Below are positions 1 through 64,000 of a stretch of DNA of 64,000 nt, piece by piece. The notes beneath the pieces are model-generated. The model was not told the origin of the DNA, searched no databases, and saw only the letters and a program-made list of their open reading frames with translations. The DNA is from Undaria pinnatifida (Eukaryota > Sar > Phaeophyceae > Laminariales > Alariaceae). Where the stretch lies: NCBI GenBank assembly GCA_012845835.1, contig JABAKD010000020.1, positions 2,986,936-3,050,935 on the forward strand, written 5' to 3'. Within the stretch, counting starts at the first letter, position 1; every line of letters starts with the position of its first letter. The translations under genes and the position numbers were made by a program.

Positions 1-329
1 TCCTTTATCTTTTTTTCTGTTCTTTGTTTATTTTCTCCAATTGACTTACGCCTGTCGTGCGTATGCGTAGTGATGGATACTACGTGTAATATATACGTGG
101 TAGTCTTCCTTGCTTGGGTGGCAATCGGAATAGTTGGTTTCTCCAGGCGTGAGTAATGAGACGTATGCACTGGCATGGACCTGGCACATCGTAGACTAAC
201 TCCCGATTTCACTTTTATATGTTTCTGGTGGAGGCATGAATTGCGTCAGCTGTGATATATGCGTGTACCACCTTGGGTTGTGTGTGTTTCCCTGGGGTAT
301 TCCTCAGCTCCAGAGTGACTGGAGCCTGT

Positions 330-701
330 TGTTAAGGAATTAGTGGGGTATTAGTCCGTTTGACCACTTGCAAAAGGTTAACCAATAGCTTACCCAAACT
401 AAGCCTTATAACACTCTCCCCCCCTGAAACGGCGGGATAGCAGGTCGGCCGGATATACGGGCGGACCTGTCAATATATCCAAGCCGTTTCATTTCCTGGG
501 TATACCGGGGAGAGTATTTTTCAAGTTCGCCATGGGGAAATCTGAAAAAGTTTATTATGGTGGATGTGGGGATCGAACCCACGACCCAAAAACCCATGGT
601 CTGTCGACGACGCCATTTGTTAAGGAATTAGTGGGGTATTAGTCCGTTTGACCACTTGCAAAAGGTTAACCAATAGCTTACCCAAACTAAGCCTTATAAC
701 A
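330..701 (-). mobile_element. TRIM retrotransposon copy A
   Basis: A miniature LTR element read on the minus strand. It has two 84-bp LTRs (330-413 and 618-701) with 5'-TG..CA-3' ends and short inverted termini TGTTA..TAACA. The internal region is about 204 bp. A G-rich polypurine tract abuts one LTR, and a TGG-starting primer-binding-like site lies 2 bp from the other. It has no ORF of its own, so it would depend on proteins from another element. Confidence 0.8.
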
Positions 702-721
702 CTAGTATAAGGCTTAGTTAG

Positions 722-1094
722 TGTTATAAGGCTTAGTTTGGGTAAGCTATTGGTTAACCAGTTGCAAGTGGTCAAACGGACTAATACCCCACTAGATTCC
801 TTAACAAATGGCGTCGTCGACACACCATGGGTTTTTTGGGTCGTGGGTTCGATCCCCACCATCCACAATAATAAACTTTTCAGATTTTCCCATGTCGAAC
901 TTGAAAAATGCTCTTCCTGGTATCCCCAGGAAATGAAACGGCTTGGATAATTGACAGGTCCGCCCGTATATCCGGCCGACCTGCTATCCCGCCGTTTCAG
1001 GGGGGGAGAGTGTTATAAGGCTTAGTTTGGGTAAGCTATTGGTTAACCAGTTGCAAGTGGTCAATCGGACTAATACCCCACTAATTCCTTAACA
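722..1094 (+). mobile_element. TRIM retrotransposon copy B (head-to-head with copy A)
   Basis: LTRs lie at 722-806 and 1011-1094. The primer-binding-like site begins at 809 (TGGCGTCGTCG) and the polypurine tract AGGGGGGGAGAG ends at 1010, directly before the 3' LTR. The internal part contains GTGGGTTCGATCCCCAC, a perfect tRNA T-arm-like hairpin including a B-box-like core. With copy A it forms a 765-bp inverted pair with a 20-bp spacer. The pair is flanked by CTGT on both sides (326-329 and 1095-1098). Confidence 0.8.
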
Positions 1095-1315
1095 CTGTCC
1101 TGTCACCACGGACTTGATTATGCGAGTTAATGTGAGAACAACAACAACAACAACAACAACAGCAACTAGCATTGGTCCTTAACAAGAGTAGTAGTGTTGT
1201 CTGCTTGTTGGGCTCGTAGAACTGGTTGTCGAGTGTTGACGAGTGGCGCGGAAGGAGCTAACCGGTGATAAGCGTTGAACACCAACTTGGGAGCGAGTCC
1301 TTGTGACTTGGCAAG

Positions 1316-1702
1316 TGTTGAGGTATTAGTGGGGTATTAGTCCGTTTGACGACTTGCAAAAGGTTAACCAATAGCTTACCCAAACCAAGCCTTATAACGC
1401 TCTCCCCTCCTGAAACGGCGGGATAGTAGGTCTGCCGGATATACGGGCGGACCTGTCAATAATCCAAGACGCTTCATTTCCTGGGTATACCGGGGAGAGT
1501 ATTTTTCAAGTTCGATCATCATGAATGAAGAAAGTCTGAAAAACTTTATTATGGTGGATGTGGGATTTGAACCCACGACAGAAAAAAAACCATGGATGGT
1601 CCTGCCAACGACGCCATTTGTTCAGGTATTAGTGGAGTATTAGTCCGTTTGACCACTTGCAAAAGGTACACCCATACCTTACCCAAACTAAGCCTCATAA
1701 CA
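1316..1702 (-). mobile_element. TRIM retrotransposon copy C
   Basis: Same family as copies A and B, more diverged. LTRs lie at 1316-1399 and 1619-1702. The polypurine tract complement (CTCTCCCCTCCTG) follows the first LTR. The primer-binding-like site complement (CCTGCCAACGACGCCA) precedes the second. It is oriented opposite to copy D, so C and D again form a head-to-head pair, with a spacer of about 98 bp. Confidence 0.75.
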
Positions 1703-2136
1703 CAGAGGTGCACCGTTGTTTTTCCGAGGAGACGCATGCTACGGTAGATGTATACCTTTTTTTGGCGAAAAAATGGTTTCTGAATGACGGGGCTCCCCAA
1801 TGTCAAGTCATAAGGAGCTTAGTTTGGGCAAGCTTTTGGTTAACCTTTGGCAAGTAGTCAAACGGACTAATACCCCACTAAGTCCTTAACAAATGGCGTC
1901 GTCGGCAGGACCATGTTTTTTTTGGGGTCGTGGGTTCAAATCCCACATACATCCACCATAATAATAGACTTTGTTCAGATTTTCCCCATGTCGAACTTGA
2001 TAAATACTTTCCCCGGTATACCCAGGAAATGAAACGGCTTGGATATTTTGACAGGTCCGCCCGTATATCCGGCCGACCTGTGCTATCCCGCCGTTTCAGG
2101 GGGGAAGAGTACTATAAGGCTTAGTTTGGTCGCTAT

Positions 2137-2601
<465 letters not shown>

Positions 2602-3084
2602 GCTATTGGTTAACCTTTTGCAAATGGTCAAACGGACTAATAATACCCCACTAATTGCTTATCACTAATTAATCCAAAATCGTCGTAAATTTATATATAG
2701 ATAGGCAATTTGTTTCACGATAAATGATTATGATGATTCTCGTTGTGTGTGCCCGAGCCATGGGGGTTTTCATCCGGTAGTGGTGCAGCAGTTTTATTTT
2801 TCTCCACCAAATCAGTTTTTTTTTGGGAGAGGGACGTCGTGTCCTAAGCTCCCAAATTAAGGAACCTACCTCAAGAAAAAAAGCGGTGCGCACCTTTATC
2901 GTGTAGCAGGCGTCAGGAGCTGCTCGTCGCTCGATTGAGAAGCCTTTATATCACCTGATGACCAAAACAAAACTGTGGGATGTAGTGTTGATTTACGAAA
3001 AAAAAAGTAGTAAGAGTAGTCTAGTGCTTCACGTAGGAATACTACCAGATGGACTTACCTGATGATTAAGTGTCACTTAAAAAT

Positions 3085-3310
3085 CATAACATAATAAATA
3101 TTCGCTGAAACAGATGCATAGGGAAAGGAAGCAGTAGATAAAAACAAGAAGAGTGGGGAAAGAAAGGGAATGGGGAAACGGTTGGCAGGACGTCATAGAT
3201 ACGATTGCTTCATGGAAGGATATTCGATTTACATCCGGAACGGCATTCTATGCTATAATAATGTCGGAGGGCAAAAGTATCAATAAAGATAACTTATACT
3301 GTAAATGTTT
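3085..3310 (+). repeat. Second copy of the retroposon body
   Basis: It shares GTAGATAAAA, GGGGAAAG, ACGGTTGGC, GATATTCGATTTA and TGTCGGAGGGCAAAA in the same order as 2137-2327. The end is followed by GTATCAATAAAGATAAC rather than a long TAA array. Confidence 0.6.
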
Positions 3311-3548
3311 TTATCATTCCACTCTTGCTAGATGGTAACACCGAGATTAACTAAGGATGACAATAATAAAGGATACTTTATGATTTGTTCGATGTAATTC
3401 ATCAGCATCTCAATTAATTCCCATGTTACCGTTGAACACGTTGATGTCTTCAACATCAGGGTTCACTGCGTGCTTGATGTCCATTTATTACTTTCTAGAC
3501 TCTAGACTTTGACCCATAAACAACTTGATAACATAACGAGCGACCCCG

Positions 3549-3632
3549 GTGCATCACGCAGCTTGCAAAGATGAGTATCGACCCTAAACTTATCCAACTC
3601 ACAGCTGACGTGTTCAGAACATATTCTTAAAA
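3549..3632 (+). repeat. R1 repeat fragment
   Basis: The block from GGTGCATCACGCAGCTTGCA to CTCACAGCTGACGT recurs with few changes at 15977-16060. Shorter matches occur near 23411-23475 and 36385-36440. Confidence 0.65.
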
Positions 3633-4191
3633 CCTCGTGGCCTAAGAAGTAAAACGACAAAAATGTTGCTTAACAAGGAACACGACTTCCCGACGGTTGT
3701 CGGTGATTGAGGAGCGCTCCGTCATCCACAACACGTTTCAACCAAAAAAATAACTTACTAAATCTGCTAAATACCAGGTACATTTACTACCTCTTCCTAT
3801 ATATCGTAGAACGTGTCTGTCTGTGAATTTCCGTCGGACAAGGTCCTGGTACAGAACTGAAGAGAGGAGCAGGGATGTGCCAACTCGTTCGTCCTGATCT
3901 GCGCGAATACCACAACCTTGACTTACGACATGTGTCCTCACACCATTCGCAGCAGTCAAAAGCACGGGGGTCGTCCGCCCGGGGGCCAATGCCCCACGAG
4001 GAGGGGGTAAAAAAGACTAACTTCGCCGTGTCACCATGTCAATGACACGCATGTTGCCAGTTGCGAGCAAGCACGGCCAATCGGGAGGCAACGTGCACGT
4101 TGCGATTGCCCGCACCCATCTCCTGATATGATAGCTGGATAGAACAAGAAAGCGGCCCCACCTCGCGGTTGCTGTACCGCAGGCCGCAGAC

Positions 4192-4263
4192 ATGTTGTGC
4201 ACGTTCAAGGAGGAGGTGAAAAAGACTGGCTTCGACGGGAAGTTTATCGCCAGCGCTCAAAAG
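4192..4263 (+). CDS. Possible orphan exon, unknown protein
   Basis: The frame starting at ATG 4192 reads TFKEEVKKTGFDGKFIASAQ and ends ..CAAAAG directly before GTAGGT, a good donor. An acceptor-like CAG precedes it at 4188-4190 (GCAG/AC). The residue mix looks like real protein, but no matching neighbouring exons were found and the family is not recognised. A weak echo of the same segment (GTAAAAAAGACTAACTTCG) lies near 4006. Confidence 0.25.
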
Positions 4264-5843
4264 GTAGGTGCTGTTTCATGGTCAATCTAGCCGTACGGTA
4301 AAACCCGGCTTCGTCTACGATAGCTGTACGGCGGACGTCATTCCGATCGACAACGTTTAATCGAAAAAAAAACAATTTGTAAAGCAGCCAACGACACTCG
4401 TTGCCCTGCTGTTCCTCAGTGTACTGCTACTACAGTACTCAGTGGTTACTAATTAGGTCCATGTCGCGACAGCCTGGAGGTTTAGCTGACAGAAAACCAG
4501 AGTAAGCCAAGGAAACGTTCGCATTGTTAGCTCGAATGAGAGTACGCTCACCATCATCACATCTAGTCCCCACTGCGAGTTTTTATCGTCTTCGAAAAGC
4601 ACTGCTCTTCGTCTCTTAATCGTCTCGCAAGCTAACAGCAGGCAGAAAATACATACATGGAGGCATTCAACCAAGTGTTCAAATACCACCACCACCCTCC
4701 CATACCTCGTGGTCGTCATTACCGTTTTCCCGGGGGACCGATAGACCCTGCACTCAAATCACACCGCAGCGCACGTATCGAGACGGCGCGGTACGTAGAG
4801 CCTCAAACAACCCTAACGTACAACCAAAAACGTGACTAACGTGATACATGATATTCCCCACCCGCGTAAACCACAGCCGCAAGGAAACCCAACCAATAGG
4901 AACCTTTGCAGATACCGCACGATCGCGGATCAACCTTACAAAGAAAAACAAACAACAGATCCCAGGCAATAAAAATTTCACCCGGGGGCTGCAAATTCAG
5001 GGGCGAGAGGAGTGTCCACCCTCGCAATCTCCAAGCACAACGAAAATACCCTCCCCACCAACACCACCACCAACATCTACAAATAATACTCTGTGCGCGA
5101 TATCCACATTGAAGGGCGCAAATCTTACACACCCTCCCCCAACCAAACCAACCAAAAAGTATCTCGATAAAACAAACGGGGATCATACGCAAGGCCCACA
5201 AGCCCCACGCCTTCCTCCAAGGCTACAAAAACCCCCCCAACACACAAAAAAAACGACACCTCAACCCCATTAGAACTGCACCCACCCCCATTCTAAGGAC
5301 AAAGTACTTGGAACTAGAGTCGATCCGTTTTGCAGCGTTTGTTTTTACGTTAGTTTTGCATCCACGTTGTCGTGGACAATCCATACACTTGCAATTAGTA
5401 TGAGATCATTTTTGCAGGGGTAAAAGCGCCAAGACCCCCAAGCCCTGCCACCGTCAGATCTGCTCCGGGGTCAAAAAGGAATCGGCACTCGCCGCCACGT
5501 CATGCGCGGGCGCTAAAACAAACACCAGGGCGTCGACAAAAAAAAATCGCGGCAGCAACCGAACTGACGGCGGTGCGCGCTACCTTTAACATCTAACCAA
5601 TAGACGCATGGTCTTCGCTGCCCCGCTGCGACAACAGTGGAGAGGTCTACCCATGGTTTTTCTTATCTCCTACGGCAGCAGCGGTTCGTTCGCCATACGG
5701 CATCACTTCCCAGCCACAGCAGTAGTGCTTCATAAGGGCGGGAGAGGCCACAACGGTGGACACGACTCCCGGCACCACCGCCGAGCTGCTGCGCCTACTA
5801 CCACCTGCTAATCGGCTTGCCGCAGTGCGGCACAACACCACCG

Positions 5844-7616
5844 TTACTTGGGTGCCCCCGCCACCACCAAGCTTCCGTCCGCCTCCCCCTGCTTCTCTTC
5901 CTCTTCCTCTTCCTCCGGCTCCGGCTCCGCGACGACGAAGAGCCCGCCGTTTCTCCTCATGATCTCCTGGAAAGTCATCATTCCCACCATCATGCTCACT
6001 ACCGTCATCTGCCCGTACACACGCGTGTGCATGAGCTTCTGGCTGAGCTTGAGGTTCGTCTCGTTCCGCATGGAGAACAGGATCCCTCCCACCGCAGGAG
6101 CAGCCATGCCAACTGAACCAAGGGCAGCGGGGTACCAACCACGGACGGGGTGATTTAAAAAAAAAAACAATTTCGAAACAAAACGTCTTGCAAGAGCAGT
6201 GGGGGACCAATCATGGAGGGAGTGATATAAAAAATCCAGCTTCGAAAAACAATAGTTCCAAATTGGATTTGATATTATCGCATGGGGGGGGAGGCGGGGG
6301 GCAGTTAGTGATGGCCCAAGGATAAACAAGCCAATGGATGAGGTAACCCACCAAGGTACAGCTAGGCCCAGGATGTTTTCGTTTCACGTTTTACCGTACA
6401 CGTCGGTCTGTACGCGACAAGACACTCGCTTTTACGAGCCACTTTTTAGCCACGCCCACGTTTTCCACAACAAACTAATTGGAATTAGAGTCGGATACTG
6501 TTAGCAGTGGCAACAAGGATAAGGGCTTCGTTCAACCATTGTACTAGGCTGCGAAAAAGAACCTACCCTAATACCAAGTAGTTAACCCCCCAAAAACGTG
6601 CATGGATGCAGTTGCGAAAGGATTGAGCGCCTCCCGTAATCGCCTCTCGAAGCCTAAGGTAAAAGACGCTCGAAGCTCTGGGGCTGGAGCTTTGGTCGGA
6701 ATTCTGAGACAGAGATTTTTGTCCTACTGGAGCTACAAGCAGGCTGCGGTGCGGCTTTGCACATTGTCTCCTGTCCAAACAGCAGTGGGCTAACGTGACG
6801 AGGGCACCAGGCCGGAGCTCTGGGGCTTTGATATACTCTTTCTTGGTTTCAGTGACAATGCCGAGCGATATGCCTGCGAACCAAACGTGTCCCCGGGAGT
6901 TGCTATCAATATCTTCCAGTTGGCATCTGGTGATACTTACGTTGCAGGTGAGCAGCTGAACATGGTTCAGTTAGTTTAACCTGACGTCGTCAGCTGATGC
7001 CACATGATAAAAAATACGACCACGTTTGGGAAAAGTATATATACGTAGTCCTGCCGGCAGTTCCTTCAGCCCAAGTCTACACGTACACACTGCCTAAACC
7101 GACAAGTCGACGCTTCAACCACCACGATAATCTCCACAACAACAACATCGACAACAATAACAACAACAACATCGACAACATCGACAACATCGACAACATC
7201 GACAACAACACCAACACCAACAACAACACCAACAGCAGCAGCAACAACAACAAAACCACCACCACTCCCACCACCACCACCACCACCGTCACCACCACCA
7301 CCACCACCAAGAGCAACACCATCGACAACAACACCAACACCAACAACAACACCAACAACAGCAGCAACAACAACAAAACCACCACCACTCCCACCACCAC
7401 CACCACCACCATCACCACCACCACCAACAACAACAACAACACCATCAACACCACCACCAATAAGAACTCACTCATCATCTTGAAAGGATTTTGGTAGCAC
7501 CAGTTCGCCGCCTTCTTTGTGGCCGACAATTGCTGCCCGTTTGTTGTATTAAAAGACTGTTTGACGTCGTCGTCTACAATTCCGTACGCTTGAGGGTCGA
7601 CGTTGGCGGCGTGCAT
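5844..7616 (-). CDS. HIG1-domain mitochondrial inner-membrane protein
   Basis: Two exons on the minus strand, 7616-7472 and 6112-5844, give 137 residues. The donor is A|GTGAGT and the acceptor GTTCAG|TT, and the split codon gives Ile. The HIG1 signature spans about residues 41-98: QNPFKMMIGMAAPAVGGI, then a polar turn with MRNETN, then KLSQKLMHTRVYGQMTVV. It therefore has two membrane helices joined by the typical SQ..M..RV..Q motif. The tail after residue 110 is acidic (EPEPEEEEEEEK). HIG1 proteins (Rcf1/HIGD family) associate with cytochrome c oxidase and respiratory supercomplexes; that role is inferred from the family. The start ATG at 7616 lies inside a longer open frame, so an extra upstream exon joining near 7640 (TACGTAG|AC) is possible. 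A G/T-rich simple repeat starts about 10 nt after the donor. Confidence 0.8.
7136..7462. repeat. AAC/ACC simple-repeat array in the HIG1 intron
   Basis: On the gene's sense strand it is a GTT/GGT-rich array beginning about 10 nt downstream of the 5' splice site at 7471. It includes five 9-bp ATCGACAAC units (7169-7210). A block of about 100 bp is repeated with a 123-bp offset (7201 and 7324). The polyThr/Asn and polyVal/Leu frames here are not genes. Confidence 0.95.
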
Positions 7617-10600
7617 CACCAGCTCCGTCCGGAGGAGGTCTACGTAACATGGAGGCGGGAAAAAGCAGGAGGGGGGGGGGGAGGGGGGAGTCGGTGGAGA
7701 AACGGGGGATCTCGCGAGGAAAACTCGTTGACACGTTTGATGCCACATGCAACTTTGGCGCCTCATATATAGCTATGGGGTTTCTCTAATAAACCCGGCG
7801 TTGTCACGCTTAGGTATGATAGCAACACACCGTGTGACGCGTTAGCGGAGGAGAATTGCAAACGCTTCTCGTACAAAAGTCTCACGGAGTCACATCGCCG
7901 CACGCCCTGCAATCAACACGTTACATGCAGATTTGCGATGCTAGAGTGCGGTGACTATTTACATGACAGCACGCCAACGATCTCTTCTGCGAGAGAGAAG
8001 ACGTCCATTCACAGCACACGGCAAAGCTATACACATTGGAGCCTGCCCTGCGACCATGGACTCGATTATGACGACGAGCTAATCAATGCGAGAATAACAG
8101 CACGAGCAACTGCAGCGCGGTCGCTGCGAGCACTGCCGTGAGCTCGTTCAAATGGGCGTTTACTGCCACTGCACTCACAGGCGAGGAATATGGGGGAAAT
8201 CGCCAAGGCCGTCTTGGCGCTGACGCTCGTTGACTTGCGGAACCTGCAGGCATTGACAAAAAAGAAAACAGCAAAGTGCGCGTGACAGTTAGCCTGCACG
8301 TAGCGCCCATATAGGTGCGTATCGTCTTTATCAACCCTTGCCTCGGATCTCTACGGCATGCCGTCTGTTTCGCGACATTCTATAATATGTTCACCTGTTG
8401 GTGTTGATTGAGGGAGAGGCCGGGAAAAGCTTGGTAGCTAGGATTAATAGTTCAGAGCCTGTTGCTGCATGAAGCTGATCGATTGCACGCCGTATGGTGT
8501 CTGGTATGTATGTCAACGGACGATACTGATGTGACCACGGATTTGATTAATCGAGTAAATGTGAGAACGACGACAACTGGTATCCTGTGCAGGGGTTCAG
8601 TTGGTTCAGTTGCTGTCGGTCTCACACAAAACTCATCACTATGCGCGTGGTCACATGAGAAAGCCTGCGATAATTACGGAGTGAAAGCACATGTCGGAAA
8701 AAAAAAAAAAAGTCGGGGCAGGGGCACGCGACAAAAAGAGAAAACCACAGCACCAAAAAAGGTCAAAACAAAAAAACAACCACAGCAGACCAGCAAACCA
8801 CGCAGCACAGCACTACACAAAAAAAAGGTCGAAACAAAAAAACAAACCGGAGCTCTGCTCTTTTTAGCAGAGCTTCCCATCCTGTCCAAGGCCCAAGACC
8901 AAAAGTTCCCCCCCCCCCTCATGTTTTTACAAAGTTTTGGAGACCCCCCCGCTTCGCGCTTATTGCACGCGATGTTTGCCTGGTCGGTGAAAACCCGACG
9001 TGCTCCATTCCGGCATCGTAGGGATGTGAGGGTGTAACGCCTACTGCACGTACGAAATGAGTACACCCCCTGTATAGGGGCATAGACAGGGGGCATATCC
9101 ATAGCCAACAGGGGGGCGTCTCTAACACCATTTGACCTCTTGAGAAAGGTGGTTTTTCGGTGTGAGTGCACCAAAAACGTGACACAAACTACCGACGACA
9201 TCCAACAACTTCGTGACACAAATTAACGACGGCAAGGCGTTTCGTGACAAAAAAACTTCCGAAACATGATATTTTCACGTGACATAATCTCGAGACAAAA
9301 CCAAGCTGTAGAGCCGCCTCTTCGGCCTTTGGCCTGGCTTCAGCACGGCCGCTGACGCTCAGGCAGCCTCTGCTGCAGGCATGGATGAGTGAGGTTGATT
9401 CGCGGCGAACTATTCCGCTGTGCTCGCTTCTCTGTGGCCATAGTCCATGCCATTTTATGTCACCTTCCTTCTTTTTTTGCTTGTCGTACGTTTGAGGTAC
9501 GAGGAAACCCGTACGTAAGGGGTGAGAACAGCAGTATGTACGACGAGCATGAACGCCAACCGACGACATTGGCCAACACACAACAGCAGGGGTAGCAGCA
9601 GCAGGCGAAACTTTTAGTTCGTAATGCAGCAACCAGCAGCAACAATAACCACAGCAGATAGCTCAAAGTGCAGTACGAGTGCCGTTGGCAAATTTAGCCG
9701 TACTCGCATCACTCTGTCCAATATGTAACGACCGTTCTATGTTCATATTAGTAGAGAAAATATATTACATTTCCTGTAAGAATGATACGTCGTACGAGCG
9801 GACGTTCTGGTGTGCTACTAGACCATCCAGCACACCGCAAGTTTTACATTAACAAGAGCGAACAAGAGTGCAGGGCACAGGGGCCCCCAACACAGAGACA
9901 CATGACAACCACGGCCAGCTGTCGATCACGCAATTGGCCGGTAGTCCGTGCTTCGGTGGGTGTATCGGAAGTCGTTCGTAGTACTTACTGTAGACCGTCG
10001 AAAAACCACGTGACATTTCGTTCTGGTGGCAGACTCGCAAGTAGACCCCCGAATTTTCTTGTTCCTTTATTTTTCTTGGCCCCGTGGGCCCCTACTAAAA
10101 AAGTGCCCCTTTTCTTGACGCGTGGCGTTGTTTTCTCTTTTCGTCGCATGCCCTCAGTTGGGGTTGGGCTTATCAAACATAGTATTACTGGTAATCGTCT
10201 CTCTGGTGGTACTTTTATTTCTCATTTTGGGCGAGGAGCGGGAAAAAGTTGACCTTCAGCTAGACTATGCTGTTGCTGTGGATTTCGTACTTTGACTTGG
10301 AAAAGGGCACGTTCTGAGTACCAGGTACGTACTTAGACTACTCGTAACTTTCCAGTAAGTAAACATCAACCTGGATCAGCCGGAATTACTGGTAACTTTA
10401 CAGTAAATATCAGCCCGGCTTCCTTGTCGTACCACCGTTATATTGGTGGTTATGCTTACCGCCTTACCCAACATATAAGGCCGTGGGGGATGTATCTACC
10501 CGCCATCCCCGGGTTTCCGGCTCACTCTAATATCTAGATACTTTGTCGGTGAAGTCAATTGCGCCGCACATTTTCAAGACGCTGCATTTCGACATTTCGA

Positions 10601-12757
10601 CCTTCAGCTGGTTTCTGCCTTAGCAGAGAGAGGGTATACCTTTTCAGCGTTGCATCCACAGCATGTCGTGATTCTACTTAGATTGACCGTCCGCACTTTT
10701 TCAACGGAGGTCTACACCTTGATTTGGGGTGCTCCAGCGGCCGAAATTGGTCAAAACTTAAAAATCCGAAGACACTGAATGAGACAAAAGAGCAACCCCC
10801 AACTGAACGCTTGAGCTTCACTTGCGGACAGCTACATCCTCTTCACAAGCAACCACATTCCGCGAAGCTGCACCACGCTCATGATGCGGTTGATGAGGGC
10901 TACGGGTGCACCAGGCAGCAGTCGTAGGCAGCCAGACATGACACACGAGGTGATTTCGCGAAGCAAGGTTGCCAGGCAGGATCATGAAAAAGATTAATAC
11001 CCTTGGCATTGGTAGAAAAATCGAAAAAACGCCTACTTCACGAAACATACTAATCCTTGGGGACCCCCCGCGGCTAAGAAGCAGCAGATACATAGTCTTG
11101 GGCATGGTCGGCGTTTTTGTTTTGTGCGTGCTTATGAGCCGTGTCGTCGTGTCCAATGGCTCCATGCCGGTACGCCAATACTAGCGACCATTGCGCAAAC
11201 CGGCTATTCTTCGAAGTACCGTTTCGGCCGCCGTTGCCGTCTTTCTTACCGCATAATAGTGCAAGCTGGTCCTCTGAGCAGCAATTATTGTTGTTGTAGA
11301 TCTCACAATGGCATACGAAGTTCTTTGCCACAATCTAGCTCAAGATCACGAACAGGCACAAGGAGTGTACCTTCGTAAGCTGTAAGCAGCAGATAGATAA
11401 GTCTTGGGCATGGTCAGCTTTTCGTGCATGTTCCCCATCGTTGCCGCTCTTCTTACTGCAGAATAAGTAGTGCATGTTGATCCTCACAAGCAGCACAAAA
11501 TGTTTTTAGATCTCACAATATAGTACGAAGCTGTAATCTAGCTCACGATCGCGAAAAGGCACAAGGAGTGTGCCCAGCTGGCATGCATATACCACAGATC
11601 AGGCTGGGAAATAAAGCCACCCGCCGGATGTCGCGACGAAACCATACGAGCTGTCGTGCTGTCGCAACGCTTTCTAATTTCCCGCTGCATAGATAAATGT
11701 GCCGAGACGCGCCGCAAGCGCAACTTCCTCTCACCAGGGGGAGAATTTGGTGAGGGCCGCCACCCCAGCTGTGGAGAAGACTCCTGTTGCCGCGCCGGCT
11801 TCGACACCTGGCAAGCATGACAAGCGAGAAGCGAGGGCCAGACACAAGACAGCGGCGGTCGGCGGAGGGTTTGCGGGTCTCGGTCAGACGGTTCGGATCA
11901 AGCCCATAAAAAAACTCTACCAACTCCGAGCCACCGAGCCGCGCGCTGAACCCTTCTCAGTGACACCAAGACGAAAGACAGCAGCACAGATGCTACGTAC
12001 AGTGTGGTATTAGACTATTAATAATGTGATTATGGAGACTTTTGGGACCCGGCAAATGTTTGGTTTTTGTATCAACCTAAAAAAGAGCAGTGCGGTCTTA
12101 CTTGTCAACTCCAGAAAGAGATAACGCGCAGCAGTGCAAGCATCATCATCGGCAGGAAGAACACATCTCCCTGACGTGCCCATCGAACGCACCGCCCATA
12201 CACACAACCCTGCAGAGGGCGTGGGCGATGCTGTGGTGTCAAGGTACATTTTCGACACATTTTCGCTCTGATCTGGTATTGCTAACTGTACAGCAGCAGT
12301 TGTTGTTGACTAAAATTAGAAATTAGTACGTGGTTGCACGACGAAAATAGCGGGAAAATAGAGAATAGGGGATGCCAGCGAACTCGGTGGCTGAACCACT
12401 CCTTACCTTTCTCTTTGGCCAAGCTCAGCACTCGACTTCGCTTTGTGGTGGAGTCTATCCCTTGTAAGTGCGCCATAGATTACTCTTGTTGTTGAACTGC
12501 TTCACTCCGAGGGATGGTGCTGTCCCAATGAAGATGTCTGAAGCTCTGTCTGAAGCTCTGCGCAGAGGGTGGATGATGGGTGACGATGATGCTGGTCTGA
12601 ACCTAGAGAACCGTCACAGGGTTTCGATATAACGAAGGATGTGTTAAATGTTCCCGAAAAATAGAAGGGACTGTCAGGTTTCTGAGTGCAAGTGTGTAAA
12701 CCTGCTTTGCTGCTCTGCTGCTCCGGCTCAGCAGCACCGTGCACGTGTCGTACAGGG
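7617..12757. other. Intergenic stretch, no confirmed gene
   Basis: It contains R1-like words near 8049 and 8530 and a hairpin GAGCTCTGCTC..AGCAGAGCT near 8851-8875. There is a purine-rich A-tract region (8697-8850) that makes long lysine-rich frames, and a partial duplication (11076-11574). A plus-strand open frame at about 11699-12013 lacks an ATG near its start and matches no known family. Confidence 0.6.
11076..11574 (+). repeat. Imperfect tandem duplication
   Basis: About 11076-11371 and 11385-11574 share, in order, AGCAGCAGATA, GTCTTGGGCATGGTC, GTAGATCTCACAAT/TTAGATCTCACAAT, AATCTAGCTCA and GGCACAAGGAGTGT. The second copy carries an internal deletion of about 100 bp. Confidence 0.7.
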
Positions 12758-15700
12758 ATGGGGCTGACTGCTTTATTGGCGTTCGCGCTGGCAGCTTCCC
12801 CAGCAACAATCCCACACAAGGCAGATAGCCACGCCAAGAAGCACTATGGTACTGTGCACCGTCGTTCTCCTTTGATGGCGAACCTGGGCGTGTGTACCGA
12901 ACAGGATTGCTTGCAGCAAGGGGCACCCCGAACCCTGGCAAAGCTTAAAAAGGTCGCGAAGGGGACGGGCATCAAGGTGAGCTGCATGGAGATAGAGATA
13001 CATGATGACCTGTCTATAATAAGCCACTGCCCTTGCTCTCGGTATGCACCAGTTATGAAGTTCTGGGCTGTGGCTCGCAACAACTGCGCCAACGGTTCTG
13101 TGCTTGCCACCACGCTTTTTTCGCCTGTATTTGTACCTGGCATTTTGGGTGTGAGGCAGGCAGTCTTTTTTTTCAGATGATTCGTGCTGACGTACACCTA
13201 TTTTCCTATTTTCTGCCCTTCGCCTGGTACCTCCTGATACATGCATCTTTTGATAGGTGTGTTGGTGTGTTTCAATACAAGCAATACAGATGTGTTTGAT
13301 ATCGTGGGCAAAGCTTAGGCCCCACGTGCCTAGCATGAATGAGGCACCAGTCGCCCGGCATCGCATGGCAGGATAGATCATTGCTCGGTCATGGTGGGGA
13401 GGTATTGCGCGGGGGCATGGAGTGTCCCCTGCAGGTCGGCCTATTGAGCAGGTCCTCGGCGAGTACTCACTTTCTTATAGGGCCGTTCTTAGGGCCCAGA
13501 TTGACGAAGAGCACGGAAAATCGTAATTCGATTTTATTTTTTAATTTTATGGAAAATTCACGAAAAATTCCATTCTGCTTTTTATCAAGGAACGACGTAG
13601 TGCGTTCTAGAAAATGAAAAAAAATCCAAAAAACGCAAAAGGGTCAACGAACACCCGTGGGCAACGACCGAGGCGAGCGATGGCTCGCGTCCTACCCGCG
13701 GCTAGCGGCAGATTGTTTTGGCCAGCAGCGGCTTGGAGGCTATGGCTCTAGGCGTCTTTTGGATGGGCTGGCGCCACTCCGCCGCCCGACACGGGCAGCA
13801 GCGACGGGCTTATAGCGGTCGAACTTCTGAGCGAAGTCATCATGTGGCAGTTGGTCGTGTAACTTTCGAGGTGCAGGGCGACGAAAAACTGGGTTTGCGG
13901 CGGTCTCGACTGTTTTCGAAGCGTCGCAGGCGGTCTACGCTGTGCCAAGGACCTTCGGAGGCCGCGCTGCGGCTGCTCCGGTGGTCCTACCTCTCGCAAT
14001 GGTGGCTTCTCGCCTCTCAATCAGCCGACGACATGGCACCAATTCGCGTGGCCGGCTTCGGTTACATGGTACATGCCATGCCTAGGTGCACCAACTCCCC
14101 AAATTGATTTCGATTTTCGACTAAATTCGACCGAGAAAGTATTTTTTTACTTCTTTGTTGAATTTGATTTTTCGCAATAATTCTGAGAATGCCTGCTTGG
14201 TGATTCATTATTTGACCAATCAGATACAAATTAAGTTCAATTCTACAAGAAAAAATCGAAATTCAATTTGGCAAGCTCCTCGTTAATTCGGGCCCTTATC
14301 GGAGACCTTTTTCGTCTTAAATTTCCTAAATTTTCTAAATTTCCATATTTGTGAAATGTGTCTTGAAATACGGAGGCGTTCTTTAATAGTTTGCGATTTT
14401 TTTCAGCCCCAAAAAATATGGAAAAATTAACAATAAAAAATAGGAAATCCTGTTGTCGATTTCCATATTTCGAAGGCAGTGCTCCGACAAGCGCCGTGGC
14501 TCCACGCTGGGACCATCGGGTAGCTTTAAACGTTGACCAGGGTGGCCCAACATTATGGCCGATGGAAGGAAGCGGCCTGGGCCTCCGGAGGACTCATCCT
14601 CGAGTCGGACGAAACAACGATTCAGCCTTCCCAGTTATCCAGAAGCGAGGCGCAGAAACATGAAGAAGGTTATCGCTGGTGTCCTCATCGTGCTCGGCAT
14701 GTTCCTGACACCAGGGGCTGCTGTCGCCGGATTGCACGAATCTACTTGGCCTGGGTGCTTTCCTCTGCGGACTTCCGGGATGTTCGCTCATGCTTGCTGT
14801 GTGACGACGCGCGTGACTGTTCGTGTGGGTGGTGGCGGTCTTGCTTTATGACTCGGCTTTCAAAAATCAGGAAAAAAAAAGACAAACAACCCCGCGCTCG
14901 ATAACAATGCAGACGTTTTTCCATGGAAATCATGGATAAAAAGAGGAAATAATTTCAAGAAAATTCACATCTCCGATACGAACGGCCCTTAGCCGTAGTA
15001 GAGAAGTAGCTTCATTATTTCCACAGAGCCCTGGATAGCGTCTGGCAAAGCGCAGGTCGGCCTATTGAGCAGTTCCTCGGTGAGTACTCACTTTCTTAGC
15101 CGTAGTAGAGACATATTTTTATTATTTCCACAAGAGCCCTGAATAGCATCTGGCAAAGCGCAGGGGACACTCCGTGTCCCCGCGCAATACCTCCACAGCA
15201 TGGCGTCGACGGCAGGACATGAACCTGCGCGTGAAATCACAATGGATTCGAAACCCATTAATTGTGAAAGCCATTATTGGATTTCACGCGCACATTGCGA
15301 AACCCATAGTGATTACACGCGCAGGTTCGTGTCCAGCCGTCGACGCCATATTGTGAAGGTATTGCGCGGGGACACTGAGTGTCCCCTGCAGGTCTGCCTA
15401 TTGAGCAGGTCCTCGGTGAGAACTCACTTTCTTAGCCGTAGTAAAAAATTAGCTTTATTATTTCCACAGAGCCCTGGATAGCATCTGGCAAAGCGAGGCG
15501 CATGCCTCGACTACATTTCCTGACTATCCCGACTAGAGAACGCCAACCTATCACCATACGAAAACGGCCAATTATCTATCAAATCGGATAATTACATGCC
15601 TTTCAAGGCCGTACCTCAACAATTGTTCTTGTGGCTTCAAGTGTGTTACTCGCAGACTGCAGGGGGCTGTCAGCCAAAATTGTATGAGGATAAGTGTACT

Positions 15701-18071
15701 GTACGGCAGTACAGGCCACCTACAGGAGGACAGGGGTATGTCATAAGAAATCGTAAATCCAGGCAGGGTTTCTTATTTGGGAGAGGGCGCGTTCCACACA
15801 ATATCCAGTGTAACGGCTCCCTGATTTTTCAATCCCTGATATCTTAGGCTGCCTTTCTTACTATGTTGTAGGTACCCTGTATGCTGAAGGACGCAAGTGC
15901 CGTACCGGTCGGCACGTACTCGTACTAACAACTTTAGCAATGATGGCTTATGACAACTTACTAAAAACGGGCGGCCGGTGCATCGCGCAGCTTACAAAGA
16001 TGAGTATCGATCCTAAATTTTGTCGAACTCACAGCTGACGTTATAATAAATTTTTAGATTAACCTGTCAACCACGGCTTGTGCAGGAGAGACAGCCGCGC
16101 GCAACCCTTCTGCGAGTTGAGCATGAGAGTAAAAGTAAGTGTTTGAAACACTACAGCACCTCACTGGTACCTGGTATAGTGCATACAGCAGGTAGTACGC
16201 CAATACATCAGTACGTGATGTGCACGCACCAGTTCGAAACAACAACACCCCCGGCGCTATTTGTAAGGATGGGCACAAAGAATCGATCAAGACCTGACTA
16301 ACCAGGACAAACACCTCTTCTTGTATTTTTGCTGGTCTAACTGGACCAAGGTTACACGGTAGGGGAGTACCTTGTTTTTGGGCTTGTTTTTGCAGGGGCT
16401 CGGGGTTACTCGCGCGAGTGACGCCCCAGTTCCTTTGCGGTCTTAAGCTTTCGCGCTGTTATCCCTTTGAGTCTTACTACGGTATCCCCCCAAACTTTTC
16501 TTTAGCGAAATCGCCTGTTCCAAAACCAGCTCCCGGTCGTATCTCCTGAAATACGATGTCTCTCGACACCCCGTCGTCGTCGATCGTTAGGCTTTTGCAC
16601 ACAAGAAAATATCAGGTATGTGGATAATTTTTTTCCCAACAGTATCCTTCCTTGTGTCGATCAGCCATGAAACGTTCGTTGAAGAACATCGCTGGTTGTG
16701 TGGGGGGGTATCGTACAATCAGTCCTTTGCGATACGAATCCGCGATGGAATGGCAATCTACGCTGCGCCACCAAAAACATCGCCTCAAGTATTTTTGTCG
16801 GCGAGGTACAGAATCACCCGTGCGAGTGGCTCAAACCCGGCAGTGAAATGAGTGTATACCGCCCTACCGTGCCCTTAGGTGATTCTATCTTTTCTCCCAG
16901 CCGTGCTTCATCCCTACTGATCTACCAGCTGCTTCGTTGGGGTATACGTATACAATCCGACCGACAGACAGACCACACATCGGTTATTTTACTCTTTCCC
17001 CTCTGCACCTCAAATTATCATAACGCCTCGTTTCAAACTCCATATTCAAACGTTTAATATCTTGAAAAAAAATGAGTTATTGCGTTTCACTTTGGATGCC
17101 TCCTCGCGTGTTGGCGCGTGTTGACTGCAGGTGGATTCCTGCCGCTGTCTAGGCATGTGCGGCTTAGGACCCTGCGTGTCGATCGACTGGCCGGGCTCCC
17201 GGATGGAGTCCAGAGGAGGCATCGATGCGGACGACGACATAACGTTACAACAGGTGAGATACCCACGTTTTGATGCATTAAGAAAAACACGGTAGCTGTG
17301 ACATCGAGGATTTCGTCAAGCTGCGTGTAACACTTTGATCGCGCGTGCTACGCGGTGCATAACCTTGTGAAGGATGTATATATACATATATATATCGGGG
17401 ACACCTACAGCCTTCGCTGATTGGACACACAGCTCAGGGCGAGCATCGTTCAAGCACCCGAGCCAGAGGTGCTCATCCGCTCGACACGCTCATGAGAGAG
17501 GCGTAATTGTGTTAAGAGCACGTTGGGTCAAAGCACCCAACGAAGGAGCGCTGTCTCCAGGAAGAAAAACAGAGAATACTGATTGCTGCGTGCAATGATC
17601 TAGCAGTGCTCGCAGTCCGTTATTCTCCTCAACATCTATCCATCTACCTTTAAAAACCCGGGGATGGAACCAGGATGTCGCGTGGCGATCACACACCCTG
17701 GGTAACATTTTATTATTGGTGCATTGGATACGAATCGCACAGGCAAGATCGTATGACACAACGCGTCATAAGAACAATCACCATTCGCTTCGCTGCATGC
17801 AGCTGCTTGCTCGGAATCTAAGACAGTTACACTACGATCGTACAGTAAGTACCATTGATTCGCGGTGTATGCTGGATCTGGCGGGTTGCGTCGTACGAAT
17901 CACCGAGCATTGCCGTTCGGTTTAATGCATGCACTTGATTGCTACCGGTACAATAATAACACGTACAGCACCAGTAGTACAGCGCGTCACTGTTCCGTTC
18001 ATTTTCAGCTGATTGCTGTACTACGCACCAGACGATCTGCTTTGCTGCAGGGGATTGCTTGGAGGGACTGA
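12758..18071 (+). CDS. Thioredoxin-like [2Fe-2S] ferredoxin-fold protein, N-terminal signal
   Basis: Three exons, 12758-12976, 17131-17253 and 18009-18071, give 134 residues with all junctions in phase 0 (donors GTGAGC and GTGAGA; acceptors CTGCAG and TTTCAG). Residues 1-16 (MGLTALLAFALAASPA) look like a signal peptide. The domain follows: VCTEQDCLQQGAPRTLAKLK, then across the junction VDSCRCLGMCGLGPCV. The paired C-x4-C and C-x3-C motifs with the GLGP turn match the cluster-binding pattern of thioredoxin-like [2Fe-2S] domains, as in NuoE and Shethna/Aquifex-type ferredoxins. Probable role is electron transfer or Fe-S handling, perhaps in an organelle; the substrate is unknown. The last exon (LIAVLRTRRSALLQGIAWRD-stop) rests only on splice sites and phase. 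Intron 1 is 4.2 kb and full of repeats. An alternative in-frame start lies at about 12686. Confidence 0.65.
13384..13480 (+). repeat. Fragment of TRIM-like family 2
   Basis: GGTATTGCGCGGGG..AGTGTCCCCTGCAGG, then CCTATTGAGCAGGTCCTCGG and ACTCACTTTCTTA, match 15358-15434 closely. It lies in intron 1 of the [2Fe-2S] gene. Confidence 0.7.
14989..15497 (+). mobile_element. TRIM-like family 2 cluster with palindrome
   Basis: A unit beginning TTAGCCGTAGTA, continuing CACAGAGCCCTGGATAGC and TCTGGCAAAGCG and then CCTATTGAGCAG..CTCACTTTC, occurs from about 14989 and again from 15098. It appears once more, with the parts in the opposite order, at about 15391-15497. Between the second and third units lies a 230-bp inverted repeat with tRNA-like sequence. 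The LTR-like units and the TGG-starting site after ..CACAGCA suggest another miniature LTR element. Full LTR borders could not be fixed. Confidence 0.55.
15162..15393. repeat. Palindrome carrying two tRNA-Ser-like 3' halves
   Basis: Arms of about 100 bp (about 15162-15265 and 15289-15393) are inverted copies around an irregular centre. Each arm holds a hairpin GGGGACAC-N3-GTGTCCCC (15163-15181 and 15368-15386), then TGGCGTCGACGG. Read towards the arm ends, each has a variable-arm-like hairpin (GTGATTTCAC or GTGATTACAC), a T-arm GCAGGTTC..TCC.GC and an end CGACGCCA. A long variable arm and this 3' end fit class II tRNA-Ser. The 5' half is absent or degraded, so neither copy should be a working tRNA. 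Confidence 0.6.
15977..16060 (+). repeat. R1 repeat fragment
   Basis: GGTGCATCGCGCAGCTTACA through AACTCACAGCTGACGT matches 3549-3632. Located in intron 1 of the [2Fe-2S] gene. Confidence 0.65.
16390..16860 (+). repeat. Dispersed repeat, copy 1 (partner at 22508-22710)
   Basis: It shares with the partner GGCTCGGGG/GGCTCGGGA, TTTGCGGTCTT, GCGATA..TCCGC.ATGGAAT, ATCGCC and GTGCGAGTGGC(T/C)CAAACCCGG, in the same order but with extra sequence inserted between the first and second halves. Function unknown. Confidence 0.55.
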
Positions 18072-19537
18072 AAACAAAGTCGGCCTGGTGCGCCGAGGGA
18101 CACATTAGGCGCGCATCACTGTTAGATGTTTGAAGTCGTTATAATGCGTAACCATTCAGTTAGCTGTATGCAGCTCATTTCTACGAGTAACAACGCGTTA
18201 CGGTTCGGTGTGCTGGAGCTCGCCGCAAAGAGTTGCTGGAACCACCCGGTCGAGTGTGCTGATGGCAGTTAGGCGCGCGCCACTGAAACTTCTTTTTCCT
18301 TGCCTTGCGCTCGTACTGTCGTGCAGCTCGTGGACGATGCTGTCAACCCTCCAGCCATATCTCAGGCACAAGAGCAAGACCCCTACGCGGAGCAATGACA
18401 AGTCGCGACAGACTTGCATGGGCGCTGCTAAGTTTTGTGCTGGTGAAGGCAGTTTTAATTTCCCCTTGACGGGTGGAGGCATTTTAGGTTTGAGATATCG
18501 TTAATTTTACGGCGCGCTGAAGCAGTGTTGCGAGCTGCTCTTGTGTTCGGCCAACGATATATGCTCAATCCACTTTTTCGGGGTTGGCTCTTGGTTGTGT
18601 TGCGGCCCACTGAAACACATTTCGCGTGCTATTCCGCAGTGTGCTGGTCGTTTCTTTGTAAAGTGAAACGACCAGTCGTACTATTTCGTAGCGAAATCTT
18701 GGAGCTAAGCAGCTTCCATACTTGCAGTTTTAAAAGTGAGGCCGTGCATCACCGGTGCCGTTGTGATGGGATCGACTGCGAGACCGACCACGCTGCATTT
18801 CTTGGAGTGTTGTGGTTACTTCACAAGTGTAGGGTGTGACTGCCAACCTCGAATAGGTTTTGTGCACTAAAGCAAAAAAACGACGGGACGTTTTTTTTCT
18901 TGTAAGTATCCAAGTAAGGAACAGCGGCTGACACTGCTCTGTACTGGTGTACTCGTCAAATACGTAAATGCTTTGAATATCAAGTCCCACAGGATTTTAC
19001 GTTGGTGTCTGTCGTGTTTACATGTAGGTATTATAGGGGCAGCGAGTTGGTTAGGGGTTGGGGGGGTGTAACGTGACGCTTGGTGCAGGTGCACGAAGCT
19101 ACGAATTAGGTAAATGAAAAGTGCACGCCGGGTGGCTTGATATCCACTCATTGCATGTTCGTTATTTTTCAGTTTTGTATCAACAGCATACCAGATACCC
19201 GGTACACAGTTGCCAGATACCTGGTACACAATTTCAGAACGGGTCTCGAAAATGGTGCGTGGTGTCAGAATATGTAAATTTTTGCGGGTTCCTGCAAATT
19301 GGCTCAACCGAACCCCTGTGTTGATATGCGCTGAGCGCGAGGCCGCTTTCAGCGGGTAGCTCAGTCGCGAAACAAAACTCCGGCAAAGAAGAATCCACAA
19401 CGTTATGGAATACATCAGCCATTTTATTAGCCCCGAAAACACGCCGCACGGGACTCGTTTTCGCAGGTTGACGCAATTTTTCACCCTCCGAAGCATCTGA
19501 TTATAGACCCCGCAAGACGCCGCCTCTCGCCAGACCA
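18072..19537. other. Gap between two convergent genes
   Basis: It separates the ends of the plus-strand [2Fe-2S] gene and the minus-strand transaldolase. The only notable frame is 18262-18504 (+, 80 residues), starting MAVRRAPLKLLFPCLALVLS, which resembles a signal anchor. It has no recognised family. No other feature was seen. Confidence 0.5.
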
Positions 19538-22500
19538 CTACCTTCGGCGTCGATATGTTTCTAGGTGTGCCGCAATCTCAGCTTCGAGGGCAAGTGTGTC
19601 CCTGGTGAAGCCTTCGATGCTCGATCGCAGCACGCTCGTGCCGCACACGTCTCGACCCAGAGACGACATGAACGTTTTCTCTTCCATACCCGAAGCCGGA
19701 ACAATCTCTCCGTCGTCGCTTTGGCGGCTTCCTCCTTTCCCAGCAATACTACCCGAAAAATCCTTGAGGTGTAGATGGGCCATTTCATCGATCAGTCCCG
19801 GCGCTGGCAGAGAAAAACGATAATCGAGAGCCGTTTGAACGACAAGTCAGGAAATCAGATCATGGCGGAAATCAGCAATAAACGAAAAAAGGCAGCCGTG
19901 GCCCGTTAAATAATGGCGGGCATCACACGAGTATACCTGCATTATTGTACGGTAACGATGGGCCAAAGCGTATCCACGACCGAAACGAAGATTCAGGCGA
20001 TACTGTGATCTCACGTGTCTACAGACATGGGCGTATGATGCCTCCAACGGTGGCCGTTTGATGCAAAGACATGGGGGGAACCCTGCATACCGTGGCGAAA
20101 ACATTCTGTAAGCTGGAGTGGTCGTTCGGCTCTATTAATAGCTCTCGCCTATTGTAAGGTGGTCGCATCCGGCTAGGACCATCACTTGCTCCACGCTTCG
20201 AAAGCTTGCCCCCATTACTTCCGTGGCCAGGCCGTGAGTCACAAAGTAGTCCTTGAGGCCCGTCGTCAAAGTCACGCCAGGGTCTTCGCTCGCGGGAACA
20301 CTACCACTTTTTGCCTTGTGCCAATCAGACACGCGTCCGACATCTGTTGTGCGGTGTATGGCAACATTCGATAAAGGAAATGTGTCAGTCAGATTGAATG
20401 GAGGTGGGTAAACGCCGCGAAAAGCAAGACCACAGGGCAACGGCCGTCACGTGGCAGGAGGTGTCACTGTCCCCCCTTGTGAGCACAAGATGCCCACTGT
20501 GATTTAAAAAAATACCAACAAAAAACTAAAATCAACGACAACAAATATTAGCTGCGCCAAGCACCATGCACAAAGCATGAAACAACTCCAGGAGCCGCCG
20601 GATAACGCGTATCACGAGTGTTGTATGCGCGTTTACGTTTATACGGGTACACTTTCACGTCCAGCATGGCTTTGGAAGGCTCACAAGTGGCGATGATAGA
20701 CGCGCCCGCTTCCGCGGCCGCCCTCCCTTGCACCTCAGAGCAGACGAGAGTCACCAAGCACTTTATGCCTTCCCGCTCAAGGCGCTCCGTCGCTCGAATC
20801 CCGGCCCAGGTTGCTGGAGTCTTGATCAAGACTCGATCTTTCACGACGCCTCTCTGACAACGAAAACCGCGAAAATGAACGTCATTAGAGCCAAAGACGA
20901 GCTCTGCTATACTCTACGCGAACGGTTTGATGCCCAGGCCACCATGAGGAGCGAACTACAAGGTAACGCGCTTCGAGGGGAAATTTTCATCTTCCTTCCT
21001 ACACCTGTGCTGCCTGGCCTCCTGGAGCCGCTGCAGTACTTTAAAACCTTTGCACCACGTAGTATGCGTGCGATTATTCGTAAGGCAATAAGAGATAAAC
21101 AAACTCCAAACGTAATCGCAAAAACAGAGTACAAACTTCGCGTCCAGCTTTCACCTCCGTGTACAAGGCCACAATGTCGTGCGCCTTGGTCACCATGTCT
21201 TCGGCGTCTGTCAACCGGATGTCCAGCTGGGTACACACCCTGCCAATTTCGACCCACGAAAGAGAGGATCATTGGCAGAACTAGCGAAAGTCAGCTGACA
21301 ACCATGTAAGGTCCAAAATAGCTCGTACAAAACAAACAGTGCGTGAGGGGTACTGCAGTCCCAAGAGTGTCTCATGCATACCTCGACCCAGCACGGTTAG
21401 CAGAGTATAAATGCAAGGAAGAAAACTAACAAAAAACAATTAGATGGTGGCAAACCAAACGAAAAAAGCTCCTCCTTTCGCACGACGAGGTAAACACGGC
21501 GCACCATCAACTCCCTCACCTGCCTGGCACTGCGTCTAGCAAGCGACAGCCTAAGTCCACGGCGACAAGCTCGTGATTTTCCAACGCCAACGCTGCCCCT
21601 GTGTCTGCGCGAGTCTCCAGCATCTGTCATAGGTGCAAACGAACAATCGTCCTTTCGGATGAATGCCAGTGTGCAGAGTCGCTGCGAAATGAAAGCTGCA
21701 GCGAGGGTACGGCTGCTGTTTCGCCGACGAAGGCAATGCTTGCACAGACGTTGCCACTCTTTTCCCGCATTTTCCGTCGCTATATACACGAAGCGGGAAT
21801 CATGCGTGTTTGCCGTTAGCTGCTTCGATAATAACATGACCAGAAACTCGTCCAATGATTGAAGCCCATGTTATCTTGTGACCTCGGACTTAGACTACGC
21901 CATGTCAGAGCAACACCAATATAGCCACCAACAATGTGGTATCAATAGTATCACTGCGGCTCCCATTACACGAGAGGGCTCAATCGAGGTCAGCGGCTCA
22001 CACGATACCAAGATACCAACGGTACCAAAGGCTTAAGTCGATCGCTCTAACCACTTTAGGCTTGGTTCCGATTTTACTGTATTATACCGCATTCTACTGT
22101 ATTCTCGTACAGCGGGTGCCCCATCCCGTGATAGCCCGAAACAAGCGCTTTTGACTCCACATTGCTGTTGTCTGTAGTGTAGTGCAGTGTAGTTTAGTGT
22201 CGTGTAGTGTAGTGTAGTATAGTGTAATGTAGTGTGGTGTAGTGTAGTGTAGTGTAGTGTAGTGCAGTGTAGTGTAGTGTAGTGTAGTGTGGCGCAGTGC
22301 AGTGTAGTGTTGTGTAGTGTAGTGTAGTGTAGTGTAGTGCAGTGCAGTGTAGTGCAGTGTAGTGTAGTGTAGTGTAGTGTAGCGTAGTGTAGTGTAGTGT
22401 AGTGTAGTGTAGTGTAGTGTAGTGTAGTGTAGTGTAGTGTAGTGTAGTGTAGAGGGAAGGACCAGGCTGCGGCAGGGGGGGTCACCTTCGGGGGATTTTA

Positions 22501-24308
22501 TCCCAGTGGCTCGGGATTCACGCGCGCGATTGGCCTCCCTGTTTTCTTTGCGGTCTTGAGGTTTTAAGTGCTGCTTTGATTTTTGCGATATAAGTCCGCA
22601 ATGGAATTGTAAGCCACACTCTTACGACAAAAAATCGCCCAAAGTCTTTTTTCCCCGTAAGGTCCCGGGCCACTCGTGCGAGTGGCCCAAACCCGGTAGT
22701 CAAAAAAGGGGGCATGATAGAGTATGATAGTACAATACTGCAGCCTTGGGAGGAAATGTACATGTTTTAACATTGCGGGACATACCCACTTGACCGCTCG
22801 AATGCTCTTTTCCGGGCACTCTTAAATAGAGGTACCCCCTGTACTGCGAGCACAAAATATTAGAAGAGCGAGTGTTTTTGTTAAGGTATTAGTGGGGTAT
22901 TAGCCCGTTTGACCACTTGCAAAAGGTTAACCAATAGCTTACCCAAACTAAGCCTTATACTTGTAACACTCTCCTCTACTGAAACGGCGGGATAGCAGGT
23001 CGGATGGATATACGGGTGGACCTGTTAATATCCAAGCGGTTTCATTTCCTGGGGATACCGGGGAGAGTACTTTTCAAGTTCGACATGGGGAAAGTCTGAA
23101 AAAGTTTGTTATTGTGGATGGGGGGATTTATACCCACGACCCGAAAAACCCATGGTCCTGCCGACGACGCCATTTGTTAATGAATTAGTGGGGGTATTAG
23201 TCCGTTTGACCACTTGCAAGAGGTTGACCAATAATAGTTTTAGTAGGATGAGCGCACAGCAGCACGTTCACCATCATATTGCACGCGTGTCGCACAGCTT
23301 CTTGCTTGCAGGTGGGGCACTGTATTTGTCACTTGTTCTCACATCAACTCGCATAATGAAGTCCGTGGTCACAGGACAGGCTCCAGTCACTCTGGCGTGG
23401 AAGAATGAGGTGAGTATCGGCTATAGCGATCCCAAATTTATCGAGCTCACAGCTGACGTGTTTTAAAATAATGCTATAAAACACGCCAGGAAAAAAATCG
23501 GAAACAATAAAGCAAACCATGTCACTATCATACCCAAACCCCGAACCCAGCAGTGCTTCGTGTGGCCCACGCTGTAGGTACGTACCAGGTATCACAAATC
23601 GCCTCTCGTCGTCGTTTCCCACCTCTGAAGTCCAAAGCAAACGCGTACTTGTACGTATTCTCAACGAGGTACAACTGTCAGTGGTGGTCCCTCATAGGTA
23701 GTGTGGTGCCTTACCAGATAACAATCACCGCACTAAAATGGGACCCGAACTATCACGGGTTAGTGTAGCATACCTGATATCGGTACTCTGAAAGACGACT
23801 GCGTGACAAGCGATTTTCACCGCACTAAGCCAGGACCCCGCACTAAAGGGTGCGCACTTCGGTGAGACCCCGACTGTTCCTGTATGATACAACCAGACAA
23901 AGTCACTAACTCATGAGCTGACGTCACCTGGAACGGGGATTCCCCTGACGGACCAGCGCTTCGCCGGGTTGTGGCAGCAACGATGGACGGGTTGGTGGTG
24001 GCATCGTTTACACCGGCGCAGGCCAAACGCTCGACCGTCGCCAAGTCGGCAGTATCCGCCCAGACCGTTGTTTGCCTCTGCAGCTGGTCCAACAGAGAAA
24101 TCGTAGTGCCGGCTGCTGGAGTCTGCTGGCTGCCGTCGTTCTCCGTTGCAGTTGACATTGCTGCCGTGCGCAAGTTCTGACGATACGATGCCCCGCACTG
24201 CCGTGGAGATGTGGTCCTTAGAGGGTAGGCGTGATGCCTCGTGAGCAAGAGCAAAAGGCAGAAGAATGTACCCAACAGCGTACATGAGTCGTAGAGTCGG
24301 AGGCTCAT
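19538..24308 (-). CDS. TAL: Transaldolase with bipartite plastid-type presequence
   Basis: Six exons (minus): 24308-23928, 21623-21520, 21239-21155, 20853-20685, 20343-20149 and 19803-19538. All phases close, giving 399 residues. Transaldolase moves a dihydroxyacetone unit between sugar phosphates in the non-oxidative pentose phosphate pathway. Motifs: TVWADTADL (Asp85), [36 protein letters not shown] with Schiff-base Lys201, [37 protein letters not shown], and C-terminal EEKTFM..IEGFTRD. Residues 1-27 are a hydrophobic signal-like segment ending RHHA; Tyr28 starts a Ser/Thr/Arg-rich stretch before a second Met at 51, as in plastid presequences of algae with secondary plastids. The fifth intron starts with GC (AATAG|GCGAGA), the only choice that restores [11 protein letters not shown]. 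Residues 111-127 are poorly conserved. Intron 1 contains a pentamer satellite and a TRIM. Confidence 0.92.
22176..22452. repeat. (TAGTG)n pentanucleotide array
   Basis: About 55 units of GTAGT/TAGTG with scattered point changes (TGGTG, CAGTG, TCGTG). It lies in transaldolase intron 1, far from either splice site. Confidence 0.95.
22508..22710 (+). repeat. Dispersed repeat, copy 2, with perfect hairpin
   Basis: Partner of 16390-16860. It includes a 10-bp perfect stem GGGCCACTCG-TG-CGAGTGGCCC at 22667-22688. Its counterpart near 16820 keeps only GTGCGAGTGGC. Located in transaldolase intron 1. Confidence 0.6.
22880..23238 (-). mobile_element. TRIM copy E, 5' LTR (element sense) truncated
   Basis: One LTR spans 22880-22968, with a small insertion near its end. 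It is followed by the polypurine-tract complement, the internal region and the primer-binding-like complement (GTCCTGCCGACGACGCCA at 23156-23173). The second LTR starts at 23175 and is lost after about 23238. It lies in transaldolase intron 1, in the same sense as the gene. Confidence 0.75.
23250..23480 (-). repeat. Uninterrupted R1 repeat copy
   Basis: Read on the minus strand it runs CACGTCAGCTGTGAGCTC, then CCAGAGTGACTGGAGCCTGT immediately followed by CCTGTGACCACGGACTTC and ATTATGCGAGTTGATGTGAG. It is the same order as the sequences flanking the TRIM pair at 330-1094, without the insertion. Confidence 0.65.
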
Positions 24309-25465
24309 CTTATTCCTACAACGCAACAACAGCAAATACTTCGTAAATAGTAACAGCGGTGCCACTTGCACGATGAGATCACAACTGTTGCTGACCAGTG
24401 CTGGCGAGCGTGCGTAGCCGTAGCAGTAGCCAGCCGTCGCGTGCACGGGTAGATGATGCTCTGTAGCGTGGAGTCTTTAGCACACAGACGAGAACGAGAA
24501 CACGACAGCGAAAGTTGGCTTCAATCATTAGATACAGCTTTGAGGCGTTCCATCTTTTTGCTGAGGCATTCGGCATTAGGGTGTGGACTAAGCACCTAGC
24601 ACCCAGCAAGGCACCCGTGTGGCAGCGAAGTTCAGCTTGTGTGCAGTGTGCCGATGCCATAGACTGGGACAAGAACATGGACAGGGGCACGGGAAAACGC
24701 GGCCATGAGGGCGGTGAACGGGTTGATAGCAGCGAGGTGGTTTCGAGCCTCAAGCGGCACTCGAAGATACGCAAAAGAAGCAAGAGGTGAGCGACAATCT
24801 GTCATCCAGTACCCAGAGGTGTTCGTTGCCGTCGTCCTTCTGCCGTTCAGCTTGTAGCACTCGTCCTCGTACCACTGTCCGCAACGGTGTGGTCGTGATA
24901 TGATTGCTTGACACGGACAACAACGAGAAGCATCCACCATAGGCGTTATTGCTCGTTAAAGATGCGTTGGTGCCTGAGCGCACGAGCTACACCGACAACT
25001 CGTGGAGTAGTCTATTAATACGAGATATTTCGATATTTCGCTGTGTGAGCCCTGGTGTGCTTTGTGCTTTTGTACCTTTTGTTCTTTATTTCCCTCCTCT
25101 GCTTTCTGTCTCCGTTATCTGCTTTCACCTCTTTAGATACCCATTATCATATCATGTCAGGTCGTACATGCTTATCATAGCGTCCAAAGGGATTGCTCTG
25201 CACGCTGGTCCCAGTGATGCTTCTCTAGTACTGCTGCTACGAGTGCTGACTACCGCAATAATACCAGTAAACGCCTCCCGCGGCGTAGCGATTGTGCAAG
25301 CTTGAAAAGCAACCCGCGGCGTTTACTACGTGGCCGGGCGTTTTGTGAAAACATATCTCGGGCCGTTTCGCCCCCTTGGGCGATAGAAGCAAGAAAAAAG
25401 CACGAAAACGTACACGCCCCTAATATATTAAGCAACGGCACAGCCTGCAGCTGCAGTTGTTGGCC

Positions 25466-25759
25466 ATGTCGCAACCCAGCAGCACCGACAAGATACCCAG
25501 CACCGATAAAACCACCGAACGCCACTCAAACTCTGCGGGAAGCTTGCGCCGTCCTGGTGCAGCGGCGCCCACGAGGAAGGGCACGCCGGCACCTGCTCCC
25601 GCACCTGGTCCCACGCCAGGTGCACAGCTGGGACAGCTCGGACCACTCCTTCGCATTTACCCTCCGAGCTATGACCTGGAGCGTTTGGTGGGGCCGAAGG
25701 GGCGGCACTCATACCGGACAGCGACGAAGCTGAATGTAATGGAGCACACCCACCTTTGA
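25466..25759 (+). CDS. Small Pro/Ala-rich ORF, unknown
   Basis: A 97-residue frame starting MSQPSSTDKIPSTDKTTERH, then TPAPAPAPGPTPGAQLG, then LGPLLRIYPPSYDLERL. It looks like a disordered N-terminal region but has no recognised domain. High local GC lowers the chance of stops in all frames, so it may be fortuitous. Confidence 0.25.
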   Translation: MSQPSSTDKIPSTDKTTERHSNSAGSLRRPGAAAPTRKGTPAPAPAPGPTPGAQLGQLGPLLRIYPPSYDLERLVGPKGRHSYRTATKLNVMEHTHL

Positions 25760-26149
25760 TAGCCCGACGGCGGCGTCGTGGGAAATCGTGGAGCGGCGGC
25801 CGGGCTGGGACAGGGGCTGTGCCCGAAGCGAGTACTACTGGTACACTCGTCCGTGCGACTGGGTGATAATTATTTTCATAGGCAGAAGGTCTTGAAAGTG
25901 TTTTGTTACCTATGGCTAGTTTTTTTTTTCTTCTTCTCACACTTTTACTTTCCCGCTTCTGGACAAGCCGTGGTCACAGGTGTCGTCCCTTCTCCCCCCC
26001 GGTTCTTGCCTTCACTTTTTATCGCGCATAGGGTTCAGCAATCCCACTGCTCGTCGATTTTTCATAGCGTGTTGCTAACTCACGCTCTCGCGCTTTCCGC
26101 AAGTCAATTTGTGCGCAAGAAAAAGTCCCAACGAATTAATACGAGTATG

Positions 26150-26228
26150 CACTCGAGGGGGATTCGAACTCACGGAACTGACCTATACCAGGCTCGAGGA
26201 TAACCTGATACGCCACCGTGGCGACCGG
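26150..26228 (-). pseudogene. tRNA-related relic (possible SINE head)
   Basis: On the minus strand TGGCGTATCAGGTTA (complement of 26201-26215) fits a Pol III A box. GAGTTCGAATCCCC (complement of about 26158-26171) fits a B box at tRNA-like spacing. The T-stem does not pair and no acceptor stem can be drawn, so it is unlikely to be a functional tRNA. Confidence 0.4.
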
Positions 26229-26689
26229 ATGCTAGTTATCTATCCTCGGCTGAGTATGCCTGTTTTGTTGTTGAGCGACACATGTACCTGTCCATGTCTC
26301 GACATTCCTATGTAAACTACCGCCTCGTGCCTGCTTCGGAAATAACTCCATTCCCCTCTCTGAAACCACTTGCCAGCTTCGCCCCGGGGCTTTTATCCCA
26401 ATTACTTGAAAGGGAGGGCGTTTACTATGTTTCCGGGGCGATTTTCGTGTTTTTGTTTAAACGGAGGCGTTTACTCCAGATTATGCTCGTTTCGCTGATA
26501 ACAGGTTTTCCCAGGGCGCTTACCACGGGCGGGGCAGTTTGTAGCATTGTTACGGCATATAGCTTCCGTCTACGCCTTTTTCTGCTTCAATTGACACACC
26601 TGGTAGACTACAGAGTACCTGGCACGTCATTTACTCGGTCCCATCAGTCGAAAATGTACGGAGTCGGCGAGGGCATCATAGGCACGCAC

Positions 26690-27500
26690 ACGAGCACACG
26701 AGGTCTTGAACGCTGGGCGGGCGCGGGGTGGGGCACACCACGCGCCCCGCCGCCCAGCCCGGCCCTGTGCTGTGTACAAATGGTACGTATATTCTTATGT
26801 ATGATATCACAAAGACTGCGCAGCGGCACCAACGATGCATCATCATGCGTGTCTACTTGTACCCGCCCTTGCTGTTGGCGTCGTGCGAATCTACCCAGAA
26901 CAACGGAAAATAGTAGTAGTAGTAGTCGAAGGATTTCAAGAGACTTTTTCCTGGGCATGCACCCGCGGTGTTGCCGGCTGGCACGCACACGAAGGTTGTC
27001 AGCTGGGCGGGGTGCGGGGTGGTGGGGCACTCCCCGCCGCCCCGCATGGCCCTGTGCTGTTTCCAAATAAGACGGATACTCTATCGATCTCTGCCTCGAC
27101 ACGTCTCAAAACTTGAAAAAGGTTGCCTGAAAATTGTGACCGGCGGCTGTGGCGTACGATTTCAAAATTCAAATTCAGTACAATATGTACCGGTTTGAAA
27201 ACATGAAAACTAACCACGAGCCCATGGACACGCGCAATCCTCGTCCAGATCATTGAATGATTCCCACCGCCCCGCCCGGCCCTCTGCTGTATGCCAATAT
27301 GGCGGCTACTTGCACTCATAGTATGTGTTGTTCTCGGCCTCGCCGTGTCTCAGCTGAAAACATGAAAGTCGTGACCTGCTGTGAAGTGGGAATAAAAAAT
27401 TAACGAACATTGTAGTCGTAGTATGCACCGGCATGAAACTATGAAAAAGCAAGCAAGGACCCATGGTCATGCATACACACTCCTCTTCCAAACCAATGAG
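26690..27500. repeat. Degenerate GC-rich tandem repeat, about 3 units
   Basis: Units near 26719, 27000 and 27265 share GGGGTGG..GGCAC/CCCACC, CGCCCCGC, GGCCCTGTGCTGT/GGCCCTCTGCTGT and then an AT-richer part with TGAAAACATGAAA and CCCATGG. The period is about 240-280 bp. Confidence 0.5.
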
Positions 27501-27972
27501 TCCCCCTCACTGGTGCTTGTGCTGGTGTCTGTGCTAGTGCTGTGTACTTCGTTTCATAACCAGGGCAACAACCACACACACAATTGAGTCACTGGGTTCG
27601 GTCACGATAGATGGAAAGAGAAATGGCTGAGCAGCTACAACAACCAGCGCCTGTCGTCGAGATAGTGGCAGCAGAAGAAAATAGACGAACGTAGCCCCTG
27701 ATCTAGATCGCGATAGGTGGAGAGAGATAGACAGCTATATACGACAGGTAGCGGCTGTCGTCGTGACAGGAGCAGCTAACAATTGACGGACGGGTGACAC
27801 GTTGCGACATGTAATGGGACGATTTTCCCGACCAGACCGGTCACGGTTGGCGCGACAGAGCCCCACCAAAGAAGGCAGCTCGAAGTACCTAGTTCGTGAG
27901 CGATCGGGGATAGAATGTTTCAAGAATACCAGGGCTCACTTCGGTATGCCTTTTTAAAGTTGGCATCGTTCA

Positions 27973-28140
27973 CCACGGGATCCAGCCACCACGGTAATGC
28001 ACCGTAGTTATCGGTGGGAAACTGGCCACCTTGGGACTCATTGGTACAGGAACCGGCCACCACGATAATGCACAGTCATTTTTGGATGGTAACTGGCCAC
28101 CTTGGTACTCATCGATACAGGAACCGGCCACCACGGTAGT
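27973..28140. repeat. Subterminal repeat, period about 63 bp
   Basis: About 2.5 units share CCACCACGGTAATGCAC, AACTGGCCACCTTGG and ACTCAT.G.TACAGGAACCGG. It sits at the left end of the hAT-like element. Confidence 0.75.
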
Positions 28141-28374
28141 GGATTTTCTTTTTTTGTATTTCCACAGCGCATGGCATGTCCACGTTACAACGTATGCCTA
28201 AACATCCGAACAACAAGGATTATCATGCGTGGACCCATTGTTTGCATAAACCTAAAATGCAAGCGTGGTCGTACATAATACAGGCAGACGGGCAGGCTCT
28301 CGCAGCCAAAAGGCAAAAGACGACGAACCAAAACCTACACTCAAAGCTACGCCGGCAGTGTCAACCACTCCAAT

Positions 28375-28767
28375 TCAGCAACCATAAACCGTGAAGATAT
28401 CGCCACCCTCTTCTTCTATGAACAAATAATGCCAAAGTAAACCTCGCATCATGTCTTGACTCCGATAATCAAACAAGAGCATAATACATTCATAAATTCC
28501 AACCCACGACCTCTTGGCACTTTTGCCAAAAGTCTGTGGGACAATGGTGACTGTGACCGGTGTGCTGTTGCTCGAGCAGAGCGTGATAGCTCCGAGACCA
28601 CCAAGCTGCGGCACAACACGCACGTCAGCAGCAGGTGTGGCTGCAGCACCACCGCCACCTCCGGCGGAACCACCCCCGGCGGAAGGAACCACTGCGTCAG
28701 GCGAAAGCACCCCACTAGCACCACTGCTGGGGCCGTCATCATCACCAACACCTTCGAGTTCGCTCAT
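28375..28767 (-). CDS. ORF inside hAT-like element, unknown
   Basis: A 130-residue frame beginning MSELEGVGDDDGPSSGASGV, with a Gly/Ala-rich run and then VRVVPQLGGLGAITL. The N-terminal composition is protein-like, but no transposase, zinc-finger or other domain is visible. It may be a remnant of captured or transposase-linked coding sequence. Confidence 0.3.
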   Translation of the reverse strand: MSELEGVGDDDGPSSGASGVLSPDAVVPSAGGGSAGGGGGAAATPAADVRVVPQLGGLGAITLCSSNSTPVTVTIVPQTFGKSAKRSWVGIYECIMLLFDYRSQDMMRGLLWHYLFIEEEGGDIFTVYGC

Positions 28768-29104
28768 GACTGCTTGCCCTCGGTAGCGCGTGTTTTGGTT
28801 GTGGTTGTGCTTTTGTGCTTTTGTGCTTTCGGCGCGCCCGGGTGTCTGTCTGCCCCAACAAAATAAAGTAACAGGTTTGTCTCCAGTCCAAACAATAACA
28901 CAAGAACAAATGAAAACAAAACAAAAACAAATTTTTAATCGCCCAAAAAAGTATACCTGGTAGTCGCCAAGAGAGAATTGGACCCTGAGGCCAGTCCATC
29001 AAAATTGACCGCGTCACCCACGGGCGTAGATGGTCATGTCGAATTGACGTGTCTGCGGTCATTAATTTTACTTTACTGTACTTTACTGTACGGTAATTGG
29101 GAAC

Positions 29105-29335
29105 TGTACATTTGCGCGGTATTTGGTTGGGTGGTAACGAGAAACCACAGAAATGACGATATTTGCACGGTGGTAATTTGGATGGGAATGGGATAATACG
29201 ATTTTCTCGGTAACGATTTGGATGGGAATGGGAGAACGTGGTTTGCTTGGTAACGGTTTGGATGGGAACGGTAATTACGATTTATCACGGTAACGTACCG
29301 TTTACCAATTACCGTGGTTTTACCGCGGTAACAGT
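29105..29335. repeat. Subterminal repeat, period about 50 bp
   Basis: Units of the type CGGTAACGATTTGGATGGGAATGGGA recur about four times towards the right end of the hAT-like element. Confidence 0.75.
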
Positions 29336-29365
29336 ACCGCGGTAAAAATTCCGAAGTGAGCCCTG

Positions 29366-31502
29366 GAAAATACCGGTTGGACGCATAGAGCCAAAATGTA
29401 TTAATCAGATCAACTATCGAATTGATGAGTGATTGACGACGGGCCAGATTGCTTATGAACTTGGATTGATTTGGGGAAGGGATGGCCAAAAAAAGTGGGA
29501 TTAGACATGAAAATAGAGTTGAAAGGCAGGGGGTTTGGGTATTGTTTGGAAACTTCGTGGCAGAACCCATAATTAAAAGTCACTGGGAACAGGACCCACC
29601 TTTCGGTTACAGGTAGCAGGCTACAGCTCACAGCTTCAACAAGGTCAAGGTTGCCGGTGTTGTGCAGCAGCAGCCGTAGCCCGGTACCCCCGAAGGTCAT
29701 TTTTCCAATTTAGTGCTCGTGGACTGCTGAAATGACTGAGAAGCATATCATAACAAACCTATGACCAGTTCCAATCGCCAAACGGTGGGCGGTGGTCACT
29801 TGTTTATCGCCTTTTCTTCCGTGTCTGCAACCGACTCTACTCATTGAATTGCTGTGGACTTAAAAGGTCAACCTCTTATGTCTGTGGTTTCGCGTTGTTC
29901 TTTGTATATTGTGCCACAAACAGTAGCGGACACGCGAGCAAACGAGCACATGCGCACGAGGCAACCCCCACACACTGACAAAGCAGAAGCACAGCACTCC
30001 ACACAGCCCACCATCACCGCCACGCCCAATCCTGCTGCAGCAAGCCGCTCGATGTAACACGAGCACGCCGCGCTGCGGTGAGAGGCATCCCGCTTGCGCA
30101 GCTTGCCCGCATGCCTCTACTGTACAGTAGTGGACCTTCATTTTGTACCATGATTGAACAACGCCACACGCAAGCACACACAGCGCAGCATAAACCAGAC
30201 AAAATCATCACACAACACACGCCACCATTAACCCAGCCCACAACCGAACTACAGCGTGGCAAGAGCTCGCACGATCAAGGATTGGCAACCACACGAGGAC
30301 GAGACAACACCAACACAGACACAGCCCCAGCACAACACAGCACACAGCTGTTCTGTACTCGTTGTGTAGACGTTTTAGATAATGTTTGTAGCCTGATATT
30401 TCTTCTGCCCGCATCACGAAGACGTCGAGCATTTTACGTTCGGTAAAAAATATGTTACCAGAAATGTACTTACAAGTACTTCGTACTCATGAAAGTACAG
30501 CTACTACTGCTGTATAACGGAAGATATTTAAAACTTGCTTCTTTGCGCAAACGTCACGAGAAGGCTCGGCATTGTTTTTCCTGGACCACTTAGCTCTTGG
30601 CATTTCAAGGTCGCCCGTTGCACCAAACCGTGAGCGTTCTCTGCCCTGTGTGCTTTACACTTTGTTCTGTCTTCCTTGAGCGAGCGCAGCGGGCGCCGAA
30701 TAGCCGCGCGCGGGGCGCAGGCTTGTACACCATACGATACGGCAGCAGTACTGCTGTCGCTATAGCAGGTACCCCGGTCGTACGAATGGAGCTACCGCCA
30801 TCGCCCAGCACGTGCCGCCTCTGAGTGCCCAGCTCGCGGACGCTGTCTCCTCCATCGCGGACACCATGCGAACGGCGGTGACACCCAGATGCCGAGCGTG
30901 CTCGGGCGAGTCGAGAGCATGGTGTTGCTTCTGTACTTTGGGCACGGTCAAACACAGGGCCACAGAAACAGCAGCAGCATCATATGAGTACGACAGCTAT
31001 CGGCCAGGGCTCATCAACACTTCACGACCATGGCCAGGCTAGCATACACCGCCGTCTCTAGCCGACGCCGTAGCGAGAGATCCTGGAAGGGAGGCGGGCG
31101 AGTGGGCTTGTACGCGACCGCATCAGTCTGTACATGCATCAGCTGTACTGGTGTGATGCCGTACATGGGTTGTGGTTCTCGTGTGTACGAGCGCTGCGGT
31201 TGCGGCGTGTTGTGTTGTGCGCTATAATATTAATAGTATGCGAACATTAACACGTGCCAGGGAAAACAATAGGAAAAAAACAGAATACCTCATTTTCCAA
31301 CCTCAGTTTGAACAATCTGAAGCTGAAATTGTTCAAGGTTACCATGTCAAAACAGGAGTTGGGATCTAACACGGTGGAACTGCTCCATTTTGGTTTCCAT
31401 CCGTAAGACCGTGTTTTGTTGCCTTTTGCTAGTATGCTCCATATGCCAGCCTAAGAAAATCTTTCATAACCAACGGCCTTATCCCCTTCATTTCTTCGCC
31501 GC
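29366..31502. other. Intergenic stretch upstream of PIG-A
   Basis: No confirmed gene. It contains repeat family R2 (30594-30735). Several ORFs of 60-120 codons overlap in other frames and match nothing known. No clear promoter element was identified before 31503. Confidence 0.5.
30594..30735 (+). repeat. R2 dispersed repeat, copy 1
   Basis: It starts AGCTCTTGGCATTTC and includes GCACCAAACC and the GC-rich block GAGCGCAGCGGGCGCCG..GCCGCGCGCGG followed by CTTGTAC. Matches lie at 42596-42746 and 49852-49910. Confidence 0.6.
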
Positions 31503-34500
31503 ATGTTTCTTTGCTCCGTGCCTGCCGGCGAGGGCAGATATCGCGTGTGCATGGTGTGCGATTTCTTCTTCCCAAGGCTAGGCGGGGTGGAGATGCACAT
31601 CTGGTCTCTTAGCCAGTGCCTGCTTCGGCGCGGGCATCGCGTGGTCGTTATCACGCACGGCTACGACAATCGGAAGGGGGTGCGGTACATGACCAACGGA
31701 CTGAAGGTAGGTTCGAAGTCAGTAAGGTAGAGGGCACCCCGATGGGTTCCGATATGCGAAGCAGAAGCATTTCCACCGGCCTGTAACGCACTGTTGCTCG
31801 TGTTATAGCTTGACCGCGGCTGTGTGTGCACGGCAGCACGGGTCGGTGATTGGCGCTGAATCACCGCAGCACACATCGCACGTTGGTATGCCCACTGACG
31901 CTGTCCCTATGTCACATGTTCTAGTATGGTTCTGTATGTAAGTTGTTCTTTCGTGGTCGACTGCTGTATTATCCGCTATTTAACGCAGATAATCTTTGGC
32001 AATCTTAAAATACCACTATACGTTGGTAAGTTTTCTCAAGAGCCGCACCACACGCCATCATCGGCATTCCCCCCTTATGTTCTAACGAAGGCACATATTT
32101 CTTACATTAGAACGCCCCCAACCGCCTCTACCTCCCATCTGCTCAGGGGTCTGACAGGTTGACCCCCTTGACCGACGTGTCTTCCACAGCCAAGTATGGA
32201 AGGTACGTTGACGCTTCGCGTTCACAACCCCCCTGTTCTCCCCCTCGCTTCCGCCCTCTCGTCTAGGTGTACTACGTGCCGCTGGTGCCGATAGTCGACG
32301 GGGACTGCATGCCAACGTTCTGCGCGTTCTTTCCAATATTTCGGCAAATCCTGATCCGCGAGCGCATCACTCTTGTTCATGGGCACCAGGCGTCCTCGGT
32401 GATGTCTCACGAGGCAATCCTCTTCGCGAAGACGATGGGCTACCGAGTGACTTACACGGACCACTCGCTCTTCGGCTTCGCCGATGCTGCCAGGTGACGG
32501 TCCGGGCAGGGGACGGGTTACTGTCAGAGCTTTTCGTGTGGATGGCGATGCGGCGGGAGTTCTGCCGCTTTGGGCGGCAATGTTGTGGTGTGATTTCTGC
32601 TTGTTTTGCGGTTAGTGGCACCTGATCGACGAGTTTCTCAACCCCGAACACAAGAACGTGTTCATGGACACATGCTGTAATCTGTCGATCTGTTGCCTTG
32701 GTCGTTCTGTTTCAAGTCAGTTGTTTCCTCACTTAACATGTGTTCATGATCGGCTCTTTCCTTGGTTTCTCAGTACGGTATTATGTAGGTTAGGTCGGTT
32801 CTAAGTCGGTTGTTTTCTCTGGTTATTCTGTGCTAAGCCGATTATTTGCTGGGGTTTTCTCGTTTTCTTCGCGATGCTTGGTGCGTGCTGCCGTGCTGTG
32901 CCTCGTGGGCTGGGCGATGCATAAGTGACACCAGTCGGGCGATAAAAACGCATGTAGTAGGATTGGGTTTGGTCGCACGCGCGGTCATGGTCCTCGCTGG
33001 ATCCACCCGAGTCTACTCTCTCCCGCGCTTTCGTTCATGGTAAGCTTTTTCCGGCCGCCTTTCTCACGGCAATCTTTCTCGCGGTATACTTTTTCACGGC
33101 AACTGTTCGCGCGGTAATGCTTCTCACGGTTAACTTCCCCACGGTAACCTTTCTTTTGCCACGTAATCTTTCTCACGGTAATGCTTGTTACGGTCATAAT
33201 TTTCACGGTAATCTTTCGCGCGGTAGCCTTTCTGACGGTAAAGCTTTCTCACGGTAAAAAATTCTCACGGTAACCATTATCACGGTGAAATTCGCCGCGG
33301 AATCCCTTCTTACGGCAGACCTTGCTCACGATAACGATACCTCTACCCCCTTGCCCGATATGAATGTATCCACGGACGTCTGTCTGAACAGCATCCACTT
33401 GAACAAGGCTATGAAGTTCACGATGTGCAGCGTCGATCACGCCATCTGCGTCAGCAACACTTGCCGGGAGAATCTGGTAGTGCGAGCCACGCTCCCCCCC
33501 GAGAAGATCTCGACGATCCCGAACGCGATAGACCCCTCCAAGTTCACCCCGGACCCCTCTGCCCGGTTCCCGAAGGGCACCATCAACGTGGTCATTATGA
33601 GTCGGCTGGTGTACCGCAAGGGAATTGATCTCGTTGCTCCCGTCGTCAAGGTGATGCATGGGTTTCCGCTGACGTGGCGTTTTCAAGGCCAAGGTTGATA
33701 GTGACTTTAAAATGTGTGTTTAGCCTTTTTACAAGTTCGAACTGCTGCCACGTGTTGGGGGACAAGCTACATGAAATTAAGAGTTGAATACGTTTTACAC
33801 TAGTCAACGGGTTAGAGACGTTGTTACTGGCTACCCGCTATATAGTTCTGCGTGGCATCTAAAAAGTTTGGTGTATACATGGGGCGGCCGGGTGATAGAT
33901 TCACCATGGTTGTTCTTACTACAGTAGTACCTTGAGCTGGTGCGGCTTCATACGTTGGTGAAAAGGTGCAAAAGATTCGCCGTGTTCGCCCGTCCTCCGT
34001 TCCCTCACCCGCCGCCCCCCCTCGCCGCGCATCAGGATTCTTTACATGATGCCGCTGAAATATTGGCGCGTGTCCCTCCGTCGCGCGTCAACCCACCCCT
34101 AAATAGTTTTTTCTTCCCGACGATATCACCGTACGATGCCGCCGGAAGCTGATCGGATGAAGCAATGGATGCTTTCCACGATAATGTGTCAGGGGCGAAA
34201 AGCTTAGGCGGGAGAACTTGCACAGACCTCCCCGCTTTAAGCCCTTTTAACTCCGGCATTCTTTTTCCCTATTCTAGTTCCAAGTAGTTTGTCGCCAATA
34301 ACATGAGAGCAGTTCTGAGAGGGTCAAGCCCTTTACTACTGCGCGCACGTTTCGAGGACAAAGCTACTTGGAATTAGAATGGGATGCGTTTTGCAGTGGT
34401 AACGGCTAGTTATGGTGGGGCGTTGAGGTAGGCAGGACCAGTGGGGATAATAATAATCATGCACAGCACAGCAGAGCTCCACCGATAGGCAAAACGCCAA

Positions 34501-37500
34501 ATCTTTATGAAACCCTTCTAACATTGCCGATCCCGTAACTGGTCTTTCTGGCGGATCCTCTACATCTCTCCCAGATCATGTGCGAGCGGTACCCCGACCT
34601 GCACTTTATCATCGGCGGCGACGGTCCCAAGCGGCTGCTTCTAGAGGAGATGCGGGAGAAGAGCCAGCTGCACGACCGGATAGAGATGCTGGGAGCGGTG
34701 CCCCACTCTCGGGTGCGAAGCGTTCTCGTGCGGGGCCATATCTTCCTCAACTGCAGCCTGACGGAGTCGTTCTGCATCGCCATCTTGGAGGCCGCCAGGT
34801 ACGAAGATGTCGAGTCGTGCCGTGCCGTGCCGTGTCTTGTCGTGTCGTGTCGTGTCGTGTCGTGTCGTGTCGTGTCGTGTCGTGTCGTGTCGTGTCGTGT
34901 CGTGTCGTGTCGTGTCGTGTCGTGTCGTGTCGTGTCGTGTCGTGTCGTGTCGTGTCGTGTCGTGTCGTGTCGTGTCGTGTCGTGTCGTGTCGTGTCGTGT
35001 CGTGTCGTGTCGTGTCGTGTCGTGTCGTGTCGTGTCGTGTCGTGTCGTGTCGTGTCGTGTCGTGTCGTGTCGTGTCGTGTCGTGTCGTGTCGTGTCGTGT
35101 CGTGTCGTGTCGTGTCGTGTCGTGTCGTGTCGTGTCGTGTCGTGTCGTGTCGTGTCGTGTCGTGTCGTGTCGTGTCGTGTCGTGTCGTGTCGCGTCGTGT
35201 CGCGTCGTGTCGTGTCGTGTCGCGTCGTGTCGTGTCGCGTCGTGTCGTGTCGTGCCGTGCCGTGTCGTGTCGTGTCGTGTCGTGTCGTGATGTGTCGTAT
35301 CGTCCGCGAAGCAGTGGAGTTTGCGCTAGCAATGGGGAGGCATGTTTGCTGTGCAGTTAGAACGGAATATATGTGGCCACTTTTCGTGGAGCGGCGCTCT
35401 AAGACAACTTTGTCGCGCCTTCTGGCTGAGGTCTTGTCGTCGCGTTGATGCCGTTGTTTGGCGTAGTTGTTGATGTTGGTTTGCATGTGGTTGTGTGTAT
35501 TCCGGGGGGAGTGGGGTGTACTCAGTTTGTGCATGGCCGTAGTCGTATGACATTAGACCCTCGCATCCCTACTATGCCGGGACGGAGCACGTCGGGTTTT
35601 CACCAACCAGGCAGACATTGCTTGCACCAAGCGCGAAGCGCCATGAGATGTTCGGCGAGTCGCATGAAGGGTGGACTACATCCTTCCAAGAACCCCTCGT
35701 AAGACGGCCTTCGGCACTTTGTGCCTGCTTTCTTGCTTATGGATGACAGTGCCAATTAGTTATTTTGTTTTCTGGTGTGGCCTATGACAGCGCCAATGAG
35801 TTACTTTGTTTTTTGGTGTGGCCATGCCAGAGACAGCAATGGATATTACTATGTAACTGCCTCGTGGGTGCCTTACCATATTCACACTACGTGATGCCAT
35901 CGATCATTCCGCTTGTGCGGGGTTAGGGTCCTCCACCCCGCACAACATGATCAACCTTGGTGACTATCATGATTACCGCAAAAAAAACGGTACCCTGGTT
36001 GTCTAACTCACGTAGTGATTGGCATTTTTTTACGGCGTCGTTGCCCACCAATGCCAATCCCAACGTACATGTAATGTTTTACAGCGTCGGTACCAACCGA
36101 GGACAACTACCATATATACCAGGTATATTTTCAGGGGGGTAGACAGGGGGTTATTTTCGATGCCCCATGGAGGAGATGGGGCGTTTGAGTGACGAACACG
36201 AAGCAAGGGGAACACAACAGCAGCAATAGTCTTGGTCTGGCTCCTGGTTCTTCTTGATGACTGGTAGTACTTATCTTCCTGCCTCGTATCCCGACTCGTT
36301 CGTCTGCTTCGAGTTGTCGGCACCGAAAGCCCAAGAAACATACCACTACAAGTTGTTCTTGCCCTACAAATACGCCACGCAGCTTGCAAAGCCAATCGAC
36401 TACTCAATCGGTCGAGCTTACAGCTGACGGTCTTCAAATTATTCTTAAATCAATTATCCAGCACGAGTCAGCCCCCCCCCCCGTCCCCCGCAATCCGCCT
36501 TCTCCCACCCTACATCGGCTCTTGGACGACTGGTGACGTGAAGCTGCGGTCTCTTTGTGGTGAGTACGGCAGTTGGCGGTGTTCCCGAGGTTCTTCCGCG
36601 TCCTATGATCAAGTTCGCGGAGCCCACGGTGGAAGACTTGACAGACGCGCTGGCAGACGCGATCCCTCTGGCAAGAAAAACCGTGCCCAGCGAGTTCCAC
36701 GCGAAGGTGTGCATTTTTCAGTGCTGTCGCTTTCGAAGAGAGAAGGTTGGGTTTCTCGTACATTGTGCGGGCTTTTTTCTTGGGAGGGGGGGAAAGACGT
36801 ACGCAATATTCTAGAAACAATGGTCGCATGCGTACATGTGAGTTCCTTCCTTTTTTCGTCTGGAGGCCGAGAAGGGCTGTTATATTGCGTCATTCATGTG
36901 ATATTCCTGATATTCGCGCTGCGCATGATGTGGCGTGAGTGGACTGTACAGAGTTGGCGAAACCAAATTTGTGTAGATATTGGCGCGGGCAGCCTTCGGG
37001 AGGTCAATGGTAGATAATCATGCGTCGATCGGCCTGTCCGTTCGTTGCGAGACCGATTGATACGGAAAAATGGTTTGGTACAAGTCATCCGTGCTTTCGT
37101 CGGATTTATGGCGTTTTTTGTACCGCAGAAGACGCTCGTCGACGGAGGGTAATTGTCTGCGATCCAAGCTCAGTTTTGGATCGTGCATTTAGCATCGCGG
37201 TACGATTATGTGTGCTTGTTGGGTTTCCATGGCAGGTCAGGGGGATGTACAGCTGGGCGGACGTCGCGGAGCGAACAGAAAGGGCGTACGAAAGGGCGCT
37301 CAAGGCGCCACCACCTAGCCTCGTCCGAAGGTTTCATGTAAGTCCCGCCAACGGATTGTGTGGGATGACGAACCAACAATCCGCCTGGTGCCGTGTACAC
37401 ACCATACGCCCACCAATGCATACATGTTTTATTACACATCTTGCTTCTTGTCGTGTGATCGGCTTGTCATCCTTATCCATGACGGGCCGTGGATATCTCC

Positions 37501-38032
37501 CCCGAAAGAGAAAATCGAGATGTCACTCAAGCACCCTGTGCCATTGGCAAAACCTAACCCCTTCTAGACACGCTAGGACACAGTTGTTGCGGTAACCTAC
37601 AATCTAGACATCATAGTTCAAGTACTTGTTGAAGCACTTGCAGTACTTACACACGACAGATTAGAAGCCCCCGCCCGCCCCCTTCTCCTGGTGCCCCTCT
37701 GGGTTGAGGTTGTCCTTCTGGGCAAAACAGGTCATCTGAAGCGCAACTCCCTCTCTTTTCCCCTTTGCTGGCAGGATTACCGGAGGGTGGGTTTTTTTGG
37801 CCAGGCGGTGTGCTGCTTCTTGGCGGCACTGCTGCATCTGCTGTGGCGGTTGCTGGAGCGAATCTGGCCGGCGGAAGACGTCGAGCTGGCGCCCGAATTC
37901 CCTAGTACTCGCCTCGCTGACTCGAACCCGTGGGCGCCATCTAAGGTGTCCTACTGTAAGGCATCCCTTTTAGAATTTCAAAAGACATTTCCACACTCAT
38001 TCCATGTAGTAGTTGCGCCGTTGCAGTTCTAA
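31503..38032 (+). CDS. PIGA: PIG-A/GPI3, GPI-GlcNAc transferase catalytic subunit
   Basis: Seven exons, 31503-31706, 32267-32493, 33392-33650, 34575-34798, 36544-36706, 37236-37337 and 37775-38032, give 478 residues; human PIG-A has 484. The enzyme transfers GlcNAc from UDP-GlcNAc to phosphatidylinositol on the cytosolic face of the ER, the first step of GPI-anchor synthesis. It is a GT4-family enzyme: [19 protein letters not shown] (nucleotide-fold start), [62 protein letters not shown], and the EX7E motif with Glu294 and Glu302 in [12 protein letters not shown]. Next come [30 protein letters not shown] and a C-terminal membrane helix ([20 protein letters not shown]). All phases close. A possible later donor (AAG|GTGTCC near 37948) means the last residues are less certain. 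Intron 4 has a pentamer array about 15-20 nt after its donor. Confidence 0.95.
33039..33315 (+). repeat. Minisatellite in PIG-A intron 2, period about 17 bp
   Basis: About 15 degenerate units of the form CACGGTAATCTTTCT. The last unit ends about 75 bp before exon 3. Confidence 0.85.
34271..34380. mobile_element. Small inverted-repeat element (MITE-like)
   Basis: ATTCTAGTTCCAAGTAGTTT at the left and its inverted partner (CTACTTGGAATTAGAAT) at the right bound 110 bp in PIG-A intron 3. No target duplication is clear. Related single ends occur near 5309, 6481, 40230 and 40512. Confidence 0.5.
34812..35299. repeat. (CGTGT)n pentanucleotide array in PIG-A intron 4
   Basis: Nearly 100 units, very pure until about 35190 and then with CGCGT, CGTGC and TGTGT variants. 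It begins about 15 nt after the donor AG|GTACGA at 34799. The long Ser/Cys/Arg/Val and Thr/Arg/His frames across it are artefacts of the 5-nt period. Confidence 0.97.
36372..36440 (+). repeat. R1 repeat fragment in PIG-A intron 4
   Basis: CGCAGCTTGCAAAG, GTCGAGCTTACAGCTGACG and ATTATTCTTAAA recall the R1 copies at 3549 and 15977. Confidence 0.5.
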
Positions 38033-40488
38033 AACGGTTAGCCCTTTAAAGGCTTGATTTACATTGAGAAGCTCAAATCTTACCAACTCTGTCTAGCTTG
38101 GGCGCGCCGATTTTTGACTGGTGCCGTGCGGCACGTGTGTCGTATGTCTCAGTTTGGGCGCTAAAGGCGTTGCCCCCCAAATCTAGCAGCCCGGACTCCT
38201 TCGCGTGGCCGTTCATGTAACCGTCATTTGATTTCTTCAATTTTTCCCTGTGAAGCCCCCAAAGAGAGTTAAAAGGCGGGTTGGGACGCACACGTACCCA
38301 CTTTTAGGTTCGCCTATTTCGCCGGTCCCGCTTTGCCTCTCACATGTGCTAGGTGTTTTTCAGAGGCGTATCATGGCGATGTTAGTTTTTCAGGGACAGC
38401 AGTTTCCGGCAATGGGCTATTTTTGGGGTTCCCTGTCGCCTGCAAAGAAAAAAAATTCCATAATTGCTGTTTTTCCAGCTAGGGCTCCGACGAAGGGCCT
38501 GAACAGGTGGAGGGTTCGGCTGCCTCGCACTGAACCCCTGGTTCCTGCATGAGTAGGCCTCCCAAGTAGTACGCCTTCCTTTCTCGTAATCCTAATCGGG
38601 AGTTTTATACCTGGTAGGCCTTGTAGGGCCGTAACGTAACACGGGCCATTAAGTAGTGGTCTCTCGACCCTAGTCCGGTACGAAACTGTAAGTGTGTTTG
38701 CTGTTGCGAATCCTTGTTCGACCCTGAAGGTTGTTGTGGGTATCACGTGTGGATTGCGGGGGGAAGATCGTCCTCGTTTCCTTTTTTCTCTCTCTCTTTG
38801 GACAGCTCACAGGGCTGTTGACGCCTTGCGGTAGGAGAGGTCGGAGTCCGTGCTTGTGCGCTTTCCCTCTTCGCGCTCGCTTGTGGAAATGCTGTCGTGC
38901 ATGAAAGCAAACGAGCACGCGCGGAGTGGCTGCGCGCGTTGAAAAATGTGCACAAGGAGGCTGATATATCGCAGAGCTTAAGTAGCTCTGCTTCTTGCTG
39001 ATGCCCAAGTCTGTGTGGAACTTGCTACTATGTGGATTTGAGTCCTGTGCGGACCTCAGCCATATGGATAGACCTCAGCCCCGTGTGGGTAGACAGTAGT
39101 CCTGTGTGGACCTCATGTCTGTGTGGGCCTGCCTGAACAAAGCTTGCACCCCTCCTGCCCTTGCCCTCTCCCGCCCAGGGCTCGGCGTTGAGACGAGAGG
39201 GAACTTCTCTCCCTCTTCAGCGATAGCAACGGCGCTGCCGGCTTCCCGCGAGCTCGAATGGATACCGCGGCTCTTGTAGTGGTAGTGTTTGATGAGCGTA
39301 CGATGTAGAATACGTGGTTGAAACAATGTTCGTCGCTCGCTCAGGGCGACGTTGAACCCAGTATCTACTGCGCCGCTGGAGGTGCTAATGCCCTTCGAAA
39401 AAACTGTCACGTGTATCTGAAACACACTTTTTTGTGTTCACACCGTGAACTACAGTAAGTCTTCCCGGTGTAAATAGCTCTATATAGCAGATGGTTGATT
39501 GGTTCGCGTGTATCTGAAATTATCGCTGGGGTATCGAAGGTGGAGGACTCCGAGTGGGTCTGGCAAGGCCTTGGTTGGAACTTGGTCTATTGGATCGGTG
39601 TCAGATTTTCCGTGGAGTAATCATTGAACAACGATGTCCTCAGTGGATAAACAGACGCTGGTTATCTGTCCCAAGTGGATATATAGATGCTGGTCTTGTG
39701 TATGTATGTGCTCTCTACAGTAGGACCGGCCGTGTGGATTTTCGTTTCAACAGAACGCAAACCAGCAGTTGCAGCCGTCATCAATGGTAGCATTGGGCAA
39801 CCATCGGGCAACGACAGCAAGATCTTAGAGACCGATGTTGGCGAAGTTTTTATTTGTGTGTACGGTGTTTGAGAATAATAAAACGTTTACCAATTAATCT
39901 ATGTTTTGTTCTTCTTTGCTTTTATGGATAGTACTTGTACCCTCGTCCTCCTGCTCTGCCGTACTGTACTGGTGCGTGAGGTCGACATCGATACCCCTGC
40001 GACGGGCAAGCGGAGGCGGGTGCAACGGCTGCACGGTGGGCGTGGCATGGTACCATACCACTGGAGGAGTGTACCGAATCCCGATGCAATCATGTTCGAA
40101 TGGTTCGTGATGGGTGGGCTTCGGAACGTGTCATTATCCGTGGCATTCCGCGCCGTCGAAGGATGATCGGCTTGCATACGTTTTTACTACTATTAATACT
40201 GCAACTGTTAACAACAAGGGTTCTATTCTAATTCCGAGTAGTCTGCCTCGGAAACATCAAGGGCGCACTTCAACCTGATAGTGATATTTGTAAATGGTCG
40301 ATACTGACGTTTGCCTGCCGGCTTCCTTGTTTGTGTCATATTATCACACTTCTGCGAAAACATCCTACTCTTAAGTCCAGGTGCTATCTCCGAAATGCAG
40401 GTGCACGGTTTTAAAGAGGTTATTTATATAAAGGGGTTATTTATTGGGGGTTATTTCGTCAACTCCTCACTGCCCCAACTGGGCTCTT

Positions 40489-40574
40489 GACCGTTTTAGA
40501 ACTGCCAAAAACGTGTCCCACACTAACTCCAAGTAGTTTGTACCCTGAAACATGGGTGCGGTTCTAAAACGGTT
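40489..40574. mobile_element. 86-bp inverted-repeat element
   Basis: ACCGTTTTAGAACTGC at the left pairs with GCGGTTCTAAAACGGT at the right, 15 of 16 positions. The interior contains CTAACTCCAAGTAGTTTGT, shared with the 34271-34380 element. A half-site GCAGTTCTAAAACGGTTAG lies near 38022. Confidence 0.55.
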
Positions 40575-41137
40575 AGTAGTCTAAGACCGATGATGTTTTC
40601 TTGTTTTTCTTCAGTTTTCAAGTCGATATTTTTTACTGGACGAGAGAGTATCTCCAGCAATTTCTTGACCACCACCGCCGCCGTGTTTTCCAAGCCATTT
40701 CGTGCTGTGTTTTCGTTTATTTTCTGTCGTGGCTCATTTGTTTTTCGCGTATGACACGACGAGAAAAGTAATAATGCACTATTAATATTATTGCTTATTT
40801 TGGCAAGGCGATGTTGCCAAAAAAACTTCAAATTTTGGAGATACAGTAGTACCAGCCAATTTTTTCCCCGTTCGGCTGCCATCTAATAATAGGAGCCCAT
40901 TTTTTTTAATACTGAGTATTGTTTTACGTACCACGTGGGAGGGACTTCAAATCTTTCAGAAGAAAAGGATTTCTTGCGGCGATCTTGGGTAGCATTTGCG
41001 TGAGAAATTCTCGAGCAGATCTTGGATTTTTGAAGCGGCGAGTTTTCGTGTGTTCCACACACTTCGTTCAACGAAATCAACGACAGCAGTGTCATGAATC
41101 TGAACGTGGCGAGCTCGTTAGGGGCTCCTATACCCAC
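40523..41137 (-). pseudogene. Two in-frame ORF halves divided by one stop
   Basis: The minus frame 41137-40883 (84 residues) ends in TAG and the same frame resumes at ATG 40882 for 119 residues. Together they make 205 codons with one stop. There is no recognised domain, so this may be chance or a decayed gene. Confidence 0.2.
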
Positions 41138-42595
41138 CCTCTTGGCGTACAGTGTTTCGCACTATCGCCGACGATGTGTGGCGGGCGCCGATGAGGCTTT
41201 TCTTCTGTAAAGCTACATTTGGCGGCTGTGATGTGCAGAAAACCGAGACAAACACTCTCGATCGTCCCCCATCGGGCAAAAACGGTACCAGGTAGCTTTC
41301 TCGTTTCCAATAATAGGTACAAGTTACCTAGGCTATCTAGACTATAGACTAGACTATAGACTATAGTACGTTTGTAGATAGAAAAGAAAAGAGGCATAGA
41401 CTACTCGTATAGTCTATATGTGAAGGCCGTCGCTAATAATGGTAAGGCGATGTTGAACAAAAATGTTGTTTTTTGGTATGCTGATGCTGCAGAGGTTTTC
41501 GTACAACATACCGTCGCTGTGGGGAAAACCGATTAATTCAGATGAAGTACGAGTCAGTCGTAGTACTACATTTTTTTTACCTTGTTGGGTACGTTGTTTA
41601 TTGTCACATCAATCAAGCAAAGCTCCAGATATGATGTATTTTTTCTTCAAGCCTCCATCGATGTTGTCTAACAACCACGATTGACCTTCGATCTCGAGAC
41701 CGAGACAACCCACGGCCAACCCTCTTCGTTCCGGACAAGAGACTACATGAATGAATGCTGTAGGTGACAGCGCAGAAGAGTTTATATGTTTAGACTATCC
41801 ATGCTCTAGGGCGCGAGAGGTTACCCGCGCTGTCCTGTCTGTGATCTTCCGTCAAATCTGTTCAATTCTATCTTCGGCGTCGTGAAGTGCTGGCAAACCG
41901 ATGTCGAAGTAAGTAAGTGTAGGAGGGTTTGATCTCGTCAGTCAGGCTTTCATTCACAATACGAATGAATGCCAGTGCGTTTATTTTCCCTTTCTTTGCA
42001 CACACCACCGTCCGGGAGACCTCACTCAGAAGTGCGCGTTTTTACTACAACATAGCAACATAGACTTACTTAATTTTGTCTTTCTCAGGGATTGCCCATC
42101 CCTGGCCTCTCAGAGCTCCAACTTCCATATTACTTGCGGAACCTTACTTTCCAGCTTTTCTGTGTTTTCCAGCTTCGTTCGAAATACGAAACGCCAATAG
42201 TACATACCGGTACTACTACACCAGGTTTGTACATACCATCAGATACTATACGCTGTTGGGTCACATGCACGCCCAGCTCAGATCAGTCCGGCTATATATA
42301 GCCCAGCGGCGCAGCGTAGCGCCGTGCGGAGCCGTGCGGTGCGGTGCCGTGCCCTTCGCTGCGGTGCTGTGTCGCTGCGCTGTGTGCTTTCTTTCGAAAA
42401 TAGAGCAGTACCGGGAATAATGCGTGTTGTGTACGGAGTACTACTTTTCCTCTTTTTTCTTTTCCTACATATATTTGATATTTTACGGCCCCCTGTTTTT
42501 CCCCCCACGCAAATTACCCCCATACTGCCGATCAGACACCGGTAACAAAAGCACACAGCACAGCTGAGCACAACAGGGCAATTTGCTCTGCACAA

Positions 42596-42746
42596 GCAGC
42601 TCTTGGCATTATCAAATCGCTGTTCGCACCAAATCATGGGTCTCTTCTTTCTGCCCCCTTTACATATGTTTTTAGTTGTATTCTTCCTTGCCTCGCGCGA
42701 GCGTAGCGGGCGGCGTCAGCCGCCCGCGGAGCGGAGCTCTTGTACT
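42596..42746 (+). repeat. R2 dispersed repeat, copy 2
   Basis: GCTCTTGGCATTATC, GCACCAAATCATGGG and GCGGGCGGC-GTCA-GCCGCCCGC (perfect 9-bp stem), then GAGCTCTTGTAC. It matches 30594-30735 and 49852-49910. Confidence 0.65.
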
Positions 42747-43799
42747 TACTTATAGTCTATAATTCTAGGTCTAGACTAATAATTTAGTCTAGAGAAAGTG
42801 GACCGACCCAACCCATACCCTGAGCTCGACCCTAACGCTACCCAACGCTGGTGTCCAATCCTACGGGATACACCTTACACGTCCTCGTAGGCATAGAAAC
42901 TGCAGTATACGTTTACTGTTTACTGCGTTGTGTGGATGGTATGGCGGGGTTATCAATCTCCGGGGGGGGGCTCCGACGCCCCTGCTCCCGAGTAAAGATC
43001 CAGCAACAACGAACGGGTGGACTCTATATATATGGAGGATAAAAAAAAAAAAAAAAAAATCTACATCATCATTGCAGATCATCAAATCATCTCTAGACTA
43101 CATAATATTTTGCGTGAATGACATATTATGTGTGTATGATATCTGGCTAAAGAGAGGTTTGTCTGCGATAGATTTGTCCACTGACGGCAGATAGGTCGCA
43201 ATGTCTGGTATATATCTTGGTCGCCCTTTAGTAGCCTCTCTGCGCTTTCCATCATAGACTCACAGCAAGCTGCGGTTTACAGTTTAGACTACAATATAGT
43301 AGCGTGTTATCAGTTGTACGAAATAAAACTCTAACGAACGAGTACACTGACGACTGGATATTATCGTCTCCTCTGGCGCTTTTTTTTACTTGTCTTTGAT
43401 CGTGAAGAGCTTTTACGCGCACAGGTACGAAGTGTCGCTCTGAGTACGACCGTGGTCGGTTCAGATGTTTGTTAGTGACTATTTGGTTATTTACCATTAG
43501 GTCTAGATGAGCTATGCATGGCTGGTGTGATCTCAGATCTCAGCAGCACCGCTCAGAAGTGCCGTGTGCACTTTTTTTTTCCTTCATTCGTTTCGTTTTT
43601 TCGAAAAATTTAAATAGAGTCGGTGGAACTCCTTCCATTGATCGATCGAGAGAGAAAAGAGTAGCAGTATTAATAGTAGTAGTTACCAAGGACACCCACC
43701 TCCTGGCGCAGAACATCTCAGTGCCACCGACTCTTGACACTGCCAGCAGGTGCACTGCTCTATTGAGGAGAGTTGGAAGCTGCTGGTACTGCTGTGCCC

Positions 43800-46700
43800 A
43801 TGGTTAGCACGTCGGCGTTACAGATCCTCGGGGTCTCTGCGGTGATCATCTATGCTTTCGTCGTGCCGTTAGGTCTACACAAAGGTGAACTTGACACGGG
43901 TCGGGTCGGAGGGTACCTAATACCGCTGTGACCTGCTATGACTTGATATTACAACCGGCACTACTCTGATACTACTGCTGGTGCTGTTTACTCGTAATGC
44001 CCTCTTCTTTCTTGTTGCTTGTATGCAGCAGAATCCGAGTACGCTCTGCCGCGGTGGACAGCAAGCTCTATGAATTCGCGAGTTGGATTTCATTGCTGAA
44101 GCTTTCATTGCTGAACCTTGCGGTAGGAACGAGAACTTGCTGGAAGTCCCTTGCCGTGTGTGATCGCGTAATATGTCGTCGCGAGACTCTTTGTTGATGT
44201 GGTCGTGTGGTCATTGATAGCATCGAAATGTGCTTGCTATTGTTGTGGGATGTGCAGCAGCAAGCAGTGCACAAGAGCGCAGCAGCAGTGGTACAGCAGT
44301 GAAGAAGCAGCAGTGTTTTTTGTCAGCTCCGTTTTGTTCTTCGTCACTGACCTACCCACCGATCTCTTCTGCATTTCGTATTTACTACGAAGTATGTCCA
44401 TACAGCCTTTCAGGCATGCGATATTCCATGCCAACCAGAGCACAACTGCTGTTCCTCTGACCTACATGAGAGGTGTAACCCTTTTACCAATTACCCGGGT
44501 ACTCGAGCGAGTATTACCTGGCTTGCTAATACCCCTCACGGGTTCGAGTAGCACTTCATATTCGCCGGGTATTTGGGCCCCGGATACCGGGTACTCGCTA
44601 GATTACGTTTGAAATCCCGGGCATGGCGACTTATCATCCCCTAAATAACCCCTAGCTACTATTTTGTACGATATTCTCCGGGAAAACCTTTTCAAAATGA
44701 AAATTTGAAAATACTGTCTCATGCCTCACGCCTCACTGTGATCTGTACGGGTAACACTACGTACTCGCCGAGTATTGGGCCACGAGTGCTGCGTACACGC
44801 TTTAAACCGGTACTCCGGTACTCGGGTACTCGTTGGATTACGTTCGAAATCCCGGGCATGGCAACTTATCATCCCCTAAATCACGTCTCCTGGATACCCT
44901 TTCGTACGATATCCTCCAGGAAACCCTTTTCAAAACGAAAATGCTTTCTCGTGCCTCTTGCTTCACCCGCCTGTGCTTGAACCCACAAACACGTCCATAC
45001 CTACAATGCTTTTGTATCGCGTAGTCTACTTTACGATGGAAATCATTAATTGTGGCAGGTGTGTTATGCGCCGAATCCTGTACCCTTTGCGTTACAACAA
45101 CTCTCTTAAGAGTTTACTCATAGTAGGTATTTCGTAGCACGCCGAACTTGATGAGAAATAATGTCCTGGGTACCCGGGTACCCACCTGTTAGACGGGTAC
45201 CTGTCTGTTAGCCGGGTACCCATTTTGTTATACGGGTACCCGGGTACCCGCCCAAAATAGCCGTAAATACTCGCGAGTACCCGGGTATTTTTTACCGAAA
45301 TTAGCGGATATACCCGTTTAAGACGGGTACTCGTCGGGTAACACCTCTAGTATACATACACACAGCCGTAATATCATACCAGGTACGTAAGAGGCAGTCT
45401 GGTGCAACTGGTCCAGAGTGATTATGTGTGTTCTTCACATTAAACTGACATTTCGACATTTCCACCAATCTACGTCCAGCACAGCTACGCACAAGTATTT
45501 TAAAATAAATTAGTGTCCGTGCGGATGCCTTCTAGAGTGACGAGCTCTGTGGTCACAATCTACAAGACCGATATCGCAAATTCATCAAGGTGATTTAGCC
45601 ATGTAATGCCAAACTCAGCGAATATGAAGGCATAGCAAGTCAACACACCAGGCTACATTCACGGAAGAAAAAAAAGAATGAGAAAAAGAGAAAAACGAAA
45701 AGCAAAAAAAAATGGGAACAAAGAAAAAAATACAAGAAGGAACGCAGGGGGGAAAGGTATTATATGGCCGCTGCAATTCGCTATCGCAAGAACAGTCTGT
45801 AGTAATGATAGTTGCCCTTACGATCCGCCGTTAGCCAGAACAATAACAGCAGCAGTGCGACGAGCAGATGGGCCAAACGCGGACTATAATATGGTGCCGG
45901 CATGTACTACGGAGTACAGACTTCTGTTGAGGAACTGGGGTGGTACCGACCCAGGCTTGATTTCCTACCTGAAAAGGATGTGTGCAACTCTAAAATTAGT
46001 AGTACATACCTGGTACAATTTATTGTTTCCCCCTTAATCTCATGCTGTGTCTTATGCCATCCAGTTTTTGAGCTTCAGATTTTGACCAAATCGGATTTTC
46101 AGCCGTGTAGTTCAGAAATCGAAAGGGTCTTGTTGTGCGAAGAAATCGGAAACCTGGTATATTCGAAAATGGGTGAGAGCGTGTGCACAGAGAGTCGAGC
46201 AAACGGCGACCAACTGTGGTGTGATTTTTCGCCGCGAAGAGAAGCGCCGAGTGTGCTGCACTGGGTTCAGAAGCTCCTGGCTGACTGCCCCCAGTGTGGC
46301 GACGAAGCGACGTACCGAGTGCGTCCAACCAGTCTTGGTATTTTGTATTATGCCTATAAGGCATCCGAGGCTAGCACGCTGACTGACCGGCGCTCGGTTG
46401 CTGTCATCTATGATACGAGTACGTACCCACGGAGAGCAGTGCGCCGAGTGCGCTTCTCTTGGTCGCTAGGCCCGAGCCCGCGCCAGCCGACTGTTGTCTG
46501 GCGGCAGAGGGATGCTCCGACCGCCGACTGCGCGTCAGGCGCGAGACAACGTTGAACGTTGCTGTGTCTCCAACTCGTCGATCGTTCTGCTGCTACATGC
46601 TGCGTGGATAGCATCTTGAATTTAGAGACCATGCCATTTTTCGATCTGAAATCTGATGACCGAAGTCATCGGATTTTTGGGGCGAAATCTGACGACTTGG

Positions 46701-49700
46701 GCCATCGGATTCTCAAATCAGATTTTTTCCGATCCGATTTTGCACATTCGGACTGCATTAAGCAGGTGCTGTCATTTTTGGAATCGAAAAATATCAGGGC
46801 TGTTTACGGGTCATGACCTGACCCGCGGGTCGTGTCTGGGAGTTTTCAAAATGTCGCGGGTCGCGTCGGGTCGGGTCATTTTGTTGTAAATCTCACGGGT
46901 CGGGTCGGGTCTGATCAAGCAGTTTTGAAATCGCGCAGGTCGGGTCGGGTCGGGTCAAGAGGCTTCAAAATCTCGAGGGGGCGGGTCGGGTCGGGTCGGG
47001 TCGGGTCGGGTCGGGTCGGGTCAAGAGGTTTCTAAATCTCGCGGGTCGGGTCATGACCCGCGAGATACGGGTCACTCGCTGGTCGAACCCGCGGATCTAG
47101 CCTGCGAATTGGCGTATTTAAAACGTGCAGATGCCTGCCGGAGGACCCTTGTCGTGCCGGCGCCCCGCGGGCCGAACCCGCCGATCCGAACCGCGGGTCC
47201 GAAAATGATTCAAAAGTTGCCGCTTCCTGCACGAAAGCGTCTCTCGTGCCGATACTCCGATCGTATGTTATCATAGCGTCCAGAACAATCATAACAGGCA
47301 GTAACTTCTCGTACCAGGCATAAAGTACTACGCGAACCCCGTGACGGATGAAGCCATAGGTATTACTCAGGTATATATTGTCATCCATCCACGTCCATTA
47401 ATAAAAGCCAGGGCACACACTCTTGCTGTCTTGCACGGTACAACAATAACGCTTTAGTGCGACACATACATGAGGCAGTATAAGAACCCATATACGACGC
47501 ACCTACACACTAAATATCCGGTAAGAATTATCATACTAGTACGGACTATGACCAAACGCAAAGAGGCAAGAGCAGTCGTTGAAGCAGCAGCAGAAGAAGC
47601 AGCGACAGCAGCACCAGCAGCAGACCCCGAATCCTCGCGGATCGCAGCCCCTGCTGACAGATCCACCGCCCCAGTTGTGGGCTTGCTGCCTGAGGCGGCT
47701 CAGCTAGGCTGCTTGCCGGGGCCGGAGGCTGCACAGCCAGCTCGCTTGTCGGGGTGGAAGCAGAAGCCAACGGGTTAGAGCTATCGGGTCGACCCGGGGG
47801 GCTAGCGCTACGGGCACGACTAATAAGTGTGGATGTGTGTGGGTTGCGCTCTTTGTCATTTTTCGCGCGCACACCACAAAATGCTGCAAACATCAACGAT
47901 AAAAATAAAAAGAGCACGACATCCTGGGAAAAGTACGAGGGACCAAGGACCAACCAACCGACTAAGGTATATATCTGTACATGGTTTTATTTGACCATCC
48001 ACGTACACGGGTGGTAGGTCCATGGCTGGTTCACTCACGGAGACAGAAGTCACGTAATCCGGAGACCCATCGGGCTGGGAAGAGAGGTAGAGTAGAGTTT
48101 CGAAGGTGCGGCTGAGGGGCTATTCCTCCCCAGCCACGTGGTGACCCCAATCATGAGAGATTGGAGACCACATACAATTTTATTATTGTTTCTCGGGGAA
48201 CCAACCTGGTTCCGCCGCATCTCCTCAGATGCGTTACGGTTTCACAAACTACAACTAATATCCCAATCAGGCTTTGATACGAGCACAAACCAACAGGTTT
48301 GACCCGTGACTTTTCGACTTTGACCCGTGAGATACGTCACAGGTCCAATCGACCCAACCCGCATGAAACCCGCATTTCACGGGCCACTCCGAGTGTGGCG
48401 GGTCGGGTCGGGTCTGGTCGGCAGCTTTTCAAATCTCGCGGGTCGGGTCGGGTCGGGTCAGGAGGTTTTCAAATCTCACGGGTCGGGTCGGGTCGGGTCG
48501 GGTCAAGAAGTTTTAAAATATCGCGGGTCGGGTCGGGTCGGGTCAGGAGTTTTTCAATATATCGCGGGTCGGGTCGGGTCGGGTCAGCTGACCCGACCCG
48601 GCCCGACCCGGCCCGTGAGGTTTGACCTGACGCGTGAACAGCCCTGAAAAATATGAAGCTGAAGCTTGAATACGGACCGCATCCCTGGTAGGAAACAGCC
48701 ACAAGCTGCCTGTTTTTTTTATGTTTCATGTACGTCAGCGGTGAGTTCGATCAATTTAAGAGTCGACACTCATCTTTGCAACCTGCGTGATACTCCGGTC
48801 GGGCGTTTTTGCTCTTTCAAGATATATAAGTCCCCTGTCTTTCATCAAGGGCGATTTCGGTCCACAACCATTCTGCGCGCTGATGATCTGTTCGTGCTCG
48901 TTCCTATGCCGACGTGCGTTTCCATTTTTTGAAAGCAAATGCCTATTTTGTACCAATTTTAGGGCGTAATGTGCACTGGTACTGGCACAACTTTCTTCTG
49001 TTTCTTCAGCGTTTCTAAGAACGTCGTCCCTGAAATTTTGCCTTGCTTCGTGCGCTATCGTACCGCGTGCGTGCTGTCTCAGTGCGCGAGGGGCATGTGG
49101 GCGTCTACTACCGAGGGGGTGCGCTAATGAATTCCGTAGCAGAACCGGGCTTCCATACACAGGTGCGGTCTGCACGCACGTATATGTAAGAATGTATTAT
49201 GCTATAATTCGTGTATAAATGAGGCAGGGTGTGGTGTCCTTCACTTGTTTCAGCATATATAAATGTATATATTTCGCTCATACGCTCTTTTGTCTTTGCA
49301 CCTGTCCTTTCTCCTTCTCCCTCCCAAGACGTAACTCAGATCCGGGGTCACCAAGCAGGCTCTTTCCCCCCCCACCCCTGCTACGGTTCGCGCCTTCGTT
49401 GTTATCACGGGAAGATTCCAGCTATTGATTCCCTCGTCGACTCGCATCGAATTGCGGCTACCCACGCTGCTAGGCGCTCTCAGCAGTAGATTCCTGTTAT
49501 TTTCTATGTTTGCGAACAAGCTCAAAAGTCCAGATTTCTGTTATTTACGAAGTGGGATCCATTGCTATGTCACCGCAAAGGTTCATTCGTCCTCTGTCAC
49601 GTGGAAACGGCGTCAGCCGTTCCTCCTGTGCTTCACTTTCGACGGATGATAAATCTTTGCGCAGCTAACACTACCACTACAACGCAATCCTGGCAACGTA

Positions 49701-52700
49701 CTGGCATACGGCTGTTGTTACGGGTTTGACGCATGGACTATAAATACAGTAGTATGGAAACCGAAAAAATATATATCACACACAGAACCTTGATACTCGC
49801 GCGGGTCTCATTATTTACTTACCGGACAGACATACTTTGATTGCATTCGTCGTTGCTCGAGCGAAGCGGGCGGCGTCAGCCGCCCGCGGAGTGGAGCACT
49901 TGAATTAACTACCACGCCTGTTAGAATTGGCTGTATGCATCACTTCTGACGTACTGTGCCAAATTTCAGCAGTAGTGTCAACTGCCAGTACATGACTTGT
50001 TCGAAAACCAAAATGAAAACCCATACTTGTAGCAGCTATATATGCGCAACAACTGCATCTTCCCAAAAAATGTCAATTACATAAGAACAAGCGTGAAACA
50101 ATGCTTCAGTGATCAAGGTTGATACAGAAAAATAAATAGCTACCTGGTACCCGCGGCCGACCAAGAAGAGGTGTAGTGTTATAGTGTTACTGATGTATTA
50201 CTACAAAACTAATGTTGCTCAAATAGTCTAGCAGCCTACCTCGTTTCTGGTGCCCTCCATTTATACAGAAGGCGTGTGGTGCTATGGTACATAGTACGAA
50301 ACAAGTAAATCTCGCTGTGAAAGTTGGTTCGACCCCGTCGATGCAGATGTTCTTCCTAGCGATCCAGATGATGATGGCGCAGCGATCCCAGGAACGAAAA
50401 GGTTCGTTTCAGTCCCAAACGACGATGATGTCCAGCGATCCGAGGACAGGTTGTTCAAGCAGTCCTAACAATGAAAGTGATGTTCAGCTACTTCAGCAAC
50501 CCGAAACGATAGATGATGTCAAGCGATCTCAGAAACGATGTTCCCGCAAGCCCACACGGTCGATGATGATGCGGCGATCCCAGAGAACGTCTCCCCCGGC
50601 AATCCCAGTAGATAGATGGGGCCCGATTCCGAAAGACACCTCTCGGTCGACCCCACTTTGCTGTTGTTCTGGCGACTCTGAAGCTCCGACAGATCCAGCG
50701 AACAGTGCTGTAACGATTTCGGAAGGGGTCACTTCCGGCAACCTCAAGCGCTTTTTGCGGTGATCCAGTAGAACCGTTGTATCGCCTAACCGTTTAAGTC
50801 ATCAGGCTTCCACTTGTATCGGCGACAAGGTGGTACCTGTAGATAGTTGTATTGCTTTCTGTCGCGTGTGGTTTCATGAACCAAGTTTCGTGGCGCTCGT
50901 CCAAGTCGGGCGCCAAGGGTGAAAAATTTGCACGAGCTCAAACTTAGAGCCCCCCTGTGCAGTCGGGTGCCAAGCGTGAAGAAGATTCACGAGCGACAAA
51001 TCGGAGCCCCCGGTCGAAGTCGGTTGAAGAAGCAGGCCGTCTTGCCACCGCGTGGCTGCCGTTCGTTCTCGTTGGCGTCTCCCATGTTCAGCAGTACGAG
51101 AAGTTCCTCCGGCACATGTCGCACCTGTGCTCACTCCAGCAAGGAGACAATGATAGTATTGTCGAACCAGCCCATCACCCGGTCACGTACCCAAAAAAAA
51201 CAGTCGAACCAGACCCTGACGCACTACCACGCGCAAGGAGGAGGAATCAGTCGAACCCGACCCTCTTGATGTAGTCGGCAAAAGCGGCCAAACCAGACGC
51301 GACCAGCCACGTACGTACTCAAAACCAGCTGAATCAACCCTCGGCGACACGTACTCGAAACCTATGTTTCGCATAATCACAAATGTGCTGTGGTATGGTG
51401 CGGCGTCGTAGGCGTTGTTGTTGGTATTGTTGCTGGTGACGTTCTGTATTTCTTCGCAAAGCACGTCGAGGATATACGATGTTGTAATCGTACACAGCAG
51501 TATTCCTTGTCGTTGCAGCGCGGCAGCTCCAGAAGGCGACCCGTGGCATTTGTTTAGCGTCTCTCGCAGCAGTCGTAGCTCCCAGATGGCGATGAGTGTA
51601 GCAGCTCCGCAGAGGGGATTAGTTTATTCTTCAGCAGCAGCTCTAGATGATGAGGATGGCGATCAGTCCTGGCAGCTCAGTTCGGCAGAAGCAGCAGGTG
51701 GAGGTCCTTAGGCCTATTCGTACTAGAGACGCACCCGCAGTTCTGCCACCCTGCTGTAGGACTTGCGTAAATCGAGGCTCATAACCTATTCGCGACATAC
51801 CGCATGTATATGGCGTGAAAGGCCTGTTGGGGTACTTTCAGACAGTCTTCCAGGTATCAAATGGCAAGAAGTTTCAGTCGGGGATCAGGCTATCAGTTGC
51901 ATGAGCTGCTAGCTCCGCAGAGCTGGTGGAAGAGAAGGCCCTCCAAAGCCAGTTTTGTTGATTGTCGGCGGTCGAAGAGGAGACGATGGGTAGACGAGAA
52001 GACACAGTAGGAAGGAAGTGCGCGAGTCATGGTCGATCGATTGCAGGTCAAGACCCCTAAAATGCGGTATGGTACCCTATGCGCATAAGCTTTTCAAATG
52101 CAAGCTCGGATAATCTCAACCGGGTTTTCGTGGCAACACCGCACTCTGTGAAACCGTTCGTATGAAACCGTCAAGATCGGGTCCCATATTTTGATAGTAT
52201 TGCTCCTCGTGGAAGTGCTCATGTCAATGCTTTGCTCTAAGAACTACCAGATGTATCCTTAGATGATTATGGCTGTGCCCCCAGACAACCGATAGGCTGT
52301 TTAGTGCTCGTAGCAACATAGCTATATTCTATACTGCTCGCTCGCGTTTGTGTATTATTCGCGCGAAACCGTTTTCTCCACCCATCGAGTGATTGTGTGA
52401 CGTACTTATCTTCCCGTGTGTCTGCCTTTTCTCTTCCTCATGTCCCTTCTGTTACTTGTTTTACAAAAAATAATAGATACCGTTACTAACTAGCATGGCC
52501 GAGGTGCAAGTCACCGTCCAGACGGACGCGGTGAAAGACATTCCTTGCGGAACAAGCGGCGGCGTTATGGTTGACTTCGGTATGTGAGCGGCATTCCAAA
52601 CGATAATTGTTGATGTTGTTTTTGTTGTGGTTGTTGTTGTTGTTTTTGTTGTGGTTGTTGTTGGTGGTGGTGGTGGTGGTGGTGGTGGTGATGGTGGTGG

Positions 52701-55700
52701 TGGTGGTGGTGGTGGTGGTGGTGGTGGTGGTGGTGGTGGTGTTGGTGTTGGTGTTGGCGTTGGTGTTGGCGTTGGTGCTGGTGTTGGTGTTGCTGCTGTT
52801 GCTGTCGCTGTTGTTGTCGTCGTCGTTGTTGTCGTCGTCGTTGTTGTCGTTGCTGTCTTTGTTGATGTTTTTGATGTCGTTTGTTGCTGTTGTCATTGTT
52901 GTTGCTGTCGTTGCTGTTGTGTTGATGTTGCTGTTTTAAAAATATCATCTATGGCCACAAGACAGGCCCAGACAACATACTTGCGGTGCGTATGGGTACG
53001 ATTCGATACGTTTATGTTCAGGAGCTACGGGCTGTTGTGTGTCACGCGAAGCCCACCAAAGTATAACATGGGGTTCGCAAAACAATCAGGTGCTCGTTTC
53101 ACGCATGGTTGCAAAGGCCATCGCACCGTACGCGCCATCACACGACTACCAATATCGATCGCTCGTACGGCCAACAGGATGGAGGGTAAGAAGACGCCCC
53201 ACCGGCTGACCATGTGCTCCGCTACTGCTGTACGAGTAGGCTGGCCTGTTATTTCTGGTCTGCCGCTACACTCGTTGCCCTATACAACTCGCGAAAGCAT
53301 GTCGCTCAGGTCTAGGGTTTTATTTTATTTTTCCGGGATTAGAACTAGAGCTGTACAAAACTGTACTACAGCAATATGGCTCTATGTTGTGCGCTAATCG
53401 TGCTCAGCGATTAGATGTGATCTCGTTGTCCTCGGGGGAAACTCTTGGTCGATTTACGGGAAGCAAGTGATATTGCATATCGTACCGAACGCTTTTTGCC
53501 CCCCACCCCAGAGCATGTTCGTATATTTTGTGCTGATACTGAACGGAATAAATCGACTTATTACATCGCACATCGAAATCGCGTTTGTGGATTTGATTTA
53601 TCGCTTATCGATGACGAACTCTATTCTGGTTCGTTATCCATCACCCAATTACAGCCAAGGTGGAGGTCGTCAACCGTCTCCGCAAGTCGCATGTGCTGGA
53701 TACCATCCGCAACTACACCATTAACTACGACACCACCTGGATCTTCGACAAGATACAGTGAGTGCCGCAACCCGAGATAGACTGACTGGCAGGTAGGCTG
53801 CTACGTAGACAGGTGGGCGTCGCGCGCTTTGGCTGAACAATTAAACCCGGGTCAAACTAAGAGCCCGGGTGAGGAAAAAGGCCCACAAAAAAACGAAGCG
53901 GTACTGCTGTGCCAAACATAGTATACATGTATCGGCATGCCTTTCTCCCACTTGGAGCGTGTGAGCCACAGGTAGCACAAGCCGTCATTTTTCTCTTCTC
54001 CAGCGACTGGTTTATTTGTCGTACCCTACCTCGTATGCTAAAACCACAGCAGTGTACAATGTCTACCTCACCGGTCGATCACTAACTCCGCTTGTTTGCC
54101 CCCCTCCCCCCATCCGACGGACTACGGCCATATGCATGATATGATGATAACACCCCCCCCCGCTAGCCACGAGATCAACCAGTTCTGCAGCAAGCACACC
54201 TTGCACGAGGTCTACATTTCTCTGTTCGACACGCTGGACGAGCACCTAAAGGAAGCGCTGCAGATCGACTGCGATGTTTGGGCCCCAGGTGCGTCGTTCG
54301 CCCTGTGGGTGAAAAACGAAAATACAGCGAGTGTTTGATGGTCCTGTTTTGTGCCGTGCCTCCTAGGTATCTGAATGACAGTAACTACCATCTGTTTTTC
54401 TCCGGGAGTATCATCTTCGCGATTTTTTGCCTGCCGTTCGCCGTGCGTTCTTTCCGGTAAGCAAATATGCTACCAGGTATTTAACACAAGACCGTTCTTT
54501 TCGGGCGCGTCAAAGCCTACTTTTCCTGAATATGATGAGTTTGGTGTAAGAGCGGTAGGGCTGTGGGTCGGCGCGACTTAAGTTGCTCACTAGTTATTAG
54601 TCGGACTCATCTTAATAGTCAGTCGTGAAATGGAGGTGCCGATTTTCTGACTTATTGGGTTTCAAGTGTGTAAGAAGGCGTCTTCAATGCAGGATGCAGC
54701 TTTTTCACGTGGATTGCTCCGGGCTGCGGATACCCTCACATGCCCGTTGACACTGCAACGCGCGGCGGGAGATCCACACGCACGCCCACGCATACGTGGC
54801 GGAACGATATGTAGAGCTGACGTTCATCCGGTGACTCGTCTAAGTCTACGTATTGTAGCTCTGGGTCCGTGGAGCAGGTTGCCCGTTTAATGTTTTATCA
54901 TACTGTACTGTATGTCTTTTGCTTTTTTGCCAAAACTGTTATGCTGTATGATATGATAGATGGTTTACGACTTGCGTTCAATTATTAAGCGAACAACATC
55001 CCGGAGGGATCTAAGACCTTTATCTTTGGGGGTAATTTAAGCACCGCTAGCTTCGCGATAATTTCGCTGTTTCACTCGTATCCCCATCAGGTGATATTGC
55101 GACTGAAACAGTCATGGCCCTCTAGTTCTGGGCAGAACTACTTGTTACTTTTCTTGGAGCTTGTACTTTTCATGTGTAAACTGAAGCCTTCTTTTTTATG
55201 TTGAAATTTATATTAATCTACTGTAGGTCATATTTCGTGCGCTTTTCTTGTGAAAGCCAAACAAAGTAATTTTCGCCTCTGGCGGCGCCTTCAGCGGACT
55301 CCTCCGGAGGCGCCTCCGGCGGGCCCTCCGAGGGCGCCTCCAGCGGGGCCATCTCGGCGGAGTTTTTTTTTTTGCTCACTTCGCTTCGCTGAATAGCGAC
55401 TACCATGTCATCAGTTGCGAAATGCAGCCGATTGCAGCTCTAAAGAGCGGTCAACCAGGGGCTCAAACCGCGGTCTCCTAGTATTGTAGTGTAGGAGCGA
55501 GGTCAACCAAAGGGTCAAACCTCGGTCTCCTATTAATAGTATATTTGCTGCAAAGCACGGTGTCGTCACTGGTGTGCTGGTAGGCTCGGCGGAAGAGAAT
55601 CGCGTTGTGTGGCGCGGAGGAGCGACGATTTTTGTTTTGGAACATGAGGCGATCGGTAGTAGATGTAGTTTGGCGATTGCAAACCCAAGGCGTTTATCCT

Positions 55701-58700
55701 CGCCCGTTCGGTCCGACGAATCCGAATCGAGCCCGCATCCCCTGTGTGCGTTGCGCTGAGCGCGCTGCAGCAGCCGACATGACTTCCTCCTGTGAGCAGC
55801 CGCGATCGGCGCGAATCCGCTCTCTCCCAGCAGTGCCTCTCGCAAACGGCTGTACGTGATGGTGCAAGTATCAACTTGAGGGCGGCGGTTGATAATCCCA
55901 ACAAACTGACCAGAGCACCCTCCTTAGCCTTGCCGTGAATGTTCGGGATACTACGACCACTGAGCTATTAGTGGGGGCTGACTGTTATTTGTTCAGAGGC
56001 TACGGTGTATCCCTGAAAGTGGACAGCTCATCTCACTTATCCCTCCCCTCCTTCGCTGCTCTGTTCCGGCGTGCGGCTGTCGCCTACCCACCCACCCGCC
56101 GTTCACCTACGTGTGTCCAGGCATTGAGATCATTTCTGTCCGAGTCACCAAGCCGAGAATTCCGCCTCAAATCCGCCAAAACTTTGAAAAGGTGCGACGT
56201 TCCGCGTGGCATGAAAGCCCACAATGCGGTCTGGAATTTATGGATAGATGGGGCAATACACGCAGCGGTAATGGGCCGTTGTCTACACGAGCGGGGTTCT
56301 TGCAGCGATGTTTTGATCAGCTTCGGAACCCGCCGCTGCTGCTGTGTTTATAGCCGCGTGCGTGCAGTGTCCGCGTTCACTCCCTGTACCTTCTACGCTC
56401 GCCATGGCCGGGTTGAAGAAGCAAGTACACACTCTTTACGAGCGAAGAGGACTCCGTTGATTTGCCCCTTTTCGTCATGAAGTTTGAATTTCTGTTTAGA
56501 CGCGCCACAAAGGTTGGAGCACCAGTTCGCCGGTTAATATATACTTGGACGTGTCTGGTGTGTAGTATATGCGTGTACTTCGAATGCTCGGCCACAGATT
56601 GAGCTCCGTTGTTTTCCTTTTTAAGAGTACACACGTATAGATATATCATGTTTTTGTTTAAACGCACCACAAAGAGTGGAGCATCCCTACGGCTGTCAAC
56701 ATATGCTCTTGACGATTGGCCATGTCGTGCACTGTCAAATGTTACTTAGACAGACGCGCTCGACCCATTTTGGGCCGTTCAGTCGTGGTCCCCCAATAGT
56801 GCGGTTACATTCGCTTATCACGACCTCGTTATGCAGAGTTCCACACAACCCTTATCCCGGGGTATTTCGGGGTCCCACTTTGGTGCGGTCAGCCGCCGTC
56901 CTCTCATGAAACTGACCTGACCGCGCCTCCCTGTTCGCGCCGATTTGTTTTGGCGGGTAAGATGGAAGCGGAAAAAACGAAGCTGCTGATCGCGACGGAA
57001 GCTCAGAGAGTGGTCGAGAAGGAGGCGGAAACGGAAAGAAAAAAGTCGACGATCGAGGCTCAGATGCTCTCCGACGTCTCCAGGATCAACATGGACAAGG
57101 TCCGGCTTAATCTTTTTGACTTGATTTTAGTATAGCGACCGAAACGTGGCCAGGTTCAGGGTTAACTATTTCGACTTGACTTGAGTGTCACTAAGATATG
57201 CGAAAACAAATGATGAAATATCAGAGAATCTAGACAATGAAATATGCAAGCGTAAAACATTGTAACTAACAACCAAAAGCTACGAATACTAGTTATACCT
57301 CCCTGTTCGACTGGCCCCAACCCCTCCAGCCTCGTTATCATTTCCCGTGCCTGGATTAATGCCTCGTTGTCATTCCCCGCGGCTGTGTAATGCCTCGTTG
57401 CCATTTGTCGTGGTTATCAAATGTATGATGCCTCTCGTTGCTGACCCTTTCTGTACACAGGAACTCGCCGAGAAGGACGTGCGCAAGCGAATAGGCGCCA
57501 TCGAGGACGAGATACACCTGGGGCGCGAGAAAGCGTTTGCGGACGCCGTGTACTACGCTCGCATTAAGGAGGCGGAGTCGAACGACCGGCTACTGACGGA
57601 CAACTTCCTCGAGTACACCAGGATTCTTAGGCAAGTTGTTAGCAGAGGCTTCCATTTTATTTTTTTCCTCTTGACCGCGAAACACGAGGGTTTTGGGGAA
57701 GCCGCCTGCCGAACCCTCCTTTCTTTTGGTTTCTCCTTTTCGCCATGAATATGAGCGTTCTTAGGGGTGTCGCTGTCGAAGCTTCCTTTTAGTTTTCTCT
57801 CTTGTACCACCCCCCTTGGCACGCTACACATTCACCGTGCCTGTACAAGTTAAGTTTGCGGTATAGACCCACAATTCCGTTTTGCCGCTTTTTCGCCCGC
57901 TGTTTTGTACATACCCGGCTGGTGTTTGCGTCGCGCTGACAGTGTCTAGCTGCACGGAGGATGCTGTTTTTTTTTTCTTGTCCCTCGAACCGATCTACCG
58001 TACCATACCGTACCATGCCGAACCGTGCACTAGCGTATAGTATTGTACCATACCGTATAGTTCTATATAGTACAGTGCAGTACCGTACCGTACCGTGCCG
58101 TACAGTACAGTACCGCACCGTACCACACCGTACCACTTTTGTCGGTGACGCCGCTGATTGCGGCGGTTGTGAGGCTAGTGCGGTGCATTGCGTGTGGTGT
58201 TTCCATACCCGAGATATCTGGACGTGCCGTTGCCGACATGGAGAAGAGGAGGACCATTGTCATTTGCCGCGCCCTTCGCAGCTTCAAGCTTGCGACATGC
58301 TCAACGACACAGAACACCCCTCAGTGACCCGGGCTAACTACCGTGTGTGTTGTCTTCACACGAAACCGCTCGCTTTATCGAACAACGTCCAGCATCCATC
58401 CCGCCTAGTGTCTATACTGATCGTTCATCCTATATAGAGGGATAAAAGCTTTGTGTTCACAAGCCACAAAGTACAAGACAGAGAAAAGTATGCATAAAAA
58501 AAAAAGCGAGAGCACGTTACGAATGGAACGAATGAAACGCCGAACGTACTGGATGCGATAGAGCACAGCAAAAAACAACCCCAACGAGAGAAGTAAGATT
58601 TAAGTTAAAATCATTCCAAACGCGGACACCGCATGTAGGTTATGTCATTATTTGCCACTACCCCCGGTCATGTTATGCCCTCCCTGCGTGTGCCCATCTT

Positions 58701-58809
58701 ATTTTCTTTGTTTCTCCTCGCACCGTGCTGCAGCATGGGCAACACTTCCAAGGTGTACTTCGGAGAGAAATTGCCAGGAGTTTTCGTGGACAGTGGGGCG
58801 GGCGGCTAG
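43800..58809 (+). CDS. ERLIN: Erlin-type SPFH/prohibitin-domain ER membrane protein
   Basis: Nine exons, 43800-43884, 49083-49162, 52477-52579, 53655-53757, 54167-54288, 56121-56191, 56962-57099, 57461-57630 and 58734-58809, give 315 residues with every phase closing. Erlins anchor in the ER membrane by an N-terminal segment, form large SPFH rings in cholesterol-rich domains, and guide ER-associated degradation of activated IP3 receptors in animals; the local substrate is unknown. Segments in order: anchor [119 protein letters not shown], coiled-coil [19 protein letters not shown], and C-terminal [15 protein letters not shown]. Animal erlins are about 340-350 residues, and the difference is a shorter tail. 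Intron 8 starts with GC (CTTAG|GCAAGT). Introns make up 94% of the 15 kb, and intron 1 holds at least two DNA transposons. Confidence 0.94.
44469..45348. mobile_element. Terminal-inverted-repeat element in erlin intron 1
   Basis: AGAGGTGTAACCC at 44469 is inverted as GGGTAACACCTCT ending at 45348. Inside are subterminal CGGGTAC/GGGTACCC words and a duplicated block (about 44575-44710 and 44815-44950) sharing GATTACGTT.GAAATCCCGGG and ACTTATCATCCCCTAAAT. The flanks do not show a clean 8-bp duplication. Layout resembles the two hAT-like elements. Confidence 0.5.
46856..47055. repeat. Left subterminal (GGGTC)n array
   Basis: Runs of GGGTCGGGTC are interrupted by words like TTTTCAAAATCTCG, giving a higher-order period of about 40 bp. 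It belongs to the left end of the hAT-like element. Confidence 0.9.
47546..47953 (-). CDS. ORF inside hAT-like element, signal-peptide-like start
   Basis: A 135-residue frame. It opens with a hydrophobic segment ([16 protein letters not shown]), continues Ser/Pro/Ala-rich, and ends in a leucine run caused by CAG/CTG repetition. An overlapping plus-strand frame (47548-47778) is Ala/Glu-rich. Neither is recognised. Confidence 0.2.
   Translation of the reverse strand: MVLGPSYFSQDVVLFLFLSLMFAAFCGVRAKNDKERNPHTSTLISRARSASPPGRPDSSNPLASASTPTSELAVQPPAPASSLAEPPQAASPQLGRWICQQGLRSARIRGLLLVLLSLLLLLLLQRLLLPLCVWS
48396..48620. repeat. Right subterminal (GGGTC)n array
   Basis: Five units of about 40 bp, each with four or five GGGTC pentamers plus a spacer such as TTTTCAAATCTCGC. 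It then flips orientation to GACCCGACCCGGCCCG next to the terminus. Confidence 0.9.
49852..49910 (+). repeat. R2 dispersed repeat, fragment 3
   Basis: GCGAAGCGGGCGGCGTCAGC and CGCCCGCGGAGTGGAGCACTT repeat the GC-rich hairpin block of 42696-42746. It lies in erlin intron 2. Confidence 0.65.
50330..50760 (+). repeat. Degenerate coding-like repeat
   Basis: The word GATGATG(T/A)..(A/G)GCGATCC(C/G)AG recurs near 50368, 50427, 50512 and 50560. In one frame the first part reads [20 protein letters not shown], and related DDDVQRSE and DDDAAIPEN segments appear after frame changes. A 159-residue frame at 50284-50763 also spans it. It is probably decayed repetitive coding DNA in erlin intron 2. Confidence 0.35.
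50890..51015 (+). repeat. Two-unit tandem repeat, about 63 bp
   Basis: GTCGGGCGCCAAGGGTGAA..CACGAGCTCAAACTTAGAGCCCCC is followed by GTCGGGTGCCAAGCGTGAA..CACGAGCGACAAATCGGAGCCCCC. Confidence 0.7.
52608..52935. repeat. GTT/GGT simple-repeat array in erlin intron 3
   Basis: It begins about 28 nt after the donor GTATGT at 52580. GTT, then GGT, then GTTGGC and GTC/GTT zones follow. Poly-Val/Gly and poly-His/Asn frames here are artefacts. Its composition and donor-proximal position parallel the HIG1 intron array. Confidence 0.95.
58003..58137. repeat. (CCGTA)n pentanucleotide array in erlin intron 8
   Basis: Degenerate TACCG/TACCA/TACAG pentamers fill 135 bp. Confidence 0.85.
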
Positions 58810-60064
58810 GGTTGGGTTCGGTTCGGTACGAGGGTGGGGGTCGTGGTGAACCCCAAGGGCTAACACGACCTGTTTTTTTGGCAGGACGTTCCGGAGACTG
58901 ATGTGTGGTTTGTGTATGGCATGTGTTTTGAGACAGGTAGCGAAGGCGTTTCGTGTGTGAAAGGAAGTCCGAGTTTGTTGGCTGTTTTTCAGCGACCACA
59001 TCTCAAGCACTCGCTGATGGGGTCGTGCGTTGGTCATGGTTTTGATGGCGGAACGCACCATGTTGTTGATGGGGTCACTGGGATGGTTGTGTGGTGTGTG
59101 CGGTGCTTGCGCGTGGAGTGTCCCAAGTCAATTGCGGCAGTCGCACGGGGTCGCCTCTCTTACCTATGTTTTGCTTGCGCGCAGAGTGGCCCAGGCCATA
59201 TGAGGCAGTTGCACGGGGTCGCTGCTATTGCCTAGTTTTTTTCTACCAGGAACGTAGAGCTCTATATGACTAATACGTGCTATCAAGCCGATTGGAGAAA
59301 ACTGGTGATTAACTTCTTCACGTTTTATGTTCGGCCGAGTGAACAGATGGGAGATGCGACCATCGGCGACGTGGTACTTGCGCGAAAATTGCGCGCGTTT
59401 TGCGTTGAAAGGGCTGCTGTGCCCTGGCCATAGGAGCCTGAAGTGTATACTCGTACCTGTGGTGTTGCTTGACTACTCTGGAGCCCTGCTGCTCCGTGTC
59501 CAACTTATTTTACGATACGTTACCCAACATTGTATGGTACGTGATATGGCGACCGAACACCCGTGCATCATAGGTGCGCGCAAGGTTCAGGCTCGGTTAG
59601 CTCTTCCTGCTTTTCGTTGACCGGAAAAGGTCGACGGCTATTATGATCCCTCGCTGCGGAATATACGGACAGCCGCGAATGGTTGTCGGCAACTCGTGCA
59701 CCCCACCAAGACCAGCGGATGCAGATGCTATGCCTACTAATATAGTCACTCTGGGCGGAAATGTGAGGGCCGTTGGGGGTGTTAATATTAACACCAAACG
59801 GTCCCTACATTTATGTCCGTGGTAGTCGTCTTTCAACTCGAGTTTGTGCTGTAATATATAGTCTATATCAACAACAACATTACCGCTACATACACAGGGA
59901 CGTCATAGCCGAGCACACACCCCGAACCAAACTCGTGCAACGTCCTGTACGACCCCGTCGCTCTGCATACAACACACGCCAACACACGGTTAAATGCGAA
60001 AAATAGGTTCATTCCAAGCTTTCCGTATATAAATCTACACACTACGCCAGTCAGATGTCCGTAT
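58810..60064. other. Intergenic stretch downstream of erlin
   Basis: No confirmed gene. It contains a two-unit tandem repeat (59103-59238; GCAGTCGCACGGGGTCGC / GCAGTTGCACGGGGTCGC) and a perfect 18-bp palindrome GGTGTTAATATTAACACC (59778-59795). Confidence 0.5.
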
Positions 60065-60116
60065 GTAGTAGAGTGTCGGTATACCTAGCAATATATTCGG
60101 TAAGATAGCCCGCAGA
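60065..60116 (+). repeat. 52-bp direct repeat, left copy
   Basis: It begins TAGAGTGTCGGTATACCTAG and ends GGTAAGATAGCCCGCAGA. The right copy lies exactly 840 bp downstream with six or so differences. Confidence 0.85.
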
Positions 60117-60127
60117 GCCAGCGCTGC

Positions 60128-60629
60128 ATGCAGAGTGCACGCGGAGCAGCTTTCTCTGATGTGTCATCGGCGGCGCACCGCCTTTGGGATTTATTCACCC
60201 CCGATAGAGACCCATCGGTCGCGTTCGTCCAGGCCCGTGTCGCCACCGCTAGTGTATCCGACGAGTTCGTTAGGGCCACCAACACCCTGGTACTCGCCCT
60301 TCGTCACTTCCACAACAACGCCAGGTGCGGCTACGTGTGGAACCCGACAGAGTACCGTCCCGACGCCACTGCACACCCCAACCCCCTCCCCACGACAACC
60401 GCGCCCACGGCGGCGACGCCGCCACATCCCACCGCGGACACGCTCACGCTGGCGATGGTTCCCTCCCCCGTCCACCAGGACCCGATCGGGACCTATGACG
60501 GGCGGCGAACATCACGCCGTTACGCGCCAGTACGACGTGGTGGACATGCGGAAGTTCACACCACTCGTACGTCTACCGTTCCCGACCAGCGACGCCGCCG
60601 CCTACCTGGGCATGTTCCGGGAAGCCTAA
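60128..60629 (+). pseudogene. Frameshifted ORF of about 167 residues, unknown
   Basis: The first frame from ATG 60128 reads SSAAHRLWDLFTPDRDPSVA, then DEFVRATNTLVLALRHFHNN, then GYVWNPTEYRPD, up to about 60495. The sensible reading then moves to another frame: MTGGEHHAVTRQYDVVDMRK, then FPTSDAAAYLGMFREA and a stop at 60629. A one-base indel near 60495-60505 would explain this; no intron fits. The composition is protein-like but no family is recognised. It lies between two 52-bp direct repeats, so a mobile or captured origin is possible. Confidence 0.4.
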
Positions 60630-60904
60630 GCAAGAGCTCGGCTGCTCTACTTAGGTTGTCCCATTCTGGGTCTTGCGTTTCCCTCTATCTTGCTATGGTC
60701 TTTCTTTCCGCGATTTGCTCTAGTAAATGGTTCTATCCGGGGCGTTTAGGCCTGATTACGAGGTGTAGGGGGATCTATAGCCCCATGTCTTTGTTTCGAA
60801 TAGCCGCATCTTCGACCCCCTTTCCCGGTCTCTTAGGATGAACTTTGTCGTCACCCTTCGACCGTCTTGAGGTCTGCATATACGACTATTCAGGGTGGGC
60901 TAAT

Positions 60905-60956
60905 GTACTAGAGTGTCAGTATAGCTGGCAATAAATTTGGTAAGATAGCCCGCAGA
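60905..60956 (+). repeat. 52-bp direct repeat, right copy
   Basis: TAGAGTGTCAGTATAGCTGG through GGTAAGATAGCCCGCAGA. It follows the frameshifted ORF. Confidence 0.85.
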
Positions 60957-63900
60957 CTCCTGGTCTTCGGTCACAAGAATGTTCTCTTAAACGGAATATT
61001 ATGAGTGGAGAAGATAACCCGTATAATCTAGCTAGCTTCTACCACAAGAGTGTTCTTGGTAATAGAACGTTCTTCCTCTGGACAAGGTAGATAGATGTAA
61101 GCGCCTTAAGCACCCATAGGAATATAGAACATCTAGGAGAACATTCCTTGTATGTTCCATAGATAAGAGGTCCAGCAGAGAGTACAGCAGCAATGCTGGG
61201 GGGAAGCGAACTCTGTGAGCCTCACCCCACCCCAATGCTCTCACTCCTCCTTTCCTGTCTCCTCGAGCTTCTCATAGCTCAACGCCAGTAATAAGAACTC
61301 TACCAAGAAGAACCGGTGCTGTCTCCAAGCGAAGCTGATACCCCTGCGTCCCTTCCCTCACACCTTCCCGGCACCACGACGTGTCACACATAGCGATGGC
61401 ACTTGCACCACTCCCTATCCACATCCCGGAGGGGGACCTTGTATGTATAGTCTAGACTATAAAGTTCGTCTTGTGAAGGAGCTCGTTAAGATTATGGAGT
61501 GCAGTATAACAAACGCTGTTCTTCGTCCAGAACTTTTTTTACTTTCTCTCTAAATTGGATCAGATACGAAGTCCCTCTTACTAGTAACACGTCGTTGTTC
61601 GTCACGACGTCTACCGCAGAGGGGGTTATTGATCACGGTGGTCCTTTTCCCGTGCCATCGTAATGCATATGATATTGTTTGAATATTTGAGTTCCTCGGG
61701 GTGCACTACGTTCAATCTTGTGTGATGTCTATCACTAGTAAACCGGTACTGTAAGCCACGTACCTGGTACTCAGGTTATAATCTTACATTGTTCTCAACC
61801 AACTTGGCATGTCTTTTTATCACGGGATCTACCGAAGCAGCGGCCGTTAGGGCCACACGGGGCCAGTATTTCATGTCCCCGACATCCCCCGTACCAGGCA
61901 TGAGTTTGGAACGCCCCACGTCTAGCATCTCTGCCCAATGTCACATCTTGTTATAATAACACTCGTCGGTGCTTTTTACGTATTATAGCCGTTTTTTCCT
62001 CCTGCTAATGACTTCCCCTCGCATGCTTGAAAAACGAGCATGTAGGAAGCCATTCGGGTGCGGGAGCCGCATGTCCTGTAACAAAAAAAATAAACCAACT
62101 GCGTCGATGGAAGAACCGCTATCCGCCACGAGACAACTCTGTTCCTTCTTGTCCATTGTCAACAGTATACTTTCCCTGGTAGCGGAAATTGATAGGCTGT
62201 TGCCCCCTTTTGATCCCCTTAACCCCACTTCTACCTGGTCCGACTCATTTTCTCCTGCCTTCTCTCAACTAACTACTCGATATCTCTAACCCCTCCACCC
62301 CTCCGTAAAAAGCCATTACAGTGGGACTCCCGTTTTCTCCCGGCTATCAGTGCTGATGCCCGCACTAATAGCTACGGAAAATGTCAGACCTATCTATCGA
62401 CACCATCCCCTTCCCTCTGCCCCCCACGACGAGGCACAATTCTGCCCCCTGTCGGCACACCCCGCGTCAACGAACGGTCTTCTCGCCCTCTCTCTACTAC
62501 CCTCCTTTTCGATCTGCGTCTTCTTGCTTCTAGGCGTTTTTCTCGACCAGCGTTTTCTCGATGCCTTGTTTCACTGTCCAGATCAGTGAGCCGTCCATTT
62601 ACGTTGTCCTCCTCGCCCACTTGCTCACCACCATGCGAACCTGTACTTCGCCGCCGACTTGCCTGCAAACGATTTGCGGACGGCTTCTTTCCTTTCTCTG
62701 GAGAACGTTTCAGTGCCCCATAAATTCGGCCGGCTCTGATGCCCATTCCACCTGTCCCCCATCCCCTTCTGAAATCAACACCCTCTTCAAACGAAAACCC
62801 ATGCTACACTGGAGGAGATGCTTTTTGAGCGCGGGAAAAGCTGCTCATTTGAGTAACCTGAGAAGCATTGGGTACCCGCCCCCTGACCGTAGCATGCCTC
62901 CGAACCGCCTCCAATCCCCCAACATCCTTCAATTAGTTGGCATGCAACAATGACGAGTCGAAGCTGCACGTCTTCCAAACGCGTATGTATACGCTGGGGC
63001 GTTGTCCTCGAACACATGTGCTGCTCCGTGCCCCGAAGTTCCTACACCAGCCAAACGATTCCGGGACAGTCTGCGCTTAGCTTTTAGGAATCTTCTCCGT
63101 AAAGTATCACAAGTCGATTTTGCTAGCGACAACCTATTTTCAACCCCGCGTGCGCGCCTCGCCTCGAAGCACCACCCCCCCCCGCTTTGCTTCGAACTTT
63201 TTTTTTTTTCTTCATCCTCCGCCACATGATGCGTGAAAATATAGTTTAAGCTCACCATACCTCCAAGTATTTTCGTACATGTCTTGTGTCAATTTGACTC
63301 AGTTGCATTCGCAATCCAGCGCTAGCTGGCGCATCCTTTAGTTTCCGTGGTACTGGCAGAGAACGGCCTCCCGCCGGACTTGGTCCAGCTAAGGCCCACC
63401 CTACCCGTTTGGGTGTTGGTCCCCGGCACGCTTCCATAGCTATCACCAGGGCCCCGATCCTGGCTTCTTGATCTCCGTCCCCCGTTGCATGTATTTGCCA
63501 AGGTTACGGTCGCCTCATTGTCCGCTCTCATGTGAATCGCCGCCCCGCCTTCCCGTGCCCCACATGTGCCCGGTCTATCCCTTCTCGTTTCTACCATCAC
63601 GAACACCTTGATGATCACTGCCGCAACTTCTAGCAGATTGACGAAATATGAGACTCGCTAAACCCTGCTTCCTCTATTCGACATATTCTGCACCTCCCCT
63701 TGCACATGTATGGGCTTCCTATCCCTGTTAAAGGATGTTGTTATGATATTCAATACCCCCAATTGCGGCGTTATGATTTATAGCAGGTGTCCCTTTTTAC
63801 CTGGCAGGCGTTATCGCCTGCCTGAACGAATGATTCCGCTCCCTCCTCTGCCAGAACGCATCAGGGGAAAAGCAAGCGACCGATACAAGATACGAGTATC

Positions 63901-64000
63901 AAAATCCGAGCAATCCTCGTGCAGGTGACCAGCGCAGAGGCAGAGGCACCACTGAATAGCAGTAGTCGGTTCCTAGGTCCACACTGCTTCATTTTACTCA
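60957..64000. other. Terminal stretch without a confirmed gene
   Basis: It includes a 16-bp palindrome TATAGTCTAGACTATA (61447-61462) and a pyrimidine-rich plus strand from about 62000 to 63200. Scattered ORFs below 130 codons occur on both strands. A minus-strand frame near 63322-63618 has DNEATVTLAN, faintly like a retroelement RNase H segment, but nothing around it supports that. Confidence 0.4.

Follow-up and report, generated by a model that had tools for sequence, protein, structure and literature searches.

How did the end of a long terminal repeat (LTR), a retrotransposon primer-binding site (PBS) and half of a serine tRNA come to lie together, in mirror image, in a chromosome of Undaria pinnatifida? 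The window, a 64,000-nt stretch of contig JABAKD010000020.1, carries such a palindrome. In the standard scheme of LTR retrotransposition, m1A58 of the primer tRNA halts plus-strand synthesis, and only 18 nt of the primer tRNA are copied. The initial annotation, which described a palindrome of LTR-like sequence, a primer site and a tRNA-Ser-like 3' half, proposed that copying had run past this usual stop and that two such ends had then been joined head to head.

The palindrome itself was confirmed. Its arms (15160-15248 and 15301-15389) are 89 nt each, 90% complementary and separated by a 52-nt spacer, and the stretch aligned to its own reverse complement with 81% identity across 234 columns. 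Both arms run from an LTR end through 3 nt and a PBS into the complement of tRNA-Ser, and comparison with the genomic tRNA-Ser(CGA) genes L059, L060, L070, and L077 establishes the match from the acceptor strand, by way of the T arm and variable arm, into the anticodon arm. For the right arm, the minus strand carries the element sense, and from 15621 the order is a 270-bp LTR, 3 nt, TGGCGTCGACGGCTGGAC, and the tRNA-Ser complement (T arm, variable arm, and anticodon). The features are as follows.

15352-15621, minus strand: full LTR of 270 bp, TGTTGAGG...CCTTCACA, aligned to the LTRs of relatives.
15331-15348, minus strand: PBS of the right arm, TGGCGTCGACGGCTGGAC, pairing with the 3'-terminal 18 nt of CCA-bearing tRNA-Ser at all but one position.
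15298-15330, minus strand: tRNA-Ser(CGA) complement past the right-arm PBS, up to the anticodon, with T at tRNA position 58.
15259-15297, no strand assigned: palindrome centre, where the anticodon stem and variable arm are partly repeated (stutter).
15219-15258, no strand assigned: left-arm tRNA-Ser complement, with T at position 58; the minus strand turns between TTTCGAATCCAT and TGTGATTTCACGCGC.
15201-15218, plus strand: PBS of the left arm, TGGCGTCGACGGCAGGAC.
15160-15197, plus strand: last 38 nt of the LTR (LTR positions 233-270), inverted relative to the full LTR, 94.7% identity.
15052-15160, minus strand: LTR fragment (LTR positions 127-234) in direct orientation, 89.9% identity.
14988-15052, minus strand: second LTR fragment, initial part (LTR positions 127-191).
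13478-14987, no strand assigned: later insert dividing the LTR fragment, with TTA on either side and GGGCCGTTC-type inverted ends, outside the palindrome proper.
13400-13477, minus strand: remainder of the second LTR fragment (LTR positions 188-265), separated from its first part by the insert.

The LTR has TG...CA ends in common with other copies and aligned over its full or nearly full length to 20 of the 21 LTRs of relatives that were read (74-83% identity), that of L011 aligning partly. A length of about 115 bp was rejected, since the relatives show 270 bp. The PBS begins 3 nt after the LTR, and its 18 nt are complementary to CCA-bearing tRNA-Ser(CGA) except for the right-arm mismatch. Only the right side has a complete LTR. 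The left arm keeps just the last 38 nt, after which the sequence switches to LTR position 127 and LTR pieces follow in the opposite orientation. The 1.5-kb insert at 13478-14987 we take to be PIF/Harbinger-like, by the criteria for that group.

The two arms agree on T58, disagree at position 57, and did not copy site 26. The turn falls after tRNA position 27 and before G26, so that the second half of the palindrome reads, on the minus strand, TTTCGAATCCAT followed directly by TGTGATTTCACGCGCAGG. The same turn is found at two other loci, L097 and L098, and the placement of the window turn rests on comparison with them because the window centre (about 15259-15297) is stuttered: it holds extra partial tRNA pieces, and its mirror is inexact. 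Stutter-like insertions near this position are also present in L053, L061, L074, L119, and L141.

Alignment of both arms with a tRNA covariance model, which the initial annotation had proposed as a check, succeeded in part: the minus strand of the left arm scored 16.8 bits with the Rfam tRNA model (E 0.15; gathering score 29), as a tRNA lacking its 5' part, and the right arm gave no tRNA match. Across the window, neither ARAGORN nor Rfam at its gathering threshold gave a match, and miRNA matches under gathering scores were read as chance hairpins. A 16-nt PBS pattern with up to three mismatches occurred nine times in the window versus 0.46 expected.

Some usual marks of an LTR retrotransposon are missing from the window element. 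Two complete direct LTRs are not present, the second being 5'-truncated, partly duplicated, and split by the insert. No polypurine tract was found before the 3' LTR, the LTR pieces directly adjoining the palindrome with no internal 3' end left, and reverse transcriptase and RNase H, by which a Ty3/gypsy-type element would be recognized, are absent from the element. Around it, no target-site duplication was found (the flanks are AACAAT and CCATGACC, the exact 3' end of the second LTR being uncertain), which counts against a read-through reading. Pfam searches of 20 window ORFs gave only two weak matches, both under the cut-off.

Other features of the window were recorded alongside. An open frame at 23820-24476 (minus strand) has a partial, below-cut-off transaldolase match (35 of 285 profile positions) and is perhaps an exon. 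Long tandem repeats of short units, one of them GTGTC, occupy 34505-35534, 7083-7490, and 52607-52881. A separate family of TRIM-like elements, family 1, lies at 330-1097, 1316-2129, and 22879-23233, with two elements head to head at 330-1097. The element at 722-1097 has the properties of a TRIM: LTRs of about 86 nt that are 98% alike, a PBS-like TGGCGTCGTCG, AGGGGGGGAGAG preceding the 3' LTR, and small size. The internal region of family 1 contains a sense-strand stretch resembling a tRNA T arm, GGTCGTGGGTTCGATCCCCAC, which is also found in genome copies such as L145, L157, and L159.

The 511-Mb, 68-contig assembly that includes the window was searched for related junctions. With the palindrome as query, one full match and at least 39 single-arm places were obtained (40 of 758 candidates scored). 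The single-arm places fall in 38 regions, a set biased towards copies resembling the window, and all were read: 20 as stretches of about 8 kb, the other 18 as stretches of 0.7-0.8 kb. Every one of the 38 showed an LTR end, a PBS, and then a tRNA-Ser complement, with differing stop points. LTR-tRNA junctions of this kind are numerous, and the window case is not a unique accident. A second LTR in the same orientation was present within about 2 kb at seven of the 20 loci covered by about 8 kb of sequence (L011 in part, L014, L017, L021, L022, L023, and L026), and at 3.8 kb in L012. L009 has RVT_1 and RT_RNaseH_2 domains downstream, with no 3' LTR in the stretch read; among 20 ORFs scanned, three of them from L009, the other 17 gave only a sub-threshold RNase H match, in L012. 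Viral contigs scanned with three patterns gave no matches.

Counts of the primer site and its extension put these junctions in proportion. The exact 18-nt tRNA-Ser PBS occurs at 2,503 places genome-wide (reversed control, 1), and a PBS pattern continued through position 58, with any base allowed there, into the T stem occurs at 425 places with at most two mismatches (reversed control, 0). From the first 100 of these listed, 40 extended places were read, all of them exact matches, with a 17-unit tandem array on contig C13 and loci of the other sets excluded. All 40 carry a tRNA copy behind LTR-like ends (by eye), followed by other sequence. The last copied base was index 27, directly before G26, in eight places, which makes it the commonest single endpoint; it was at index 28-32 in 13, at 17-25 in eight, at 6 in two, and at 36-54 in nine. 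The scored ends of L119 and L141 (42 and 43) are too early because tRNA sequence continues beyond an insertion. The last 25 nt at the far ends all differ, and 13 of 780 pairs of places have a downstream 14-mer in common, which represents related retrotransposon sequence. At site 58, these places have T in 27, A in nine, G in three, and C in one, under a pattern unable to match a gap there.

Plain PBS sites on contig C1 served as a control. Twenty regions with 21 sites were taken from the first 25 listed (448116, 448197, and 1851427 were known to be extended, and 3473126 lay outside the sample), and all 21 sites depart from the tRNA match right after 18 nt, as judged by eye over mixed LTR families. 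On these counts, copying stops at 18 nt as a rule, with read-through in a sizeable minority. An alternative in which every element regularly contains the tRNA segment, which the initial annotation had named as grounds for abandoning its proposal, was dropped in view of the 21 control sites read and the varied endpoints. Priming of an LTR retrotransposon by tRNA is known elsewhere; here a minority of elements have inherited primer tRNA sequence.

For comparison of copies with genes, an exact D-arm pattern was located at 50 genome places and, together with L010, whose D arm differs slightly, 51 places were examined, comprising 10 tRNA-Ser genes and 41 copies. Six of the genes have the anticodon AGA and four CGA; none is followed by CCA, and G26 and A58 are present in every one. 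Among the 41 copies, 34 retain an intact CCA continuous with the PBS, and LTR-like sequence follows most copies (by eye). The concern that the organism's tRNA-Ser genes might not match beyond the terminal 18 nt was not borne out: the match reaches the anticodon arm in the window and the tRNA 5' end elsewhere. Two copies, L071 and L090, were dropped for low score, leaving 39 for counting, in which index 26 is G26 and index 66 is A58.

Changes in these copies are concentrated at three sites. G26 is changed in 37 of 39 copies (28 A, 7 T, and 2 C); of the remaining two, L061 has retained G and L072 is one G short in that run. All six AGA genes have A at index 34, and in the 26 AGA-type copies this index is G in 22, A in two, and C in two; all 13 CGA-type copies keep C there, copy type being assigned by best score with index 34 included in the scoring. 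A58 is changed in 27 of 39 copies (20 T, 3 G, 2 C, and 2 deleted). At the other 54 sites of index 25-81, 81 of 2,106 cells are changed (4% per site), with a maximum of 6 of 39 copies at any one site. Binomial figures for the hotspot sites are 1e-24 and smaller, a calculation that takes the copies to be independent, although strictly they are not. Sites 7-24 were covered by the search pattern and are uninformative, and sites 1-6 are changed in 7, 4, 7, 5, 12, and 1 of the 39 copies, some copies ending there and site 5 distinguishing the two isoacceptors. In L055, L079, L080, L081, L086, L088, L089, L024, L027, and L082, isoacceptor types are mixed between the 5' acceptor strand, the anticodon, and the PBS, which may reflect recombination or an unseen gene.

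The changed sites are the expected places of m2,2G26, inosine-34, and m1A58. Eukaryotic tRNA-Ser carries m2,2G26. In zebrafish, position 58 is m1A in nearly all tRNA groups, m2,2G is found at position 26 in groups such as Ala, Leu, and Phe, both modifications give errors in tRNA sequencing, and A34 edited to inosine reads as G (PMC11417395). More than 90% of tRNA-Ser(AGA) had I34 in one cell study cited in PMC13191261, and reverse transcriptases stop or misincorporate at m1A depending on the next base (PMC4787781). From these correspondences, we infer that the copied Undaria tRNAs were themselves modified at the three sites. Two marks of primer tRNA read-through were found: the tRNA copy is contiguous with the PBS, CCA included, and its changes are concentrated at bases expected to be modified. 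Further observations count against this reading. A58 remains unchanged in 12 of the 39 copies and, among 18 antisense tRNA-Ser(GCT) places, in 15; the variable-arm C at index 52 is changed in none of the 39, despite the m3C described in the variable-arm loop of zebrafish tRNA-Ser (PMC11417395); and some copies mix isoacceptor types, as listed above. The 18 tRNA-Ser(GCT) places begin with TGG (17) or TGA (1), and this isoacceptor may also prime elements.

Parts of this picture have precedents. In HIV-1, m1A58 is held to be the plus-strand strong-stop signal, and mutation of the methyltransferase results in synthesis beyond A58 (PMC13191261). The likeness lies in plus-strand synthesis past position 58 of the primer tRNA; the difference is that the HIV-1 case is an experiment with lowered infectivity, whereas here there are many chromosomal copies with changes at three sites. 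PMC12220202 describes two further cases, a retroviral circular DNA in which a tRNA lies between the LTRs (Colicelli and Goff 1986) and an HIV provirus that carries a tRNA-Gly copy at its 3' end. Common to these and the Undaria copies is LTR DNA joined to a reverse-transcribed tRNA, and the HIV copy includes CCA. They are single cases with tRNA-Gly, described there as a spurious primer or as self-primed, whereas here the cognate primer tRNA is contiguous with the PBS many times over and is found in palindromes. Helenus TRIMs (PMC10886601) are likewise short LTR elements with tRNA-like sequence, but theirs lies within the LTR; the tRNA part here is antisense and bears CCA, and in the window it follows the PBS and is not inside the LTR.

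What lies beyond the tRNA copies takes two forms, jumps and snap-backs. Among the jumps, the tail re-enters the 376-nt family-1 element at position 128 in L137, at 222-224 in L103, L106, and L124, and at 271 in L133; in L110, L111, and L132 it enters an LTR, and in L115 a tail from a different LTR family continues into a family-1 LTR. A tail that resumes inside the element leaves a shortened element as a consequence. Snap-back is best displayed by L097 on C1, a palindrome with 398-nt arms in which four of 398 paired positions are mismatched, two of them at the very centre. It turns after tRNA index 27, in the anticodon stem, between TTTCGAATCCAT and TGTGATTTCACG, and its arms agree at A58. L098 (G000:C13:868343-874117) is a 17-unit tandem array with a 359-bp period. 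The two units that were read are TRIMs with a tRNA copy to index 27 and 7 nt of copy-back, after which the unit returns to an LTR end, followed by PBS and internal region. Contig C48 has a second palindrome with exact arms.

Turns also occur at the acceptor stem. At four loci, exact matches place TGGC directly before the tRNA 5' end (the pattern gave one reversed-control match at up to one mismatch); these are three of 27 intact-ended copies (L054, L076, and L093) and L100. At such loci, the tail can pair with the PBS via the acceptor stem, and an inverted LTR lies beyond the turn in L054, L076, and L093, not in L100. Folded as DNA, the tails have their 3' end paired. Many shuffled sequences folded at least as well: 49 of 200 for a 58-nt tail, 14 of 200 for the full tail, and 22 and 47 of 200 for two 21-nt tail ends (-2.1 kcal/mol each).

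These observations are very probably best explained by plus-strand synthesis that ran past m1A58 into the mature primer tRNA-Ser and left a tail that snapped back or jumped. An LTR retrotransposon would prime with mature tRNA-Ser; during plus-strand strong-stop synthesis, its reverse transcriptase would pass m1A58 and copy the still-attached tRNA, with errors at modified bases and frequent stops immediately ahead of m2,2G26, within or around the anticodon loop, or at the 5' end of the tRNA. Beyond the PBS, the resulting 3' tail would mismatch the minus strand and could not be extended normally for that reason. It might then fold on its own anticodon or acceptor stem and copy itself, giving palindromes, or prime elsewhere in retrotransposon DNA, giving shortened elements, and the product would enter the chromosome. 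We infer the order of these steps, the self-priming, and the route of integration from the anatomy of the sequences, the mutation hotspots, the endpoints, the varied junctions, and the sister palindromes, all of which are directly observed. Points on the other side are the missing target-site duplication, the stuttered window centre, tail folds that many shuffled sequences equal, and the lack of an inverted LTR beyond the turn in L100. Snap-back on the anticodon stem fits both the window palindrome and the near-perfect L097 palindrome. Read as one molecule, the window would comprise an LTR, PBS, tRNA copy with stutters, anticodon-stem snap-back, PBS', 38 nt of LTR', and a switch to mid-LTR.

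The palindrome could instead have arisen in the chromosome, by inverted duplication (replication slippage or fold-back repair) of an LTR-tRNA read-through junction that was already integrated. The tandem LTR pieces beside the palindrome, which speak of local rearrangement, and the messy centre would suit such an event; the turn at an identical tRNA base in the window, L097, and L098 and the recurrence of acceptor-stem turns do not, and we regard this origin as unlikely.

Head-to-head end joining of two independent read-through ends, the second half of the original proposal, would equally yield an LTR-PBS-tRNA/tRNA-PBS-LTR arrangement, and it is in keeping with window arms that differ at 10% of sites and with a left LTR part of just 38 nt. 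The arms of L097, however, share A58 and are mismatched at just 4 of 398 paired positions, as predicted if one strand was copied, and the turns lie at the anticodon or acceptor stem, where a tail can pair with itself, with three of the acceptor-stem turns leading into an inverted LTR. Joining of two ends is accordingly less likely than self-primed snap-back, and we consider it improbable. The first half of the proposal, copying of the primer tRNA past its usual stop, is strongly supported genome-wide by the 425 extended places and by the hotspots at 26, 34, and 58.

Long tRNA contacts aid priming in some retroelements, and selection might have maintained the tRNA complement as a long PBS belonging to the regular structure of the element; with endpoints that range from index 54 to index 1, far ends that differ in 40 of 40 places, and only 18 nt at 21 of 21 other PBS sites read, this is very improbable. 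DNA-level capture of a tRNA gene or a tRNA-derived SINE beside an LTR, as proposed for Helenus, whose elements do have tRNA-like sequence in their LTRs (PMC10886601), is scarcely credible because it leaves unexplained the intact CCA continuous with the PBS in 34 of 41 copies and the changes at 26, 34, and 58, which a gene-derived origin does not predict, and because the tRNA part lies antisense after LTR and PBS.

Neither component of the read-through explanation is new in itself: single cases of retroviral DNA with an attached tRNA copy have been described (PMC12220202), and experiments have already produced read-through past A58 (PMC13191261). None of the titles and abstract openings listed in our searches of open-licence papers describes integrated LTR retrotransposons with changes at modification sites in their primer tRNA copies. 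In many chromosomal copies of this genome, the stop at position 58 failed, and, base by base, the copies preserve how the enzyme acted at positions expected to carry modifications and where it fell off. Several questions become testable from DNA: which tRNA modifications were present when the elements moved, how the retrotransposon polymerase handled them, and whether short non-autonomous elements and palindromes originate in strand transfers that failed. The fullest version of this interpretation, on which we are evenly divided, is that the genome is a natural recorder in which retrotransposons regularly copied whole modified primer tRNAs, the tail was a main route to shortened and palindromic elements, and sites 26, 34, and 58 can be read out. 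If that is true, past tRNA chemistry and reverse transcriptase behaviour would be readable from DNA alone, and the Undaria genome may hold a record of that chemistry.
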